Shown here piece after piece: positions 1-64,000 of a stretch of DNA of 64,000 nucleotides. The DNA comes from Ignavibacteria bacterium (GTDB lineage: Bacteria > Bacteroidota > Ignavibacteria > Ignavibacteriales > SURF-24): the NCBI GenBank assembly GCA_025612245.1, contig JAAXKQ010000013.1, positions 62,001 to 126,000 of the forward strand, given 5' to 3'. Both the position numbers and the translations under genes were made by a program. Under the pieces are notes generated by a model. The model did not search any database and had not been told where the DNA came from. It saw only the letters and a program-made list of their open reading frames with translations. The first letter of the stretch is position 1. Each line of letters begins with the position of its first letter.

Positions 1-568
1 CCAGCCAGGAATCCATATTAGTTTGCCTTAAAAGCACGTCGGAAGCCGTGGCGCTATAAAAAAGCGTGCTGAAAGAATGCATTACGCCTTTTGGGTTTCC
101 TGTAGTGCCCGAAGTATAAAGTATCAAAGCCAGCTCATCCGGATTCCCGGACTCTTCGCACTGTATAAATGAAGCCTTGTTGGTCAGTTCATCCTGTGTA
201 AACGGGAAAATAATTTTTTTAATTTCAGACTTAAGTCTGTCTTTTAGTTCCTCGTGCACAAAAACAAATTCCGCCTTTGAGTGCCGTATCAGCCTTTCCA
301 AATCCAGGTCAAGAAGCCGGAGGTTAAGGGGTACCGGAACGGCTCCAATGTTCCACAAAGCCAGAAGAAGAATGATGAATTCGGGGTTATTGCCGCTAAG
401 AATTGCGGCGTGGCTTCCTTTTTTAAGCCCCATGGCCTTCAGTAAAGCCGAATACCCTCCTGCACGCCTGACAAGTTCAGCATAAGAAATTATCCCGCCT
501 TTGCCGACAATAGCAGGCCTGTTTTCATCAATTTCTATTTTTTTATTAAAGAAAATAAAATCCGTCAT
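1..568 (-). CDS. menE: o-succinylbenzoate-CoA ligase, N-terminal part (cut by window edge)
   Basis: This is the first ~189 residues of an ANL-superfamily acyl-CoA synthetase; the rest lies beyond the left edge. The AMP-binding P-loop YTSGTTGNPKGV is read at about residues 150-161, and the frame is open to base 1. The ATG at 568 overlaps the menC stop as ATGA, which points to translational coupling. The motif alone only says acyl-CoA synthetase. The position behind menH-menB-menA-menC makes OSB-CoA ligase the clear choice. The enzyme uses ATP and CoA to activate o-succinylbenzoate for ring closure by MenB in the cytoplasm. Confidence 0.9.
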   Translation of the reverse strand, partial: MTDFIFFNKKIEIDENRPAIVGKGGIISYAELVRRAGGYSALLKAMGLKKGSHAAILSGNNPEFIILLLALWNIGAVPVPLNLRLLDLDLERLIRHSKAEFVFVHEELKDRLKSEIKKIIFPFTQDELTNKASFIQCEESGNPDELALILYTSGTTGNPKGVMHSFSTLFYSATASDVLLRQTNMDSWL

Positions 569-1662
569 AATAAGAACCTGCCTTTGAAAAACTCAGATCG
601 GGGCTTAAGGCTGCCATGAAATAATGCGCTGCCAGATTCGATAGATCCGTCTTTAATTTCAAATGGGTCCTGAAAAGGCTCACTTTCAAGGAAGTCCTTT
701 GTAGCAATCCCGTGCGCCATAGAAGAGTTAAGGCTTGCAGCAAGAAAGACCAGCATAGCCCTGCCAAGAGAAGTCTCAAAAGATGACGATATTACGGCTT
801 TTACTCCCGAGGCCTCCGCGGCCTTCAGAATTTGAAGAGTTTTTCTTATTCCGCCAAGCATCATGGGTTTAAGTATGAGAACAATCCCCGGGTTTTTACC
901 CATTGCGTCAAATGCCTCGGTGCTATTTCTTATTATCTCGTCTGCAGCAAGCGCGACGGGAGAGATTTTTGCGAGGTTAAAGAAATCTTCTTTTCCCAAA
1001 ACCGGCTGCTCGATATATTCCAGATTGAACTCTTCCAGTTCCTTAACATAATTTAAGGCATCACAAAACTGCCACTTCCCGTTTACATCAAGCCTCAGTT
1101 TTATTTTGTCCCCGAAGTGGCTCCTTATAGCTTCAAGAGACTTCCTGTCTTCGGAAAAGTCACTCCTGCCCGCCTTTAATTTGAGCGTCTTAAAGCCCTG
1201 CTCTACGAGCATTTGTGCCCTTAACAGGGCTTCCCCGGGGCTCATGAGGCCAATAAGCCCGTTAAGACTTACGCTCCTTTTAAGCTTTACACTGAGGAAT
1301 CTGTCAAGCGAAGTATTTTCCTTCAAAGCCCTGAAGCCAAGCCACGCCTGCTCCAGGCCGTGGCTTAAAGCCGGTAAAGATGCTATTTCACTGAGCTTGG
1401 TTTCAAAAAGGTCAGGCTCAATTATGCCCTCTTTATTTGGCAGAAGGCCGAACTGCTCATTGAGTGCCCTTTCGGCTTCAGAATAGGTTTCACTTCCAAA
1501 TTCGGGAAGCGGTGCGGCCTCCCCCCAGGCTATTTCATTTTCCCCGCCGGAGGAGATGCAAATAAAAAATCCCTTGCGTTTTTCAATTACCCGGCCCGAA
1601 GTAATAAAGGGCTCTTTTAATTTGATTTCGTAAGGGAGGTATTTTATACCAGGAAAGTTCAT
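565..1662 (-). CDS. menC: o-succinylbenzoate synthase
   Basis: Enolase-superfamily enzyme of 365 residues that dehydrates SHCHC to o-succinylbenzoate in menaquinone synthesis. The active-site framework is complete: the KLK motif at 161-163 (TLKLKAG), metal ligands D192 (RLDVNGKW), E218 (YIEQP) and D241 (AADE), and the second catalytic lysine K265 (LKPMMLGG). The start overlaps the menA stop by four bases and the stop overlaps the menE start by four, so the three genes are tightly coupled. Enolase-family members can also be dipeptide epimerases or N-acylamino acid racemases, but the men context settles the role. Confidence 0.94.
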   Translation of the reverse strand: MNFPGIKYLPYEIKLKEPFITSGRVIEKRKGFFICISSGGENEIAWGEAAPLPEFGSETYSEAERALNEQFGLLPNKEGIIEPDLFETKLSEIASLPALSHGLEQAWLGFRALKENTSLDRFLSVKLKRSVSLNGLIGLMSPGEALLRAQMLVEQGFKTLKLKAGRSDFSEDRKSLEAIRSHFGDKIKLRLDVNGKWQFCDALNYVKELEEFNLEYIEQPVLGKEDFFNLAKISPVALAADEIIRNSTEAFDAMGKNPGIVLILKPMMLGGIRKTLQILKAAEASGVKAVISSSFETSLGRAMLVFLAASLNSSMAHGIATKDFLESEPFQDPFEIKDGSIESGSALFHGSLKPRSEFFKGRFLL

Positions 1663-2552
1663 ACAAGAATGCCAACTGCAAAAAGGAACCCGTATAAAGC
1701 AGAAAGCTTTGCCGTCAGCTCCAGCGTCTTATTCAGGTAAGAGCCTTCAAGCGAATAGATCATCTTTATCAGGTGAAGCGCCAGGGGTGTGGTAAGCAGG
1801 GGCAGAAATACCCAGATATCCTGTTTGTAGAGCGAAAAAATGACTACGGGGGTCAGATAGCTTACCAGAAGAAGGACTATATACTGCAGACGCGCGAACT
1901 TTTTCCCGAAGATAACGGCAGTAGTCCTCTTGCCTGCGGCCCTGTCTTCATCCCTGTCCCTGTAATTATTGACTACGAGTATGTTTGTAATAAGTGCGCC
2001 TACGGGAACCGAAGCCCAGACAGAAATGGCTGAGACTCTGAGTGCCTGTACGTAAAAAGTGCCTACAGTGCCTACAAGGCCGAAGAAAAGGAATACAAAT
2101 ACGTCCCCAAGTCCGTTATATGCCAGGGGATATGGCCCCGCCGTATATGCCATCCCTGCAAGTATTGAGAGTACCCCTATGGCAAGAACCGTCAGCCCTC
2201 CAAGGGAAACCAGGTACATGCCCAGAAGGAATGCCAATCCGAAGACCATTACAATTCCAGCCTTCATTTCACCAACGCTGATAAGCCCATTGGCGAGTAC
2301 CCTTAAGGGACCGGGACGGTCTTTTTTATCTGTTCCGGCAAGAAAGTCATATAAGTCGTTTACAAAGTTCGTCCCGATCTGAATCAGCAGTGAGCAGAGC
2401 AATGCAACCAAAGCTGCCAGGGGCCTGAAACTCTCCTCGTATGCAGCCAGGGCAGTACCTACCAGCACAGGCACAACTGCCGCCGGAAGTGTTTTTGGGC
2501 GGCTTGCCAGAACCCAGCTTTGAAATTTGTTCGGATAATTCACGTTTTCCAT
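1659..2552 (-). CDS. menA: 1,4-dihydroxy-2-naphthoate polyprenyltransferase
   Basis: UbiA-family integral membrane prenyltransferase of 297 residues that attaches the isoprenoid tail to 1,4-dihydroxy-2-naphthoate. Both aspartate-rich motifs are visible: NFVNDLYDF (about 62-70), and a second one reading NNYRDRDEDRAAGKRTT, which is characteristic of the MenA subfamily. About nine hydrophobic segments follow one another. It sits 25 bp after menB and overlaps menC by four bases. It is distinct from the other UbiA-type gene of this window at 40511-41353. Confidence 0.94.
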   Translation of the reverse strand: MENVNYPNKFQSWVLASRPKTLPAAVVPVLVGTALAAYEESFRPLAALVALLCSLLIQIGTNFVNDLYDFLAGTDKKDRPGPLRVLANGLISVGEMKAGIVMVFGLAFLLGMYLVSLGGLTVLAIGVLSILAGMAYTAGPYPLAYNGLGDVFVFLFFGLVGTVGTFYVQALRVSAISVWASVPVGALITNILVVNNYRDRDEDRAAGKRTTAVIFGKKFARLQYIVLLLVSYLTPVVIFSLYKQDIWVFLPLLTTPLALHLIKMIYSLEGSYLNKTLELTAKLSALYGFLFAVGILV

Positions 2553-2577
2553 TTAATCATTTTCCTCGGCTCTTGTT

Positions 2578-3411
2578 CTATGGAAGTCTGGGGAATTTAT
2601 TAAAATCGGGCTTTCTTTTTTCCAAATAAGCCTTTTTCCCTTCCTGCGCCTCATCGGTCATATAGTAAAGCAAAGTTGCATTGCCGGCCAGCTCCTGTAT
2701 CCCCTGCTGCCCGTCAAGCTCGGCGTTGAAAGCCGACTTAAGTACGCGTATGGAAAGAGGGCTTTTCTCCAGTATCTCTCTTGCCCACTGGACTCCTTCT
2801 TCTTCAAGCTGCCCCACTGGTACAATCTTATTTACAAGCCCCATATCCAGGGCTTCCTGAGCGTTATACTGGCGGCAGAGATACCAGATTTCGCGCGCCT
2901 TTTTCTGTCCGACGAGCCTTGCCAGGTAGCTGGCTCCGAAGCCGCCGTCAAAGCTGCCGACCTTTGGACCCGTCTGGCCGAAAATAGCGTTGTCGGCTGC
3001 AATGGTCAGATCGCATACAACGTGCAGCACGTGGCCTCCTCCAATGGCGTACCCTGCAACAAGTGCAATTACGGGTTTGGGCATGCTGCGTATAAGTTTC
3101 TGAAGGTCCAGCACGTTAAGGCGCGGAACGCCGTCGTGCCCCACGTAGCCCTGGTCGCCCCTTATTCTCTGATCGCCGCCGGAGCAGAAAGCATATTTTC
3201 CATCCTTTGAAGGACCGTAGCCCGTAAGCAGTACAACACCAATGGATGGATCTTCCCTTGCGTCTATAAAAGCGTCATACATTTCAATTACTGTCTCGGG
3301 CCTGAAAGCATTCCTGACCTCGGGACGGTTGATGGTCACTTTGGCAATGCCATCCATCTTTTCATAAATTATGTCTTTGTATTCTTTCGCCTTCTGCCAT
3401 TTAAATTTCAT
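2578..3411 (-). CDS. menB: 1,4-dihydroxy-2-naphthoyl-CoA synthase
   Basis: Crotonase-fold enzyme of 277 residues that cyclises o-succinylbenzoyl-CoA. The typical MenB stretches are present: the oxyanion-hole region [28 protein letters not shown] and [15 protein letters not shown], and the C-terminal end NKFPRLP. A GAGGA ribosome-binding sequence precedes the ATG at 3411. It follows menH by 67 bp and precedes menA by 25 bp. The length and the SFDGG motif separate it from general enoyl-CoA hydratases. Confidence 0.96.
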
Positions 3412-3478
3412 TGCTTATCCTCTTCAATTTCTTTTGCAGGAATTCCGCGGGAAATTCCGCTTTAATTTTCTTTACTAT

Positions 3479-4309
3479 TCAGCTTTCTTTAAGTAAACCG
3501 GTTAAATACTCATACAACAAATTTAAGAAAAAAACGGGTTTTTCTAAATGGGTATTATGCCCCGAGCCTTCTATTACTTCGTGCACCGAATGCCTTATGA
3601 TGCGCGAGATCGCGGCGTTAATGTTGGTAAATTTAGCGTCAAGTTCACCCGAAATAAGAAGCGTCCTGCAGGTTATGGCCTGAAGTTTATCCCACATCTG
3701 TGGCATTATTCCCGTTGAGAAGCCTCTTAGTGAGTTGGCAAGACCCCTGGGGCTGTTCTTCATTTTACTTTGCCTGATTCCGGCATAAACCTCCTCAGAC
3801 AGCTTTTTCTGTGAAGCAAATAATGGCAGGTTCATCCAGTAGTCGACAAATCTTTCGAGGGGGTTGTGTTCAATAAAATCGGCCAGACTGAAGTCGGAAG
3901 CCCGTCGCTCCTGTCTTTGACTTTCGTCAATAATTCCGGCAGTGGAGCTTTCAAGGATGAGTCCTTTTAGCCTGTGTGGATGTTCTAAAGCAAAGGCTAG
4001 TGCGGCACGCCCTCCCATTGAATAGCCAGCCAGTATTACTTTGTCAAGCTGAAGGTAATCTATCAGCTCAAGCATCTGTTTTGTAATTGCCTGAGCCGAA
4101 TAAAGCGAGGGATCTGATGGTATGCTGCTCTTCCCGTGGCCCACAAGGTCTATTGCATAAGGGGTATAGCCCCGCGGGAGTTTTTGAAAGAGAAACTGCC
4201 AGTCGGAAAAAGAGCCTGTAAATCCGTGCAGAAATATTACCGGAATAGCCCCTTCTTCAGAAGGGACTGTTTCAACATTAATGTCAACATCACTTAATCT
4301 GATTTTCAT
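3479..4309 (-). CDS. menH: MenH-like alpha/beta hydrolase (SHCHC synthase)
   Basis: Alpha/beta hydrolase of 276 residues. The expected triad is seen: nucleophile S97 in AGYSMGGRAAL, an Asp in SGELDAKF and a His in GSGHNTHLEKP. HGFTGS near residue 28 supplies the oxyanion region. In the MenH family this enzyme eliminates pyruvate from SEPHCHC to give SHCHC. It is the first men gene here, and the ATG at 4309 follows TAAGG. The menF and menD genes, often just upstream in other genomes, are absent: the next gene upstream is an unrelated lipoprotein. The fold is certain; the exact activity rests on context. Confidence 0.85.
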   Translation of the reverse strand: MKIRLSDVDINVETVPSEEGAIPVIFLHGFTGSFSDWQFLFQKLPRGYTPYAIDLVGHGKSSIPSDPSLYSAQAITKQMLELIDYLQLDKVILAGYSMGGRAALAFALEHPHRLKGLILESSTAGIIDESQRQERRASDFSLADFIEHNPLERFVDYWMNLPLFASQKKLSEEVYAGIRQSKMKNSPRGLANSLRGFSTGIMPQMWDKLQAITCRTLLISGELDAKFTNINAAISRIIRHSVHEVIEGSGHNTHLEKPVFFLNLLYEYLTGLLKES

Positions 4310-4434
4310 TTGGCCTTACGGGAAATATTACTCCGCTAATTTACAAATTTCAGGAGTCTCCCGTACAGAAATTTTAAGGGTATTAAGCAGCTCTTAATGC
4401 TTGAGCTCTTAATACTTGGGCCGGATAAATGAGG

Positions 4435-5124
4435 CTAATCCCCTATTAGAGTAAACATCTTTAGCTTTTTATTCCAGTAAACGTTATTGCCGTTTTCCTT
4501 CCACCATTCCTGAAGCTTTGTCTGAAGCTTCTTTTTCTGCTCAACGGAAGCTTCCATGAAGTCTGTTGAGAAAGCCTTCTTGAGGTCCTTAAACTCACCC
4601 CATTTCTGTATGGCAAGCCATGCAATCCCGTTAATTTTTTTTACTCCTTCGGCAATGGAAGATATGTCCAGCGAATCGTTCAGCGTACCAATCAGCAACG
4701 GGAAAATTTCCTTATTTGGAATTAGCTCGAGCTCCGAGGTTTCATTAAACTTGTATCTTACACCCAGAATTGTATAGACAATCATGGCCCTGGCCGAAGC
4801 ATCATCCGCCCTCCTATAGGCATGCACGAGCTCATTGAGGATGTTTTCTTTACAGACATATACCAGGGCATGTGAAAGGACAGACATTTTCTGGACTGAA
4901 CTTTTTTTGTTCATATTCTCAAGGAGCGGCTTTTCAGCCAGGCTGTCCATGGCAAATATCTGGTTATAAAATTCTTTTAAGCTCTTTTTATTATTTTCGT
5001 TCAGCCTGCTTACCAGTGAATCCACGGCTGCCTGCGCTGAAGATGTGCCTGAGGCAGAGGCTTGTGAAAAACTGCGGCAGCTAAAAAGGAGTGCCATTAA
5101 ACCGATAACTAATAACCTGTTCAT
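4435..5124 (-). CDS. hypothetical lipoprotein
   Basis: A 229-residue protein I do not recognise. It begins with a short signal peptide and a lipobox-like LLFSC with Cys at residue 16, so it is probably a lipoprotein. The mature part is largely helical, with many Lys, Glu and Leu residues. It ends in a segment containing KLQTKLQEWWKENGNNVYWN. Helical-repeat (HEAT-like) packing is possible but not demonstrated. It lies 125 bp upstream of menH on the same strand. I see no terminator between them, but nothing ties it to menaquinone synthesis. Confidence 0.75.
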   Translation of the reverse strand: MNRLLVIGLMALLFSCRSFSQASASGTSSAQAAVDSLVSRLNENNKKSLKEFYNQIFAMDSLAEKPLLENMNKKSSVQKMSVLSHALVYVCKENILNELVHAYRRADDASARAMIVYTILGVRYKFNETSELELIPNKEIFPLLIGTLNDSLDISSIAEGVKKINGIAWLAIQKWGEFKDLKKAFSTDFMEASVEQKKKLQTKLQEWWKENGNNVYWNKKLKMFTLIGD

Positions 5125-5372
5125 AATCCTAAAGTAATTTTTTCAACAACACTTGTACAAAACTTTCATGGCCTTGTGTTCCCGCATTAAGCAGGCATTT
5201 CCGCAAAAAAATTTGTGCACCTGCAAATATTCGGGAATTTGGGTGTACTAATATACAGAACTTCTCCAAGAAGAAGTAACTTTAATTAATAATGCAGGTT
5301 CAGTTTTCTAATAAGCTACCGTAAAATAAGCACCCCAGATTTTATACAAAGCCTATTATTACAAATGAATTC

Positions 5373-7280
5373 TCACTTAAGCAAAAGCATCTTGCGGATT
5401 TTAATTTCATTTCCCGACTCCAGCCTGTAAAAATAAAGGCCCGAACTGACCTGGTTGCCGCGGTCATCCCTGCCGTTCCAGACGACAGTCCTCTTCCCGG
5501 CCCGTTCAAACTCATCTACCAGAGTTGCAACCTCCTTGCCGTCAATTGAATAAATCTTCAGCCTTACCCTTCCTTCCCTCGGTATATCGTAGCTTATACG
5601 TGTTGCAGGGTTAAAAGGGTTGGGAAAGTTCTGGTGCAGCTCGAAGGCGTTCGGCACCTCGGGCTTATCTAAAACTGCAGTCATGCTACCAATTACCACG
5701 TTTACCGGGCGACTGTAAATTTCAAGATCCTTTACAATGCCGTTCGTAATCATGCAGTTATAAGCTCCATAGGCAAGAGAATCCCGGGCATTTAGCGTAT
5801 AGACTTCCGAATTGGCGCCTGCAATCATAATTCCGTTTCTGAACCACTGGTATTTGTTATCCGTACCGCCTACTTTGACCGAAAGCTTAATTACATCTCC
5901 CGGGTTGATCATCGTATCCGTATACTGCCCGATGCTGTCCTGCGGTCCGTAGTAAAAGCTGATTTTTGTAAGCTTCAGCACGGGCTCAATATCCTCGAAC
6001 GTCAGTTTATTGTCGTATGCAGTCAGCGTTTGCAGTGACGTATCGGCTGAAAAGTCCGGCAGCGAATCCAGCTCATTTACTTCCAGATACAAATACTTAA
6101 GCTTTGGCATTTTGCCTAAGTCCGAAGGAATTGTGCCCTTAAGTAGGTTCTCGTTTAGTGACAGGTAGACCAGGTTCTTCAGTTTTCCAATCTCCCGCGG
6201 TATTGAATCCTCCAGGAAATTATTATTCAGGTACAACTGCCTCAGGCTGTCCAGGTCTCCAGTCTCCTTTGGAATTGCGGCAAGACGGTTATGTTCAAGC
6301 CTCAGTTCGCCGAGGTTTTTAAGAAGCCCTATCGATACTGGAAGCAAAGTAAGCCGGTTATACCTTGCCGAAAGGACTTTTAGATTCTTCAATTCTCCAA
6401 TACCTTCCGGCAACGCCGTAAGAGTGTTGTTATCAAGGTACAGTTCCTTCAGGCTTTTCAGGCTGTCAATTTCCTCAGGCAGGCTGCTGAGAAGGTTTCC
6501 CTGCAGCCCAAGCCGCCTTAGTGTTTTTAAGCCCGTGATTTCAGGGGGTATTGAGCTGATCCTGCATCCATAAACCCACAATTCTTTCAGGCTGTCCATG
6601 CGCGTAATCTCAAATGGAATAGCATCTATAGGATTTAGCCCCACATTCAGTATGCTGAGCGAAGCCATACGGCTTACAGATGGCGGTATAGCCGGAATCA
6701 GGTTGCCCGAAATAATGAGAGTTTTCAGGTGCCTGAGGTTTCCTAAAGAAGATGGTATTTCCGTAAGCTTATTGTTCTCAAGCGCGAGCACTTCAAGGTT
6801 CTCAAGACTACCCAGTGAGTCCGGAAGTCCCGTAAGGTAATTTTCCGAAAGCTCCAGCTCCTTAAGAGACTTTAGCTCTACGATCTCTAAAGGAAGAGCC
6901 TGGAGCTGATTACTCCTGAGGTGAAGCCTTTCCAGGGCCTTAAGGCCCCCAATTTCAGGCGGAAGGAAAGAAATATAATTAAAGTTTAAGTCTAATTCTT
7001 TTAAGCCTGTTAGATTACCAATGGAAGCCGGTATGGAATCTTTCAGGTTATTTGCGGTCTCAAAAGAAATTGCAGAGACACGGTTAGCTTCAGCCCTGAC
7101 GCCGTACCACTGTGAAACCGGTTTGTTGGTTAACCAGTTCGTATTCTTCGACCACGTCGCTCCTTTTGTGGATTTATAAAAATCCACCAGCGCCAGCGAG
7201 TCCTGGCTTAAGACCTGCGATAAAATCCTTCCGGATAGAAAAAAAGAACACACAAAAACACAAATAATAAAAGACTTCAA
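5373..7280 (-). CDS. secreted leucine-rich repeat protein with Ig-like domain and T9SS sorting domain
   Basis: This 635-residue protein has a signal peptide, an N-terminal segment with W-x-G-V-like character and about 15 leucine-rich repeats of ~23 residues (pattern LxxLxLxxNxLxxLPxxIxxL) at about 70-415. An Ig-like module with YQWFRNG follows at about 440-530. The C-terminal ~85 residues form a type IX sorting domain, with NFPNPFNPATRISY, then GKEVATLVDE, and SSGLYFYRLESG near the end. The protein should be exported by Sec, moved across the outer membrane by T9SS and anchored or released there. The repeats are of the plant/bacterial intracellular Ras-LRR type and may bind a protein partner. 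No T9SS machinery gene occurs in the window. Confidence 0.9.
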   Translation of the reverse strand: MKSFIICVFVCSFFLSGRILSQVLSQDSLALVDFYKSTKGATWSKNTNWLTNKPVSQWYGVRAEANRVSAISFETANNLKDSIPASIGNLTGLKELDLNFNYISFLPPEIGGLKALERLHLRSNQLQALPLEIVELKSLKELELSENYLTGLPDSLGSLENLEVLALENNKLTEIPSSLGNLRHLKTLIISGNLIPAIPPSVSRMASLSILNVGLNPIDAIPFEITRMDSLKELWVYGCRISSIPPEITGLKTLRRLGLQGNLLSSLPEEIDSLKSLKELYLDNNTLTALPEGIGELKNLKVLSARYNRLTLLPVSIGLLKNLGELRLEHNRLAAIPKETGDLDSLRQLYLNNNFLEDSIPREIGKLKNLVYLSLNENLLKGTIPSDLGKMPKLKYLYLEVNELDSLPDFSADTSLQTLTAYDNKLTFEDIEPVLKLTKISFYYGPQDSIGQYTDTMINPGDVIKLSVKVGGTDNKYQWFRNGIMIAGANSEVYTLNARDSLAYGAYNCMITNGIVKDLEIYSRPVNVVIGSMTAVLDKPEVPNAFELHQNFPNPFNPATRISYDIPREGRVRLKIYSIDGKEVATLVDEFERAGKRTVVWNGRDDRGNQVSSGLYFYRLESGNEIKIRKMLLLK

Positions 7281-7594
7281 AAGCGGCTCCCTTTATAAAT
7301 TACATGAATACTTTACCAAAGCCAGCGTATCGGGGGAATATCAGTTCAGATATCAGCTTTTCAGAAAATGGCAGTACCGCCTCTTTTTAAGAGCAGCCCG
7401 CCATAGATAATATACAAATTCCGTTTAATTTTCCGAATAGGGGCCCGGGGAAGCATATTTTTCAAGAGGGACTTCTCCCGGAGGCTGCAATTATCTCAAA
7501 AATGGCAGAATTAGTCAACCCACATTTAATATCCCTTGACTAATAGGCTACCTCAGGTCCCCAAAAGAGGAAGAAATGGCTAAAAGGAAGTGAA
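7281..7594. other. intergenic region between LRR gene and AEC carrier gene
   Basis: About 314 bp without a gene-like reading frame. It should hold the promoter of the leftward LRR gene and the 3' end of the AEC carrier transcript. A short GGGA-GAAG-TCCC hairpin around 7470 is too weak to call a terminator. I see no other structure. Confidence 0.5.
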
Positions 7595-8491
7595 TTAAAG
7601 CATCTGGAATAATACAGGAAGAGTCAGAAAAGAAAGCGCAATTCCAAGTCCCACCATTGAGGCCATAAGTTCGGGCTCAAGCCCGGCAATAATTGCCAAT
7701 GCGCCTGCAGTAATCATTGGACCCATTCCGGCTTCAAACACCGAAACCCTGGCCGGAGGCGTTAAGATGCCGAAAGCACTGCAGACTGCAAGTGCAGCCA
7801 AAGGCGCCAGAATAAGCTTTATCAATAGACCAATTATCATGGGGCTCACAACGGACCGCGGAAGCCTGAACGAGATCTGGAGCCCTACGGCAAACATTAC
7901 AACCGGGACTAGTGTCTCGGCTGCCATCTGAAGCACGCCTACCATAACCGGCGGATAGGACCAGAATCGTAGTAGCAAAGCCACGATGAGGGCAATAAAG
8001 GGCGGGAAGTAAATTACCTTTTTAACTATGTCCTTAATACCGGGACGGCTGCCGTTTCCGTATAAGGCAAGCACAACCGAGCCGTAGGTAGCCAGCGCAA
8101 GAAAGCTTCCGAACTGGTCGTATAAAATTGCATAAGGGATGTGATCCTGCCCGAAGAAAGCTTTGATCATGGGTATCCCAAGGAAAGAGGTATTGCCGAG
8201 CGGAACAACTAGAAGAAGCCCCCCTACGATGGACCTCCTCCACTTGAAAATCCTCGCCAGAAACAGTATAAGCACGGCCGAAAAGATTATCATCAGCCAT
8301 GGGATCAAAACCGGAATGATCAGCTCGCTGGAAAAAGACAGCTTCGGAATATTCAGTAAAACCAGCGCCGGAAGCGAAACGTAAATTACAAAAAGGTTCA
8401 GTACGTGCGCCGCATTTTCAGGAAAGAGCTTGAACGGCTTTAATATTATGCCGAAAGTCAAAAGTATAAATATCAGAAGAAAATTTTCCAT
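7595..8491 (-). CDS. AEC (auxin efflux carrier) family transporter
   Basis: Integral membrane protein of 298 residues with about ten hydrophobic segments arranged as two similar halves, as in the AEC/BART carriers. Recognisable family stretches are LPALVLLNIPKL in the first half, GNTSFLGIPMIKAFFG in the middle and a late run reading EAGMGPMITAGALAIIAGLEPELMASM, quoted here in part. Bacterial members export or import organic acids or other small anions; the substrate cannot be read from sequence. It lies between the ilvE-type gene (137 bp upstream) and the LRR gene, with no functional link visible. Confidence 0.87.
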   Translation of the reverse strand: MENFLLIFILLTFGIILKPFKLFPENAAHVLNLFVIYVSLPALVLLNIPKLSFSSELIIPVLIPWLMIIFSAVLILFLARIFKWRRSIVGGLLLVVPLGNTSFLGIPMIKAFFGQDHIPYAILYDQFGSFLALATYGSVVLALYGNGSRPGIKDIVKKVIYFPPFIALIVALLLRFWSYPPVMVGVLQMAAETLVPVVMFAVGLQISFRLPRSVVSPMIIGLLIKLILAPLAALAVCSAFGILTPPARVSVFEAGMGPMITAGALAIIAGLEPELMASMVGLGIALSFLTLPVLFQML

Positions 8492-8566
8492 ATTGGTTTC
8501 ATTTGCACCGGGAGACTGATGCCGGGTTAAAAAAGTAAATTCGAAATTAGCCCTTTAAAATAGGAA

Positions 8567-8597
8567 CAGGAACCCGGATTTTCAACCCGGATTCCTG
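8567..8597 (-). terminator. putative terminator hairpin downstream of ilvE
   Basis: CAGGAA (8567-8572) pairs with TTCCTG (8592-8597) and an inner CCGG pairs with a second CCGG, with one C/A mismatch. The hairpin lies about 30 bp past the aminotransferase stop. The tail on the minus strand is only moderately T-rich (TTCCTATTTT). Confidence 0.45.
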
Positions 8598-8627
8598 CCT
8601 TTGATAAGATCCAGAATGTTCCAATGT

Positions 8628-9698
8628 TTATTTTATGTAATCCAGCCAGCCGTAATTGTCTGGCTTTAGGCCGTACTGAATTGCAAGAATTTCATTAAAC
8701 AGATTTAATTCAAAATCATTGGGATCATCATGCTTAAATGTCATTGTCTTGTCCTTGTAGCTTAAAGTGCCTACAGAAGAAATGACAGCGGCAGTACCGG
8801 TCCCGAAGATTCCCAGGACATTTCCCTTATCGTATTCTTCGATTACTTCCTGCATGCTGATGAGTCGCTCGTTAACATTTATTCCTTTATCCCTAAGGAG
8901 TTCAAGTACAGTGGCTCTTGTAATTCCAGGAAGAATGCTTCCCGTCAGCTTCGGTGTGGCAATTTCGTCCTTAAATCTGACGAAAATGTTCATCGTGCCA
9001 ACTTCTTCAATGTATTTCTGTTCAACGCCATCCATCCACAACACCTGTGTAAAGCCCCTTTTCTGTGCTTCCTGTGTAGCCAGGAGGCTGGCGGCATAAT
9101 TTGCAGGTGTCTTGCAGTCTCCAAGTCCTTTCCTTACAGCCCTGACGTAATCATCCTGGGCTAGAATCTTTACGGGCTTAAACCCCTCCGGGTAATAAGC
9201 TCCAACAGGCGAAAGTATTATGAGAAGTTTATATGTCTTTGAGGGCTTTACGCCTAAAAGAGGATCGGAGCCATAGACAAAGGGACGAATGTAAAGAGAA
9301 GTCCCCTTCTTTTCAGGTACCCATTCCTTATCCACCTTGATCAGTTCTTTCAAGGCCTCAATCATAAACTCTTCATCTACTTCAGGAATACAAAGCCTGC
9401 GAGCAGAATTATTCAGACGCCTGAAATGCCTGTCGGGCCTGAATATGGCAATTTCGCCCGATTCTGTCTTGTAAGCCTTTAATCCCTCAAAAACAGCCTG
9501 TCCGTAGTGGAGTACCATTGTAGCCGGGCTGAACAGCATCGGCTCGTTTCCTCTGATTGTAGGATTGTGCCAGCCGTTAACCTCATCGTAATCCATTTCG
9601 AAAACATGGTCCGTAAAAATCCGCCCGAATTCAAGGTTTGCGGGCAGCTGGAGAGCAGTTTCTTGATGATCGTTGAGCAAGAAATTGATATTTTGCAT
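8628..9698 (-). CDS. ilvE: branched-chain amino acid aminotransferase
   Basis: Class IV PLP-dependent aminotransferase of 356 residues, catalysing the last step of Leu, Ile and Val synthesis with glutamate as donor. The BCAT pattern is clear: YGQAVFEGLKAY near the N-terminus, RPFVYGSDPLLGVKPS, the PLP lysine in GDCKTPANYAAS, VEQKYIEEVGTMN, and the phosphate-binding GIFGTGTAAVISSVG. The length and these motifs match the larger eukaryote/Bacillus-like BCAT form rather than the ~310-residue E. coli IlvE. An upstream GTG at 9710 is in frame. I prefer the ATG at 9698, preceded by GTGGTGA. It is divergent from the antiporter gene. Confidence 0.93.
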   Translation of the reverse strand: MQNINFLLNDHQETALQLPANLEFGRIFTDHVFEMDYDEVNGWHNPTIRGNEPMLFSPATMVLHYGQAVFEGLKAYKTESGEIAIFRPDRHFRRLNNSARRLCIPEVDEEFMIEALKELIKVDKEWVPEKKGTSLYIRPFVYGSDPLLGVKPSKTYKLLIILSPVGAYYPEGFKPVKILAQDDYVRAVRKGLGDCKTPANYAASLLATQEAQKRGFTQVLWMDGVEQKYIEEVGTMNIFVRFKDEIATPKLTGSILPGITRATVLELLRDKGINVNERLISMQEVIEEYDKGNVLGIFGTGTAAVISSVGTLSYKDKTMTFKHDDPNDFELNLFNEILAIQYGLKPDNYGWLDYIK

Positions 9699-10003
9699 AT
9701 AATTCACCACTTTTTATGGAATAATTATTCCGGCCCGGATATAGGCCAGAAATGCTATATGCATATTAAGCAATTTATTTGAAACTTTAAACTCAAATAC
9801 ACGGTAAGGCCCCCTGTTTTTTGCCTCATAGATGATGTATATACTATTCTTTCCGTGTTTTATTCATTACCTCAAAGATTCCCTGGCACAAAGCAAAAAC
9901 TTGCACAAAATCCGATTTATTTTTTTATATTGTTAATTATCTTAATATGGCCCTTCTAAAAAAAGATAAGCAAGATTTACTTCAACAAATTTAATACTGT
10001 ACC
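9699..10003. promoter_or_regulatory. divergent intergenic region between ilvE and antiporter gene
   Basis: About 305 bp separate two divergently read genes, so promoters for both must lie here. For the plus-strand gene, TTGCAC at 9901-9906 is followed 19 bases later by TATATT, a loosely spaced promoter-like pair. No operator-like repeat stands out. Confidence 0.35.
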
Positions 10004-11680
10004 ATGAGACTTGATGCAGAACAGCTTACAGTTTTCCTGACCAGTATCAGCATTATGCTGCTTATGGCCAGACTCCTTGGCGAGCTCTTCATTAAGTTAA
10101 AGCAGCCTGCAATAATAGGCGAAATACTGGCGGGCATTATACTGGGCCCCACTGTCTTGGGAGTGCTGATGCCTGGCTTTTCTGCATGGCTATTCCCTAA
10201 AACGCCCGAAATTCAGGTCGCCATGGACGGCATATTCTCTCTTGCCGTTATCATGCTTCTTTTAGTCTCGGGACTTGAGGTCGACCTGGCAGTTGTGGTA
10301 AGGCAGAGCAAGACGGCCTTTTTGACCAGCTTCATGGGAATTATATTCCCCTTTGCACTCGGCTTTGCACTGGCATATATGTACCCCAATTACTTCGGTA
10401 TCAATGACGAGAAAATGCGCCTTATCTTTTCTCTTTTTATGGGAACAGCCATGTCCATTTCGGCCCTCCCCGTAATAGCTCGCACGCTGATGGACCTGAA
10501 CTTAATAAGGACTGAAATAGGGCTTATCATACTTGCAGCAGCCATGTTCGGCGACCTGGCAGGATGGATCATCTTCTCTTTAATCCTGAGCATGATGGGA
10601 GCCGGAGGTGGAACGCTCGGCTTCTCAGATAAGATACTCCTTATACTTGGCTTTACGCTTTTCATGCTGCTAATAGGAAGAAAAATAGTCAACAAAATAT
10701 TCCCATATATTCAGAAATACTTCGTCCACCCGGGCGGAGTGCTGAATTTCATCTTCATTCTGGGCTTTCTTTGTGCCGCATTTACGGAATTTATTGGCGT
10801 GCATGCAATCTTCGGCGCCTTCATCGTAGGAATTACTATCGGCGACACGGCTCACCTAAGGGAAAAAACAAGAGAAATCATACACCAGTTTGTAACGAAC
10901 ATCTTTGCCCCACTTTTCTTTGTTTCAATAGGCCTGAGGGTTAACCTACTGACTAACTTCGACCCCCTGCTGGTCCTAATTGTTGTCTTCATTGCCTTTA
11001 CCGGAAAAGTAATAGGCTGCGGACTTGGAGCCTACTGGGGAAATATGTCCAGGCGCGACTCTCTGGTGATCGGTTTCGGCATGAACTCCCGCGGCGCAAT
11101 GGAAATTATTCTCGGATTGCTGGCCTTGCAGTTCGGACTGATACAGGACAAGGTTTTCGTGGCCCTGGTAATTATGGCCGTCTTTACCTCGCTTATCAGC
11201 GCTCCGGTGATGAATTATTTCCTGAAAGGCAGGATGGATTTTTCATTAAGGGACATTTTGGACAGGCAGATGTTTATTATCAGCAGCGCACCCGACAAGG
11301 ACTCTGTAATAAGGGAGATGGTCTCACTTGCAGCTAAGAAGTACAACATCGACGAAGAGACACTATTTCAACAGGTAAAAAGCCGCGAAGAACTAATCCC
11401 TACGGGAATCGCAAACTATCTCGCAGTACCGCACGCAAAAGCCAAAGTATCCAGACCCGTTGCCGTTGTGGCTTTTCATAAAGAAGGACTCGACTTTGAG
11501 GCTTCCGACAAACTTCCGGCAAAAGTTATACTGCTGCTCCTAACGCCTCAGGATAAAAGCGAACTGCAGCTGAAGCTGCTAGCTGAAATTGCCAACAAGT
11601 TCAAGGATAAAGATTCCGTCGAAAGCCTCATCAATACCGATAAGCCCGAGTCAATAATTTCCGCTTTGAAGAACGCCTGA
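10004..11680 (+). CDS. CPA2-type cation:proton antiporter with C-terminal PTS EIIA-like domain
   Basis: This 558-residue protein has an antiporter domain with about 12-13 membrane segments (residues ~8-405). It shows the CPA2 features IIGEILAGIILGPTVLG, MAMSISALPVIARTL-like text and FFVSIGLRVNL. After residue ~415 comes a soluble domain resembling fructose-type EIIA, including AVPHAKAKVSRPV with the candidate phospho-histidine and LLLLTPQDKSELQLKLLAEI. The fusion suggests that ion exchange is controlled by phosphotransfer or by binding of PTS components, which is inference. No Shine-Dalgarno is visible before the ATG. A terminator overlaps the stop codon. Confidence 0.9.
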   Translation: MRLDAEQLTVFLTSISIMLLMARLLGELFIKLKQPAIIGEILAGIILGPTVLGVLMPGFSAWLFPKTPEIQVAMDGIFSLAVIMLLLVSGLEVDLAVVVRQSKTAFLTSFMGIIFPFALGFALAYMYPNYFGINDEKMRLIFSLFMGTAMSISALPVIARTLMDLNLIRTEIGLIILAAAMFGDLAGWIIFSLILSMMGAGGGTLGFSDKILLILGFTLFMLLIGRKIVNKIFPYIQKYFVHPGGVLNFIFILGFLCAAFTEFIGVHAIFGAFIVGITIGDTAHLREKTREIIHQFVTNIFAPLFFVSIGLRVNLLTNFDPLLVLIVVFIAFTGKVIGCGLGAYWGNMSRRDSLVIGFGMNSRGAMEIILGLLALQFGLIQDKVFVALVIMAVFTSLISAPVMNYFLKGRMDFSLRDILDRQMFIISSAPDKDSVIREMVSLAAKKYNIDEETLFQQVKSREELIPTGIANYLAVPHAKAKVSRPVAVVAFHKEGLDFEASDKLPAKVILLLLTPQDKSELQLKLLAEIANKFKDKDSVESLINTDKPESIISALKNA

Positions 11681-11702
11681 TCCCCCCGGGGCATCAGTTT
11701 TT
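11677..11702 (+). terminator. rho-independent terminator of the antiporter gene
   Basis: CTGAT-CCCC pairs with GGGG-ATCAG (one bulged C) around a two-base loop, and TTTTT follows at 11698-11702. It begins inside the last codon of the antiporter, overlaps its TGA stop and separates it from the convergent kinase gene. Confidence 0.75.
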
Positions 11703-12909
11703 AGCTCCCGTTTTTCGAATCTTCCTCCACAAATCCGGCCGGAAGCGTAAAGAAAAACTCTGTCCCGCCCAGATTGCTCTCCCTGACGTTTAGCGTGCCT
11801 CCGCATTTTTTAATCAGTTCACTGCAAAGCGGCAAGCCGAGGCCTGAACCCTTTTTACCGCTGCTGCCTCTTCCGGGTGTAAACCCCGTTCCAAGGTTTG
11901 AAATTACACCAGATAACTTATTGCCTGAAGATGGCCCTGAATCGGCTATAGATATCTCTACCAAATTGCACCTAAGAGATGCGCTAACTGAAACTGTTCC
12001 CTCATGTGCTGTAAATTTCACGGCATTGTCTATCAGGTTCCTTAAAATTGTGGATAATGCCTGTTCATCGGAACGAATAAATATTTTTCTATCCACATTA
12101 TTCTGCATGTCAATTGACTTATTGAGGGCAGCCGACTGGAAAAGCTTCTCAATGTTTTCAACCTCCAGAAACAGGTTTAATTCTATCGGATAAAAAATAA
12201 ATCTTCCTGTCTGGAGCTTTGACCATTCATGAAGGTTTGTCAGAAGTGCAAAGGTTTCCTTTGCCGACTGATATATTACGGAAGCCACCTCTGAGATCTC
12301 TTGTCTTTCCATGCTTTCAGCACTCTCAGAAAGGGTTTTTGTAAGTCCCAGGAAACCCTGGAATGGCCCCCTGAGGTCATGAGAGATAATGGAAAAATAC
12401 CTGTCCTTCAGGGCGTTTGAAGCCTTTAACTCCTCGGCATACTCCTTCAGCTTATTTTCATTGAGCTTACTTTGGGTAATATCAATTTGTAGACCGCTCA
12501 TTCTGAGGGCATTTCCTTCTTCATCACGTACCGTAACCATGCCGCGGTCCTGCATCCATCTAATGCTCCCATCTCTAGCAATCATTCTAAACTCTGCGAA
12601 ATAGAAAGCAGCCGAACCAGCAAGGTGTTCCTTAATTGCCCGGCACACCATTTCTCTGTCATCAGGATGAATAAATTCTTTCCACAGCCCCGGGTTAGAG
12701 CCGGCTTCAGCGCACGCGTAGCCAAGCATCCTGGCCCACTGCTCATTCCTGTGGATTTCACCCGTGATAATGTTCCAGTCCCAGAAAGAAACGTTTGCTC
12801 CGTCCAGAACGAGCCTTAAGCGCTCCTCATTTTCAAGAAGGATCTGTTTTTGCCTCTCCTCCTGCCCCGCAAAATATTTTTCACTCTCAGTGATTTCTTT
12901 GTCAGTCAT
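11701..12909 (-). CDS. PAS domain sensor histidine kinase
   Basis: Soluble kinase of 402 residues. A coiled lead-in is followed by a PAS domain of the PAS_3 type (about 30-148, with WKEFIHPDDRE and GSIRWMQDRG), then HisKA with phospho-acceptor H177 in SIISHDLRGPF, and HATPase_c with N-box NLIDNAVKFT and G2 box GKKGSGLGL. The G1 box reads ADSGPSSG, a weak match to DxGxG. GGAAGAA precedes the ATG. It lies 36 bp after cheB on the same strand and is probably the last gene of the chemosensory operon. No dedicated response regulator adjoins it, so CheY or CheB may be targets (inference). Confidence 0.9.
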   Translation of the reverse strand: MTDKEITESEKYFAGQEERQKQILLENEERLRLVLDGANVSFWDWNIITGEIHRNEQWARMLGYACAEAGSNPGLWKEFIHPDDREMVCRAIKEHLAGSAAFYFAEFRMIARDGSIRWMQDRGMVTVRDEEGNALRMSGLQIDITQSKLNENKLKEYAEELKASNALKDRYFSIISHDLRGPFQGFLGLTKTLSESAESMERQEISEVASVIYQSAKETFALLTNLHEWSKLQTGRFIFYPIELNLFLEVENIEKLFQSAALNKSIDMQNNVDRKIFIRSDEQALSTILRNLIDNAVKFTAHEGTVSVSASLRCNLVEISIADSGPSSGNKLSGVISNLGTGFTPGRGSSGKKGSGLGLPLCSELIKKCGGTLNVRESNLGGTEFFFTLPAGFVEEDSKNGS

Positions 12910-12945
12910 TTCTTCCGCCGCACGAAAAAAATTTATGATTCTTTT

Positions 12946-14022
<1,077 letters not shown>

Positions 14023-14033
14023 TTATATTTTAT

Positions 14034-14525
14034 TTATTGCAGTTTTTTTATCAGCACTTCTTTCGTCTTGCTGTTTAGGAAGAGTTTCCTTCCTTTTGAT
14101 CCGCCAGTATCGCGGGATATAACCTTAATGCCTTCCTTTGCCAGCGTGCCAAGCGCCACTTCAATATTCCGGCGGCCTATTTTATCTTTGACTGCACTGT
14201 TGCTTGCAATGAGGCCTGCTCCGCCAAATACTTTGGCTCCAAGTGTTTTTATGTCAATTTTACTTTCTTCCATTTTTTGCACAAGCCTTATGATCGAACA
14301 GTCGGTATACCTGTAGGATTCGTCGCACCTTCTGCAGCATTCAGATCCGTAGCTGCAGCTTGGAAGCTGGCTATGTGTTATTCCGCATACGTCACTTTCT
14401 TTGCTGTAAAGGACGACTGAAACACACGAGCCCAGCACGGTTACAATTATCTCGGGCTTTCTTGAAATGTAATATTCCCCGGGCTGCAGGAAAACGACAG
14501 GCATGTCATTTTGTTTCAGTTCCAT
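14034..14525 (-). CDS. cheD: chemoreceptor glutamine deamidase
   Basis: CheD of 163 residues, which deamidates glutamines in chemoreceptors. The catalytic Cys and His are visible: C34 in LGSCVSVVLY and H51 in GITHSQLP. The AKVFGGAGL segment and the C-terminal GRKLFLNSKTKEV stretch fit the family. The start follows the cheR stop directly (TAG-ATG). CheD usually partners with the phosphatase CheC, which is missing here. The extra cysteines around residues 57-68 (SYGSECCRRCDES) are unusual. Confidence 0.93.
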   Translation of the reverse strand: MELKQNDMPVVFLQPGEYYISRKPEIIVTVLGSCVSVVLYSKESDVCGITHSQLPSCSYGSECCRRCDESYRYTDCSIIRLVQKMEESKIDIKTLGAKVFGGAGLIASNSAVKDKIGRRNIEVALGTLAKEGIKVISRDTGGSKGRKLFLNSKTKEVLIKKLQ

Positions 14526-15386
14526 CTATACTTTCCTGTATATGCTGGGGGCTACCTGTACAAGCGGAAGGTCCATATTAAAAAGCGATTCCGAGTGTCC
14601 GATAAAAAGGTAGCCTCCCTTTGCAAGTGACCTGCAAATCTTCTGTACTATTGCCTCCTGTGTCGGCCTATCGAAATATATGATTACATTCCTGCAGAAC
14701 ACGGCGTGGAATAGCTCTTTGATCTCATAGTTGTCGTGCATAAAGTTTACTCTCCTGAATTCAACGAGCCTGCGCAGTTCCGGCACAATTCTCACGAGCT
14801 TTTTTTCTTTTTCTTTGCTTTTGAGCAGATACTTCTTCTTAAATTCCATCGGAACGGGCTCAACTTTTTCTTCCTCATAGATTGCCAGCAAAGCTTTCTC
14901 CAAAACCTGCGTGGAAACATCCGTGGCAAGAATTCTGATCTGACTTAAATCCCTGAGATAATCCTTAAGCACCATTGCAAGCGTGTAGGCCTCTTCGCCG
15001 CTTGAGCAGCCGGCGCTCCATATTCTTATCCCGTTTTCGGTACCTACTTGGTACAGTCTCCTGAGTTCCGGGAGGGCATTTTCCACTAAAAACTGGAACT
15101 GTTTCGGCTCCCTGAAAAAGTCGGTTTTGTTGGTCGTAACAACGTCAATAAAATGAAATATCTCCGAAGAAGAAGACTCCCGGCTCAGGACCAGCTTGCA
15201 GTATTCCGTATAAGAACTGATTCCCAGCTCTTTTACCCTTTTCCTTAACCTCGCCTCAAGCATTATCTTTTTACCTGCAGGCATCTTGATTCCAACTTCC
15301 GAATATATAAAACTGCTAAGAGCCTCGAATTCTTTTGAAGTCAGGCTGTCACTTTGCTGGCCGGTTTCTGAGTGATATTTATTCAT
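14526..15386 (-). CDS. cheR: chemoreceptor glutamate methyltransferase
   Basis: CheR of 286 residues: an N-terminal helical domain (about 15-95) and an S-adenosylmethionine-dependent methyltransferase domain. IRIWSAGCSSGEEAYTLAM is the SAM-binding glycine-rich loop, ILATDVSTQVL the acidic loop, and FHAVFCRNVIIYFD and GGYLFIGHSESL are standard family stretches. It methylates receptor glutamates for adaptation. The adjacent receptor gene ends in an aromatic-x-x-aromatic pentapeptide that could tether this enzyme. It is 94 bp from the receptor gene, with a hairpin in the gap, and abuts cheD. Confidence 0.95.
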   Translation of the reverse strand: MNKYHSETGQQSDSLTSKEFEALSSFIYSEVGIKMPAGKKIMLEARLRKRVKELGISSYTEYCKLVLSRESSSSEIFHFIDVVTTNKTDFFREPKQFQFLVENALPELRRLYQVGTENGIRIWSAGCSSGEEAYTLAMVLKDYLRDLSQIRILATDVSTQVLEKALLAIYEEEKVEPVPMEFKKKYLLKSKEKEKKLVRIVPELRRLVEFRRVNFMHDNYEIKELFHAVFCRNVIIYFDRPTQEAIVQKICRSLAKGGYLFIGHSESLFNMDLPLVQVAPSIYRKV

Positions 15387-15431
15387 ATATAAACTTTTTC
15401 TTTGGTATTAACAGGGATAGGAATAACGACA

Positions 15432-15461
15432 GGCAGCCCAGGATTACAAGAAGGGGCTGCC
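15432..15461 (-). other. intercistronic hairpin between receptor gene and cheR
   Basis: GGCAGCCC (15432-15439) and GGGCTGCC (15454-15461) form a perfect 8-bp stem with a 14-base loop. The minus-strand tail is not T-rich, so it is a weak terminator at most. It may stabilise the upstream message or reduce downstream expression. It lies 20 bp past the receptor stop. Confidence 0.45.
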
Positions 15462-15480
15462 CTCTGAACAAAAGGAAGAT

Positions 15481-17187
15481 CTAAAACCTTTCAAAGTCGG
15501 CATCCAGCTTGTCGCCTTCACTCAGGTCATATGCAAAGCCTGAGGATTTTGCCGTTCTCTGCGGCTTAAGCTGCACCGTCCTGAGCTGAGTATTGCCGTT
15601 GTTGTTGTTGTTTCCGGCTTTATTTGCCTGAGGCAACGTCTTATGAGCAACGGTTTTGCCCGACTTTTTCTGCAGGTGGTCATCTACTCTGAAAAACTCA
15701 ATTGTACTCTGGAGCTGCTCGGCCTGGCTTGAGAGCTCTTCTGCCGTTGAGGCCATTTCCTCTGCTGCCGATGCATTCTGCTGAATTACCTGGTTCAGCT
15801 GCTGGATTGCGCTGTTAATCTGCTCGGCTCCCGATTTCTGCTCGCTGCTGGCAGAAGTAATTTCCTGTACAAGCTCGCTCGTTTTTTGAATGTCCGGGAC
15901 TATCTTTGTGAGCATTTCTCCGGCCTTTTCTGCAATTTTTACGCTTGAGGAGGACAGTGTGCTGATTTCAGCTGCTGCCAGCTGGCTTCTTTCGGCCAGT
16001 TTTCTTACCTCGCTTGCAACAACGGCAAACCCTTTGCCGTGCTCTCCGGCGCGTGCGGCTTCAATAGCGGCGTTCAATGCCAGGAGGTTTGTCTGGCGTG
16101 CAATTTCCTCGATGATGGATATCTTGCCTGCAATATCTTTCATCGCCTCAACTGTCTGCGCAACGGCTATGCCGCCTTCCTTTGCGTCCTCCGCACTCTG
16201 AAGAGCTATTTTTTCGGTCTGACGCGCATTTTCAGCATTCTGGTTTATATTGCTCGTCATCTCTTCCATCGAGCTCGAAGCTTCCTCAGCTGCGGCGGCC
16301 TGTTCTGTGGAACCCTGCGAAAGCTGCTCGCTGCTCGAACTGAGCTCCTGGCTTCCCGAGGTTACGTTATCTGCAGCCGACTTTACATTCTCCACTACGC
16401 TCTTGAGCTTATCGACCATCACGTTGAGGGCGCTTGCAAGCTGCCCTATTTCATCTTTCTGGTCCAAGTTTATTTGCTGCCTTAAGTCGCCGCCTGCTAC
16501 GGCTTTTGAAAATTCTAATCCCTGAACGAGCGGCCTGCTTATGAGGCGGGATATGAATACTGCCAGGCTGAAGGACAAAATGACACTGATAAGGAGTGTA
16601 ATCAACAATGTTTTTGAGATTGAACTTGTTGTCGCCGTATTCTGATCCGAAGCTTCGGAGGCCATATGGTTATTCAGTTCCACCCACTCCTCGATTACTT
16701 TCTGCAGATCATGTGAAACCGGCTTCATTTCGCCATTCATAAATGCAAGCGCCTGCGCATCATCATTTGCCCTGCTTAAGGAGTAGAGTTTCAACAGCTT
16801 CTCATGAAACAGTTTGTACTGTTCCATGAATCTTCCATGTATGTCCCGTTCCTTATCCGAATCTATTCTTTTTTCGCAGGAGCCGGCATTCTTGTTTATA
16901 CCGCTATAGTATTCATCAATCTGGCTGATTGTCTGCTCAATTTCGTCTTTGTTGTTTGCAATAATCAGGTCCCTTATGCTGCACCTGACCCTGTGGAAAA
17001 GCTGCTGCAGGTCGCCCAGTTCCACCAGCGTAACGGTATTTTTCTCATACATTTTTGTATAGCTTGCATCAATAGTTTGCAGATTGGTTATACCCATATA
17101 ACCAATAAATATTGCAATCAGAGTCAGCAGCGAAAAACTAAGGATTAGTTTTACGCCAATTTTTAAGTTTATGAACCATTTCAGCAT
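15481..17187 (-). CDS. membrane chemoreceptor (methyl-accepting chemotaxis protein)
   Basis: A 568-residue transmembrane receptor. TM1 lies at about 11-33, followed by a periplasmic four-helix-bundle-type sensor at about 34-191, TM2 at 192-213, HAMP at 214-266 and a long signalling hairpin. The tip is canonical, with [20 protein letters not shown] and then [16 protein letters not shown], about 362-398. The C-terminal ~70 residues are a flexible Asn/Gly/Lys-rich linker ending in DFERF, which resembles the pentapeptide that tethers CheR and CheB in other receptors. The ligand cannot be read from sequence. It sits between cheW and cheR. Confidence 0.95.
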
Positions 17188-17220
17188 TTGATTTTCCCCG
17201 TTAATATTATTCTTTTATTT

Positions 17221-17703
17221 TCAATTATTTATTTCAGCATTGCTGCCTAAGATTTCCAGTTCATTAGCTGAAAATATTTTGTCTATGTCAAGTATGATGA
17301 TAAACTTCTCCTCACGCTTTCCCATTCCTTTAATGAACTCGGTTTTCAGGTGCGTGCCTATTTTCGGCGGGGCTTCAATTTCACCGGGTTCCAGCTCAAA
17401 GACTTCCTGCACGGAATCCACCAGGGCTCCAAGAACCGTCCTTTCGCTTTCTATGTTCACTTCAACAACCACGATGCACGTGTTCACGGTTGCCTCGGTT
17501 TTCTTTAAGCCGAATTTTAGCCTCATGTCTATTACCGGGACGACACTTCCGCGCAGGTTGATCACGCCGCACATATATTCAGGCGTCTGCGGGACTTTTG
17601 TAATCTTGATGTAATCCAGGATCTCACGGACCTGATTTACGTCAAGTGCGAATACTTCTTCGCCCAGTTTGAACGTAAGATACTGTCTGAGTTCTTCTAT
17701 CAT
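17221..17703 (-). CDS. cheW: chemotaxis coupling protein CheW
   Basis: CheW of 160 residues, the SH3-like adaptor linking receptor tips to CheA. The family pattern is plain: YLTFKLGEEVFALDVNQVRE, then KVPQTPEYMCGVINLRGSV, VPVIDMRLKFGL and LVDSVQEVFELEPGEIE. It is only 11 bp from cheA and 33 bp from the receptor gene, so the three signalling-complex components are made together. The C-terminal tail is slightly longer than the core fold needs. Confidence 0.96.
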   Translation of the reverse strand: MIEELRQYLTFKLGEEVFALDVNQVREILDYIKITKVPQTPEYMCGVINLRGSVVPVIDMRLKFGLKKTEATVNTCIVVVEVNIESERTVLGALVDSVQEVFELEPGEIEAPPKIGTHLKTEFIKGMGKREEKFIIILDIDKIFSANELEILGSNAEINN

Positions 17704-17714
17704 TGCACGACCTT

Positions 17715-19811
17715 CTATCTATTTTGAAATAATTTCTTTTCCATCTCTTCCTCTCTCTTTATCAGAGTAGGAATGTCCAGTATCAAAGCAAGTGTACCGT
17801 CACCAAGTATAGTCGCCCCGGAAAACCCGTCTGCGTCTTTATAAAACTTTCCAAGGGATTTTATTACCGTCTGATGTTCTCCAATTACACTGTCAACGAC
17901 AAAGCCGATCTTGCTGCTGTTGGCGCTTGACTTATTGCCATCATTGCTTGTTATTACCACCTGCTCAATTTCCATGGATTGGCCCGTTATATTAAACCTT
18001 TCCCTGAGCGGAATAAAAGGAACTAACTCCCCGCGGACTTTCACCAGATGCATTCCGTTTTCGTTTTGAATTTCGCTTCTATGCATTTCAATGCATTCCT
18101 CTACAGCTGAAAGCGGAATAATGAAGTACTCATCGCTGATCTTAACCAAGAGGCCTTCGATGATTGCCAGCGTCAAAGGAAGTTTTAGTGTGATGGTGGT
18201 CCCTTTGCCGCTTTCGCTGGTTATTTCTATGTTTCCTCTTAAGGATTCAATTGTCTTTTTTACCACGTCCATTCCAACACCGCGCCCCGAGATGCTGGAG
18301 ACCTTTTCAGCGGTGGAAAATCCGGGGGCAAAGATGAGGTTATATAGTTCCTTATCACTCAGGCTGCTTTCCTTTGTAATAATCCCCTTTTCAACTGCTT
18401 TTTTACGTATGGCTTCTCTGTTCAGTCCCGCGCCGTCATCTGTGATTCTGATGATGACACTTGAGCCGGCGTACCCGGCAGAAAGTGTTACGCTTCCGGT
18501 TTCATTCTTCCCGCAAGCTATCCTCGTATCCGAAGCCTCAATACCATGGTCTATGCTGTTTCTGATTAAATGAACGAGCGGATCATTAAGCTTGTCAATT
18601 ACGTTTTTGTCTAATTCCGTGTCCTCGCCTTCCGTAAACAGGTCGATTTTTTTGCCCAGTTCCTGCGACAAATCCCTGACCAGCCTTTTAAACCTGTTGA
18701 AGGTGGATCTTATCGGGACCATCCGGATATTTAAGGCATTGTCCCTGAGCTCACAGGTAAGCCTTTCCACTTCTTCGGAAATTAAGATGAGTTCGGGGTC
18801 ATTCTTTTGGGCCGAAATCTGCGAAAGCCTGGCCTGCACGGTTACAAGCTCACCAACAAGGTTCACCAGGTAGTCCAGCTTTTCGGAACCGACTTTAATG
18901 CTTTTTGCATTTCCCGTGTCGCTGCATTTCTCTGTTTTGAGGTTAGCCGGTAAGGCGGCCTTTTCAGTCTTAGGTAACTTCGCCTTTTCAGAAAGCAGTT
19001 TTTTCAATTCCCTGGTTATATTTGGAGAATTTTCAGAAAGGATGTCAAGGATTTCCCGGCTGCAATCATTAAGACCAACCGGGGTGCCTGTTTCCTCAAT
19101 TACCTCTACTTTGAGTTCACATTCATCTTCAACAAAAATGAACACATCCTTAACCGAGTCAATGCCTCTGGAGGTCCTTAGAAAAATGTTCCAGCTGAGG
19201 TAGCATTTTTCAGGCTCCAAAGTTTCAAGGGGCGGTATCTGGTTCGTAAGCATGCACGGATAACATTCACCCAAATCCCTCAGCTCATTTATAAGTAAGA
19301 GCGGATTTGTACCGTTTTTCAGTATGCCTTCTGAAGGCTTAAACTTAATAAGATAATCTTCCGTCCGGCTTTCTTCCACTGCTTCAGAGACAATGCAGGT
19401 TTTGACTTTTTCCGGTAAACCCGCTTCATTAAAACCGAGGAGTATCTTACGGAATGATTCTACAATTTCAGAGGTTTCCTCGCTACAGCTACTGCCGTCA
19501 TTATTCAGCAGCTTCTCTATCTGATCCCGTGCCCTTAAGGTCAAAGTAATTATATGATTGTCTGCTTTAATTTTTCCGTTCCGGATCAGGTCAAAAACAT
19601 TTTCTATGTCATGTGTAAACCGGGAGATTTCATCATAATCAAACATTCCGGCCGATCCTTTGATCGTGTGGAGTATCCGGAAGGTCTTCGATATGAGCCC
19701 CTCATCCGAAGAATCACTTTCCAGCTCAAGGAGTGATTCTTCAAGCTGGCCGAGAAGTTCTCTTGTTTCTTCTAAAAACGCTTCTTTTAAATGGTCTAAC
19801 AATTTTCTCAC
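17715..19811 (-). CDS. cheA: chemotaxis histidine kinase CheA
   Basis: CheA of 698 residues with the full layout. P1 Hpt has H48 in FRILHTIKGSAGMF. A P2-like region follows at about 145-250 (DYLIKFKPSEGI, LLLINELRDLG). P3 dimerisation helices lie at about 305-365 (LDYLVNLVGELVTVQARLS). P4 ATPase has HLIRNSIDHGIEAS, DDGAGLN and GRGVGMDVVK. P5, CheW-like, runs from about 565 to the end. It autophosphorylates under receptor control and passes phosphate to CheY and CheB. The phosphodonor regions look intact. It is preceded by cheY after a 37-bp gap. Confidence 0.96.
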   Translation of the reverse strand: MRKLLDHLKEAFLEETRELLGQLEESLLELESDSSDEGLISKTFRILHTIKGSAGMFDYDEISRFTHDIENVFDLIRNGKIKADNHIITLTLRARDQIEKLLNNDGSSCSEETSEIVESFRKILLGFNEAGLPEKVKTCIVSEAVEESRTEDYLIKFKPSEGILKNGTNPLLLINELRDLGECYPCMLTNQIPPLETLEPEKCYLSWNIFLRTSRGIDSVKDVFIFVEDECELKVEVIEETGTPVGLNDCSREILDILSENSPNITRELKKLLSEKAKLPKTEKAALPANLKTEKCSDTGNAKSIKVGSEKLDYLVNLVGELVTVQARLSQISAQKNDPELILISEEVERLTCELRDNALNIRMVPIRSTFNRFKRLVRDLSQELGKKIDLFTEGEDTELDKNVIDKLNDPLVHLIRNSIDHGIEASDTRIACGKNETGSVTLSAGYAGSSVIIRITDDGAGLNREAIRKKAVEKGIITKESSLSDKELYNLIFAPGFSTAEKVSSISGRGVGMDVVKKTIESLRGNIEITSESGKGTTITLKLPLTLAIIEGLLVKISDEYFIIPLSAVEECIEMHRSEIQNENGMHLVKVRGELVPFIPLRERFNITGQSMEIEQVVITSNDGNKSSANSSKIGFVVDSVIGEHQTVIKSLGKFYKDADGFSGATILGDGTLALILDIPTLIKREEEMEKKLFQNR

Positions 19812-19848
19812 CTTTAATGTTTATATCCGGCATTACAGTAAGACTGCA

Positions 19849-20214
19849 CTAGGGCAGTACCTTTTTGACTACTGCAACCAGCTGTTCCGGCTTGAAGGGT
19901 TTAATTATCCATCCCGTGGCCCCTGCCTGCTTCCCTTCCATTTTTTTTTCATTCTGCGATTCTGTAGTCAGCATCAGTATTGGAACAAACTTGTGTGCCG
20001 GACTTTCCCTGATTTTCCTGATGAGCGCAATGCCGTCCATATTCGGCATGTTCAGGTCCGTAATAACCAGGTTCACATTACTTGCCTTCTTAATCTTCTC
20101 GAGGCCGTCTTTGCCGTCTGATGCCTCAATTACATTGTAGCCTGCTTCGCTTAAGGTAAAGCTCACCATCTGGCGTATGCTCGATGAATCATCTACTGTT
20201 AATATTGTTTTCAT
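19849..20214 (-). CDS. cheY: single-domain response regulator CheY
   Basis: A stand-alone receiver of 121 residues with acid pocket D8/D9, phospho-acceptor D53 in VITDLNMPNMDG, a switch Thr in LMLTTES and the conserved Lys in IKPFKPEQ. Its place next to cheA makes it the likely CheA target. No flagellar switch gene is in the window, so its output is unknown: it could act on pili, on gliding or on another regulator. Its start directly follows the STAS gene stop. Confidence 0.93.
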   Translation of the reverse strand: MKTILTVDDSSSIRQMVSFTLSEAGYNVIEASDGKDGLEKIKKASNVNLVITDLNMPNMDGIALIRKIRESPAHKFVPILMLTTESQNEKKMEGKQAGATGWIIKPFKPEQLVAVVKKVLP

Positions 20215-20487
20215 TTAGTTCTCCGTATTTTGCAGATTTAGTTCCCCGTAGTAACCATAGCTTTTAATGAAGCCGTAAATCTTTTTCTTGTCATCAGGGG
20301 TAGTTTCAATTTGGATTCCGCTTGAAGCATTTTCCAGCCCGATTAAAAGCTGAATGAAAGTAGCATCCATTTTTTCTATGTTGGAAATTGCAACATTAAG
20401 TTCCGGATCAGCGCCAATGTGTTTTGTGATCTCGTTTTTTATGCCGCTCATCCGGTTAATCGTCAAATCGCCTTCTATATTTACCAT
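20215..20487 (-). CDS. small STAS-domain protein
   Basis: A 90-residue protein covering one STAS-like domain. It shows MVNIEGDLTINRMSGIK for the first strand and helix and IEKMDATFIQLLIGLENA for the switch region. In anti-sigma-factor antagonists the residue at the Thr of MDATF is the phosphorylated Ser/Thr. Small STAS proteins accompany CheY in some chemosensory clusters, where their role is poorly defined. It is encoded between the double-tip receptor-like gene and cheY with no gap to cheY. The fold call rests on pattern only. Confidence 0.75.
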   Translation of the reverse strand: MVNIEGDLTINRMSGIKNEITKHIGADPELNVAISNIEKMDATFIQLLIGLENASSGIQIETTPDDKKKIYGFIKSYGYYGELNLQNTEN

Positions 20488-20542
20488 CTTTATTTTCCCG
20501 TAATTTTCTCCGGAATTTTCATTATCCGGAAATTTTTAACAG

Positions 20543-22360
20543 TTAAAACAGTTCTATATTGTCGCCCAGTGGTTCCTCTTCGGCCTGAAGCCGGGTGTTC
20601 TCCTGGCTTTGGCTTACCAAAGCCCGATGGACTTTTCTTTCACTGTTCATCGTATAAGATGAAGAAACGTCTCCCAAGAACTCCCTGTCTTCACTGCTTA
20701 TCAGTATTCCTGCTTTAGGTGCAAGTTCAGCGTATTCCTCCAGCACATACTGAAGCGATGAAATTTCACTGAGCACATCGTCCGTAAAGCTGAGGCCGCT
20801 TCTTATTTCATCCAGTTTTTTTAACATCTCCCCGATGGAAAAATCCAGCTCGCTTTTCAGACCCTCCAGGCTTAAGTTGCTTTTTTGAATGCCTAGAAGA
20901 GATTTTTTCAGCGACCCGTCGACCGCCTTAAATTCAGAAAGGATTGCCGCCTGATCGTTGTCATTATTCTGACTGAGGTTTTCTGTGTCGCTTTGTACCT
21001 TGGTAAGCCCCTCCGAAATCATTAAGGACAATTCCTTTGCCTCTAAAGACAGGTTTTGGATTGCCTCGGATAAAACTCCAAGTCCTGCCCCTTCGCTTCC
21101 TATGTGAGCGGCTTTTATCCTTGCGTTAAGGGCTATAAGCTCAATTTCCGCGCCGATTTCTTCAATCTCATACACAAACCTGTTTGAATCGGCAATCGTC
21201 CTTGCCAGGGAGTTTATGGCTGAAGTAAGGCTTTCATTTGTATTGTGGTTCCTGCTCAGGGATTCAGAAAGATGCGACAGGTTCTCCTCAACTTTCTGTA
21301 TGCCGCTTCCGGCCTCGCCGCTTGAGATAAATGAGTCCGACTGCGCGGCAATTTCATGGATGTTGGCACGGATCTCCAGGTTATTGGATTTTATGCTTTC
21401 TGCCGTAGAGGCAATTTCACCCTTCGAATGCAGTACCTGTGCCAGTTCAAGCTGGCAGACAATTATCAGCTTTTTAATTGACTGCAGGTCATCGGTTTTC
21501 GACAGGCTGCTTTCCGGATGGCTGCTGGCATTGCCCAGATTTTCCTTTACGTGCTCCAGCTGCTGTCTTATTATGTCCTGTATCTGGATGAAAGTAATGA
21601 GGTTATTTATGTCTTTCGATATCCTGGAAGACAATTCATGGATCACGCCGGCCTTCTTAAAAGAAGAGCTGCAGCTTAGCTGATACTGCTCCAGGCTGTG
21701 TTTTGCATTCTCAACGATGAGCCTCGATTCCTTTTTTTGTTCATCGCCAAGGGCTTTGATCTTTGCTATTAAACTTATTACGTCTCCGACCAGGATTTTG
21801 GATTTATGCTTTATCTGCAGCGCTTTTTCATTTATGACCTCCGATAATTGTTCCACGTTCTCGGCTATTGTGCTGAAACCTGCGCTGTCAGTCCTTAGTC
21901 TTGCATTTTCAATTTTAGTAGAAATCCCGAGTATCCTTAAGTGCCTAACAATTTTGTTGTAGCTTTCAAGAGTGGAGATAATTGAAAGGAGGTTACTTTT
22001 TATGCCCAGCAGATTCTTTTCCTTTGTGGCTGATTCTTCTTCCAGGCGATGGAATATGAGGTTCAGCTGCCCGATTGTAGAAGAAAGAAACTTAAGTTCG
22101 CTGTTGAGTTCTTCGTGTGAAATGAGCCCCGTTATTTCAATTATGGTTTTGACAACTTTCTTTGAAATGAGATAGCTTTCCTGAAGAAGCCTCCCGAAAC
22201 GGCAGTAGTCTTCCGTTAAAAGGTCTATTGCGCGGGAAACTTTGCCTTCAATGCCCCTTACGGGCAACAGGTCAAGAGTTCCATCCCGGGGGCAGAAGAC
22301 CGGAAGAGCCGGAGCATTTTGCAGGCTGGCATTCAGATTCTCATTTATCAAGTTTATCAA
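20543..22360 (-). CDS. cytosolic helical protein with two degenerate chemoreceptor-tip segments
   Basis: A 605-residue protein without membrane segments, almost entirely heptad-rich helix. Two stretches resemble chemoreceptor hairpin tips: about 148-176 (KIENARLRTDSAGFSTIAEN) and about 405-440 (IELIALNARIKAAHIGSEGA). In the second, residues normally Glu, Arg and Glu in NAAxEAARAGE are Lys, His and Ser. Between them, about 258-270, FIQIQDIIRQQLEH contains D262 and Q266, the DxxxQ spacing of the CheZ active site. The C-terminus is NIELF. The start is TTG at 22360 with GGAG upstream; no other start is near. It is the first gene of the che run after a 197-bp gap. An adaptor, a decoy receptor or a phosphatase are all possible. 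Confidence 0.85.
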   Translation of the reverse strand: MINLINENLNASLQNAPALPVFCPRDGTLDLLPVRGIEGKVSRAIDLLTEDYCRFGRLLQESYLISKKVVKTIIEITGLISHEELNSELKFLSSTIGQLNLIFHRLEEESATKEKNLLGIKSNLLSIISTLESYNKIVRHLRILGISTKIENARLRTDSAGFSTIAENVEQLSEVINEKALQIKHKSKILVGDVISLIAKIKALGDEQKKESRLIVENAKHSLEQYQLSCSSSFKKAGVIHELSSRISKDINNLITFIQIQDIIRQQLEHVKENLGNASSHPESSLSKTDDLQSIKKLIIVCQLELAQVLHSKGEIASTAESIKSNNLEIRANIHEIAAQSDSFISSGEAGSGIQKVEENLSHLSESLSRNHNTNESLTSAINSLARTIADSNRFVYEIEEIGAEIELIALNARIKAAHIGSEGAGLGVLSEAIQNLSLEAKELSLMISEGLTKVQSDTENLSQNNDNDQAAILSEFKAVDGSLKKSLLGIQKSNLSLEGLKSELDFSIGEMLKKLDEIRSGLSFTDDVLSEISSLQYVLEEYAELAPKAGILISSEDREFLGDVSSSYTMNSERKVHRALVSQSQENTRLQAEEEPLGDNIELF

Positions 22361-22557
22361 AATCCATCTCCGGGTTAACCCGTTAATTAGAAAGAAAATT
22401 TCTTTGACAAATATTCGATTATTATTCTGCTAATTTAATACAGAACATTGGCCATTTTGAGTACCTAAGGTTAGGTATTCTTCCCCCGCAGTAGCGCCAA
22501 AAGCTCCTGTTTTTATGGCTTTTTATGAATAGGTACCCCTAAAGGAAACGGGGGCAT
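22361..22557 (-). promoter_or_regulatory. putative promoter region of the che operon with NarL-type sites
   Basis: This 197-bp gap separates the NarL-type regulator gene from the double-tip gene. TACCTAA-GG-TTAGGTA at 22462-22477 is a perfect 7-2-7 palindrome that differs from the NarL-family heptamer consensus TACYYMT by one base per arm. ATAGGTA (22529-22535) and TACCCCT (22534-22540) match the heptamer exactly but overlap. TTGTCA on the minus strand (22410-22405) could be a -35 element. A 12-bp palindrome CGGGTTAACCCG at 22371-22382 lies just before the ribosome-binding site. Confidence 0.45.
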
Positions 22558-23205
22558 TCAGACCAGCTTTTCTCTTACGGCAAGATTAACCAGCTCAACC
22601 GTATTTTTGACGCAAAGCTTCTTCATAATGTTCTTCCTGTGCTCGGCCACGGTAAAATAGCTGATATAAAGCTTTTCTGAAATCTGCTGGCTGGTTAAAC
22701 CGGACACAATGAGCTTAAGGACGTCTTTTTCTCTTTTTGTCAGTGGAAGGATTTCACTTTTTGTCTGCGCCGACTGCAGTGAATGCACATAGTTTGATAC
22801 CAGTATGTTCTGGACGTCCTTATTCAGGTAACGGCCTTCGCTGATGACAGTATCAATTGCCAGGAACAGCTCGTCCATGTCGGACATTTTCAGCATATAG
22901 CCGTTTGCTCCGGCTGCAATTGCATCTTTTATGTGGTCTGCATCGTTGAACATTGTAAGTATGATGATTTTAATTTCCTTGCTGAATTTCCTGATCTCTT
23001 TTGTCATCTCAATGCCATTTAATATCGGCATGTTTATGTCAATTATTGCCACCTCCGGCTTAATACTCTTTATGCCTTCAAGGGCTTCCAGGCCGTTACT
23101 GGCCTGCCCGGCGACAATATATCTGTTTTCCGACTCAATAACCGAGGTCAGTCCATCCCTCAGAATTTTATGGTCATCGGCAATAAATATCCTGATCTTG
23201 CTCAT
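22558..23205 (-). CDS. NarL/LuxR-family response regulator
   Basis: A 215-residue regulator. The receiver domain has D10/D11 and phospho-acceptor D56 in AIIDINMPILNG. The C-terminal LuxR-type HTH starts at LTKREKDVLKLIVSG, with recognition-helix region SYFTVAEHRKNIMKKL. It is expected to bind DNA as a dimer after phosphorylation by the upstream HisKA_3 kinase, whose stop its start overlaps by four bases (ATGA). A NarL-type palindrome lies 80 bp past its 3' end, upstream of the che operon. Target genes are otherwise unknown. Confidence 0.94.
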   Translation of the reverse strand: MSKIRIFIADDHKILRDGLTSVIESENRYIVAGQASNGLEALEGIKSIKPEVAIIDINMPILNGIEMTKEIRKFSKEIKIIILTMFNDADHIKDAIAAGANGYMLKMSDMDELFLAIDTVISEGRYLNKDVQNILVSNYVHSLQSAQTKSEILPLTKREKDVLKLIVSGLTSQQISEKLYISYFTVAEHRKNIMKKLCVKNTVELVNLAVREKLV

Positions 23206-25025
23206 AATGCCTCATTTACAGGGAATAATATGTTAATAGTGGTGCCTTCATTTAGCTGCGACTCTATCTGGAAGTTTCCGCTTATCAGTGCGGCCCTTTC
23301 CCTCATGTTGCGCAATCCATAACGGTTTGTTCCAAACGTATCTCCCGAAATGTTTAATCCTACTCCGTCGTCTTTAATAATCAGGTTCAGACAGCTTTCC
23401 GTCCTGTGCAGACGGATTTGAATATTCCTGGCCCCGGAGTGCTTTATTATATTGTTTAATGCTTCCTGGACTATCCTGAAGATTACAATTTTTGCTTTTT
23501 CCGAAAGATCAGTAAAATTGTCATTTGTAGTGTACTCAATAAACAGGCCGATATTGCCCGAAAGCTCCTGTATTAGGGTTTTTAGTAAAACGTTAATGTC
23601 GCTTTTTTCGAAGTTTGCCGGGCGGATTGCATATATGGCTTCCCTCAGCTCCTTGCCGGCTTTTACGAGTAATTCCTTCGTGTTTGTTATGTATTTGTTT
23701 TCCGATCTATATGTCTTTTCAAAAAGCTCAATATTGAACTTCGCCACTGTTAATATCTGCCCAATACTGTCGTGCAGCTCCTTTGAAATCCTTCTCCTTT
23801 CCTGCTCAAGCTCGTCTAAAAGGAAGGAGGATCTGTCCTTCTGGTCCTCCAGATCTTTGTTGAATTTCTCCGCCTTATAGTGCTCAGTTACATTTTCTAT
23901 CAGGTTGACAACCCTGCCGGCACTTGAAGAGCTGGTGTTGACGGAATAAAAATGAAAGACCAGGACTACCATGCCCGGGTTTTCATAGCCTGGAAACTCA
24001 TCGGGTTCAATAAAAACCGGCTGCGTCGTAAAGACACCACCCTGCTTAAAAATTTCTTCGATTTTTTCCATGTAGCTGTTCTTCAGAAAAATCTCATCCG
24101 TAAAGATGCAGTAGCCTTCCTTGTACCTGATGCCGAGGTCTGCGGCAGCCTTGTTGCTATATGTACAGGAACCGTTTTCCAGGAATATTCTTATCGGCAG
24201 GACCGACAGGTCAATTAAGGACTTCAGTTCCAGCGTCCTTTCATTTACGCGCACTTCAAGCTCAGACTGAATTTTTCTGAGCTCCTCTTCGGTTTCTTTT
24301 CTCCTGGAGACGTCCCTTACTATAAATGTAATTTTATCCTTTTCATTCAGGCGCCACCTGGAATAGCTGAACTCAATAAAAATTATTTTTCCGTCCATCC
24401 TTCTTGCTTTGCATTCAATGGTTTCCCCGTTTTCATCGTTTTTAAGCAGCATCCCGGCAATTGACTGCCCATCTTCCATAAGACTCAGGAAATTTTTTCC
24501 TGCAAGTTCCAATTCACTGCACCCGAAAAGTGTTTCTGCCTTTTTGTTGAATGAGTTAACCCTGCCATCCTGGTCCGTTATGAGGACGGCATCCATTGCT
24601 TTTTCAAAGAGCGTCCTGTATTTAACCTCACTTTCCAGGATTTTCAGCTCCGACTGGTATTTAAAGAGTGCAATTTCAATTGTAGAGCGGAGGTCCTTTA
24701 GTTCAAAGGGCTTAATTATAAACCCGTATGGAGCAGTTTGCTTTGCCCTGTCAAGTGTGGCTTCATCAGTGTGAGCAGTCAGATATATAACCGGAATATT
24801 GTATTTCTCTTTTATGAAGCCGGCCAAAGACACGCCGTCCTGCTCCCCTTTAATGATAATATCCATCAGTATGAGTTGAGGTTTTTCTGCCTCAATCATT
24901 TTCAGGCAGTCTTCACCGTTGGAAACTATCCCGGTTACTTTATAGCCCAGCGCCTGCAGCCTCAGCTTTATATCCAAAGCAACAATTGCCTCATCCTCCA
25001 CGACCAGTATTTTCTCGCTATTCAT
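23202..25025 (-). CDS. sensor histidine kinase: receiver-PAS-PAS-like-HisKA_3-HATPase
   Basis: A soluble kinase of 607 residues. The N-terminal receiver has D55 (LILMDIIIKGEQDG). A PAS domain at about 135-245 (ITDQDGRVNSFN) is followed by a second PAS-like region at about 270-385. The NarX/DesK-type HisKA_3 carries H418 in RRRISKELHDSIGQ, and HATPase_c has NNIIKHSGARNIQ and GTNRYGLRNMRERA. The kinase type matches the NarL-like regulator encoded directly downstream with overlapping ends, so the two form a cognate pair. The N-terminal receiver lets another kinase control this one. No membrane segment is seen. Confidence 0.93.
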   Translation of the reverse strand: MNSEKILVVEDEAIVALDIKLRLQALGYKVTGIVSNGEDCLKMIEAEKPQLILMDIIIKGEQDGVSLAGFIKEKYNIPVIYLTAHTDEATLDRAKQTAPYGFIIKPFELKDLRSTIEIALFKYQSELKILESEVKYRTLFEKAMDAVLITDQDGRVNSFNKKAETLFGCSELELAGKNFLSLMEDGQSIAGMLLKNDENGETIECKARRMDGKIIFIEFSYSRWRLNEKDKITFIVRDVSRRKETEEELRKIQSELEVRVNERTLELKSLIDLSVLPIRIFLENGSCTYSNKAAADLGIRYKEGYCIFTDEIFLKNSYMEKIEEIFKQGGVFTTQPVFIEPDEFPGYENPGMVVLVFHFYSVNTSSSSAGRVVNLIENVTEHYKAEKFNKDLEDQKDRSSFLLDELEQERRRISKELHDSIGQILTVAKFNIELFEKTYRSENKYITNTKELLVKAGKELREAIYAIRPANFEKSDINVLLKTLIQELSGNIGLFIEYTTNDNFTDLSEKAKIVIFRIVQEALNNIIKHSGARNIQIRLHRTESCLNLIIKDDGVGLNISGDTFGTNRYGLRNMRERAALISGNFQIESQLNEGTTINILFPVNEAL

Positions 25026-25040
25026 ACCCTTTCCCTACGC

Positions 25041-28000
25041 TCACAATTTAAATTTAATCTTAAACTTAACCCCGTCCTTATTCGAAATTTCCAGGCTTCC
25101 GTCAATTTGATCCACCAGGTTATGCACCAGCTGAAGGCCCAGTGTGTTGGTTTTGCTTATCTCGAAGCCCCGGGGGAGGCCTCTTCCATTATCGGCAATT
25201 TCCAGGCAGGCAGAACTATCTCCATTCTGTTTTACCGAGACCGTCAGAACCCCGGAATCCACGTCATGGAAGGCATACTTAAGGGCATTTGAAATCAGCT
25301 CATTTACTATCAATCCGCACGGAATTGCAGTATCTATGGGAAGGTCAATTGAATCAATTGCAATATTAAAAGTAATTCTTTTTCCATCAGTCGTATAAGT
25401 CCTCTGCAAGTACATAACCAGCTCGGAAATATATTCCTTGAAATTAACAATGGAAAGGTCTTTGGACTGGTAGAGTCTCTCATGAATCAGCGCCATTGCT
25501 TTAACCCTGCTCCGGCTTACATTGAACGCTTCCATGAGCCTCGGATCGGTGATGTTATTTGTCTGAAGATTCAGCAGGCTTGAGATTATCTGCAAATTAT
25601 TTTTAACCCTGTGGTGTATCTCTTTAAGCAGCACTTCCTTTTCTTTCAATGAGCTGATAATCTGGTTTTCTTTTTGCTTCTGGTCGGTGATATCGGCAAA
25701 AAAGCCTACAATTGCCCTTCCCTCAGGCAGCAGCAGTTCAGCTACGCTTGCGCTAACCGGGAAAACGGAGCCATCTTTCCTCATGCCGCAGTACGTAAAG
25801 CTTTCCTCAGTCTGATCCCCTTTTACCTTCTTTAAGAGATAATTCATTACCTTTGCCCTGTCACCCGGGGCAACCCCGTCCAGGACTGAGCCTCCCTTGG
25901 GTTCTTCAGGATTGCTGTAGCCGAAAATTTTCATAAACGACCGGTTTGTAATCTGTGTCACGCCATTGACTGATATGCGTATACCGACAGGGGAATTCTC
26001 AAAGATAGTCCTGAACCTTTCCTCGCTTTCGGCTATTGTTTTCTCCATCTTCCGGCGTTCGGTCACATCGAAGAATACACAGTGTGTCTGTATAAAGTTA
26101 CCCGTATCGTCGTAGGCTACTTTACCTGAGAACTGGACGGTAATAATTTTTCCGTCCTTTGCCAGGATGTCAAATTCCCTGTCTTTTGGCATTCCTTTGA
26201 GAATAAAGTTACGGTACGATGAAGTGAAATTTTTCTTCATATCTCCGGTCAGGAAGTGTCCCATCCACTTGCCTTTTACCTCATCTTCCAGGTAACCCAG
26301 CTTTTGCAGCCATGTATAGTTTACGTCAATAATATTTCCCACTATGTCCAGCGAAAGATATCCTACAGGCGCCTTGTCGTAAAGGAGCTTGAATCTTTCT
26401 TCGCTTTCTTTCAGGACTTTTTCAGCATTTTTTGATTCGGTTATGTCTTCTTTAATGGCTATGTAGTTTGTAATAATCCCGGAAGTGTTCTTGATCGGGG
26501 AAATCACGCAATATTCCCAGTAGAGCTCATTGTTCTTTTTCTTGTTCAGGAGCTCACCCGTCCAGGTGCTCCCCTCGTTTAACCTGTCCCACAACTGCCT
26601 GTAAGTCTCAGCAGGTGTTTTGCCTGACTTCAGTATCCTGGGGTTTTGGCCAATTGCTTCCTTCATCAAATAACCGGTCGTCACACAGAACGTGGGGTTT
26701 ACGTACTCTATGTTTCCATCCAGGTCAGTAATGACGATTGAGACCGGGCTTTGTTCTACCGCAACGGAAAGTTTCTTCAGCTGGTCTTCCACCAAGATCC
26801 TTTCCTGCATCTCTTTTTGCAGGTTCTTTTCAACCGTTTTTAAATCCTTTGTTCTTCCGGATACAATTTCCTCCAGCTTCCGGTTTTCATGTTCCAGAAC
26901 TTCCGAGGCTTGCTTTAAGAGCGTAATGTCGTGGCTCATTCCAACCGTTCCTGCTACCTGGCCCTCCTTGTTGAAAATCGGTACTTTTATCGTTTCATAG
27001 AGCCTTTTATTGCCATTTTTATCCATTATGAACTCTTCCACACCAAGCTCTTCTCCCGATTTTAGTACTTTAAGATCGTTTGCCATAAAAGCCCGTGCGA
27101 ATTCCGGTTCCCATATTTCAAGATCCGTTTTATTCATAATCTCTTCTTTTGGCATATTGCACATGGAAGCAAAGATTTTGTTTACGGCCTTATACCTGCC
27201 GTTACAATCCTTCATCCATGCCATATCGGGAATTGCATCCAGAAGCACGTTACGGACTTCAAGAAGCTCATAGTGCATTTTACTCAGCTCTACCAGGTCC
27301 TCGTCCGATTTCTTAATTTTCAGGTTCAGCTTTTCTTCTTCCGAACTATGAATTTCATTTTCCCTTGCAATTGCAAGGATGTCTGCAATAGAAACAAGAA
27401 ATGCCTCCTCTTCGGTCCACCATTTTCTCAGCTTCCGGCTCCCGCAGATAATTGCGCCGATGTATTTGTTTTCAACCATCATCGGAATGATCATTGCAGA
27501 GTTCAGTCCAGATGGAAGATAGCTTCCTTTTAGTATTCCAAAAGTACTGCTGACCTCGTTTATATTGTCAATGATTATGGAATTGCCTGAGAGCAGGTAT
27601 TCAAGGCCCGACCTGCCAATGCCTTCCAGAACGCAGTTTTTCCCGCTGCTCTGTCCGTTAAGCCTGCAGTCGTTGCTGCAGATTTTCTCGTCTTCAAAGC
27701 ATATCCTCATCTCTTCAATTTCCAGGACCCTTGAAATATCACCTGCAACTGCTTTTGTCAGTTCCGAAAGCTTTGTGTTCTTTACGACCAGCTTTATGAA
27801 CTTGCTGAGCATCTGGTTTGCAAGGAATCTCTTGTTATTTCTCTGGCTGAGTTCTTCCCTTACCCTATCGTTCTTTTTTCTTTCTATTGCATAGATGAGT
27901 GATTTCCAGAGGGATTCTTCCGTAATATGATTTTTGGACAGGTAATCACTTGCGCCATAGCTCAGTGCGGTTTTACCAAGATCGATGTCGTTATTGCCGG

Positions 28001-28247
28001 TCAAAACCACTACCGGGATGTCACTGCCGTATGTATTCAGCTTTCGCAGGGTCTCCAGTCCAAAGGAATCCGGAAGGTTCAGATCCAGAATTATCACTTC
28101 CGGCGGGTCTTCCGACAGGCTTTTAATTCCGCCTGCAAGCGTGGAGGAATGCCGTATACCTTCGAGGGAAATATAGTCCGAAAGGTAGGCCTGTATTAAA
28201 TTAAAGTCGGGTTTATTATCTTCAATAATTAAGATCTTTTTATCCAT
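25041..28247 (-). CDS. large multi-sensor histidine kinase: receiver-GAF-PAS(x4)-HisKA_2-HATPase
   Basis: A soluble protein of about 1068 residues. The receiver comes first (PPEVIILDLNLPDSFGLE), then GAF (about 155-310, containing the Cys-rich ICSNDCRLNGQSSGKNC), a PAS (AIPDMAWMKDCNGRYKAVN), a coiled coil, and three further PAS domains (VITDLDGNIEYVNP; GYLSLDIVGNIIDVNY; GIRISVNGVTQITN). The kinase core is of the HisKA_2 type with EIHHRVKNNLQIISSLLNLQ. The Cys cluster in GAF is unusual and could bind metal or sense redox state (inference). I place the start at the ATG at 28247; one at 28271 is also in frame. It ends 15 bp before the next kinase gene. Confidence 0.92.
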   Translation of the reverse strand: MDKKILIIEDNKPDFNLIQAYLSDYISLEGIRHSSTLAGGIKSLSEDPPEVIILDLNLPDSFGLETLRKLNTYGSDIPVVVLTGNNDIDLGKTALSYGASDYLSKNHITEESLWKSLIYAIERKKNDRVREELSQRNNKRFLANQMLSKFIKLVVKNTKLSELTKAVAGDISRVLEIEEMRICFEDEKICSNDCRLNGQSSGKNCVLEGIGRSGLEYLLSGNSIIIDNINEVSSTFGILKGSYLPSGLNSAMIIPMMVENKYIGAIICGSRKLRKWWTEEEAFLVSIADILAIARENEIHSSEEEKLNLKIKKSDEDLVELSKMHYELLEVRNVLLDAIPDMAWMKDCNGRYKAVNKIFASMCNMPKEEIMNKTDLEIWEPEFARAFMANDLKVLKSGEELGVEEFIMDKNGNKRLYETIKVPIFNKEGQVAGTVGMSHDITLLKQASEVLEHENRKLEEIVSGRTKDLKTVEKNLQKEMQERILVEDQLKKLSVAVEQSPVSIVITDLDGNIEYVNPTFCVTTGYLMKEAIGQNPRILKSGKTPAETYRQLWDRLNEGSTWTGELLNKKKNNELYWEYCVISPIKNTSGIITNYIAIKEDITESKNAEKVLKESEERFKLLYDKAPVGYLSLDIVGNIIDVNYTWLQKLGYLEDEVKGKWMGHFLTGDMKKNFTSSYRNFILKGMPKDREFDILAKDGKIITVQFSGKVAYDDTGNFIQTHCVFFDVTERRKMEKTIAESEERFRTIFENSPVGIRISVNGVTQITNRSFMKIFGYSNPEEPKGGSVLDGVAPGDRAKVMNYLLKKVKGDQTEESFTYCGMRKDGSVFPVSASVAELLLPEGRAIVGFFADITDQKQKENQIISSLKEKEVLLKEIHHRVKNNLQIISSLLNLQTNNITDPRLMEAFNVSRSRVKAMALIHERLYQSKDLSIVNFKEYISELVMYLQRTYTTDGKRITFNIAIDSIDLPIDTAIPCGLIVNELISNALKYAFHDVDSGVLTVSVKQNGDSSACLEIADNGRGLPRGFEISKTNTLGLQLVHNLVDQIDGSLEISNKDGVKFKIKFKL

Positions 28248-28760
28248 AATCCGTTCAAATTCTTTTAACACTCAAATACTCAAATCACGCGTATTCTTTA
28301 ATTGGTCGTGTATTTTTTTTTGTAAACTCTGCCGGCAGTTTTTCTCACGAATTCTTCTAAAAATGAAGCATCCCAGGTGCCAGCCGGCTCTTCTTTTCTA
28401 AATCTGCTTTTATAAATGAATTTGGGTTAAAAACTGAATTTTGCTTCCCGTAAGAAGCATTGAATGCAATTTCCTGACGAATTGAATTTTTCCCCGGACA
28501 GGAATTCAGAACTGTCGCTATCACTATACGTATAGTTAAGTCCTAAATTATCGGCATATTTTTGCAGAATTCAATATGCAGCACCTGGAAAATCCTGTAA
28601 GGAATATTCTGATTTTTTTGTAAGGTTTTCCTTACAAAATCTTATTGCATAATTCACGGAAAAAGCCCGGGAGGGGTGAATTCGTGCGATGTTTTTTAGT
28701 TTTAAGTTTTTTAGTTAAATTTGAAAGACTAAAGCTAAAGGAAATTAAAGAAGGACAAAT
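28248..28760. promoter_or_regulatory. divergent regulatory region between kinase operon and orphan mlaE
   Basis: About 510 bp, AT-rich and without a convincing reading frame, lie between divergent genes, so it must contain two promoters. TTTTGTAAGG-TTTT-CCTTACAAAA (28616-28639) is a perfect 10-bp-arm inverted repeat. A second TGTAAGGA lies at 28596-28603. ACTATACGTATAGT (28523-28536) is a perfect 14-bp palindrome, of which a few are expected by chance. None is followed by a T-run, so operator is more likely than terminator. Confidence 0.45.
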
Positions 28761-29534
28761 GTGCTAAAGAATTTTGCAGGAAATTTCGGCAATAAGATTC
28801 TGAATTTCTTTGAAGAGGTAGGCCAGTTTTTTAATCTTCTCTTTGGAATTATCAGGTTTTTCCCATCCATTATCAGGAGCCGTAACCTTGTGCTTTTTCA
28901 GATGGAGCACATAGGCGTAAATTCGCTTCCCCTTGTACTGATTATTGCCACTTTTACGGGAGCCGTTGCAGCCTGGCAGGCCGCATATCAGCTTAGCGGC
29001 GTAGCTCCGCTTTCATTTCTGGGGACAGCAACCAGCCGCGCAATTATTACAGAGCTTGGCCCTGTTCTTACGGCAATCGTAATCGCAGGACGTGTAGGAG
29101 CATCCATTGCAGCCGAACTTGGATCCATGAAAGTAACCGAACAGATTGACGCGCTTGAAACTATGGCCATAAGCCCCGTACGGTATCTTGCGATGCCCCG
29201 CTTTGTAGCTTCAGTTCTAATGATGCCCGTACTTGTAATTTTTGCCGACGTCATTGCCGTCCTGGGAGCCTACGTAATTTCAAACTTCTTCTTGGGAGTC
29301 TCATTTGCAGTGTTCTTCCAGTCGGTTAAAAGATATTTTGTCTTCAGCGATTTCCTTTTCGGACTCACCAAGACGGTCATTTTTGGCGGTGTAACGGCAC
29401 TTCTGGGCTGCCACATAGGGTTCAGGACAGAAGGAGGCGCAGAAGGCGTGGGGCTTTCAACAATCCGCTCTTTTGTGCTTTCTGCTGCACTTATACTCAT
29501 TCTCGACTACGTACTCTGGACGCTGATGTTTTAG
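28761..29534 (+). CDS. MlaE-family lipid ABC permease, orphan copy
   Basis: A 257-residue membrane protein of the MlaE family, the permease of MCE-type phospholipid transporters. The family core is clear: ATSRAIITELGPVLTAIVIA, GRVGASIAAELGSMKVTEQ, IDALETMAISPVRYLAMPR and a C-terminal GAEGVGLSTIRSFVLSA. The start is GTG at 28761, with AAGGA five bases upstream. Unlike the copy at 38594-39388, it has no ATPase or MCE gene beside it. It must work with subunits encoded elsewhere or borrow MlaF. Its stop lies 7 bp from that of the convergent phosphatase gene. Confidence 0.92.
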   Translation: MLKNFAGNFGNKILNFFEEVGQFFNLLFGIIRFFPSIIRSRNLVLFQMEHIGVNSLPLVLIIATFTGAVAAWQAAYQLSGVAPLSFLGTATSRAIITELGPVLTAIVIAGRVGASIAAELGSMKVTEQIDALETMAISPVRYLAMPRFVASVLMMPVLVIFADVIAVLGAYVISNFFLGVSFAVFFQSVKRYFVFSDFLFGLTKTVIFGGVTALLGCHIGFRTEGGAEGVGLSTIRSFVLSAALILILDYVLWTLMF

Positions 29535-29541
29535 AAACATA

Positions 29542-30672
29542 TTACAAAAGGACGTGCTTTTCCTGGGAAGCAGCTTCACTGAGTCTTTTCATTATAACAA
29601 GAGTCGTATCATCCCCCGGAAGCGCAGAATTCCGGAACTCCTCAAGTTCTCTTATTATGCTTTCCTGAATGAGTGAGGCGCTAAGGTGTGCGTTTTTTTC
29701 AATTATGCTCCTGAGGCGCTCCTCGCCGAAAAAATTCCTTTCCTTGTCCATAGCTTCCGTAAGCCCGTCGGTATAGAAAACGAGCACGTCTCCGGTTTCA
29801 GTCGTAATTGCAGTCTCTTCGAGTACCCTGTCGAATATTCCTCCGTCGCAGAGCCCTACCCCCATGCCTACAGGGGTGACGTTTTCAGCTTTCTTTTCTC
29901 TGGCCCTGTAATGCAACAAAGGCGTGTGACCCGCCCTGGAAAAAGAAATTTCACACTTACCCCTTTCAAGCGAGGCCATGGAAACGGTAAAGAAGCTCTC
30001 GGGCTTCAAAACATTCTGCAGGCTTTTATTTAGGGCTGTAAGTATTGCTTTGGTGCCATAACAGGTGTTCGACAGGTGTCTTAATATTGCCTGAACCTGT
30101 ACCATATAAAGTGCAGCCCCCATTCCCTTGCCCGATATATCCCCAATTACTATGTACATTCTCTCTTCCTGATTCTCCGGGCAGATAAAGTCGTAGTAAT
30201 CGCCCCCGACTTCTCTTGCCGGTTCGGAATAGCAGGCTATGTCGAACAAGCTGTTCTCAGGGGCATGCCTGGGCATCAGGTCCGTTTGGATTTCGCGTGC
30301 CACGGCCAGCTCATCTTTTGCCGTAAGCTTGTCTGCAAGTTCAAAGGCAATGAGCAGATTTACCATAAAAAAGCCAAGGACGGCCCAGTTCCACATTCCG
30401 CCAAACCATCCTGCAATGAAGAAAACTACAGCCATTGAATAAACCAGCCTTCGGGCTGGAGACATTTTGAGCAGGAACTCAATAAACAGATTCCGGAGAA
30501 AAAGGAAACTCCTTTCAATTGAGTTACGGCTGTTCTCGGGCATCTTCATTCTCCGCACATAAAAGTCGTATACCTCCGGAGTATCTCTTTTTATCAGCTT
30601 TTCCACTTCCTTCATGCTCAGGTCGCTGGTATAGATTTCATAAATGCGGTTTAAGGCACGCCATCTGGCCAA
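29542..30672 (-). CDS. PP2C-type (SpoIIE/RsbU) serine phosphatase with membrane segments
   Basis: A 376-residue protein. The N-terminal ~80 residues are soluble and helical, two adjacent hydrophobic segments follow at about 93-130, and the C-terminal SpoIIE phosphatase domain runs from about 145. Metal-site motifs are visible: REVGGDYYDF, VIGDISGKGMGAALYM, SRAGHTPLLHY, FYTDGLTEAMD and LPGDDTTLVIM. Such phosphatases usually dephosphorylate STAS antagonists in partner-switching systems. A STAS protein is encoded 9 kb away (20215-20487), but no RsbW-type kinase is in view, so the partner is unknown. Confidence 0.92.
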   Translation of the reverse strand: MARWRALNRIYEIYTSDLSMKEVEKLIKRDTPEVYDFYVRRMKMPENSRNSIERSFLFLRNLFIEFLLKMSPARRLVYSMAVVFFIAGWFGGMWNWAVLGFFMVNLLIAFELADKLTAKDELAVAREIQTDLMPRHAPENSLFDIACYSEPAREVGGDYYDFICPENQEERMYIVIGDISGKGMGAALYMVQVQAILRHLSNTCYGTKAILTALNKSLQNVLKPESFFTVSMASLERGKCEISFSRAGHTPLLHYRAREKKAENVTPVGMGVGLCDGGIFDRVLEETAITTETGDVLVFYTDGLTEAMDKERNFFGEERLRSIIEKNAHLSASLIQESIIRELEEFRNSALPGDDTTLVIMKRLSEAASQEKHVLL

Positions 30673-30907
30673 ATTTACTTCTCCGAAATATTAATTACTT
30701 TTTTACACATTAGTTAAGACGGATTGAAAAGCCGTATTGTTCCTCTGAAGCCGATAAATCAGCAATAAATATAATGAAGAATTTTCTGATGAAAAAATGA
30801 TGGGAATAACGTAACTGCCCCCTGCTACTGCAAAAAAAAGATACACAAAAAAGCAGCCTTTGACTTTTAATGATTTTTTTATTGAGAAATGGATGAAAAC
30901 ATTTACT

Positions 30908-31570
30908 TTATGACTTTACTTTTTCGCCGCCGCGCACCTGTGAATTTCTGATTTTCACGTAATTGCGCTGGAATTCGGGAAATCCTTCCGAAAGGCTTTC
31001 AACAAAATTATCTATGAAATTATAAAGCATCTTGTCGGCCTCTGCAAAAAGGCTGTTCATTGCAACAAGAGAACTGCTGGAAATAAGACTAAAGAACCTG
31101 TCCTCTAAAAGAAGCGCAAACTTTTCAGTCTTGTACTTCATTGTCTGAAGTGTATGAAGAGTTATTTCCTGTCTCCTCATCCTTGCCATATACTTCTCAG
31201 CCAGCCTAATGATTAAAATGGACTTTTCAATGAGCTCCCTGTCCTGTGTCCTTACAATCTGACTGTATGTTACTCTTGTTGTGGATTTAAGCGCACTGTC
31301 ATGAGTTTCCTTTGCATAGTTGTGGAGCGAAGAGATTACCGGAAGAAGCAAAAGCATAAGGTCATCCTTGGCTTTGGATACCTGAAGCGATTTCTCAAGA
31401 GATTCTGAGGAAATCTCCCTCTGCTTGCATTTGATTTCTTCTGTAAGCTTTCTGAACTTCGAGATGGCCCACATAAAAGCTCTTATGTTTGACGCAATTT
31501 CTCTATTATCGTCCAGATAAGACAGAATTACTGTATAAAGCTCTAATTTTGCTTTTTCGCTCCCACTCAT
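30908..31570 (-). CDS. hypothetical helical protein
   Basis: I do not recognise this 220-residue protein. It has no signal peptide or membrane segment and is predicted by composition to be all-helical. Ser-rich turns (SLISSSSLVAMNSLFAE) and a basic C-terminus (GGEKVKS) are visible. The stretch SKAKDDLMLLLLPVISSLHNYAKETHDS could form a long amphipathic helix. It stands alone on the minus strand between the phosphatase gene and the low-complexity gene, with about 235 and 273 bp of empty sequence on either side. Confidence 0.75.
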   Translation of the reverse strand: MSGSEKAKLELYTVILSYLDDNREIASNIRAFMWAISKFRKLTEEIKCKQREISSESLEKSLQVSKAKDDLMLLLLPVISSLHNYAKETHDSALKSTTRVTYSQIVRTQDRELIEKSILIIRLAEKYMARMRRQEITLHTLQTMKYKTEKFALLLEDRFFSLISSSSLVAMNSLFAEADKMLYNFIDNFVESLSEGFPEFQRNYVKIRNSQVRGGEKVKS

Positions 31571-31629
31571 ATAGCTAAGGTTCCTTATGCGGTTTTATTT
31601 TAGGTTAACTTAAAAGAATAGTTATATAT

Positions 31630-31668
31630 GGAAGTAAACTGAAGGATTTTCACCTCCAATTTACTTCC
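31630..31668 (-). other. inverted repeat downstream of the low-complexity gene
   Basis: GGAAGTAAA (31630-31638) pairs with TTTACTTCC (31660-31668), with a near-complementary GAAGG/CCTCC inside. It lies between the stop of the low-complexity gene and the start of the helical unknown, 60 bp upstream of the latter. No T-run follows, so it may be an operator rather than a terminator. Confidence 0.35.
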
Positions 31669-31843
31669 TTCTGCAACAAAGGACAGGATGGAATCAAGTT
31701 CAGGAAGGATTGTTTCATACCGGTCAACCGCAAGTATAATGCAACCGGCAGATATAAAACCGAATATCCTTTGGTTCTTTCCTATCCTCTTTCATCAAAA
31801 TAAAATTAAGAACAATTACTCCTTTTCAGTGCTCAGAGTGTCT

Positions 31844-33283
31844 TTATTTTGTACCCGATTTATTCTGATCACTTGAACTGTTGTTGTCGTAACCACTGTT
31901 GTTACTGTTCCTGCTCTGACCGGTATCCTGACTTGTATTTGTATTGTTTCCGCCACCCTGCGTTCCATACATGCCGGTGCTGGTGCCTGAGCCGCTGCTG
32001 CCGGTATTCATCTGTGAATTGGAGCCAGAGCTGTTACCGTTATCTCTGCTTGAGCCTGTATTGGAGTTTGTACCGGTACTTGTAGAGCTCTTTTTGCTCT
32101 TGGAGGATTTTTTGTGCTTCTTGCTGTGTGTTGTACCCGTATCGCTCATAGTAGAAGAACCGCTCTTACCGCTTTTCATGGATGTTCCGCTCTGGTTTGT
32201 GCTGCTGCCTGTATTATCGTTCATCGATCCGGTATTTGAGCCTGAGCCCGAAGAAGTGCTGCTCTTGCTTTTTGAGGATTTCTTATGATGATGCTTCTTA
32301 TGAGTAGTTGTCTTTGTCGTATCACTTGAATAAGAAGATCCGTTTCTGTCCTGACTTCTTACAGAGGAACCTGTGGTCTGGCTCTGATCGCTGCTGCTTG
32401 AATTTTCATTCATTGATCCTGTATTTGAGCTCGAAGTGCCTCTTGACTTTGTACTCCTCTTATGCTTTTTGGTGTGAGTTGATTTGGACGTATCGCTCGA
32501 AGAGGAACCCATGCTCTTGCCGCTTCCCATGGATGTACCGGAAGAACCCGTTGAGCTTCCCGATTTATTCTTGGAGCCGCCCGACTGATAGCCGGTATTG
32601 TCATCAGTACTTCTGCTTGTGCCGGTGTTGTCTCGCCCGGAGTTATCCTGGTTGTATGATCCGTTATTGGAGTCTGTTCCTGATCTTCTTGTAGTGTCAG
32701 TGCCCGAAGGAGTGCCCCAGCCACTGCCGGTACCAGTCCCGGTCCCTACTCCAGTGCCGGTCCCTGTACCCATTCCGCCAGTGCCAGTGCCCGTTCCGGT
32801 ACCCATTCCACCTGATCCGGTTCCGCCAGTGGTGCCCGGAGTACCGGTGCCGCTAGTACCTGTTCCGGTGCCCGTTCCGCCAGTACCAGTACCGTATCCT
32901 GTACCGCTGCGTGATCCGCCCGTGTTATTATCTGTTCCTGTATTGCCTCTATTGTATGAGGTATCCCTGCCTGTACCATTATTATTGTCCCAGCCGGAGC
33001 CGCTTCTATTGTAAGAAGTATCTCTGTTTGTGCCGGTATTATTATTGTCCCAGCCCGATCCGCTCCTGTTGTAAGAAGTATCTCTGCTGGAACCGGTATT
33101 ATCTCTATTGTAACCGCCGGTCTGGCTGCCTGTATTGTTCGTGGTATCTGTACTGTAAGTAGAGCTATCCCTTGTGGTATTGCCCGTATTGTCGTTCTGG
33201 GCGAAGGAATACTGGGAGATAAAGACCAGCGATGCCGAAATGAACAAAATATTTAGTTTAGAGATAAGCTTCCTCATCTTCAT
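31844..33283 (-). CDS. secreted low-complexity Ser/Thr/Gly/Asn-rich protein with Lys/His blocks
   Basis: A 479-residue protein that I cannot assign to a family. After a signal peptide ending near SQYSFAQ (residue 29) it is almost free of hydrophobic residues and has no Cys. Residues 67-113 hold three copies of a DTSYNRSGSGWDNN-like unit. Residues 127-188 are a Gly-Thr tract. Residues 264-400 hold three ~58-residue repeats, each with SDT, a Lys/His-rich block (270-281, 328-340, 386-398) and SNTGS. AAGGTGG precedes the ATG. The small membrane protein gene is 75 bp upstream on the same strand. A disordered surface, matrix or polyanion-binding protein is possible; nothing confirms it. Confidence 0.8.
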   Translation of the reverse strand: MKMRKLISKLNILFISASLVFISQYSFAQNDNTGNTTRDSSTYSTDTTNNTGSQTGGYNRDNTGSSRDTSYNRSGSGWDNNNTGTNRDTSYNRSGSGWDNNNGTGRDTSYNRGNTGTDNNTGGSRSGTGYGTGTGGTGTGTGTSGTGTPGTTGGTGSGGMGTGTGTGTGGMGTGTGTGVGTGTGTGSGWGTPSGTDTTRRSGTDSNNGSYNQDNSGRDNTGTSRSTDDNTGYQSGGSKNKSGSSTGSSGTSMGSGKSMGSSSSDTSKSTHTKKHKRSTKSRGTSSSNTGSMNENSSSSDQSQTTGSSVRSQDRNGSSYSSDTTKTTTHKKHHHKKSSKSKSSTSSGSGSNTGSMNDNTGSSTNQSGTSMKSGKSGSSTMSDTGTTHSKKHKKSSKSKKSSTSTGTNSNTGSSRDNGNSSGSNSQMNTGSSGSGTSTGMYGTQGGGNNTNTSQDTGQSRNSNNSGYDNNSSSDQNKSGTK

Positions 33284-33358
33284 AAAACCACCTTGCCTTT
33301 GTTATTAAATCGTATCTTTGTATTTCACACATGAATTAATGATTTAATTAACCGGATG

Positions 33359-33508
33359 CTATACGATGCTTCTTCCACGCACAAGGCTGATGATTGCTAG
33401 TATTATGGCGGCAACAAGCAGTATATGAATAAATCCGCCAAGCGTGTAAGAGCTAACCATTCCTATGAGCCACAGTACCAGAAGGATGGCGAAAATCGTC
33501 CACAACAT
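33359..33508 (-). CDS. small membrane protein, lmo0937 family
   Basis: A 49-residue protein: MLWTIFAILLVLWLIGM, then VSSYTLGGFIHILLV, and a second hydrophobic segment ending LVRGRSIV. Two membrane segments separated by a Gly-rich turn match the lmo0937-family small proteins found in many bacteria, often near stress genes; their function is unknown. A strong AGGAGGAATGT sequence precedes the ATG at 33508. It is probably co-transcribed with the low-complexity gene 75 bp downstream. Confidence 0.85.
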   Translation of the reverse strand: MLWTIFAILLVLWLIGMVSSYTLGGFIHILLVAAIILAIISLVRGRSIV

Positions 33509-33878
33509 ACATTCCTCCTTTGTTAGCAGAATTTTAATTGCTTAACATACGGTTAATTATACAACACTTATGAACTTAACATAATCCCTACACAGCTGGT
33601 ATAGGTCAATTTCTGATATTGTTGTAGGCAAACATAGAGGTATTCTGTAGTCTATTTTTTAACATTAATTGTAAGACTTTAACCGACAAAAAAGGATATT
33701 TTATTCGTTTTTGAGCAAAATAAGGCTTCTCTTTCAAAAAGAAATTAACCGTTCAGCACTCATAAAAGTATTGGGTATTTCAAGGGAAAAGATAAAACAA
33801 AAAAAAGCAGGCACACGGTTTATTTTCCACGTGCCTGCTTTATAAAACTGCGGGCTTTAAGCCGAGAGGTTGCCGGAT
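33509..33878. other. intergenic region between small membrane protein gene and uvrA
   Basis: About 370 bp of AT-rich sequence. It contains the uvrA terminator at 33804-33841 and presumably the promoter of the small membrane protein gene. I see no reading frame or repeat otherwise. Confidence 0.5.
33804..33841 (-). terminator. rho-independent terminator of uvrA
   Basis: AAAGCAGGCAC (33804-33814) and GTGCCTGCTTT (33831-33841) form a perfect 11-bp stem. On the minus strand the stem runs into a long T-rich tract ending TTTTGTTTT. It lies 38 bp past the uvrA stop. Confidence 0.85.
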
Positions 33879-36671
33879 TTAGGCCAGCTTGCCTTCAATG
33901 TAGCTCTTGAGGTACCGCCCGGTAAAGGATTCCTGAACTTCAATTATTTCTTCCGGCGTGCCGCAGGCAACAATTTGCCCTCCCTTATCGCCTGCATCGG
34001 GACCCAGGTCGATTATATAATCGGCACTCTTAATTACATCCAGGTTGTGCTCAATTATTACGACCGAGTTGTTACTTTCGAGCAGCATCTTAAAGCAGTT
34101 AAGGAGCTTATTGATGTCGTCAAAATGAAGACCCGTAGTGGGCTCGTCAAATATAAAAAGTGTATGTTCGTTATCCTTCTGAGTTGATAGATGCGCTGCC
34201 AGTTTCACCCTCTGAGCCTCGCCTCCTGAAAGGGTGTTTGAAGGCTGGCCCAGCTTGATATAACCAAGACCGACGTCTGAGAGAACCTGCAGATGTTTTT
34301 TAATTTTAGGGGTATCGTTAAACAGACCCAGGGCTTCATCTACGGACATATCGAGCACTTCCACGAGGTTTTTACCCTTGTAGGTTATTTCCCTGATTTC
34401 CTTCTTAAAGCGCGTGCCCTTGCAATCCTCGCACTCAAGGTAGAGATCCGCAAGGAACTGCATTTCGACCTTCACAAATCCCTCTCCCTGGCAGGTCTCA
34501 CACCTTCCGCCGGGGACGTTGAAAGAAAAGTACCCGGGTTTATATCCCTTGGCTCTTGCCTGGTGAGTTGAGGCAAAAAGTTCCCTTATCAGCTCATAAG
34601 CCTTTACGTAGCTAATGGGATTTGAGCGCGGGCTTCTGCCAATTGGGGACTGGTCCACAATTTCAATGTTGTCAACCTGGTGTACCCCCTTTATGTCGTC
34701 GAACTGCCCGATCTTCGGGGGATTACCGCCAAGGAGTTTTGTTACGCCTCCATAGAGCACATCGTGTATTAGTGTGCTTTTGCCCGAGCCACTGACGCCC
34801 GTAATGACCACAAACTTATTAAGCGGTATGTCAACGTCAATATTCTTCAGGTTGTGTTCCCGGGCCCCTTTTATCTGAAGCATCCTGGAGGAATCAGTAT
34901 TTCGAACCTCAGGAACAGGGATGGTAAGCTTTCCTGAAAGATATTTTCCCGTAAGAGAATTCGGATCCGCAATGATCTGTTCGTAGCTCCCCATCGAGGT
35001 GATCTCGCCGCCATGGATTCCGGCTCTCGGACCCATGTCCACAATTATATCCGCCTCCCTCATCATTTCAGGATCGTGCTCAACTACAAGCACCGTATTG
35101 CCTATGTCGCGCAGCGACTTGAGTATCCTGATAAGACGCGTATTGTCGCGCGGGTGAAGACCGATGCTCGGCTCATCCAGGACGTAAAGCGTTCCAATGA
35201 GCGCGGAACCAAGTGAAGTTGCCAGATTTATCCTCTGAGTTTCACCCCCCGAGAGAGTACTGCTTAAGCGGTCGAGCGTAAGATAACCCAGGCCGACGTC
35301 GTTCAAGAACGTCAGGCGCTTAATGATCTCCTTTAATATTCTTTCAGCTATTGAAAGCTCATATTGCGTGAGATCAAGCGACAGGAAAAACTGCAGCGAC
35401 TTTTCAATTGAAAGCCTGACCACATCCTGAATCGAGCTTCCGCCTATTTTCACCTGTTCAGTCTCGCGCCTGAGGCGTGAACCCTTGCAGGCTGCACACG
35501 TCGTATAACCGCGGTAGCGGCTTAAAAGAACCCTTATGTGCATCTTGTATGTCTGGCCTTCCAGATCTTCAAAGAACGGATCAATGCCTATAAAACCCGT
35601 ATACCCTTTTTTTATCGTCTCAACCTGATCTTCTGTAAGCTGTCTGAACGGAACGTTAACCTGTATGTTGTGATCTTTTGCCGTGCGTACAAGGTCCCTT
35701 AGATACTTGCTGTACTTGACACCGCGCCATGGCGCAATTGCACCTTCAAGAATTGTAAGGTTAGGATCGGGAACTACAAGGTTCATGTCTATGCCGACCG
35801 TTCTGCCGAAACCCTGGCAGACGGGACATGCACCGAAAGGGTTATTGAACGAGAAAAACTGCGGTTCCGGCTCTTCATAACGCGTTCCGCAGCATTCATA
35901 AAACCTGTTGAAATTTTTCACCTCAAAGCTCTCGGCATTTATTACCGCAAGGCGCCCTTCCCCTTCCTTGAAAGACGTTTCGATGGATTCAGAGAGTGTC
36001 TCCCTTACCCGGCCAGGTCTCACCTTAAAGCGGTCTATTATAACATAGACGCTGTCTTTCTTCTTCGGGAGCGTATATTTCTCATTTAAATCAATGAGCT
36101 TATCTTTTGAGAAAATTCTGAAGAAACCTCTTCTTTTAAGAAGCTCAATTTCCTCTTTTTGCGTCCTGCCCTCGTGCAGGTGCATGGGAAAGCCCATGTA
36201 AAACTTTTCCTCACCATGCTGTTCCTCAATCCACTCGGAAACAGAACCAACCGTATCTTTTCTTACGACATTTCCGCAGTTAATGCAGTATGTCTTTCCG
36301 ATTCGGGCAAAAAGGAGCCTCAGGTAGTCATAAACCTCCGTCGTGGTTCCTACGGTGGAACGCGTATTTCTGGAACCGGTTTTCTGTTCTATGGCTACGG
36401 CAGGACTTATCCCATAGATAAAGTCGACGTCGGGCTTATTAATTCTTTCGAGGAACTGCCTTGCGTAGGAAGAAAGGCTTTCCACATAACGGCGCTGCCC
36501 TTCGGCATAAATCGTATCAAAAACCAGTGAGGATTTACCGCTGCCGCTGACTCCTGTAAAAACCACCATCTTATTGCGCGGTATCTCAAAAGAAAGGTTT
36601 TTCAGGTTATGCTCCCTGGCACCCTTGATGATGATCTTATCGCGTGAATTTGTATTGGAATTCTTTGACAT
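33879..36671 (-). CDS. uvrA: excinuclease ABC subunit A
   Basis: UvrA of 930 residues, the damage-recognition ATPase of nucleotide excision repair. It has two ABC ATPase halves: Walker A GVSGSGKSSLVF near residue 38 and GVSGSGKSTLIH near 645, with signatures LSGGETQRINLA and LSGGEAQRVKLA. Zinc-binding Cys pairs are present in CINCGNVV, CPVCQGFG, CAACKG, CETCQGEG and CEDCKG. The family N-terminus IIIKGAREHNLKNL is intact. No Shine-Dalgarno is visible. It is a single-gene unit bounded by strong terminators on both sides. Confidence 0.97.
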   Translation of the reverse strand: MSKNSNTNSRDKIIIKGAREHNLKNLSFEIPRNKMVVFTGVSGSGKSSLVFDTIYAEGQRRYVESLSSYARQFLERINKPDVDFIYGISPAVAIEQKTGSRNTRSTVGTTTEVYDYLRLLFARIGKTYCINCGNVVRKDTVGSVSEWIEEQHGEEKFYMGFPMHLHEGRTQKEEIELLKRRGFFRIFSKDKLIDLNEKYTLPKKKDSVYVIIDRFKVRPGRVRETLSESIETSFKEGEGRLAVINAESFEVKNFNRFYECCGTRYEEPEPQFFSFNNPFGACPVCQGFGRTVGIDMNLVVPDPNLTILEGAIAPWRGVKYSKYLRDLVRTAKDHNIQVNVPFRQLTEDQVETIKKGYTGFIGIDPFFEDLEGQTYKMHIRVLLSRYRGYTTCAACKGSRLRRETEQVKIGGSSIQDVVRLSIEKSLQFFLSLDLTQYELSIAERILKEIIKRLTFLNDVGLGYLTLDRLSSTLSGGETQRINLATSLGSALIGTLYVLDEPSIGLHPRDNTRLIRILKSLRDIGNTVLVVEHDPEMMREADIIVDMGPRAGIHGGEITSMGSYEQIIADPNSLTGKYLSGKLTIPVPEVRNTDSSRMLQIKGAREHNLKNIDVDIPLNKFVVITGVSGSGKSTLIHDVLYGGVTKLLGGNPPKIGQFDDIKGVHQVDNIEIVDQSPIGRSPRSNPISYVKAYELIRELFASTHQARAKGYKPGYFSFNVPGGRCETCQGEGFVKVEMQFLADLYLECEDCKGTRFKKEIREITYKGKNLVEVLDMSVDEALGLFNDTPKIKKHLQVLSDVGLGYIKLGQPSNTLSGGEAQRVKLAAHLSTQKDNEHTLFIFDEPTTGLHFDDINKLLNCFKMLLESNNSVVIIEHNLDVIKSADYIIDLGPDAGDKGGQIVACGTPEEIIEVQESFTGRYLKSYIEGKLA

Positions 36672-36692
36672 ATAAGTTTTGAAAGTTCAAAA

Positions 36693-36723
36693 AGGCATGC
36701 GCATTCTCCGAATGCGCATGCCT
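36693..36723 (-). terminator. rho-independent terminator of the mla operon
   Basis: AGGCATGCGCATT (36693-36705) and AATGCGCATGCCT (36711-36723) form a perfect 13-bp stem with a 5-base loop, followed on the minus strand by TTTTTGAAC. A run of A on the other side means it could also work on the plus strand. It lies about 78 bp past the mlaD stop and just upstream of uvrA. Confidence 0.85.
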
Positions 36724-36801
36724 AAAAAATAAAATTAACCCGGTAAATTAAGGGATAATGAGGAGTTAAAAAAGGCAGAATTTTATAAACAGCACTCTCA
36801 T

Positions 36802-37845
36802 CTAGTGTTTCCTGGTACCCGTATTATCCTCCAGAGTCTTCAATTCCTTAATCTTTGCGTCCAGAGTCCTGGTTTTCTCCTTGATTTCCGATATTTTGCT
36901 GTCGAGATTCTTCTCGTATTCGCTTGCATCCCAGTAGCCCCTTTCCTCGAAATAGCTCTTAAAGAGCCAGTTGTGCTTGAGGGCTTCCATATTTTCAGAA
37001 AATCTTGCCGCCCCAACCCTCACCTGTTCGGTTGTTGCAGTCAGGTTCTTTATCATCGAGCGGATCGAATCGCTGTAGGTGCTCTTGTCCGAGACGAGCT
37101 GGCCCAGGACTCCTCTGCCCTGACGCACATTGTCAACCACGTTATCCACCTTGAGAATAGTCTTATCCAGGTCTGCTATGATCTTCTGGAAATCCCCGGT
37201 CGTATTTTTAACAATGTCAGAAATCTCGTTTAATTTTGTCGTTATATTGTTCAGGCTTCTGTCGGCCGATTTTGTGAGATCCGTAGCTGAATTATAGAGC
37301 TCATCGTCGTTAATAATTTTGCCTATCGTACCTTGTCCTGTATTTATCTTGGATACAATTTCAGAAAAATCCTTAGTTATACCCTTCAGGTAACTAAGCG
37401 TTCCCTGCCCTTCGGCAATAATTTCAGCTATACTGACCGGCGATTTTGAGCGCACGAAGCCCCCGTCTTTAACTATCTCGTAGGCCGTGGTGCCAACAGA
37501 AAGGACCACTATTTTATTGCCAACGAGTCCTTCGGTTTCAATCGTAGCCCTGGTATCCTTGCGTATGAAATTCTTCACATCCGAATTTATACGCATCGTC
37601 ACAATGACGCGCCCTGTGGTGTCATTTGCAATTTCAATCTCGTTTACGCTTCCGACATTGATACCGCTCAGCCTGACGGGTGCCCCGGTTCTAAGGCCTT
37701 CTACAGTGGTAAACATGGCTTTAATGGTAAAAGTAGGCTGAAAGAGGGATTCCCTTCCCCCAATAAGAAAAATAGCAGTTACCAGTAGAGCGGTCCCCAG
37801 AAACACAAACAGTCCCAGACGTGCGCCCGTGAAATTCTTCAGCAT
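36802..37845 (-). CDS. mlaD: MlaD-family MCE protein
   Basis: A 347-residue protein with one N-terminal membrane anchor (about 10-27, LFVFLGTALLVTAIFLIGG) and an MCE domain at about 40-120 (TVEGLRTGAPVRLSGINVGSV). A long helical tail follows (about 140-345), rich in heptads and ending in charged coiled coil. MCE proteins form hexameric rings or tubes that carry lipids across the periplasm. The tail is longer than in E. coli MlaD and may form a needle-like barrel (inference). AGGAG precedes the ATG. It is last in the mlaE-mlaF-mlaD operon. Confidence 0.93.
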   Translation of the reverse strand: MLKNFTGARLGLFVFLGTALLVTAIFLIGGRESLFQPTFTIKAMFTTVEGLRTGAPVRLSGINVGSVNEIEIANDTTGRVIVTMRINSDVKNFIRKDTRATIETEGLVGNKIVVLSVGTTAYEIVKDGGFVRSKSPVSIAEIIAEGQGTLSYLKGITKDFSEIVSKINTGQGTIGKIINDDELYNSATDLTKSADRSLNNITTKLNEISDIVKNTTGDFQKIIADLDKTILKVDNVVDNVRQGRGVLGQLVSDKSTYSDSIRSMIKNLTATTEQVRVGAARFSENMEALKHNWLFKSYFEERGYWDASEYEKNLDSKISEIKEKTRTLDAKIKELKTLEDNTGTRKH

Positions 37846-37859
37846 TTATATCTCCTAGC

Positions 37860-38594
37860 TTAGGCTTTAATAACTTCCGTACTAAAAAAGTTTTGTAAAA
37901 ATTTGTCCTGCGAGCTCGTCAACTCACTTATTGTCCCCTCATAGGCTATAACGGCATCCTTGAGGAATATAGCCCTGTCGGCAATGATATTTGCACAGAT
38001 CAGGTCATGTGTAACGGCAATGGAAGTCATGTTCAGTTTTTTCTGGAGCTCCAGAATAAGTTCGCTTATCTCCTTTGTTGTCAAGGGATCCAGCCCTGTA
38101 GTCGGTTCATCATATAACATCAGTTTCGGTTCTGTAATGATTGAGCGTGCCAGGGCTATTCTTTTTCGCATACCCCCGGAGAGTTCGGAAGGCATTTTGT
38201 CAATAGCATCCAGCAGTGAAACCATTTCAAGTGTTTTGACCACCCTTTCTTCAACTTCGCTTTGAGGCAGATTAAAGTGTCTGTAAAGAGGAAATGCAAG
38301 ATTTTCCTTTACAGTCATTGAATCGTACAGAGCACCGCTCTGGAAAAGGAAGCCGATGTTTTTCCTGACCTCATTTAACTGACTGTAGGAAAGCTTCAGC
38401 ATTTCCTGCCCGTCTACAACGATATCCCCCTCGTCGGGTGTCATAAGGCCAATGATACACTTCAAAAGGACGCTTTTCCCGGTTCCGCTTCTTCCGAAGA
38501 CGACGAGGTTTTCCCCTTTTTCCACATTGAGAGAAATTTTGTCCAGCACCTTATGAGAATCGAATGCCTTGCTCAGATTTTTTATGTTTACCAT
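37860..38594 (-). CDS. mlaF: MlaF-family lipid ABC transporter ATPase
   Basis: An ABC ATPase of about 244 residues with Walker A FGRSGTGKSVLLK, Q-loop LFQSGALYDSMTV, signature LSGGMRKRIALARSI, Walker B LMLYDEPTTGLDP and H-loop VTHDL. It powers the MlaE permease. I choose the ATG at 38594, whose A is shared with the mlaE TGA stop (TGATG coupling); ATG 38606 and GTG 38612 are also in frame. The resulting N-terminus MVNIKNLSKAF is natural for the family. It is 14 bp upstream of mlaD. Confidence 0.94.
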   Translation of the reverse strand: MVNIKNLSKAFDSHKVLDKISLNVEKGENLVVFGRSGTGKSVLLKCIIGLMTPDEGDIVVDGQEMLKLSYSQLNEVRKNIGFLFQSGALYDSMTVKENLAFPLYRHFNLPQSEVEERVVKTLEMVSLLDAIDKMPSELSGGMRKRIALARSIITEPKLMLYDEPTTGLDPLTTKEISELILELQKKLNMTSIAVTHDLICANIIADRAIFLKDAVIAYEGTISELTSSQDKFLQNFFSTEVIKA

Positions 38595-39388
38595 CAAGTC
38601 GGCCATAACCACAGAGTTAATTTTACAAGAACCATGTCAAATAAAAGAATTATTAAAGATGAAACCACAACCGATGTCGTCGAGGCTTTGCCAACCCCTT
38701 CGGTACCGTTCTCGGCCGTATAGCCCTTGTATGCTCCTACCATTCCCACGATGAAGCCAAAGACAAAGGTTTTAGCCACACCCGGTACAAAATCGCCAAA
38801 ACGGATTGAAAGCATGAGCGAATTGACGTAATAGTTGAAATTCATGCTCTGTGAGAGTGTAATTGCAATGTATCCGCCCATAATTGCAATAAAAATCACA
38901 TAAACCGTTAAAACCGGCAGAATCAGCGTACAGGCTATTACACGCGTTACAACAAGATACTTAAACGGGTTAACGGCAGAGACTTCCATTGCATCTATCT
39001 GTTCAGTAACCCTCATAGAACCCAGCTCGGCACCGATGCCGGAACTGACACGGCCGGCAAAAATTATGGCCGTAAGAACAGGCCCCAGTTCCCTTACGAC
39101 CGTCAGCGCAACCATTCCGGGCAGGAAAGACTCGGCCCCGAACCTTATGAGCACGGGCTGGCTTTGCATTGCAAGCACCAGACCGATGATAAAGCCCGTA
39201 ACGCTGACAATCGGAAGGGTCTTTACACCAAGCTCGTCCATGTGTTTCTTTATTTCAGCAAATTCATATGGAGGGACAAGGAACGTTTTGAAGAATTCCA
39301 CAGTAAAAAGTGAAAGGCCTCCAATGGTGCTGAAGTACTCGTTGAGCCGCTCGCCAATACGACCACGTCTGGTTTTACTAAGCTGCAT
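38594..39388 (-). CDS. mlaE: MlaE-family lipid ABC permease
   Basis: A 264-residue permease with about five membrane segments. The MlaE core is present: LTVVRELGPVLTAIIFAGRV, SSGIGAELGSMRVTEQIDAM, NPFKYLVVTRV and a C-terminal GTEGVGKASTTSVV. It is the first gene of mlaE-mlaF-mlaD. The operon has no MlaC or MlaA, as is usual outside Proteobacteria. It is similar to, but clearly diverged from, the orphan copy at 28761-29534, for example RVTEQIDAMEVSAVNP here against KVTEQIDALETMAISP there. Confidence 0.94.
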   Translation of the reverse strand: MQLSKTRRGRIGERLNEYFSTIGGLSLFTVEFFKTFLVPPYEFAEIKKHMDELGVKTLPIVSVTGFIIGLVLAMQSQPVLIRFGAESFLPGMVALTVVRELGPVLTAIIFAGRVSSGIGAELGSMRVTEQIDAMEVSAVNPFKYLVVTRVIACTLILPVLTVYVIFIAIMGGYIAITLSQSMNFNYYVNSLMLSIRFGDFVPGVAKTFVFGFIVGMVGAYKGYTAENGTEGVGKASTTSVVVSSLIILLFDMVLVKLTLWLWPT

Positions 39389-39556
39389 TAAGTTTTATTA
39401 GTTTCCCTGATTATTATAAGATAATAAATCTGCCGCACATTTTATCCAGCTGCTTGTGCCAAAAAATCATATCTTGAATTTAACAGAATTCTAATCACAA
39501 AATTAGAAATATTTAAGTTAGAAATTTACGCAAATTGCGCCTAAGAAGAAAGATTC

Positions 39557-39916
39557 TCAGAAGGCATCCTCGTAGTAGTTTATAACCGGCTCTCCCGGCC
39601 TCTCCTCCAGAATTGCCACAACATCGAACCGGCAGGCAGATTCATCGATCTTTCTCTCAAAAAGGTAGCATTCGGCTAGTTTTCTGACCTGTTTAATTTT
39701 TGCGGGCGTAATGCTGTATTCGGGCTCCCCGTATTCCAGGTTCTGCCTGTACTTTACCTCCACAAAGACGAGCGTTTCACCGTCCTTTGCAATAATATCT
39801 ATCTCCCCCTTGCCGAAATGGTAGTTCCTTTCAACTATTCTGAAACCTTTGCTTTCGAGGAGCCTTGCAGCCATCTCCTCGCCCTCACGGCCCGCCTTGT
39901 TAGATTCCAGGCTCAT
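39557..39916 (-). CDS. YraN family (UPF0102) endonuclease-like protein
   Basis: A 119-residue protein of the YraN family. GREGEEMAARLLESKGF, then YHFGKGEIDIIAKDGETLVF and VEVKYR give the PD-(D/E)xK nuclease-like core. Family members are widespread and often sit beside rnhB, as here, where the two overlap by 17 bp. The true substrate is not established. It is the last gene of the prenyltransferase-rnhB-yraN run. Confidence 0.9.
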   Translation of the reverse strand: MSLESNKAGREGEEMAARLLESKGFRIVERNYHFGKGEIDIIAKDGETLVFVEVKYRQNLEYGEPEYSITPAKIKQVRKLAECYLFERKIDESACRFDVVAILEERPGEPVINYYEDAF

Positions 39917-40514
39917 TTTCTTCCATCAGGAAATTCTTAAGAAATGTTTTTCTGTGAAAGGGACTCGGCCCAAATTGCCTCAGCGCTTTTATATGCTCGG
40001 AGGTGCCGTAGCCCTTGTTCTTATGCCACATATATTCAGGGTATTCAGCTGAAAGCTCCTTCATCATGCGGTCACGCGTAACCTTGGCAACTATTGAAGC
40101 GGCTGCAATACAGAAGGATTTGCCGTCGCCCTTGACAATTGCCCTGGAAGGAATCCTGCTCGGGAAAACCTTGTTGCCGTCTATTATTGCCAGATCTGGC
40201 ACCACACTTAGGCTTTCCAGTGAATTTTTCATTGCAAGCATCGTTGCCTGAAGTATATTGATCCTGTCTATCTCCAGATGACTTACTATGCCTACGGACC
40301 AGCTGAGGGCTTTTCCCGTAATTTCAAGGTAAAGCTCTTCCCTTAAAGCTTCGCTCAGCTTTTTTGAATCATTTACCCTTGCAATTGAAATGCAGGGGTC
40401 GAAAACAACCGAGGCTGCTACAACGGGTCCGGCCAGAGGGCCGCGGCCTGCCTCATCAATTCCTGCAATGAGGCGTATATTTTCAGACAAAAACGCGTTA
40501 TCGAAATTTTTCAT
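39900..40514 (-). CDS. rnhB: ribonuclease HII
   Basis: RNase HII of 204 residues, which cuts the RNA strand of RNA-DNA hybrids and single ribonucleotides in DNA. The active-site acidic residues are in IAGIDEAGRGPLAGP (D20, E21) and VPDLAIIDGNK. The family stretches VKGDGKSFCIAAASIVAKVTR and HKNKGYGTSEH are complete. The start overlaps the prenyltransferase stop by four bases (ATGA). Confidence 0.96.
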   Translation of the reverse strand: MKNFDNAFLSENIRLIAGIDEAGRGPLAGPVVAASVVFDPCISIARVNDSKKLSEALREELYLEITGKALSWSVGIVSHLEIDRINILQATMLAMKNSLESLSVVPDLAIIDGNKVFPSRIPSRAIVKGDGKSFCIAAASIVAKVTRDRMMKELSAEYPEYMWHKNKGYGTSEHIKALRQFGPSPFHRKTFLKNFLMEENEPGI

Positions 40515-41353
40515 TTGTTTCCCAGATAAATTGCCACAAGTCCCAGAACCATCGTTAACTTAAGCAGGTTGCTCATAAGCTTGAGCCTTAAATGCCCTCC
40601 TTCAGTCTCAAAAAGAAGCTTCAAAAATAATATAAGTAATAAATTTACGCCGTTCATTACCAGTATAAAATATTCAATCCTGTAGATATGTAATAAATAA
40701 GGAATAAGCGTAAACGACATCAGTAATATAGTTAAAAAACCGGTAAGCCGTATGCTGTTCTTGAACCCGTATTTTTGAGGAAAAGTAACTATGCCGTTGC
40801 GGCTGTCTCCTTCTATGTCCTCCATATCTTTTATGATCTCGCGTATAAAATTCACCATTAGGGCAAAAAACGCCGGCATCAGTGTCAGGCTCCATTTACC
40901 GGCCGAAACCCCGCCAAATATGAAGGCAATTGCCGTCAAAATGCCTACGACAAAATTTCCAACAAGAGGAATTCCCTTTAAGAACTTTGAATAAAGAAAA
41001 ATTGCAGCTACGGAAACTATATAAATAACAAGGGCCGGAATGCTGATTAGACCAGCCAGAACAAACCCTGACACATTAAAAGCCCAATACAATATGCAGG
41101 CCTCCCGCTTTGAGAGTTTTCCCGAAGGCAACACTCTCTCAGGACGGTTAATCCGGTCAATTTCAACGTCAATTATATCATTAATGATGTTGCCTGCCGA
41201 GGCCGCCAGGGCGCCTGAAAAGGCAGCCATCAGGATTTTCATGCAAAGGAACTCCCCTTTTGAACAAATTAGACCCGCAACAAAAATGGTACAAAAGGTA
41301 ATCAGAACATTAAGAGGCCGGATTATCTGAAAAATTGCAGAGAGTTTTTTCAC
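40511..41353 (-). CDS. UbiA-family prenyltransferase, geranylgeranylglyceryl-phosphate geranylgeranyltransferase-like
   Basis: A 280-residue integral membrane prenyltransferase with about eight or nine hydrophobic segments. The first Asp-rich motif, NIINDIIDVEIDRINRPERV followed by LPSGKLS, and the second, REIIKDMEDIEGD, match the branch containing archaeal digeranylgeranylglyceryl phosphate synthases and FCB-group relatives. That branch is distinct from MenA and UbiA proper. The likely acceptor is a prenylated glycerol phosphate, but another prenylated product cannot be excluded. No partner GGGP synthase is in the window. It leads the rnhB-yraN run. Confidence 0.83.
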   Translation of the reverse strand: MKKLSAIFQIIRPLNVLITFCTIFVAGLICSKGEFLCMKILMAAFSGALAASAGNIINDIIDVEIDRINRPERVLPSGKLSKREACILYWAFNVSGFVLAGLISIPALVIYIVSVAAIFLYSKFLKGIPLVGNFVVGILTAIAFIFGGVSAGKWSLTLMPAFFALMVNFIREIIKDMEDIEGDSRNGIVTFPQKYGFKNSIRLTGFLTILLMSFTLIPYLLHIYRIEYFILVMNGVNLLLILFLKLLFETEGGHLRLKLMSNLLKLTMVLGLVAIYLGNK

Positions 41354-41413
41354 AGGGTTTATCCTTACTTAGGCAGATTTAACTACGCTAAAATAGGAAT
41401 AATCCCAAAGAAA

Positions 41414-43177
41414 TTAAAATTCGTTTACAAGTCCGAGGTGAATCTTGCCCTGGCTGAACTGATCGCCGTTTCCCAGGGCATAGCTCACACTGAGTATGCC
41501 GAAGCCGGTTTCAAGGTTAATTCCCAGGCCGTAACCGTTCTTGAATGACGAGGTGCGCGGGATGTTCCTTTCGGGCTCCGCACTCCTGAGGTAATAGCCC
41601 GAATCCAGAAAAAGGAATCCGTAGGTCCGCCTTGAAAGTAAAACCCTGTATTCAAGGTTCGACCAAAGAAGCCTGTTTGCAAGGAACTGGTTTTCATTAT
41701 AGCCCCTTAGAGTATTCGTGCCGCCAAACCTGTAAAGGTCGCTTACTTCATAGTTAGTGCTTCTTAATTCCCTTCCATGCAGGCCCAGTGCAGCTACCTG
41801 GCTGCTGAAAATCTCATAAAACAGGCTGAAATCTATGGCAAAGCGCTGCTGGTTTATATTTTGAATTGTCTCGGTATTAAGGAATCTTTCCGGTCCGTTT
41901 ACTTTTTTCCTGCTGAAGAGGTAACTGTTCAAGAAGTAAATACCCTTTGTAGGAGCGTAGAAATCATCCCTTGTATCGATCTTAAGGCTTACCCCCGTAG
42001 AAACGGTAGAAGAGTTAAAAACGGTAAAATAAGGAGAACCGTTTTCTGTAGGTATTACGTCTTCGGTGGAAAGTACAACTGAAGCCGATATATCCTCAGT
42101 TGCCAGGTATTCAAGCGAGGCCTCATACCTTCTTTGTATGTACGTGGTATCCTGCTTATGCTGTATGAGGCCGAGGTTTACGTTAAATGGAAATGAAAAC
42201 AGCCAGGGTTCCAGGTATCGCAGCTCCAGGTCCTGAGAATACCGGTCCAGCTGCTGCCACTTTATTGCAGCAGCCCTTCCGCTGCCCAGTATATTCCTGA
42301 GCGTGACGTTAACGAGGCCGGTCAGATATCCCTTCTGTCCTTCGCCGGTTCCAGGAAGATAGCCCAGTATGCCGTCAAAGTTATTTGTCTGCTTTTCCTT
42401 TACGTTGATCAGCAGCACCCCTTCGCCTTTTGAATTGAGGTAATAAGAGGGTTCTTCCAGGGGCTCAAAAAACCTAAGGCGGTCCAGCCTCTGCGGCACC
42501 TGCTCAATGAGTTTCTGCGAATAAAGGCTGCCCGGCTTAATTCTCAATTCCCTGAGTATTACGCGGTCCGAAGTTTTTGTATTTCCTTTAATTTTCACTT
42601 CATCGATCTTTGTTACCAGCCCTTTGTCTATTTTAAGGAACAAGTCTGCCACCTCTCTTGATGAAGCGGTGTCTTTTGTAAAGAAAATGGAGCTAATGAT
42701 TACCTTTGCAAAAGGGAATCCTTTTTCCTGCAGGTAATCCAGTGAGGAAGAAAGGTTATCTTCCAGTTCCGGCTTTACAAAAACCTGGCCCTTCATGAAG
42801 CCGAAAAGCCTCATAAAATAAGCTGAATCGGCACCGGCAGATTCTATTTCAATATTTCTTACATAAGTAGGATTGCCCGGCCGGACGGCAATTCGAAGAT
42901 CAGCACCCGAAGCATCAGTTGAGGCTTCAAAACCTGTACCTTCAAAAGACGGGTGGTAATATCCCATTTCAGAGAGTTTCTTCGTCAGGTTCAGCTTTAC
43001 TGTATCCAGAATGGAAGGAAAGACTTTCATACCCGTGCGCACACCGCTCCAGTTCACGTATTCTGTTCTACTGAATACGCTGCCGGTAACGTCAATTCTG
43101 CCGATTACCTGCTGAGAAAAAAAGGCTGCTGGAAGAAAGACTATTAATATGAAAGCCAGGACGAGTTTTCTATTCAT
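41414..43177 (-). CDS. Omp85-family outer membrane protein (BamA/TamA-like)
   Basis: A 587-residue protein with a signal peptide (about 1-21), roughly three POTRA-like domains (to about 270; IDEVKIKGNTKTSDRVILRE is the clearest) and a C-terminal beta-barrel. The barrel carries the Omp85 L6 motif in RFGGTNTLRGYNEN and ends in Phe. Family members insert proteins into, or move them across, the outer membrane. BamA itself is normally ~800 residues with five POTRAs, so this is more likely a TamA-like or lipid/protein-export paralogue. It is a single gene on its strand. Confidence 0.9.
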   Translation of the reverse strand: MNRKLVLAFILIVFLPAAFFSQQVIGRIDVTGSVFSRTEYVNWSGVRTGMKVFPSILDTVKLNLTKKLSEMGYYHPSFEGTGFEASTDASGADLRIAVRPGNPTYVRNIEIESAGADSAYFMRLFGFMKGQVFVKPELEDNLSSSLDYLQEKGFPFAKVIISSIFFTKDTASSREVADLFLKIDKGLVTKIDEVKIKGNTKTSDRVILRELRIKPGSLYSQKLIEQVPQRLDRLRFFEPLEEPSYYLNSKGEGVLLINVKEKQTNNFDGILGYLPGTGEGQKGYLTGLVNVTLRNILGSGRAAAIKWQQLDRYSQDLELRYLEPWLFSFPFNVNLGLIQHKQDTTYIQRRYEASLEYLATEDISASVVLSTEDVIPTENGSPYFTVFNSSTVSTGVSLKIDTRDDFYAPTKGIYFLNSYLFSRKKVNGPERFLNTETIQNINQQRFAIDFSLFYEIFSSQVAALGLHGRELRSTNYEVSDLYRFGGTNTLRGYNENQFLANRLLWSNLEYRVLLSRRTYGFLFLDSGYYLRSAEPERNIPRTSSFKNGYGLGINLETGFGILSVSYALGNGDQFSQGKIHLGLVNEF

Positions 43178-43322
43178 TCTTTACGCTTTGGGATTCAAAA
43201 CGAAGGAAACTTACGCCTTTTCCGGAAAAAATAAAACATAAAAAATCCAGGCCTCTCTCCCCCGGGAGGGAATTTTAAGTTGTAAATTTTAAGTTTTGAA
43301 TGGAAAGAGGAAAAAGAAAGCA

Positions 43323-43342
43323 GGGGACTTATCTCTGTCCCC
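43323..43342 (-). terminator. putative terminator of the secreted unknown gene
   Basis: GGGGAC (43323-43328) pairs with GTCCCC (43337-43342) around an 8-base loop. On the minus strand TGCTTTCTTTTT follows. It lies 24 bp past the stop of the gene at 43366-44031. A second GC-rich inverted repeat (CTCCC-CCGGGAG) lies nearby at about 43256-43268. Confidence 0.6.
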
Positions 43343-43365
43343 CGCCCGGGATTTGGAAAGGAGAG

Positions 43366-44031
43366 TCAGTTGCGGTCTCTTGGATCGCCATACCCGTAAT
43401 TATCGTTTCTATTCTCATCGTTCTGGTTTCCGTTATCATATCTGTCACGGTTGTGATAGTTATACTGATCTTCACCATTGCGCCCATTTCCATAATACAT
43501 GTCATTGATCTGAACGTAGCTTCTTCCCTGGTTCCGCATTTTTATTACGTCATCCTGGCGGCAATTATAGGACTCGGAAATCAGCCTTGAGTTAACCGCA
43601 TTTATTGCATCATAATCACTTACAATAACTCTGTGGTGTTTATAATATCCCCTCGCTCTCCCATATGGAGGACCCTGCAAGGCTCCCTGGGAGAAAAAGA
43701 TTTCGGGACCTAGCCCTAACTGATATGTAATGTCCATCCACGAATAGCCCTGGCGCCTTAAGCGTGCTACTCCTCTTGGGGATACGCCGGCCTTCCTGGC
43801 TACAAAAAACACCACTGGAATCTCCTCATCGGGAAGCCTCCTGTCCCTTACTATTACAACTTCTCTTTGTGGAACACTGAAGTATCTCCCGATGGTCATA
43901 TAAAAACCTCCCGTGCCGCCGCCGCCTCCCCTGCCCGTTGAAACTCCGGCATAGACCTGTGCCTCAAGCTTTACAGACATAATCAGCATTATTACTACAA
44001 GTATTATCATATGATTATTTACGCGTTTCAT
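43366..44031 (-). CDS. secreted protein of unknown function with a duplicated motif
   Basis: I do not recognise this 221-residue protein. I start it at the ATG at 44031, preceded by GAGGAG and giving a signal peptide (MKRVNNHMIILVV to KLEAQ); a longer in-frame start at 44100 has no such features. A Gly-rich patch follows the signal. Two related segments occur: VARLRRQGYSWMDITYQLG and VIKMRNQGRSYVQINDMYYG (pattern V..[LM]R.QG.S[WY]..I). The last ~45 residues are Asn/Asp/Arg/Tyr-rich and probably disordered. It is divergent from the LytS-type kinase gene. Confidence 0.78.
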   Translation of the reverse strand: MKRVNNHMIILVVIMLIMSVKLEAQVYAGVSTGRGGGGGTGGFYMTIGRYFSVPQREVVIVRDRRLPDEEIPVVFFVARKAGVSPRGVARLRRQGYSWMDITYQLGLGPEIFFSQGALQGPPYGRARGYYKHHRVIVSDYDAINAVNSRLISESYNCRQDDVIKMRNQGRSYVQINDMYYGNGRNGEDQYNYHNRDRYDNGNQNDENRNDNYGYGDPRDRN

Positions 44032-44355
44032 TTTTGGTCTCCTCACTCTCTGCAACTGGTGCAGGTAAAATAATTTAATTGGAACGATATGGTTTTCCAT
44101 TTTTAATGTGCCGTCTCGGTATACTAATATTCAAATAGCATGCCTGAGAAATACCCCGCGATTTATGGGAAATGAAATGCAATTGTACAGATAAGTGAAC
44201 TCGGTGTGTCTTGCAGATACAACACCTAAGCAAGCCGTTTGTCAGGCAGATTGGCCTTTCATACATTTCCTTTGTTAATTGGAACCGATTTTGTTATTTT
44301 CTCTAAAAATCTTGATAGTTTTTCACATTAACTAGAAAAGCCAGGTTAATTCCGA
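44032..44355. promoter_or_regulatory. divergent intergenic region upstream of LytS-type kinase
   Basis: About 324 bp between divergent genes, holding promoters for both. The stretch just before the kinase gene is strongly AT-rich. I see no palindrome strong enough to report as an operator and no small gene. Confidence 0.4.
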
Positions 44356-45384
44356 ATGACCCGTAAACAGAAATACTGGACCTGCCAGCTATGCGGCTGG
44401 GGCTTTTATACGGTTATACTTTTTTTCTTTGCATTCCAGTCCACGAGAACTTTCAGCGAGAAGTTCTATTATTCTTCTTCTGTATTCATTCTCCAGGTTG
44501 GACTTACGCACATCTTCCGCCTGGTATTAATACGCCATAAGTGGCTGGATCTGCCGATACTGAAAAACATATTAAGGGCTGCAATATCTTCGCTTATACT
44601 GGCACTATTAATTGAAGCATCACTTTTTTTATTGTTCTACCTTCCGGAGATACAGGGAATAAAGGACATTAACTTCAACCGTTTGTTCGTGAACTACATA
44701 AACCGCAGCTTCTTGAATTTCGCCTGGGCCATCATTTACTTTGCAATCCATTATTTTGAAAATTATAATAGCGCTAAGCTGGATGCACTCAGGTACGAAA
44801 TGCTCCTGAAGGACTTTGAGCTCAACGCACTGAAGTCGCAGATGAACCCGCACTTTATTTTTAATGCGCTCAACAGCATCAGCGGCCTGATAAATGAGAA
44901 TCCGCACAAAGCCCAGTTCGCTCTCTCACAGCTCTCCAGCCTCCTCAGGTATTCACTAAGGGTAAATGAAAACCAGACCGTCTCGCTTGAAGAGGAAATG
45001 CAGATTGTAAACGACTACCTCGAGCTGGAGTCCATCCGCTACGAAGAAAGGCTGAAGGTAAAGATGGATATCGACCCCTCCTCGCTTCAGGTGCAGGTGC
45101 CGCCGCTGATGGTACAGACACTTTGCGAAAACGGAATTAAGCACGGAATATCCAGACTGCCTGAAGGGGGACTGCTCTCCATCAGCTCTGCCTTCGTAAA
45201 CGGCTCACTGAAACTGGAAATAATTAATGCCGGCTCGGTTGCAGAAGAGGAGGCTTCCGGTAATGGCTGCGGAATAAGAAATACAAGGCAGAGGCTTTCT
45301 CTTTTATACGGGACAAATGCCTCATTTGCCCTGAAAAACGTATCCGGCAATTTCGTATCTGCGGAAATAATTATCCCGGTATGA
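44356..45384 (+). CDS. LytS/YehU-type membrane histidine kinase
   Basis: A 342-residue sensor kinase with four hydrophobic segments in the first ~140 residues. The His_kinase domain has phospho-acceptor His in LKSQMNPHFIFNALNSISGL, and the ATP-binding part contains LMVQTLCENGIKHGIS and a C-terminal GCGIRNTRQRLSLLYG. This kinase class pairs with LytTR regulators, and such a gene follows 7 bp downstream. The signal is unknown; the membrane part has no recognisable sensor domain. Confidence 0.94.
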   Translation: MTRKQKYWTCQLCGWGFYTVILFFFAFQSTRTFSEKFYYSSSVFILQVGLTHIFRLVLIRHKWLDLPILKNILRAAISSLILALLIEASLFLLFYLPEIQGIKDINFNRLFVNYINRSFLNFAWAIIYFAIHYFENYNSAKLDALRYEMLLKDFELNALKSQMNPHFIFNALNSISGLINENPHKAQFALSQLSSLLRYSLRVNENQTVSLEEEMQIVNDYLELESIRYEERLKVKMDIDPSSLQVQVPPLMVQTLCENGIKHGISRLPEGGLLSISSAFVNGSLKLEIINAGSVAEEEASGNGCGIRNTRQRLSLLYGTNASFALKNVSGNFVSAEIIIPV

Positions 45385-45391
45385 GGTAAAT

Positions 45392-46111
45392 ATGAAAACA
45401 TTAATTATTGACGACGAAAGACTGGCCCGCGTTGAGTTAAGAAGGCTCCTTTCCCCCTACACTGAAATTGAGATTGTAGGAGAGGCAGTAAATACGGAAG
45501 ATGCACTTGGGAAAATCAGGCTCCTTAATCCCGAACTCTTGTTCCTGGATATACAGATGCCCGGAATGGACGGCTTTGAGCTCCTGGAAAAACTCGACCG
45601 CGCGCCTAACGTAATCTTTACTACCGCCTACGATGAATTTGCGCTCAAGGCATTTGAGTATAATGCCCTGGATTATCTCTTAAAACCCATACTGCCCCGA
45701 AGGCTGGATGGCGCAATTAAAAAGGTTCTGCAAAAGACTTACCCAAATGCCGGCAGCACAGGCAGCCAGAGTTTACTGACGGAAAATGACCAGATATTTG
45801 TCAAGGACGGCGACAAATGCTGGTTCGTCAGGCTTTCCGAGGTAAGATTCTTTGAATCCGAAGGCAACTACGTCAGAATTCATTTTGACCATTTTAAACC
45901 GCTTGTACTTAAATCCCTGAACTCCATAGACGAAAGGCTCGACCCCAGGAGCTTCTTCAGAGCGAACAGAAGCTTTATTGTAAACCTCAAATGGATTGAA
46001 TCAATCGAGACCTCATTAAGCGGGGGGCTGATTGTAGTTCTGAGGGGAGGAACAAGAATTGAGATTTCACGCCGCCGGTCCCTTAAATTCAGGGAAATGC
46101 TCAGCCTATAA
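45392..46111 (+). CDS. LytTR-family response regulator
   Basis: A 239-residue regulator: a receiver with phospho-acceptor in LLFLDIQMPGMDGFE and Lys in DYLLKPILPRRLDG, then a C-terminal LytTR DNA-binding domain (about 135-239) with FFESEGNYVRIHFD and FFRANRSFIVNLKWIES. It is the cognate partner of the LytS-type kinase 7 bp upstream. LytTR proteins bind direct repeats about two helical turns apart. I did not find a convincing pair in the adjoining intergenic sequences. Confidence 0.95.
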   Translation: MKTLIIDDERLARVELRRLLSPYTEIEIVGEAVNTEDALGKIRLLNPELLFLDIQMPGMDGFELLEKLDRAPNVIFTTAYDEFALKAFEYNALDYLLKPILPRRLDGAIKKVLQKTYPNAGSTGSQSLLTENDQIFVKDGDKCWFVRLSEVRFFESEGNYVRIHFDHFKPLVLKSLNSIDERLDPRSFFRANRSFIVNLKWIESIETSLSGGLIVVLRGGTRIEISRRRSLKFREMLSL

Positions 46112-46219
46112 GAATTTTTGCACTTTTTTACCTGAATTATACTCTTTTTACGGCAAAGCGGCTAAACAATATTGAATAGATGCCGATAATAAGATTAAGG
46201 ATTAGTATAAGCAAACAAA

Positions 46220-46918
46220 ATGAACATAGAAAACAACAACCCGATTCAGGCTTCATCTTATACTATTGATCCTGCTGCTGTTCCAAATACAGAAGAATAT
46301 GCAAAGAAACAAGGGGAACCCAAAACTGGCGGATCTCCTTCGCTTATCTCTGGAAATGATTCCATCAGTATTTCAGATGATGCACGCGCCGAAAGAGATA
46401 AAAAAATTATCGAAGAGCTGGAAAAGATAGACAGGCAGGTTCAACAGCATGAAGCTGCGCACCAGGCGGCAGCCGGTGAATATTTCCGTGGGATATCTTT
46501 TACCTACAAGGTAGGTCCCGATGGTAAGCGATATGCTGTAGCAGGTGAGGTGCAGATCGATACTTCGGCATCTTCACTAAATCCCAAAGCAGCTATCGCA
46601 AAAATGCAGCGAATCCGCAGGGCCGCCTTGGCACCTTCGGACCCGTCGCCTCAGGACCTTGCAGTTGCAGCACAAGCCGCAAAAGCTGAAGCCAATGCTA
46701 AAGCACAGGAACAGGGGGCTTATTTAGCCACACAGACAAGCAAAGGCTCAGTTCCGGAGGATCCTTCAAAAGCAACCGATAATTCAGCTCAACCCGATAC
46801 CCAGGTCAGCACCGGCAAAAGTTCAGCACTGGCCCCGGGACTTCAGGTTTCTATGCTTTTCAATACTCCGGGAAATCTATTATCACCTCAGAAAAGGACA
46901 ATAGACATTACTCTCTAG
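46220..46918 (+). CDS. SprA-related putative metalloprotease (HEAAH motif)
   Basis: A 232-residue protein. The first ~70 residues and the last ~70 are Ser/Gln/Ala-rich and probably disordered. The core (about 65-150) has HEAAH at 77-81 and TYKVGPDGKRYAVAGEVQID, the pattern of the SprA-related (CJM1_0395-like) family of putative zinc metalloproteases. There is no signal peptide or Shine-Dalgarno. It follows the LytTR regulator by 108 bp on the same strand, and its end meets the convergent sugar kinase gene 5 bp away. Activity has not been shown for most members. Confidence 0.82.
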   Translation: MNIENNNPIQASSYTIDPAAVPNTEEYAKKQGEPKTGGSPSLISGNDSISISDDARAERDKKIIEELEKIDRQVQQHEAAHQAAAGEYFRGISFTYKVGPDGKRYAVAGEVQIDTSASSLNPKAAIAKMQRIRRAALAPSDPSPQDLAVAAQAAKAEANAKAQEQGAYLATQTSKGSVPEDPSKATDNSAQPDTQVSTGKSSALAPGLQVSMLFNTPGNLLSPQKRTIDITL

Positions 46919-46923
46919 AAGTT

Positions 46924-47892
46924 CTATCTAACAGGCTTTATGTTCAGTGTGTTTATCTTTTTGCCAAGAGTAGAAATCTTAACCTCTTTCTGAATTTCAG
47001 CGGCCTTTTCGGGGTCAGCTTTACAAATTTCCCACGATGCGGCATTTAAGGCTCCAAGGCTTTGAGCAAAAGACAGCGTCTCCTCGAAGGTCATTGCATT
47101 ATGAAGCCCGTACGCCACGGCAGCCGTAAAGGCGTCCCCGCTTCCCGTAGAATCCAGCTCTTTTACCTGAGGTGTTTCAGCCTTGTACAGAAAATCAAAA
47201 TTGGAGGCATAAACCGGCTTTGCCCCGTCAGTAAGAAATACCTGCTTTACGCCCTTTTCATAAAGCCTCTGCAGATATTCAAGAATTTCCTTTTCATCAT
47301 TTAACGAAGCATTCATCGAGGCTCCTGCCTCCTGGATGTTGTTATGGATTACCGTGGGAGCTTTCTTGGTGCACTCTTCCAGATTCCGGCCGTAGGTGTC
47401 AAGGATTGAAATCTTGTCGAATTCGTTGGCCACTTCAATACCGTATGGGAAAATGTCATCCGTCAGTTCCGAAGGCGAGCTGCCGGAGAAGACTACTATC
47501 TCACAGTTTTCAATCATTTTCCTGAGCTTCACCTTAAATTCACCGGCCTCGGAAGGTGTAATTTCGGAATTGAGCCCGAAGAACGTCGTAAGGCGCTCTT
47601 TTCCTTCTTCCACAATTAAGGAAGCCACCCTGGTCTCGCTCTTTGTCTGAACGGCCGTAAAGTTAATGCCTTCGGCACCAAGCAGGTTCCTCAGGATTTT
47701 TCCGTTATTGCCCCCAAGAAATGTAAATGCAAGGCATTCGGCTTTAAGGCAGTTCAGCTGCCGGCTTACGTTAATTCCCTTTCCGCCTGCGCTGAAAAAT
47801 TCATTTGCGGCTCTGTTATTTTTCCCGAGCTCTATTTCCTTAAATATCAGTCTTCGTTCCAGTAAAGGATTAATTGTAACAGTTAAAATCAT
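46924..47892 (-). CDS. 1-phosphofructokinase-type PfkB-family sugar kinase
   Basis: A 322-residue ribokinase-fold kinase. The N-terminal TVTINPLLERRL, the PfkB signature 1 region GGKGINVSRQL and signature 2 DSTGSGDAFTAAVAYGL, with its catalytic Asp, are present. The N-terminal pattern and length match FruK/LacC hexose-phosphate kinases, so 1-phosphofructokinase or tagatose-6-phosphate kinase are the leading choices. No fructose PTS genes are nearby. It stands alone, with a strong terminator upstream belonging to the next gene. Confidence 0.88.
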   Translation of the reverse strand: MILTVTINPLLERRLIFKEIELGKNNRAANEFFSAGGKGINVSRQLNCLKAECLAFTFLGGNNGKILRNLLGAEGINFTAVQTKSETRVASLIVEEGKERLTTFFGLNSEITPSEAGEFKVKLRKMIENCEIVVFSGSSPSELTDDIFPYGIEVANEFDKISILDTYGRNLEECTKKAPTVIHNNIQEAGASMNASLNDEKEILEYLQRLYEKGVKQVFLTDGAKPVYASNFDFLYKAETPQVKELDSTGSGDAFTAAVAYGLHNAMTFEETLSFAQSLGALNAASWEICKADPEKAAEIQKEVKISTLGKKINTLNIKPVR

Positions 47893-47922
47893 ACTACCCC
47901 ATCATGTTTTAAGTACAAAAAA

Positions 47923-47984
47923 AATACAGAATACTCTCTGCAGGCAGCGTTCCCAAAAGAGCACCGCCTGTGTTATTCTGTATT
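47923..47984 (-). terminator. rho-independent terminator of the GWxTD protein gene
   Basis: AATACAGAATA (47923-47933) pairs with TATTCTGTATT (47974-47984), with an inner CAGGC/GCCTG stem. On the minus strand it is followed by a run of T ending GTACTT. It lies about 20 bp past the GWxTD gene stop and ends that transcription unit before the sugar kinase gene. Confidence 0.8.
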
Positions 47985-48003
47985 AAAAAATTCTATTTAT
48001 ATT

Positions 48004-49317
48004 TTATTGCCTGTATTTCCACCAGCTGCCGTAAACCGGGTCCAGGAGCCTGTAGTCCCCAAATCCCGTCTGGTCAACAAAAACAAAGCGCTTGTTGATA
48101 TCGTAATAATCCCAGATCTCGTAAGGCTTTGAATCATACTCAAAAGGATAGCGCTCTATATTGCTGGGAGGGCCGAGTGTAATAAAGACCATACCCATAT
48201 CCGTACGCCATCCTTCCATGTAATTTTTGAAATGCTCATTTGCATAGGCTATTCTTCTATAGTACTCCTCAAAGACCTCGTTCTGTTCGGTTGAAGGAGA
48301 TGGATCCTTCGACTTCCAGAATTCCAGGAATTTCTTCTGCTTTTCTTCCTTGCTTGGAGCATCCTTGATTTTGTTCAGGTCGGACTCGCTTGCAATGTAA
48401 ACCATCTCGTCTACAGCCTTATCCAGGTCGTTGACAGCCGTAGGCATGCCGATCCACCTGGAAATGAACCTCTTCTGTGTTTCAGCCTTTGAGTTACCCG
48501 ACTCATCCTGCAGAACGACAAAGAGGTTATACTGCCCAAGACTTAGTTCAGCGTTTTTCAGGGAATAGTTGACAGGGTTAATTCCCCTTGTAATTTCCCT
48601 GGTATCCTTCTGCGTATAAATGGGCTCTTTATCTTTGTCGTCGCCTTTCTCTTCCTTACCCGGTTTGCTTTCAGCCACGGAATAGTTAATATCTACTTTC
48701 CTTGCCGTATCCGAATAAATCTCATAATACATCATTAGCCCCTCTTTCCTGGAGGCAACGTTGCGTGAGATATTTGGAATTATCTTCTTCTGGCCGTTTA
48801 TTTCCATGACCTTCTGAATGAGCAGTATGTCGCTTACGGCCAGAGGCGCATCCAGGTTTTTAACGGTAAACTTGCTCTCAAGTGCGGTGCTTTTCTTTGA
48901 GTCCTTATCTTCCACTTCAACCCTCAGAAAATAATTAGCCGGCGGAAGGTCGAAAGATTTCACGCTTAAATTAAAGTTATCCTTTGATGTCGTCGCGTCA
49001 AAGTCGGATGCATTGACAGACTCACCCCAGGACTTTTCGGTAATCATTTTGTCTTTAGATTCATTGCTGTATATGGAAGCGGTAATATTGTAATCCGCAG
49101 TAAAACCCTGAGCAGATTTCACGAACTGAATTCCGTTATAAGGCACCTCGACGTACAAATCCATGCGTGTTTTACCAGGCTGAGCTCCCCTGTAGTTATA
49201 AGCGTCAAAATAGAACTGCGGGGAACCCTCTCTTGACATCTGCCCCCTGAAGTTCTCCACCTGTGCCCACAGCGGAAGCACCATGGCAACAAGCAAAACT
49301 AAAATAACGGTTTTCAT
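48004..49317 (-). CDS. GWxTD domain-containing secreted protein
   Basis: A 437-residue protein with a signal peptide (about 1-18). A beta-rich first half (to about 280) is followed by the GWxTD domain, seen as NYMEGWRTDMGMVFITLGPP, EIWDYYDINKRFVFVD and DYRLLDPVYGSWW near the C-terminus. This domain is frequent in Ignavibacteria, Acidobacteria and related groups, and its role is unknown. It follows rimO by 19 bp and is probably co-transcribed with it. A strong terminator lies downstream. Confidence 0.9.
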   Translation of the reverse strand: MKTVILVLLVAMVLPLWAQVENFRGQMSREGSPQFYFDAYNYRGAQPGKTRMDLYVEVPYNGIQFVKSAQGFTADYNITASIYSNESKDKMITEKSWGESVNASDFDATTSKDNFNLSVKSFDLPPANYFLRVEVEDKDSKKSTALESKFTVKNLDAPLAVSDILLIQKVMEINGQKKIIPNISRNVASRKEGLMMYYEIYSDTARKVDINYSVAESKPGKEEKGDDKDKEPIYTQKDTREITRGINPVNYSLKNAELSLGQYNLFVVLQDESGNSKAETQKRFISRWIGMPTAVNDLDKAVDEMVYIASESDLNKIKDAPSKEEKQKKFLEFWKSKDPSPSTEQNEVFEEYYRRIAYANEHFKNYMEGWRTDMGMVFITLGPPSNIERYPFEYDSKPYEIWDYYDINKRFVFVDQTGFGDYRLLDPVYGSWWKYRQ

Positions 49318-49336
49318 TTTAGATCCTTTTATATAC

Positions 49337-50644
49337 TTAAATTCTTAAGACTTCGCCATAAAGATCATATTCATTGCAGTCATAAACCTTAAGCTCATAA
49401 AAGCTTCCGGTCATGAGTTTTTCCTTTGCGGGGATTAGGACCTCCCCGTCCACCTCCGGGGCATCCTTCATTGAGCGCGCAATGTAGTAGCCGTCTTTCC
49501 TCGAGCCTTCGAAGCCATCAACAATTACGCGGAGATTTTTACCAATGAGTTCCCTGTTCTTCGCCAGTGAAATCTCCTTCTGCAGTTCCATGAGTATTGC
49601 CTTGCGCTCTTCCTTCACTTCCTCAGAAACAGGATCGCCAAGTATAAACCCGGTTGTATTCTCTTCCACCGAATATGTAAAGACGCCGACTTTATCGAAC
49701 TGGTACTCCTTTACAAACTCGCAGAGCTCATTAAAATCCTTTTCTGTTTCTGCCGGATAGCCGACAATAAATGTAGTCCTGAGTGCAATATCCGGCACGG
49801 CCTGCCTGATCTGGTCTATCATCTCCCTGGTTCTGCGCGAGGTTATTCCGCGCCTCATTGACTTTAATACGCCGTCTGAGATGTGCTGTAACGGCATATC
49901 CAGGTACTTGCAGACTTTCGGGTTATTCTTAATTACCTCAAGAACGTCTTTCGGGAAATGGGAAGGATACGCATAAAGAAGCCTTATCCATTCCAGCCCC
50001 TGAATTCCGCTTAACCTATCGAGTAGTTCGGCAAGGTTCCTCCTGCCGTAAATGTCAATGCCGTAGTCTGTCGTATCCTGCCCGATAACGACGAGTTCCT
50101 TTGTGCCTTTTTGAGCCAGGAGCCCGGCCTCATCTACCAGCTGTTCCATCGGCCTGGAAACATGCTTACCCCTAATTAAAGGAATAGCGCAGAAGGAACA
50201 GGGATTATTGCAGCCTTCCGAGATTTTAAGATAAGCCAGGTGCCTGGGAGTAGTAACTACTCTCTCACCCAGGAGTTCATACTTCAGCTCTCCGCCGAGT
50301 TCCTTTAATATGCCACCGTAATCTTCCGTCCCGAAATAAACGTCCACCTCAGGAATCTCTTTTTCCAGATCGCTCTTATAACGTTCCGACAGGCATCCCG
50401 ATACTATTACTTTCTTCAGGCTGCCGTTTTTTTTCATTTCAACCGCGTTAAGGATTGTATTAATCGACTCTTCCTTGGCAGCCTCAATAAAACCGCACGT
50501 ATTTATAATTACCACTTCCGCCTTCTCCGGGTCGTCAGTCAGCTCACAGTTGTTATTAATAAGTTGATTCATCAATCTTTCAGAATCAACGACATTTTTA
50601 GAACACCCTAAAGTAATTACACCAACTTTTTGTTTCTTTTTCAT
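49337..50644 (-). CDS. rimO: ribosomal protein S12 methylthiotransferase
   Basis: RimO of 435 residues, a radical-SAM enzyme that methylthiolates an Asp of ribosomal protein S12. The N-terminal methylthiotransferase domain has GVITLGCSKNVVDSE and IINTCGFI cysteines for the second Fe-S cluster. The radical-SAM cluster motif CxxxCxxC is in SEGCNNPCSFCAIPLIRG. A TRAM domain closes the protein. GCSKN and AIPLIRGKHVSR separate it from MiaB, whose gene is at the right edge. It is 121 bp from cdsA. Confidence 0.95.
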   Translation of the reverse strand: MKKKQKVGVITLGCSKNVVDSERLMNQLINNNCELTDDPEKAEVVIINTCGFIEAAKEESINTILNAVEMKKNGSLKKVIVSGCLSERYKSDLEKEIPEVDVYFGTEDYGGILKELGGELKYELLGERVVTTPRHLAYLKISEGCNNPCSFCAIPLIRGKHVSRPMEQLVDEAGLLAQKGTKELVVIGQDTTDYGIDIYGRRNLAELLDRLSGIQGLEWIRLLYAYPSHFPKDVLEVIKNNPKVCKYLDMPLQHISDGVLKSMRRGITSRRTREMIDQIRQAVPDIALRTTFIVGYPAETEKDFNELCEFVKEYQFDKVGVFTYSVEENTTGFILGDPVSEEVKEERKAILMELQKEISLAKNRELIGKNLRVIVDGFEGSRKDGYYIARSMKDAPEVDGEVLIPAKEKLMTGSFYELKVYDCNEYDLYGEVLRI

Positions 50645-50765
50645 TCATCCGTCTTTCTAAAGTTTGAGGCATCCGTTTCCTTAACGTTAAGCATCCCGCT
50701 TCCGCAAAAATAACATATAGAGAGATCAATGCCGTAATAATTAACAATATTTCCGCTTTTTAAGT

Positions 50766-51581
50766 TTATTTTACAAAATAAACCAGATACAGGTACACAA
50801 CCGGAGAGGTTAAAAGAAGGGAATCAAAGCGGTCAAATATCCCTCCGTGCCCGGGGATGATATTTGAAGAATCCTTCACACCGGCATCCCTTTTAAGGAG
50901 CGACTCGGTTAAATCTCCCGTCTGGCCAACAGTCCCAACTATAAGCCCGATTACCGCCGCATCCGGTATGCTGATGAACTGCAGCAGAAGAATTTTCATT
51001 ACAACCATTGCAATTACAGCCGCGGCAAAACCGGCAATTGCACCTTCCCAGCTTTTCTTTGGGCTTACGCGCGGAAATAACTTGTGCTTTCCAAGAGCCG
51101 AACCGGCAAAGAATGCAGCCGAGTCGCAGACCCATATTGAAACCAGGATGGAGATCATCAGAAATCCCCCTTCCTGATAGTTAACCGGAAAATATTCGCG
51201 TATCTCAACCATTGAGCTGGAAAAAAGGCCTATATAGAATATTCCAATTAGCGTTGTACCCAGGTTGAAGATAGCCGAGCTTTTATTCCTGAAGAGCTCA
51301 TAAATTAACAGCAGTACCACCATCAGGTAGACAACCGACTTAAAATCCATGAAATGGAAATAGGCATTTGTAATTATGAGCAAAACGGCTATCAGCCCTA
51401 TAACATCCGAGGCAAAAGCATTCTTATTGCGTGCCATACGGCTGAATTCCCAGAATGCCACGGCGCCAATAGCCGCTATAAATAAAAGGAAAAACAGTCC
51501 GCCAAAATAGCAGGCCAGAAGTATCAGTGGAATGGCGGCAACTGAAACCAGAATTCGTGTAGTAGTATTTCCAAGAGACAT
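50766..51581 (-). CDS. cdsA: phosphatidate cytidylyltransferase
   Basis: CdsA of 271 residues, an integral membrane enzyme making CDP-diacylglycerol from phosphatidate and CTP. It has about seven or eight hydrophobic segments. The family signature near the C-terminus is complete: SPKKSWEGAIAG, then KRDAGVKDSSNIIPGHGGIFDR and DSLLLTSP. It starts 5 bp after the DUF2007 gene stop and belongs to the run beginning at the glycosylase gene. Confidence 0.95.
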   Translation of the reverse strand: MSLGNTTTRILVSVAAIPLILLACYFGGLFFLLFIAAIGAVAFWEFSRMARNKNAFASDVIGLIAVLLIITNAYFHFMDFKSVVYLMVVLLLIYELFRNKSSAIFNLGTTLIGIFYIGLFSSSMVEIREYFPVNYQEGGFLMISILVSIWVCDSAAFFAGSALGKHKLFPRVSPKKSWEGAIAGFAAAVIAMVVMKILLLQFISIPDAAVIGLIVGTVGQTGDLTESLLKRDAGVKDSSNIIPGHGGIFDRFDSLLLTSPVVYLYLVYFVK

Positions 51582-51586
51582 AAGGG

Positions 51587-51937
51587 CTATAAATTATCTC
51601 CGCTTTCGTTTTTATTTGAATTAATGTCTTGAATTATCTGTGAAGCGGCATCCAGGTCATCTTTCTTAACCATAAGGCGTACAAACGACAGATCCCCAAC
51701 CGTTGGGAAATTCCTGTCCTTCTTCGATACGATCATGGTTTCAATGCCTGCTCCTTCCAGGTTAGCCTTCAGCATTTCAGCTTCGTAGAGCTCGCTGCAG
51801 GTATAAACGGTTTCCCAGTCTTTAGTATCAATCAAATGGCTTTCAAATTCCTGCTTATCGACCAGTTCCACGTCGCAGTCAGGGCATACTGTAACGCCAT
51901 CGTTGTATTCAGCTTCGCAATTCGGGCATATCAGCAT
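51587..51937 (-). CDS. zinc-ribbon and DUF2007 domain protein
   Basis: A 116-residue protein. The N-terminus has two Cys pairs, CPNCEAEYNDGVTVCPDC, forming a likely zinc ribbon. The rest (about 40-105) is a DUF2007-type signal-transduction-like fold with WETVYTCSELYEAEMLKANL and EGAGIETMIVSKKD. The function is unknown. It is packed between the CPBP protease gene (9 bp) and cdsA (5 bp), with a GGAGGA sequence before the ATG. Confidence 0.88.
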   Translation of the reverse strand: MLICPNCEAEYNDGVTVCPDCDVELVDKQEFESHLIDTKDWETVYTCSELYEAEMLKANLEGAGIETMIVSKKDRNFPTVGDLSFVRLMVKKDDLDAASQIIQDINSNKNESGDNL

Positions 51938-51946
51938 ATTTCCTCC

Positions 51947-52927
51947 TTAATTTGACTTTTTATAATAGATCCGGTTTACATAAATCATAAAGAACGTAAA
52001 CAATGCCGCCAGACTTAAGAAAACCATAACGGAAACCCTGAGGTCCGCCGCAGGCACTGTCTGAGGCAGATTGACATCATCTGAGCCATAGACAAAGAAC
52101 ATCAAAACAGCGATCAAATTATTCAGAAAATGAAGTATCATTGGTAAAAATATGGTTTCGCTCATATATGCCGCAAAACCAAAATAAAGTCCTAAAGCCG
52201 TAAGGGGTACAATCTGATAAGGGTGAAAGTGATAAAGCCCGAAGAAGAAGGCAGTAACTAAAGCGCTGGTAAAAGGCCTGATCTTAAGCTCAAAACTTCT
52301 CTGAACGTAACCCCTGAAGAAGAACTCCTCGCATATGGCCGGAACTACGGCAACAACAATAACAATAAGAAGAGACTCAAAAAACGACTGTGAAGTAAGA
52401 AGCGTATTATATGAGCTCTCGACAACTTTATCAATTTTATCTATATAGGACTTAATTCCATTAATTGAAGGATATGCCTGGGCAAGTTTAATAATTGCCG
52501 CGTTCTGCAGGTAAAGGTAGCTCTGCAAAAGGCTGGTCAGAATGAAAAGCCCTATTGAAAAAATCACCGTTTCCTGCGCATCTACAGGCTTTATTCGTAT
52601 ATGAGCCGTAACGTTTCTATAAATCAGCCTTGTCAAAATCAAAGCCGGCAGCAGTATAAAAAGCAGCTGCCCGGCTGTTGTAAGCAGCCTCATTGCCGTA
52701 AGGTCGGCATCCTTAAAGTTAAAACCGAAAATGAGCAGCGTAAGCAGGCTTCCGCCCAGCTGATAAAGAAAAAAGACCAGTACCAGCCCGATGAATGCTG
52801 CACTGACGGGTGATATTTTCGGCCTGCGATCCGGCACCTTCTCAGGTGTCAGGCTGAAACCCTCATCCTCCTGAAAGTCATCCTTCCCTGAGTTATCTTC
52901 CCCGTTGTAATCATTTTTATTTTCCAT
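51947..52927 (-). CDS. CPBP family intramembrane metalloprotease
   Basis: A protein of about 326 residues with an acidic N-terminal tail (to about 45) and about eight membrane segments. The CPBP motifs are present: CEEFFFRGYVQR with the catalytic Glu pair, FGLYHFHPYQIVPL and the late HFLNN. These proteins are related to type II CAAX prenyl endopeptidases, and bacterial substrates are mostly unknown. I start at the ATG at 52927; an upstream ATG at 52990 would add an unusual hydrophobic lead. It is in the run with DUF2007 and cdsA. Confidence 0.9.
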   Translation of the reverse strand: MENKNDYNGEDNSGKDDFQEDEGFSLTPEKVPDRRPKISPVSAAFIGLVLVFFLYQLGGSLLTLLIFGFNFKDADLTAMRLLTTAGQLLFILLPALILTRLIYRNVTAHIRIKPVDAQETVIFSIGLFILTSLLQSYLYLQNAAIIKLAQAYPSINGIKSYIDKIDKVVESSYNTLLTSQSFFESLLIVIVVAVVPAICEEFFFRGYVQRSFELKIRPFTSALVTAFFFGLYHFHPYQIVPLTALGLYFGFAAYMSETIFLPMILHFLNNLIAVLMFFVYGSDDVNLPQTVPAADLRVSVMVFLSLAALFTFFMIYVNRIYYKKSN

Positions 52928-53020
52928 CGTAATAGACAAAATAAAAAAAAATAGGGAAATATTTTCTAAAAATATCTCCCCGTCAGGCAATTTTTAACTG
53001 CCGCAAAAGAACTGCACATC

Positions 53021-53851
53021 CTATCTTTTGGAAGTAATTTTACCGGCCAGTCCCTGATATCCTGTAAGCTCTGCGTCAATTGAACCAACAATAACCTTTG
53101 TTTTAACCTTAACCGGTATTTTAAGGTTATCGTTGGAAAGCCATATCAGTATATTTCCCTCACTCTTAAAAAGTCCTCCTTCCTTAACAAGAGGCTCAAC
53201 AATAAAACAATTAAAAGTACCGGCATCCACTTTTACCTGTTCGGTGCCGTGGTAGACTACATCCAGAGGAAAGACCTTGTCGTTATAGAAGTTCTGCAGG
53301 TGTACCCTGCTTCCGGGTTTCATTTTGGCAAAGTCGTATGTTCTGGCCAGGTAGAAAGCCGAAACTATATCGTTTACGTACTTTGGGATATTATATTCTC
53401 CCTTGCTGGTTTTTGCCTTGCCCGAGCGCTGGTCGAAAAATGCTGAAAAATCCCTCGAATAGCCGCCTTCCCTTATATGCTGCTCAAATCTCCACGGGAA
53501 AAGCCCGTCAACGTCCAGATAGGTTTCGTATCTGTCCCTTACTTTATAGAACCAGTCAAAGCTGGGAACAGAAGCCACCTGGAAAGTAACCTGGTAAACG
53601 TCGCGCCCGGAGATCTTCTTCATTCTGGGCACTTCCATGGTTGCAATACCTGCCTTTACAAATCCGTATTTAACGTCGAAGGTTAATTTTTCCCCAACCT
53701 TGAAGGCGTTGTTTTCAATTTTGCGGAACTCCGGGCTGCTGCCCGCGCTTCCGGTCTCATCGCGCCTGTTGTTGTTGTTCTGTGAATTGATCTCCGAGAT
53801 CATCAGTAAAGCGATAAAAATTGAGAAAAATCCCTTCATAAATTTAGTCAT
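53021..53851 (-). CDS. DUF3108 domain-containing secreted protein
   Basis: A protein of about 276 residues with a signal peptide, a short Asn/Arg-rich spacer and a DUF3108 domain (about 45-275). The domain is recognised by FKVGEKLTFDVKYGFVKAG, FKVRDRYETYLD-like text and FNCFIVEPLVKEGGLFKSEG followed by ILIWLSND. The fold is expected to be a periplasmic beta-sandwich; its role is unknown. I use the ATG at 53851 because GGAG lies at the right distance and it overlaps the GT9 stop; ATG 53863 is in frame. Confidence 0.88.
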   Translation of the reverse strand: MTKFMKGFFSIFIALLMISEINSQNNNNRRDETGSAGSSPEFRKIENNAFKVGEKLTFDVKYGFVKAGIATMEVPRMKKISGRDVYQVTFQVASVPSFDWFYKVRDRYETYLDVDGLFPWRFEQHIREGGYSRDFSAFFDQRSGKAKTSKGEYNIPKYVNDIVSAFYLARTYDFAKMKPGSRVHLQNFYNDKVFPLDVVYHGTEQVKVDAGTFNCFIVEPLVKEGGLFKSEGNILIWLSNDNLKIPVKVKTKVIVGSIDAELTGYQGLAGKITSKR

Positions 53852-54896
53852 GTAACTCTCCATTATGAACTCTGTTTAACACACTTTTAATATATTCAAA
53901 AACCGTATGAGGATTTATTGAATCCATACAGTTCAATTTCTCACATTGTTCCCTCGTACAATTTGTACAGTTGAGCGCGGGGCTGAAAACCTTGCTTTTT
54001 TCTGTATAAGGCCCCCAGCGCACAGGTGAACAGGCCGTAATCTTCGGATAAAAGCCAACAACATCCTTTCCCAGAGCCGCAGCCAGGTGAATTGGCCCCG
54101 TGGAGTTGGCAATGAGCATGTCTGCCCTGCCAATAAGTGCAATAAGCCCTTTCATATCCAGCTTACCTGCAAGATTAATTGCCCCGTTATCATCCGAAAG
54201 CCGGGAGCAGATGCCTCCTTCACTCTCTGAACCGGTAATCAGAACGCTGCACTCCAAATTACGTACCAGTTTTTCAACCAGCTCCTTAAACCTCAAAACC
54301 GGCCAATCCACTGCGCTTCCCCCGCTCCCGGGGTGAATTATAATCACGGGGTACTTAAAATTAACATCATTTTCAGACAATAGCTGTTCAATTTTCTGTC
54401 CATCCTGTAAATTTATATTGAGGCCGAAAGAGATATTTTTTTTGCTTACCGGCTCACTAACGCCGAAGTGCCTTAAAAGGTTTACGTTATATTCAAGCTC
54501 GTGGCGTTCCGCATTTTTCCTGTGCTCGAAGGTCTTATGGTTAAAGAGGAAAGAATACCACCTGTAGCCGGTGCCGATGCGGTGCTTTATTCCCGCAAGA
54601 AACACAATGAGGGCCAGCCTGAAAGTAGGATATACAACAATGCAGCTGTCGAAGGCGTACTGCCTCAAGAGTTTTACGTTACCCCAGAGAGTGGTCTTTT
54701 TATTTTTTTCATCAAGAACAACTACCCTGTCGGTACAGGAGTTCGACATTGCGATGTCTTTTGTGTATTGCCTAACAAGGAATGAAACCGAAGCCCCTGG
54801 GAAATGCTTCTTTACAATTTCCGCAAGGGGCAGTGTAAGGACAAGATCGCCTATCCTGTCGGTACGTACTATTAGTAGGTTTTTAGGTTCAAGCAT
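53844..54896 (-). CDS. family 9 glycosyltransferase (ADP-heptose:LPS heptosyltransferase-like)
   Basis: A GT9 enzyme of 350 residues. The N-terminal LLIVRTDRIGDLVLTLPLAE and C-terminal RADMLIANSTGPIHLAAALG are family hallmarks; IIIHPGSGGSAVDWPV marks the second Rossmann domain. Such enzymes add heptose or related sugars to LPS core at the inner face of the membrane. Late cysteines occur in LNCTNCTREQCEKLNC, a pattern common to this group. The ATG at 54896 follows the glycosylase stop by one base. The donor sugar is not certain. Confidence 0.88.
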   Translation of the reverse strand: MLEPKNLLIVRTDRIGDLVLTLPLAEIVKKHFPGASVSFLVRQYTKDIAMSNSCTDRVVVLDEKNKKTTLWGNVKLLRQYAFDSCIVVYPTFRLALIVFLAGIKHRIGTGYRWYSFLFNHKTFEHRKNAERHELEYNVNLLRHFGVSEPVSKKNISFGLNINLQDGQKIEQLLSENDVNFKYPVIIIHPGSGGSAVDWPVLRFKELVEKLVRNLECSVLITGSESEGGICSRLSDDNGAINLAGKLDMKGLIALIGRADMLIANSTGPIHLAAALGKDVVGFYPKITACSPVRWGPYTEKSKVFSPALNCTNCTREQCEKLNCMDSINPHTVFEYIKSVLNRVHNGELHD

Positions 54897-54897
54897 T

Positions 54898-55527
54898 TTA
54901 TTTTGAAACAAAAGGGTTATTCCTTATATAAAAGCGCCAGGGCAGATCCACGGATTTAGTAATTCCGATCCTCTTTGACGTAACTATGTCCCCGGCTTTA
55001 ACGTTTTCGCCTTCAGTTATGTAAATTCTATTACCCAGCAGGTCCGTTCCGTTATGTTCTCTTTTAATATCAAATGCCTGGCAGAGTTTTCCGGGGCCGC
55101 TGGTCAGGTTTCGGAATTCTTTTTTCGTAAGTGAAGCGGGATCGACCGGAGTTCTTTTCAGGCGGTTTTCGGCCATGGACTTAATTCCTGTTAAAGGTTC
55201 CACCGCTCTTAACAAAACAGCCTTGCCTTCCCCTTCAAGCCCGGTTACAACGTTGCAGCAAAAATACATTCCGTAGGTAAAATAGACATAGAGGAAGCCC
55301 CCGGTGCCGAACATGATTTCGTTTCTTGGGGTTCTGCCTATAAAGGTATGCGCTGCCTCATCTACAGCGCCGTCGTAGGCTTCAACTTCAACGATACGTC
55401 CGGCAAAAAGCCGGTCTTCGTCCTGCTTGACTAAAATTTTGCCCAGTAAGGATTTTGCAACCTGTATGAGCTCCCCGGTATAAAATTCTCTTGTAAGCTT
55501 TTTCCGGGAGAAATCCCCTTTTATCAT
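54898..55527 (-). CDS. DNA-3-methyladenine glycosylase (AAG/MPG type)
   Basis: A base-excision glycosylase of about 209 residues that releases alkylated purines. The family core is IVEVEAYDGAVDEAAHTFIG with the catalytic Glu, then RNEIMFGTGGFLYVYFTYG and VLLRAVEPL, with GPGKLCQAFDI further on. I choose the ATG at 55527, which leaves a normal N-terminus (MIKGDFSRKKLTREFYTG); ATG 55557 is also possible. A strong imperfect hairpin at 55567-55605 lies upstream and could control expression. The gene leads the run to cdsA. Confidence 0.92.
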   Translation of the reverse strand: MIKGDFSRKKLTREFYTGELIQVAKSLLGKILVKQDEDRLFAGRIVEVEAYDGAVDEAAHTFIGRTPRNEIMFGTGGFLYVYFTYGMYFCCNVVTGLEGEGKAVLLRAVEPLTGIKSMAENRLKRTPVDPASLTKKEFRNLTSGPGKLCQAFDIKREHNGTDLLGNRIYITEGENVKAGDIVTSKRIGITKSVDLPWRFYIRNNPFVSK

Positions 55528-55566
55528 CAGTCCAGTTTCCCGTGCATGAAAATACATAACCGAATG

Positions 55567-55605
55567 ATTTTATGTAAAGGCACGAAAAAAGCCTTCACAT
55601 AAAAT
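55567..55605 (-). promoter_or_regulatory. 15-bp-arm inverted repeat upstream of the glycosylase gene
   Basis: Arms at 55567-55581 and 55591-55605 pair over 15 bp with one mismatch (A55576 with C55596) around a 9-base A-rich loop. It lies 40 bp before the preferred glycosylase start, or 10 bp before the alternative one. No T-run follows on the minus strand. Operator, mRNA structure or late terminator of the upstream lipoprotein gene are possible. Confidence 0.5.
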
Positions 55606-55758
55606 TCAATCCGTTAAAATACGTTAAAATTCCGCACGAATCCAGACGAAAAGTTATCCCGCGATTGCCGCATAATTCAGAATAGAAGCCCGTGAGCTAT
55701 CTTCTCCCGGCATGAAATTTCATTCGCGGCTATTCCTCCTCTCTGTGTGTGTGTGCTT

Positions 55759-57057
55759 CTAATTCCTTTTTACTATTGCAACTGCGACACGGCCGTTGTG
55801 TATTCCAACGACTGCAATTGTGTTTCCCTTTACGTCCATGCTGAAGATTGCATCCCATGAGCCTGAGAACTCTTCGTAGGTCTTCCATTCAATTCCATTA
55901 TAATGGGCAAGTAAACCCCATCCTGTCACAAATATGTCATTTAACGCGTTGCCGCGCACCAGTTGTATGTATTTATCTGTTTTCAGGCCTGCATCCTTCC
56001 ACCTGTCCTGTGTGTAATAAAATAGACCGCTTCCCCCGGCATATACCGGATAGCCTTTGTGTGTCCAGACCGTCAAAGGGACCATTTCATCAGGAAATCC
56101 TATGAGTTCAACCTTTTCAATACTATTGGGCCTGCTGGTAATACGGATTACCTTGGATAGCATTGGATTGTAGTTGATTGAATACGGGCAGTAGACGACC
56201 TCTTCTCCTGTCAGCTCATCCTTGTAGCCACACATATCAGCCGTATAGCCTATTGAGCCTGCGTTTAAGAGCCTCCAGCTCTTGCCGTCATACTTTACCA
56301 CAGAGCCATCCTCACCCGCAAAGTACATGTTAGAGGAATTTGTTCCCCAGATCTTTCTTAGCCTTCCTGTAGGTTTGGGATAGCCTGTTTCCACTCCATA
56401 AAAGTTCCATTTATCACCAGCCCAATGCCCTGGTGTATTATTCCCCACCCAGATATCGGATTTTGAAAATGAAAAGATTGAATATAACACACCATAATAA
56501 TATCCTTCTCTTTCGTTTTCAGCAACTTCATAAGTCCACTTGCTTCCGTCCCATTTCAGGAGGTTATAATATTTATCCTCACCTGCTTCCCTTACTGTAA
56601 AGTCTCCGCTGACCCAGACGTTATTCTCATCTATTATGCTTACGTCGAGGGCCTGGTCCATGTTGCCTATTCCAAAGTCAAACGTCTGCCAGCTTATGTT
56701 GTGGCTTGTGGGGGTGAGTGTTGTTGCCATGACCTTCTCGCTGAGCTTTTCTAAGGTGCCCGACTTACCTTCGGTAAGCTGGTACGTGTACGTAGTGCCT
56801 CCACTCAGAGCAGTGTCGCAGATGACCGTGTCCTTGTTTACCCTGAATGTCTGAACCGGGAGGTTATTCCTTTGAAGCGTCACGTATATGTCTCTAAATC
56901 GGTTACCGGGGCTTACACGTAAGTATACCTCCTTTACAGAGGCATCGATTAGATACATGTTGAGCCTGTCCTGAGTGGATGAGGGTTCATCTGAAAAGTT
57001 ACAGCTGCTTAGAATGAAAAGAAAGAGTATTGGAACAATGGTCCTGATAAATGGCAT
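55759..57057 (-). CDS. lipoprotein with Fn3-like domain and propeller-like repeats
   Basis: A 432-residue protein with signal peptide and lipobox (FILSSC, Cys at about 19), so probably a lipoprotein. Residues ~35-125 look like a beta-sandwich of the Fn3 type. The rest has recurring units of the form (Y/W)DGxxW and Y-NGxxW, seen in LLKWDGSKWTYE, VVKYDGKSWRLL and LAHYNGIEWKTYEEF, together with DIWVG- and NMYFAGEDGS-like blades. This suggests a beta-propeller. GGAG precedes the ATG at 57057. The function is unknown. It is a single gene with long empty flanks. Confidence 0.82.
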   Translation of the reverse strand: MPFIRTIVPILFLFILSSCNFSDEPSSTQDRLNMYLIDASVKEVYLRVSPGNRFRDIYVTLQRNNLPVQTFRVNKDTVICDTALSGGTTYTYQLTEGKSGTLEKLSEKVMATTLTPTSHNISWQTFDFGIGNMDQALDVSIIDENNVWVSGDFTVREAGEDKYYNLLKWDGSKWTYEVAENEREGYYYGVLYSIFSFSKSDIWVGNNTPGHWAGDKWNFYGVETGYPKPTGRLRKIWGTNSSNMYFAGEDGSVVKYDGKSWRLLNAGSIGYTADMCGYKDELTGEEVVYCPYSINYNPMLSKVIRITSRPNSIEKVELIGFPDEMVPLTVWTHKGYPVYAGGSGLFYYTQDRWKDAGLKTDKYIQLVRGNALNDIFVTGWGLLAHYNGIEWKTYEEFSGSWDAIFSMDVKGNTIAVVGIHNGRVAVAIVKRN

Positions 57058-57695
57058 GGCAACTCCTGATAATTCTTTTACCGTATTGGGAAATAAAAAG
57101 ACAGCCGCCATCTCCTGAAGACCTATAGCTCAGAGAAGGCATTATCACCTGGCCTTATTCAGCAAAGAAGCTTATTCTTTATGGAATGACGGAATCTTTC
57201 TGCATATTCTCAAGGTTGTTAAACTCCGTACAAATATGTGATATGTTTCTACGGGGCAGCTCATGAAATAAGAACAGTGAACAATTTACTCGGAGTTGAA
57301 ATTAAAGGAAACCTTTCGGATTGTCAATATTAGATCATATTTTTTTGCAGTGCTGTTACAGCAATTTAGAAATGTCAGTACTTAAGCATTATTCCTTCCT
57401 CTATAGACCCTTCTTTTTGAGTCCTCCAGATTACTTTTTTTCTGATATTTCTATTTTGCCATTACATCTTTAATTTTCCATTCAACGCAATTCATTTTTA
57501 ATCCTGAAAACGGCTGTTGCTGTCATACAGTTTTAAGATGTAAAACGCCATGGGAATTTAGCTCCTGGATCAAGGAATATGTTTGATAAAAGGCATTATT
57601 GCGCAGGGAAGATTATATAACCGTTCTCTTGCTGAATGCCCTGGATATAACAGCCTTTATATATGTTTTTAATGTGGAATTGCTTCAGGAAGGCC
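57058..57695. other. long gene-poor intergenic region
   Basis: About 640 bp of AT-rich sequence between the lipoprotein gene and the TPR gene. No reading frame with a ribosome-binding site or plausible composition is present. TGCTGT-T-ACAGCA near 57350 is a short palindrome. It should contain the lipoprotein promoter and the 3' end of the TPR transcript; a decayed gene cannot be excluded. Confidence 0.45.
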
Positions 57696-58418
57696 TTACC
57701 AGCCGCTCTGCCCGAGCTGCTGCTCAATTTCCTCTATCTTGGACTGGTAGAGCTCTTTCTTGTCGGGACTCTTTGCAAGAAGTATTTTGTAGATTGCAAG
57801 GGCTTCTGTAAACTTGCCCTGCGAGAGATATATCTTTGCCATGGTCTCCGAGGCTATGGCATTTTCGGGCTGGGAAGAACTTTTTTCTTCGACTTTCTTT
57901 TCTGGAACCGTTTCTTCCGGGTTCTGCTTTATGGATATTTTTGCCGAGGATATCTCTTTTGCCAGGTCGCCCAGCCTTTCCTCTATTGAGCCTGACCCAT
58001 CCTTTATGCTGTCAGACGATTCTGAACCGGCAGTCTTAACTTCCTTACCGCTTTCGGGCTCTTCATCCAGAAACGATACCCTGCGGCTTTCGGTGAGATT
58101 TGAATTCTTCCTTCTTCTTTTTTCCAGTTCGCCAATGTAATAGTAAAGTGTTTCTTTGGAATGAATGAGGCCTGCGCCTTTTTTGAATGCTTCTTCGGCT
58201 TCGTCGTAATTGCCCAGGAGCATCTGAGCCCGGCCAAGGAGTATAAAGGCTGTGGGATAGTTTGGGAATTCCGCCAGGCCGTCGCGCAGAATGCTGACGG
58301 CCTTGTGCAGATTATTCTTTTCAATTTCAATTCCTGCCGCCCTTACAAACAGGGGTGATTTCCTGTTGTATTCATATATGAGCGCAAGTTTTTCTTCAAA
58401 AAGATCTTTTTTTGGCAA
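57696..58418 (-). CDS. tetratricopeptide repeat protein
   Basis: A 240-residue soluble protein. N-terminal TPR units lie at about 10-100 (NLHKAVSILRDGLAEFPNYP, MLLGNYDEAEEAFKKGAGL). A charged Ser/Glu/Lys-rich linker follows at about 105-190, and one TPR comes at the end (AKIYLSQGKFTEALAIYKIL, LAKSPDKKELY). The start is TTG at 58418 with AAGGTG upstream; no better start is near. It follows the GT2 gene by 9 bp. TPR proteins are scaffolds; the partner is unknown, though the operon suggests envelope assembly. Confidence 0.85.
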   Translation of the reverse strand: MPKKDLFEEKLALIYEYNRKSPLFVRAAGIEIEKNNLHKAVSILRDGLAEFPNYPTAFILLGRAQMLLGNYDEAEEAFKKGAGLIHSKETLYYYIGELEKRRRKNSNLTESRRVSFLDEEPESGKEVKTAGSESSDSIKDGSGSIEERLGDLAKEISSAKISIKQNPEETVPEKKVEEKSSSQPENAIASETMAKIYLSQGKFTEALAIYKILLAKSPDKKELYQSKIEEIEQQLGQSGW

Positions 58419-58427
58419 AAGAACACC

Positions 58428-59873
58428 TTATTTCTTGTTATATACGCTTTTAAGCGACATTGATGAAACCATGGTAAATCCAAGGAAGAACAGCAGGTGG
58501 AACGGTAAGGCTGCAATTTCCATGAAATAAATTGAAGCAACTACTCCCACCAGGCAGTACGCCGCTAAAAGCATTTCAATATAAACCGTAGGACTAAGTT
58601 TCTTTCTTGCGCTGTAGTTCGGCTTCGGCTGTGTGTCGCCGGGCTTAACCTTGGGTGTACGTACAAATTCGCTCTTTCTGCTAAGGAGCCCCTCAATTAC
58701 GGCCCTGGAATTGTTTACCGCAAAGCCCATGCTTCCTGCCATGAAAAGCGGGAATAACGCAATTTTCTTTCTCCAGTCCGTATGAACATCCTTCTGTGAA
58801 TAGAGATAAAAAAGGAATGAGCTGAAAAATGCCAGAATAAAGATAGACATCATGTTGAAGAAAGCCTCGTGCGGACCGCTGTTCTTGATAAAAACAAGAG
58901 GAACGTTAAGTATGCACGCCAGAAGCGTGATAGGAAATGCAAAATTAAGGCTCAGGTGGAATGTGCACTGAAGCTTGATTCTAAACGGCATGTCGCTCTT
59001 CCAAACCAGTGGAAGAAGCTTCTTTGCAGTTTCAATGTGGCCTTTTGTCCACCTGAACTGCTGTGCCTTGAGTGCATTGATCTCATCGGGCAGTTCGGCA
59101 GGAGTAGTAAAATCCCTGAGGTAAACAAACTTCCAGCCTTTTAACTGTGCCCTGTAGCTAAGGTCCAGATCCTCGGCAAGTGTATCACCCTGCCAGTTTC
59201 CGGCATCCTCAATGCATTCTCTTTTCCAGATGCCGCCTGTACCGTTAAATGTTATAAAAAGTCCTGCTTTATTTCTAACGCTCTGTTCAATGACGAAGTG
59301 CCCGTCCAAAGCGAGGGCCTGAACCTTTGTAAGGAGCGATTCATCGCTGTTTGCATGATCCCAGCGGGTCTGAACCATCCCGATCTTGGGATTGTTAAAA
59401 TACCTGAGTGTTTTCTTGAGGAAGTCGGGTTTTGGCATAAAGTCGGCGTCAAAGATTGCAACATAATCACCCTTGGCAACCTTGAGTCCCTCACAAAGGG
59501 CACCGGCCTTAAAGCCTTCTCTATTAGATCTTCTGATCTGTTTTATGTCGAAACCGTCTTTTTGTTTCTCTGCAACAAGCCTTGCAACGAGCTGTGTTGT
59601 TTCATCTGTCGAATCGTCAAGCACCTGAATTTCAAGGAGTTCTTTCGGGTAATCAATGGTGCAGACACAGTTAATAAGTCTCTCGACAACATAAAGCTCA
59701 TTATACAAAGGAAGCTGAATAGTAACTTTTTTATCCTCTTTTAATTCCTTGGCTTCCATGGGGCGGTTTTTCCCGTATTTGTTATGATAGAATAGCATAA
59801 CGAAGCCGTGACTGGCAAATATTAATAGTATTGTCAGTGAAATGAAATAAGAAATTAGTACTACATCATCCAT
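58428..59873 (-). CDS. membrane glycosyltransferase family 2 (cellulose-synthase-like)
   Basis: A 481-residue processive-type GT2 with one N-terminal membrane segment (about 5-27), a cytosolic catalytic domain and about four C-terminal segments. Catalytic motifs are complete: VLDDSTDET, the DxD in AIFDADFMPK, the base region TLAEDLDLSYRA and QxxRW in QQFRWTKGH. This architecture makes beta-linked polysaccharide or glycolipid and exports it. The product cannot be read. AAGGA precedes the ATG. It stands between lptE and the TPR gene. Confidence 0.92.
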   Translation of the reverse strand: MDDVVLISYFISLTILLIFASHGFVMLFYHNKYGKNRPMEAKELKEDKKVTIQLPLYNELYVVERLINCVCTIDYPKELLEIQVLDDSTDETTQLVARLVAEKQKDGFDIKQIRRSNREGFKAGALCEGLKVAKGDYVAIFDADFMPKPDFLKKTLRYFNNPKIGMVQTRWDHANSDESLLTKVQALALDGHFVIEQSVRNKAGLFITFNGTGGIWKRECIEDAGNWQGDTLAEDLDLSYRAQLKGWKFVYLRDFTTPAELPDEINALKAQQFRWTKGHIETAKKLLPLVWKSDMPFRIKLQCTFHLSLNFAFPITLLACILNVPLVFIKNSGPHEAFFNMMSIFILAFFSSFLFYLYSQKDVHTDWRKKIALFPLFMAGSMGFAVNNSRAVIEGLLSRKSEFVRTPKVKPGDTQPKPNYSARKKLSPTVYIEMLLAAYCLVGVVASIYFMEIAALPFHLLFFLGFTMVSSMSLKSVYNKK

Positions 59874-59892
59874 TGTTTTTCCTTGAAAATTA

Positions 59893-60420
59893 TTACCAAT
59901 TTGAAACCGTGCCGATTAAGATATCTTCCGTAATCCTGTCCAGTGCAGTCTGAATGCCTGCCGGCCTGTTGGCCGCTATATTTTCCGTCGTGTAATCGCC
60001 GTAGTTTGAATAGTTTTTTTCGGAAATGGTTCTTTTTTTAACCAGATCCTTGAACAGAACCCTCACAGTAATTGTAATTCTCCTGGTTGCAACATTTTCC
60101 CTGTTGTTTCCCGAGGCCGCAATTACGGCAGGGGCATCATTAAAAGAAACAATTGAGCATTCCAGCAAGGCACTGGCGCCGGACTTTTCAGCCACGCGCA
60201 GCGTATTGTCGTTATTAAAGGCCTGGATCAGCTTGCTTGTAAACTGCTCTCTTAAGTTAATCTCTCCGACACCGCTTCTGTCCTCGGCGACCGGAATAGC
60301 AACTGTTTTTAAGTGCGGAGCTACTGAAGCTCCGGTAAAGGAATAAAAACAGCCACTAAAATTACTAACAAACATTATAACAAACAATAGTCCTATTGAA
60401 CGCATATTTTTATAGATCAT
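59893..60420 (-). CDS. lptE: LPS assembly lipoprotein LptE-like
   Basis: A 175-residue protein with signal peptide and lipobox NFSGC (Cys at about 24 from the first ATG). The LptE pattern FYSFTGASVAPHLKTVAIPV, then INLREQFTSKLIQAF and a late RITEDI, is typical of the Bacteroidetes/Chlorobi-type LptE. It would plug the LptD channel at the outer membrane for LPS insertion. The first ATG lies within the last codons of the sigma-54 activator gene (11-bp overlap), and ATG 60405 is an alternative. Its place behind a sigma-54 activator and miaB recurs in the phylum. Confidence 0.88.
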   Translation of the reverse strand: MIYKNMRSIGLLFVIMFVSNFSGCFYSFTGASVAPHLKTVAIPVAEDRSGVGEINLREQFTSKLIQAFNNDNTLRVAEKSGASALLECSIVSFNDAPAVIAASGNNRENVATRRITITVRVLFKDLVKKRTISEKNYSNYGDYTTENIAANRPAGIQTALDRITEDILIGTVSNW

Positions 60421-61522
60421 ATTCCTGCATCTTCCGGTAAAGTGTTCTTTCGCTTATCTTAAGTAGTTTTGCCGCCTGTTTTTTGTTTCCCCTGGAATAA
60501 TTAAGCGCGTTTCTGATGGCTTCCTTTTCCATTACGTCAAAAGGCACCACTTCATCCACGTTAATGTGCGAATTGTTATTGTCTTTATTTTGGACTTCCT
60601 GGGAGTTTTTATAGACGGCCTGCTTTAGCTCCATTAAATCCCGCTTAATTTCAATCAGCGCCCTGTATATCATCTCCCTGTCGGATTCCTCCGGCGTGCG
60701 GTGAACATAAACGGGAAGGTTCCTGTTTTCTTTCTCCTCAATCCTGCTCTTAAGAAGGAATGAAAACGACTGTACGTCCAGTACGTCGGTACGGTTAAGC
60801 GCAATTGCAGTCTCAATTGAGTTCTTCAGCTCGCGTATGTTGCCGGTCCACGGAAAATTTGTCAAAAGGTCCAGCGCCTCGTTTGTAATATGAGGAAGCG
60901 GGAGGTTATTAGATTCTGCATAGAGTTTAATAAAGTGCAGAGCAAGTTCACTTATATCTTCCCTTCGTTTTCTAAGGGGCGGTATGTAAAGTGTAACGGC
61001 CTTAAGGCGGAAGTAAAGGTCCTCCCTGAACCTCTTGGCGTCCACTTCCTTCTGGAGGTCCTTGTTTGTGGCTGCAATGATGCGCACGTCCACCTGTGTC
61101 ACGGTTTCACTTCCGATTCGCATAAATTCTTTATTTTCAATTACCCTGAGTAGCTTAACCTGTGTGGTCAGCGGCATCTCGGCCAGTTCATCCAAAAAGA
61201 GCGTTCCGCCGTCGGCTATTTCAAAATAGCCCTTCCTGTTTTCAACCGCGCCCGTAAAAGCCCCTTTCCTGTGGCCGAAGAGTTCGCTTTCAAGAATGCC
61301 TTCCGGAATGGCGCCGCAGTTAACCGTAACGAGCTGGTTATCTGCCCTTTTGCTGTAACCGTGAATTGCCCTGGCAAAGACTTCCTTGCCAACACCGCTT
61401 TCCCCAAAAATTAGAACTGAAATGTCCGACTGGGCTACCTGCATTATGATATCTACAAGGTCCCTGATTTCCTTGGACTTACCAATAATTCCAAATTTTT
61501 CCTGAAACTGACTGATTGTCAT
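60410..61522 (-). CDS. sigma-54-dependent transcriptional activator without receiver domain
   Basis: A 370-residue activator starting almost directly with the AAA+ domain: Walker A GESGVGKE at 40-47, the sigma-54 contact loop GAFTGA at 87-92, Walker B GGTLFLDE at 105-112 and the sensor region VDVRIIAATNKDL. A Fis-type HTH closes it (about 330-370, GNKKQAAKLLKISERTLYRK). No receiver, GAF or PAS domain is attached, as in PspF-like proteins, so regulation must come from a partner protein or expression level. It is translationally coupled to lptE. Confidence 0.94.
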   Translation of the reverse strand: MTISQFQEKFGIIGKSKEIRDLVDIIMQVAQSDISVLIFGESGVGKEVFARAIHGYSKRADNQLVTVNCGAIPEGILESELFGHRKGAFTGAVENRKGYFEIADGGTLFLDELAEMPLTTQVKLLRVIENKEFMRIGSETVTQVDVRIIAATNKDLQKEVDAKRFREDLYFRLKAVTLYIPPLRKRREDISELALHFIKLYAESNNLPLPHITNEALDLLTNFPWTGNIRELKNSIETAIALNRTDVLDVQSFSFLLKSRIEEKENRNLPVYVHRTPEESDREMIYRALIEIKRDLMELKQAVYKNSQEVQNKDNNNSHINVDEVVPFDVMEKEAIRNALNYSRGNKKQAAKLLKISERTLYRKMQEYDL

Positions 61523-61607
61523 TCTTTTTCTTGAAATAGGAGTAAAAAACTAACCCCAATTTAACACATATTTTTATTTATTTAAATTCCAAATAGATCC
61601 CCTTCTT

Positions 61608-62402
61608 CTAAAAAGGAAATCTTATGTCTTTTTTCATGCCGTCACACGCAAGAATGAACCTTTCACGTTCACTCTTGGCGAGCTGCCCGAGCCAGGCATT
61701 AAGAGGTTCTTCTTCACTTATATGCGTAAGAATAATCCGCCTTATGCTCTTTTGGCTCCTTACGGCTTCAATGAGGTCACTGAGCTCAACGTGCGTGGTT
61801 TCACTGATCATAATTCCGGGCTCTTCATCCCGAAACAGGTACAGGTCACTTTTATCAGCAACGTCTCCGGTGTAAAATAAACGCACCTCTGCCGAGGTAA
61901 ATAAAAATCCCGCGGACACAAGGAGCGACTTATCGGCTCCGGACTTATATACATCAAAAGTCCCCTCGTACTTCTTAAGGTGTGAATTTTCCTTTGCCTT
62001 AAAGGACAGGACTTCCGAGAGCAGCACGTTCTCACCGGGCTTAAAGCCCCTGATGCTCAGCTCAAATCCCAGTCGTTCCTTAAAGACGTATCCCGTTTCG
62101 AGGAATTCGTTCATCTTTTCCTTCAGGTTATCATGCACATAAAGCCCGAGCGGCATTTTCCTTTTTCTCATTTTCATCTGAATGATTAAAGAGGAGATTC
62201 CGTTTAGGTGATCCGGGTGGAAGTGAGAGAATAAGACGGAATTTATGGAGTTAAAATCTATGCGGCTTTCTTCAAGGGCACGCGAGGCGCCGTCGCCGGC
62301 ATCAACCAGGAGATTATAGCCGGGGACAGATATCATAAAAGAAGAAAAGTAACGTTGAAGTGAGACTTTTCCTGATCCGGTACCTGCAAATGTTAATTCC
62401 AA
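61608..62402 (-). CDS. MBL-fold metallo-hydrolase (RNase Z-like)
   Basis: A 264-residue metallo-beta-lactamase-fold enzyme. The HxHxDH motif is SHFHPDHLNG (H60, H62, D64, H65), and further ligands are in FYTGDVADKS and ILTHISEEEP. FAGTGSGK at the N-terminus resembles the RNase Z/ElaC start, but the exosite region of a true tRNase Z is not evident and the protein is short. It could be a phosphodiesterase of another kind. It sits 85 bp upstream of the sigma-54 activator gene. Confidence 0.86.
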   Translation of the reverse strand: MELTFAGTGSGKVSLQRYFSSFMISVPGYNLLVDAGDGASRALEESRIDFNSINSVLFSHFHPDHLNGISSLIIQMKMRKRKMPLGLYVHDNLKEKMNEFLETGYVFKERLGFELSIRGFKPGENVLLSEVLSFKAKENSHLKKYEGTFDVYKSGADKSLLVSAGFLFTSAEVRLFYTGDVADKSDLYLFRDEEPGIMISETTHVELSDLIEAVRSQKSIRRIILTHISEEEPLNAWLGQLAKSERERFILACDGMKKDIRFPF

Positions 62403-62491
62403 AGCAAACCTTCCAGGCTAATAAGCAAAATTGTTACCACCTCAGTACCACTATAATAAGGATCAGGAAATTAAGAAACAAGTAACCCCCT

Positions 62492-63211
62492 TTACTGCCC
62501 TGACCTAATCACTCTTCCGTTCAGCTTGTATCGGGCGTTAATTAAATCGAGCGCCTTGCGCGCCTCGTCTTCGCTTTCAAATTTCCCTACGTTCACAACG
62601 TTAAGCGTACTGCCGCCGATGTCTTTTTTCTTCACCTCTGTAAAGTAGCCCTCCTGCCGGAAACTGTCCATTAGTTTCTCTGCATTTTCATCGCTTAAGA
62701 ATGCCCCGGCCTGAATGGTAAACCTGGAGCCTTTTTTATCGCCCTGCTTACCCGTCTGCCTGTTATCTTTATTGGATTTTTGAACGGTTTTGGGGTCATC
62801 CTTTGCCGGAAGGTAATTACTGCCTTCTAAGTTTAGAAAGGAAGATTTTGGATAGTTCTTTTTAAGCTCGTCCATGTAGCCTGAAGCCTTGGTATAGCTT
62901 CCAAGCGCATAGTAATAGGAATAGACCCAGTAAAGCGAGGCGTCGGCATATTTGCTTTTAGGATATTTCCTGTATACTTCAGAATACTTCGAAAGCGCCT
63001 CTTTGCCGTCCTGCGTAAGCATTGCATCCAGGAACATTACGGAAGGATCCTTTGGGTTGGTCTTCTTTAATTTTTCAAGCCCGCTTCTGGCGCTTTCCAC
63101 CTGCCCGGATTCGATCTGCCTTAAGTACGTGGTAATGTTGACTTCCTGAGCATAAGCCGGGACAAGGCAAATCAGCAGCAAGAATAAAACAGTTTTTAGA
63201 ATAATATGCAC
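62492..63211 (-). CDS. SPOR domain protein with TPR-like N-terminal region
   Basis: A 239-residue exported protein. After the signal peptide (about 1-21), TPR-like helices run to about 125 (ESGQVESARSGLEKLKKTNP, GSYTKASGYMDELKKNYPKS). A basic linker precedes a C-terminal SPOR domain at about 163-239 (RFTIQAGAFLSDENAEKLMD, VVNVGKFESEDEARKALDLI). SPOR domains bind denuded peptidoglycan strands at septa. A role in envelope maintenance is inferred. It lies 71 bp downstream of miaB. Confidence 0.9.
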   Translation of the reverse strand: MHIILKTVLFLLLICLVPAYAQEVNITTYLRQIESGQVESARSGLEKLKKTNPKDPSVMFLDAMLTQDGKEALSKYSEVYRKYPKSKYADASLYWVYSYYYALGSYTKASGYMDELKKNYPKSSFLNLEGSNYLPAKDDPKTVQKSNKDNRQTGKQGDKKGSRFTIQAGAFLSDENAEKLMDSFRQEGYFTEVKKKDIGGSTLNVVNVGKFESEDEARKALDLINARYKLNGRVIRSGQ

Positions 63212-63282
63212 AGTGGTTACCTTCCTGAATAAATAATTCCTTCTTCAGAGTTCCTTTCTTTATTGGTTCCGCCTGAAATAGA

Positions 63283-64000
63283 TCAGGCAGTCAGATGAAG
63301 ATTTTCTCCCGTTTCAGGGTAAACCTCTACTACGTCTGCAAACAAAGTGCCCGAAGTTGCCCCGTTGATCCTGACCTTTACATAGCTGCCTTCCTTAATC
63401 TTTTCAGAACGCGGGAATATGGCAACCTTGTTAGAATCCGTACGGCCCGAGAGGAACTCAATGCTTTTGCGGCTGAAGCCTTCAACGAGCACAATTTCCT
63501 CTTTTCCGATAAGGCTCTGATTTAACTCATGCGAAATCTTCTGCTGAAGGTCTATTATCTCCGAGAGGCGCTTAACCTTTGTTTCCTCCGGAACGTCGTC
63601 TTCCATTTTATAGGCTTTTGTTCCCTCTCTGGGCGAATACTTGAACATGTAAGCCCCGTCGTAGCGCACCTGGCGCATAACTTCGAGCGTCATCAGGTGG
63701 TCTTCCAGTGTCTCGCCCGGAAACCCTGCAATAATATCGGTTGAGAAGCTGACGTCGGGAATTATTTTTTTAGCTTTTTCAATTAACCCCATGTAGTGCT
63801 CAATTGTATAGGTGCGGTTCATCAGCTTAAGTATCCTGTTTGAGCCCGACTGCACGGGAAGATGTATATAATTGCAGATGTTCTCTTTGCCGGCAATAGT
63901 ATAGAGGAGCTTATCGGACAGGTCCTGCGGGTGCGAAGTGGTAAACCTGATTCGCATTTTCGGGTCAACCGCAGCACATGCAGAAAGCAGGTCTGCAAAG
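63283..64000 (-). CDS. miaB: tRNA 2-methylthio-N6-dimethylallyladenosine synthase, C-terminal part (cut by window edge)
   Basis: The last ~238 residues of a radical-SAM methylthiotransferase; the frame is open to base 64000, so the N-terminus lies outside. IRFTTSHPQDLSDKLL, YIHLPVQSGSNRILKLMNR, FSTDIIAGFPGETLEDH and MFKYSPREGTKAY are typical of MiaB. A C-terminal TRAM domain follows (VLVEGFSRKS, GRTDSNKVAIF). It modifies A37 of tRNAs reading UNN codons. It heads the run with SPOR, MBL, sigma-54 activator and lptE. Confidence 0.95.
   Translation of the reverse strand, partial: FADLLSACAAVDPKMRIRFTTSHPQDLSDKLLYTIAGKENICNYIHLPVQSGSNRILKLMNRTYTIEHYMGLIEKAKKIIPDVSFSTDIIAGFPGETLEDHLMTLEVMRQVRYDGAYMFKYSPREGTKAYKMEDDVPEETKVKRLSEIIDLQQKISHELNQSLIGKEEIVLVEGFSRKSIEFLSGRTDSNKVAIFPRSEKIKEGSYVKVRINGATSGTLFADVVEVYPETGENLHLTA

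Follow-up and report, generated by a model that had tools for sequence, protein, structure and literature searches.

The window (the whole 64,000-nt stretch of Ignavibacteria bacterium contig JAAXKQ010000013.1 analyzed here) carried a che cluster on its minus strand, and the first gene of this cluster encoded a 605-residue protein, called below the double-hairpin protein, with its TTG start at position 22360 (Table 1). The initial annotation had placed this gene correctly; its strand, unstated there, was minus. The C-terminus of the transmembrane receptor of the cluster resembled the xFxxF CheR tethers that class 34H receptors carry in Geobacter Type 2 che clusters. Window positions 22558-28271, directly upstream of and co-directional with the double-hairpin gene, encoded a NarL-type response regulator and a pair of receiver-PAS histidine kinases, one of the HisKA_3 and one of the HisKA_2 type, and similar regulators flanked several related loci.

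Table 1. Genes and features of the che cluster in the window
Feature	Position	Strand	Evidence or remark
Double-hairpin protein gene, 605 aa, TTG start, stop included	20543-22360	minus	ORF and family alignment
Ribosome-binding site GGAG, 7 nt 5' of TTG	22368-22371	minus	sequence
E-x-x-F-L-x-x-G family cluster, residues 49-56	22193-22216	minus	T-Y-C-G in window copy
Hairpin 1, residues 82-279	21524-22117	minus	AlphaFold2 models and receptor fold matches
Tip 1, residues 141-176	21833-21940	minus	family consensus LRMLxISTKIESARLGxxxxGFxxLAxDVEKLS
CheZ-like motif, residues 257-271, FIQIQDIIRQQLEHV, D262 and Q266	21548-21592	minus	putative catalytic
Hairpin 2, residues 288-549	20714-21499	minus	model and fold match; Pfam MCPsignal at 376-522
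Tip 2, residues 400-441, NARIKAAHIGSEGAGLGVL	21038-21163	minus	Pfam and profile comparison
Degenerate counterpart of catalytic motif, half 2, residues 522-530	20771-20797	minus	family GIxVHE
Near-invariant YTMxSERxIH, residues 569-578	20627-20656	minus
C-terminal peptide LGDNIELF, residues 598-605	20546-20569	minus	candidate CheY-docking peptide, by analogy
STAS-like protein, 90 aa	20215-20487	minus	Pfam STAS_2 23.4 bits, below cut-off
CheY, proposed substrate	19849-20214	minus	receiver motifs TVDD, TDLNMP, LTTES, and IKPF intact
CheA kinase	17715-19811	minus	profile match
CheW, single-domain, 160 aa	17221-17703	minus	profile match
Transmembrane receptor of cluster	15481-17187	minus	C-terminus DFERF (CheR-tether-like)
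CheR	14526-15386	minus	profile match
CheD	14034-14525	minus	profile match
CheB	12946-14016	minus	from position, length, and homologous gene order

Both halves of the double-hairpin protein were related to chemoreceptor signaling hairpins. The tip-2 half was matched by Pfam MCPsignal just above its cut-off (34.7 bits, cut-off 34.6; E 2e-8; best stretch at residues 376-522), as it was in 75/75 aligned relatives, while tip 1 gave no score in the single-profile HMMER search. In profile-profile comparison with 42 receptor segments, however, each half matched with its tip in register (half 1, P 8e-8; half 2, P 5e-15), and half 1 matched half 2 at P 4.5e-11 across 219 columns; the reversed controls of these comparisons gave P 0.0016 or worse. 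This match over 219 columns points to a tandem duplication as the origin of the two halves. The window protein matched no Pfam domain besides MCPsignal, and hence no sensor domain; some true MCPs are likewise without a sensor domain or membrane anchor. PHROGs and NCBIfam returned nothing useful for this protein. Its maximum 19-residue hydropathy was 1.25, with no strong transmembrane segment, in agreement with the membrane-free chain described initially.

AlphaFold2 modeling of the full chain with 75 sequences gave pLDDT 84 and pTM 0.65, and antiparallel hairpins were predicted at both tips. Half 2 of the full model overlaid MCP 9a65_B at 2.3 Å rmsd over 263 residues, while half 1 modeled alone (pLDDT 88) had receptors as its top matches (2ch7_B: Z 14.1, 2.6 Å, 252 residues), and the best 12 Foldseek matches listed for it were all receptors. 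Segment 105-473 of the full model overlaid the single-chain four-helix bundle 6z0c_D (2.3 Å, 190 residues), from which the hairpins would be packed side by side with their tips at one end; this arrangement is suggested by one model (pTM 0.65), read via alignment ranges rather than coordinates. Since receptor-profile scores and predicted hairpins were both present at the two segments, the claim of the initial annotation that one chain holds two receptor-like tips stood, with the tips now at about residues 141-176 and 400-441. A chance resemblance of the tips was ruled out by family conservation, profile comparisons, and fold.

The tips were then described in Tsr numbering at N381, E385, R388, E391, and F396, conserved positions that serve trimer and CheA/CheW contacts in receptors. 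Tip 2 retained the N381 equivalent, and the residues replaced among the 75 relatives were as follows: E385 by K/R in 73, R388 by H in 43, and F396 by L in 73. Tip 1 kept E385 (74/75), R388 (65/75), and F396 (73/75) and had S in place of N381 (66/75). Among the tip-2 changes noticed initially in the window copy, Glu to Lys, Arg to His, and Phe to Leu thus proved to be family-wide, whereas the change of the second Glu (E391) to Ser fell at a position variable across the family. Being fixed in the family, the tip substitutions look functional rather than the product of decay.

The most conserved stretch of the family was not a tip but residues 257-271 (consensus SMQFHDITRQQxEHV), which the initial annotation had passed over and in which Q259, D262, Q266, and H270 were invariant among the 75 aligned relatives. 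The pattern Q-x-[HQ]-D-x-x-x-Q was kept in 88/88 full-length relatives checked, down to 20% identity, and was found in 0/1,838 non-family ORFs from the same loci. The active motif of CheZ is DXXXQ with AXXF(Y)Q directly before it (PMC7750401); the stretch before DXXXQ was SMQFH in the family consensus and FIQIQ in the window, a partial match to AXXF(Y)Q, while same-phylum CheZ proteins had S/A-LQVQDIT-S/A-QQ at the motif and two of them had SLQFHDIVTQ. In hhalign comparisons, half 1 matched (i) 26 CheZ proteins at P 3.3e-6, the D and Q of the motif being aligned to those of CheZ, and (ii) an enlarged CheZ set at P 6.5e-7, and the half-1 motif helix alone matched CheZ at P 5.1e-8, the D and Q being in register in both of these latter cases. 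Ordinary receptors matched CheZ at P 0.001-0.003, and all controls of the CheZ comparison (half 2, ordinary receptors, and reversed profiles) gave P 2.9e-4 or worse. Coiled-coil noise was rejected as the source of the CheZ likeness, the reversed and ordinary-receptor controls being more than two orders weaker. Relative to the hydrophobic face, the D was at 102-135 degrees and the Q at 148-175 degrees in the family, compared to 102-117 and 142-169 degrees, respectively, in CheZ; the D and Q share one exposed helix face in the family, as in CheZ.

In single-profile and structure searches, Pfam CheZ was matched weakly by 18/75 relatives (best E 7e-4), the window protein had no Pfam CheZ match listed up to E 10, and CheZ was not among the solved-structure matches listed by sequence or fold, with receptors ranking first for half 1. 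Had a whole library of families been searched without bias, the CheZ profile match of half 1 would have counted as borderline. Tip 1 and the motif were 105 residues apart, as were tip 2 and the degenerate counterpart of the motif (family H526 and E527); this equal spacing fits a duplication followed by loss of one site, the DXXXQ site being lost in the second half. Equal distance from the tip was also the ground on which the cluster at residues 49-56 is expected to lie opposite D262 in the antiparallel hairpin.

When a genome collection was scanned with the family alignment, at least 351 relatives were confirmed, and 80 loci were kept. Among the matches listed, most relatives belonged to Geobacterales and other Desulfuromonadales, Ignavibacteria/Bacteroidota, Desulfovibrionales, or Syntrophales; Kuenenia and Nitrospirae had one match each. 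Of 59 genomes from the genus, family, and order of the home genome, seven had full-length relatives, with aligned identities of 20-28%. The home genome had about twenty other MCPsignal matches and no second copy of the double-hairpin protein. The prevailing gene order was family protein, STAS-type ORF (about 115-120 aa), cheY, and cheA: cheY lay at most 900 bp downstream in 76/81 loci, accompanied by cheA in 71/81, and at least seven of the ten exceptions to this order lay near contig ends. STAS was matched by all five intervening ORFs tested from other loci, four of them above a Pfam cut-off. The synteny with STAS and cheY, raised for orthologues by the initial annotation, was thereby confirmed.

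Other CheY phosphatases were sought in the carrier genomes. The home genome had one CheZ, which adjoined another cheA on contig C36 and not on the window contig, and no match anywhere to CheC/CheX (profiles PF04509 and PF13690). CheZ was found in 6/7 same-order relatives, always on a different contig from the double-hairpin gene, and the Geobacterales checked had CheX elsewhere in the genome instead of CheZ. The supposition that family-carrying genomes are devoid of CheZ was therefore false, CheZ or CheX being present elsewhere in most genomes checked, and the family is no genome-wide replacement for CheZ. Within its own cluster, the double-hairpin protein was the only candidate phosphatase identified.

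At the C-terminus, YTMxSERxIH and GDN-V/I-ELF were nearly invariant across the family, and the ELF peptide was present in four copies in L144, two in L118, and a second copy in L125. Several same-phylum CheZ proteins repeated SQDEIDALF at the same place; the CheZ proteins of L149, L151, L156, and L157 had several C-terminal SQDEIDALF-like copies, possibly for multivalent CheY docking. By analogy with CheZ, a CheY-docking role is plausible for the conserved C-terminal peptide of the family. Homology of the two tails is not claimed: the spacing of YTMxSER and of YxxxxxRQ in CheZ looked alike by eye, but hhalign gave P 0.77 (no significant similarity). A CheR tether of the NWETF kind was considered as another possible role for the peptide; compared to such a tether, the family ended in N-V/I/F-E/D-LF, usually without an aromatic residue at the second position, and internal copies were present in L118 and L144.

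With an invariant, in-register DXXXQ exposed on its helix and a gene located beside cheY-cheA, the double-hairpin protein is probably a CheY-P phosphatase built on a single-chain receptor-like pseudo-dimer, and the neighboring CheY would be its substrate. In CheZ, Gln147 and an acidic residue are inserted into the CheY site, and this glutamine-plus-acid chemistry is established (PMC3035606). The proposed mechanism would run as follows: (i) the two receptor hairpins of one chain would pack side by side as an intramolecular pseudo-dimer with tips at the same end; (ii) the catalytic site would lie some 15 heptads from the tip, where the second helix of hairpin 1 exposes it; (iii) D262 would reach into the active site of CheY, there to pair with the CheY lysine, and Q266 would position the attacking water; (iv) hairpin 2, as a duplicate with a decayed site, would leave one site per chain; (v) the C-terminal GDN-I/V-ELF would probably capture CheY, as the CheZ tail does; and (vi) the altered tips may either bind the CheA/CheW layer or be held away from it. 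Several points count against a phosphatase: the window copy has no Pfam CheZ match, the CheZ profile match is of the borderline kind described above, the fold searches list receptors and no CheZ, the tail is without significant CheZ similarity, the window copy has drifted near the motif relative to the family (F260I, H261Q, and T264I, along with E49T), and a separate CheZ or CheX could serve the neighboring CheY in trans.

Instead of a sensor, the initial annotation had proposed one of three roles: modified scaffold, inhibitor of CheA, or CheY-handling factor. Of these, CheY handling gained support from the CheZ-type DXXXQ and the cheY-cheA adjacency, a scaffold role is possible, and CheA inhibition was unsupported by anything tested. 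CheY handling need not mean catalysis: the motif helix and tail might bind CheY-P as a sink, with the body holding it near or away from the array. The same motif and synteny evidence would serve for such a binder, as would the repeated ELF peptide of some members and the drift around the motif in the window copy, but binding alone is not expected to fix the catalytic D and Q of CheZ in every full-length relative, and we consider a noncatalytic sink unlikely. It is quite unlikely that the protein is an array scaffold whose tips join CheA/CheW layers or plug arrays, the DXXXQ being incidental. Two receptor hairpins in a soluble chain encoded in a che operon are in keeping with a scaffold, and there are precedents in DosM, with two signaling domains per chain (PMC7534058, PMC9321776), and in natural single-chain MCP-like proteins (PMC4692393); however, the tip residues are changed family-wide, the CheW of the cluster is single-domain rather than the triple CheW of F9, the model suggests both tips at one end rather than at opposite ends as in DosM, and the most conserved stretch would be left unexplained. 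Control or inhibition of CheA by a modified receptor through degenerate tips is very unlikely: tip 1 keeps E385/R388/F396 and tip 2 keeps N381, so that each could mimic part of a receptor dimer, but the catalytic-type motif lies about 15 heptads away from the tips. A drifted ordinary cytoplasmic chemoreceptor is highly improbable despite the MCPsignal match and the alpha-proteobacterial clusters of related type, in which atu0514, the one chemoreceptor gene that the cluster carries, has the number just ahead of that of cheS (PMC12654446), given that there is no sensor domain, the tip changes are fixed rather than random, and conserved non-receptor motifs dominate.

The putative phosphatase was also compared with five known systems. 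Like CheZ (PF04344), it had a helical hairpin, an A-x-x-F-Q-D-x-x-x-Q-like motif whose D and Q share one exposed face of the helix, and an acidic-hydrophobic C-terminal peptide that is repeated in some members of both families; unlike CheZ, it was more than twice as long, had duplicated receptor-type hairpins in one chain, carried the site in one half only, and fell below the CheZ profile threshold. CheT of Sinorhizobium/Agrobacterium, compared by description, is likewise a DXXXQ che-cluster protein outside the CheZ family, and its cluster also has a STAS protein (CheS) and CheD (PMC12654446); CheT is reported to have no significant homology to known chemotaxis proteins (PMC12654446), whereas the body of the double-hairpin protein is receptor-derived. 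DosM, an F9-class double signaling domain receptor, is also a soluble chain with two receptor signaling domains, but it serves as an array scaffold, has its tips at opposite ends, and partners a triple CheW, while the tips of the double-hairpin protein are degenerate and predicted to share one end, and the protein carries a CheZ-like motif. Natural single-chain MCPs and the engineered Tsr~Tsr share the tandem fusion of two receptor subunits in one chain (PMC4692393); the family could overlap the natural ones, for which, unlike the family, no catalytic motif has been reported (PMC4692393). MCPs (PF00015) share the hairpin fold and tip register, and the family differs from them by two tips, replaced key tip residues, absence of a sensor, and extra DXXXQ and tail motifs.

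Double tips (DosM and natural single-chain receptors) and non-CheZ DXXXQ phosphatases (CheT) are thus already known separately; in the open-access literature, no description was found of two receptor hairpins joined with a DXXXQ site, and nothing relevant was found on receptor-like or CheZ-fused phosphatases. A Geobacter genome analysis noted the absence of cheZ from these bacteria, the need for a CheZ-independent mechanism, and genes of unknown function in their Type 2 che clusters (PMC2577667). Within the che clusters of Geobacter relatives, the family members are encoded immediately ahead of STAS-cheY-cheA and are a concrete candidate for signal ending there. A testable role is also suggested for one kind of natural single-chain receptor-like protein, with the warning that profile-called MCPs may be enzymes.

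The CheZ search also brought up single-tip proteins, some 450 aa long and belonging to a different lineage of the phylum (L174:571-1917, L186:1363-2742, and L187:1384-2745), each with an N-terminal hydrophobic region, a receptor tip, QFQDVxRQ, and IELF at or near the end; those of L186 and L187 additionally had YVSxGQRAVH, spaced like YTMxSERxIH, and that of L174 matched only MCPsignal above a Pfam cut-off. Judging from these cousins, the combination of a receptor hairpin and a CheZ-like site may be more widespread. It is conceivable, though rather doubtful, that a CheY phosphatase arose from receptor hairpins, that CheZ itself may come from a hairpin of this kind, that the double-hairpin family and its cousins are surviving intermediates, and that the receptor-like conformation of the pseudo-dimer could gate the phosphatase.

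Variant arrangements were seen at three further loci: (i) in L127, the family protein was split between the hairpins into two same-frame ORFs (9271-10206 and 10216-11154), which may reflect misassembly, gene breakage, or a two-chain form occurring naturally; (ii) in L153 (1-2217), a CheZ motif opened a frame running into CheA-like sequence, a possible CheZ-CheA fusion of at least 739 aa within the locus (open frame 1026 aa); and (iii) in L147 (1357-2133 and 2182-2745), tandem cheZ-like genes lay ahead of a cheA-like ORF.
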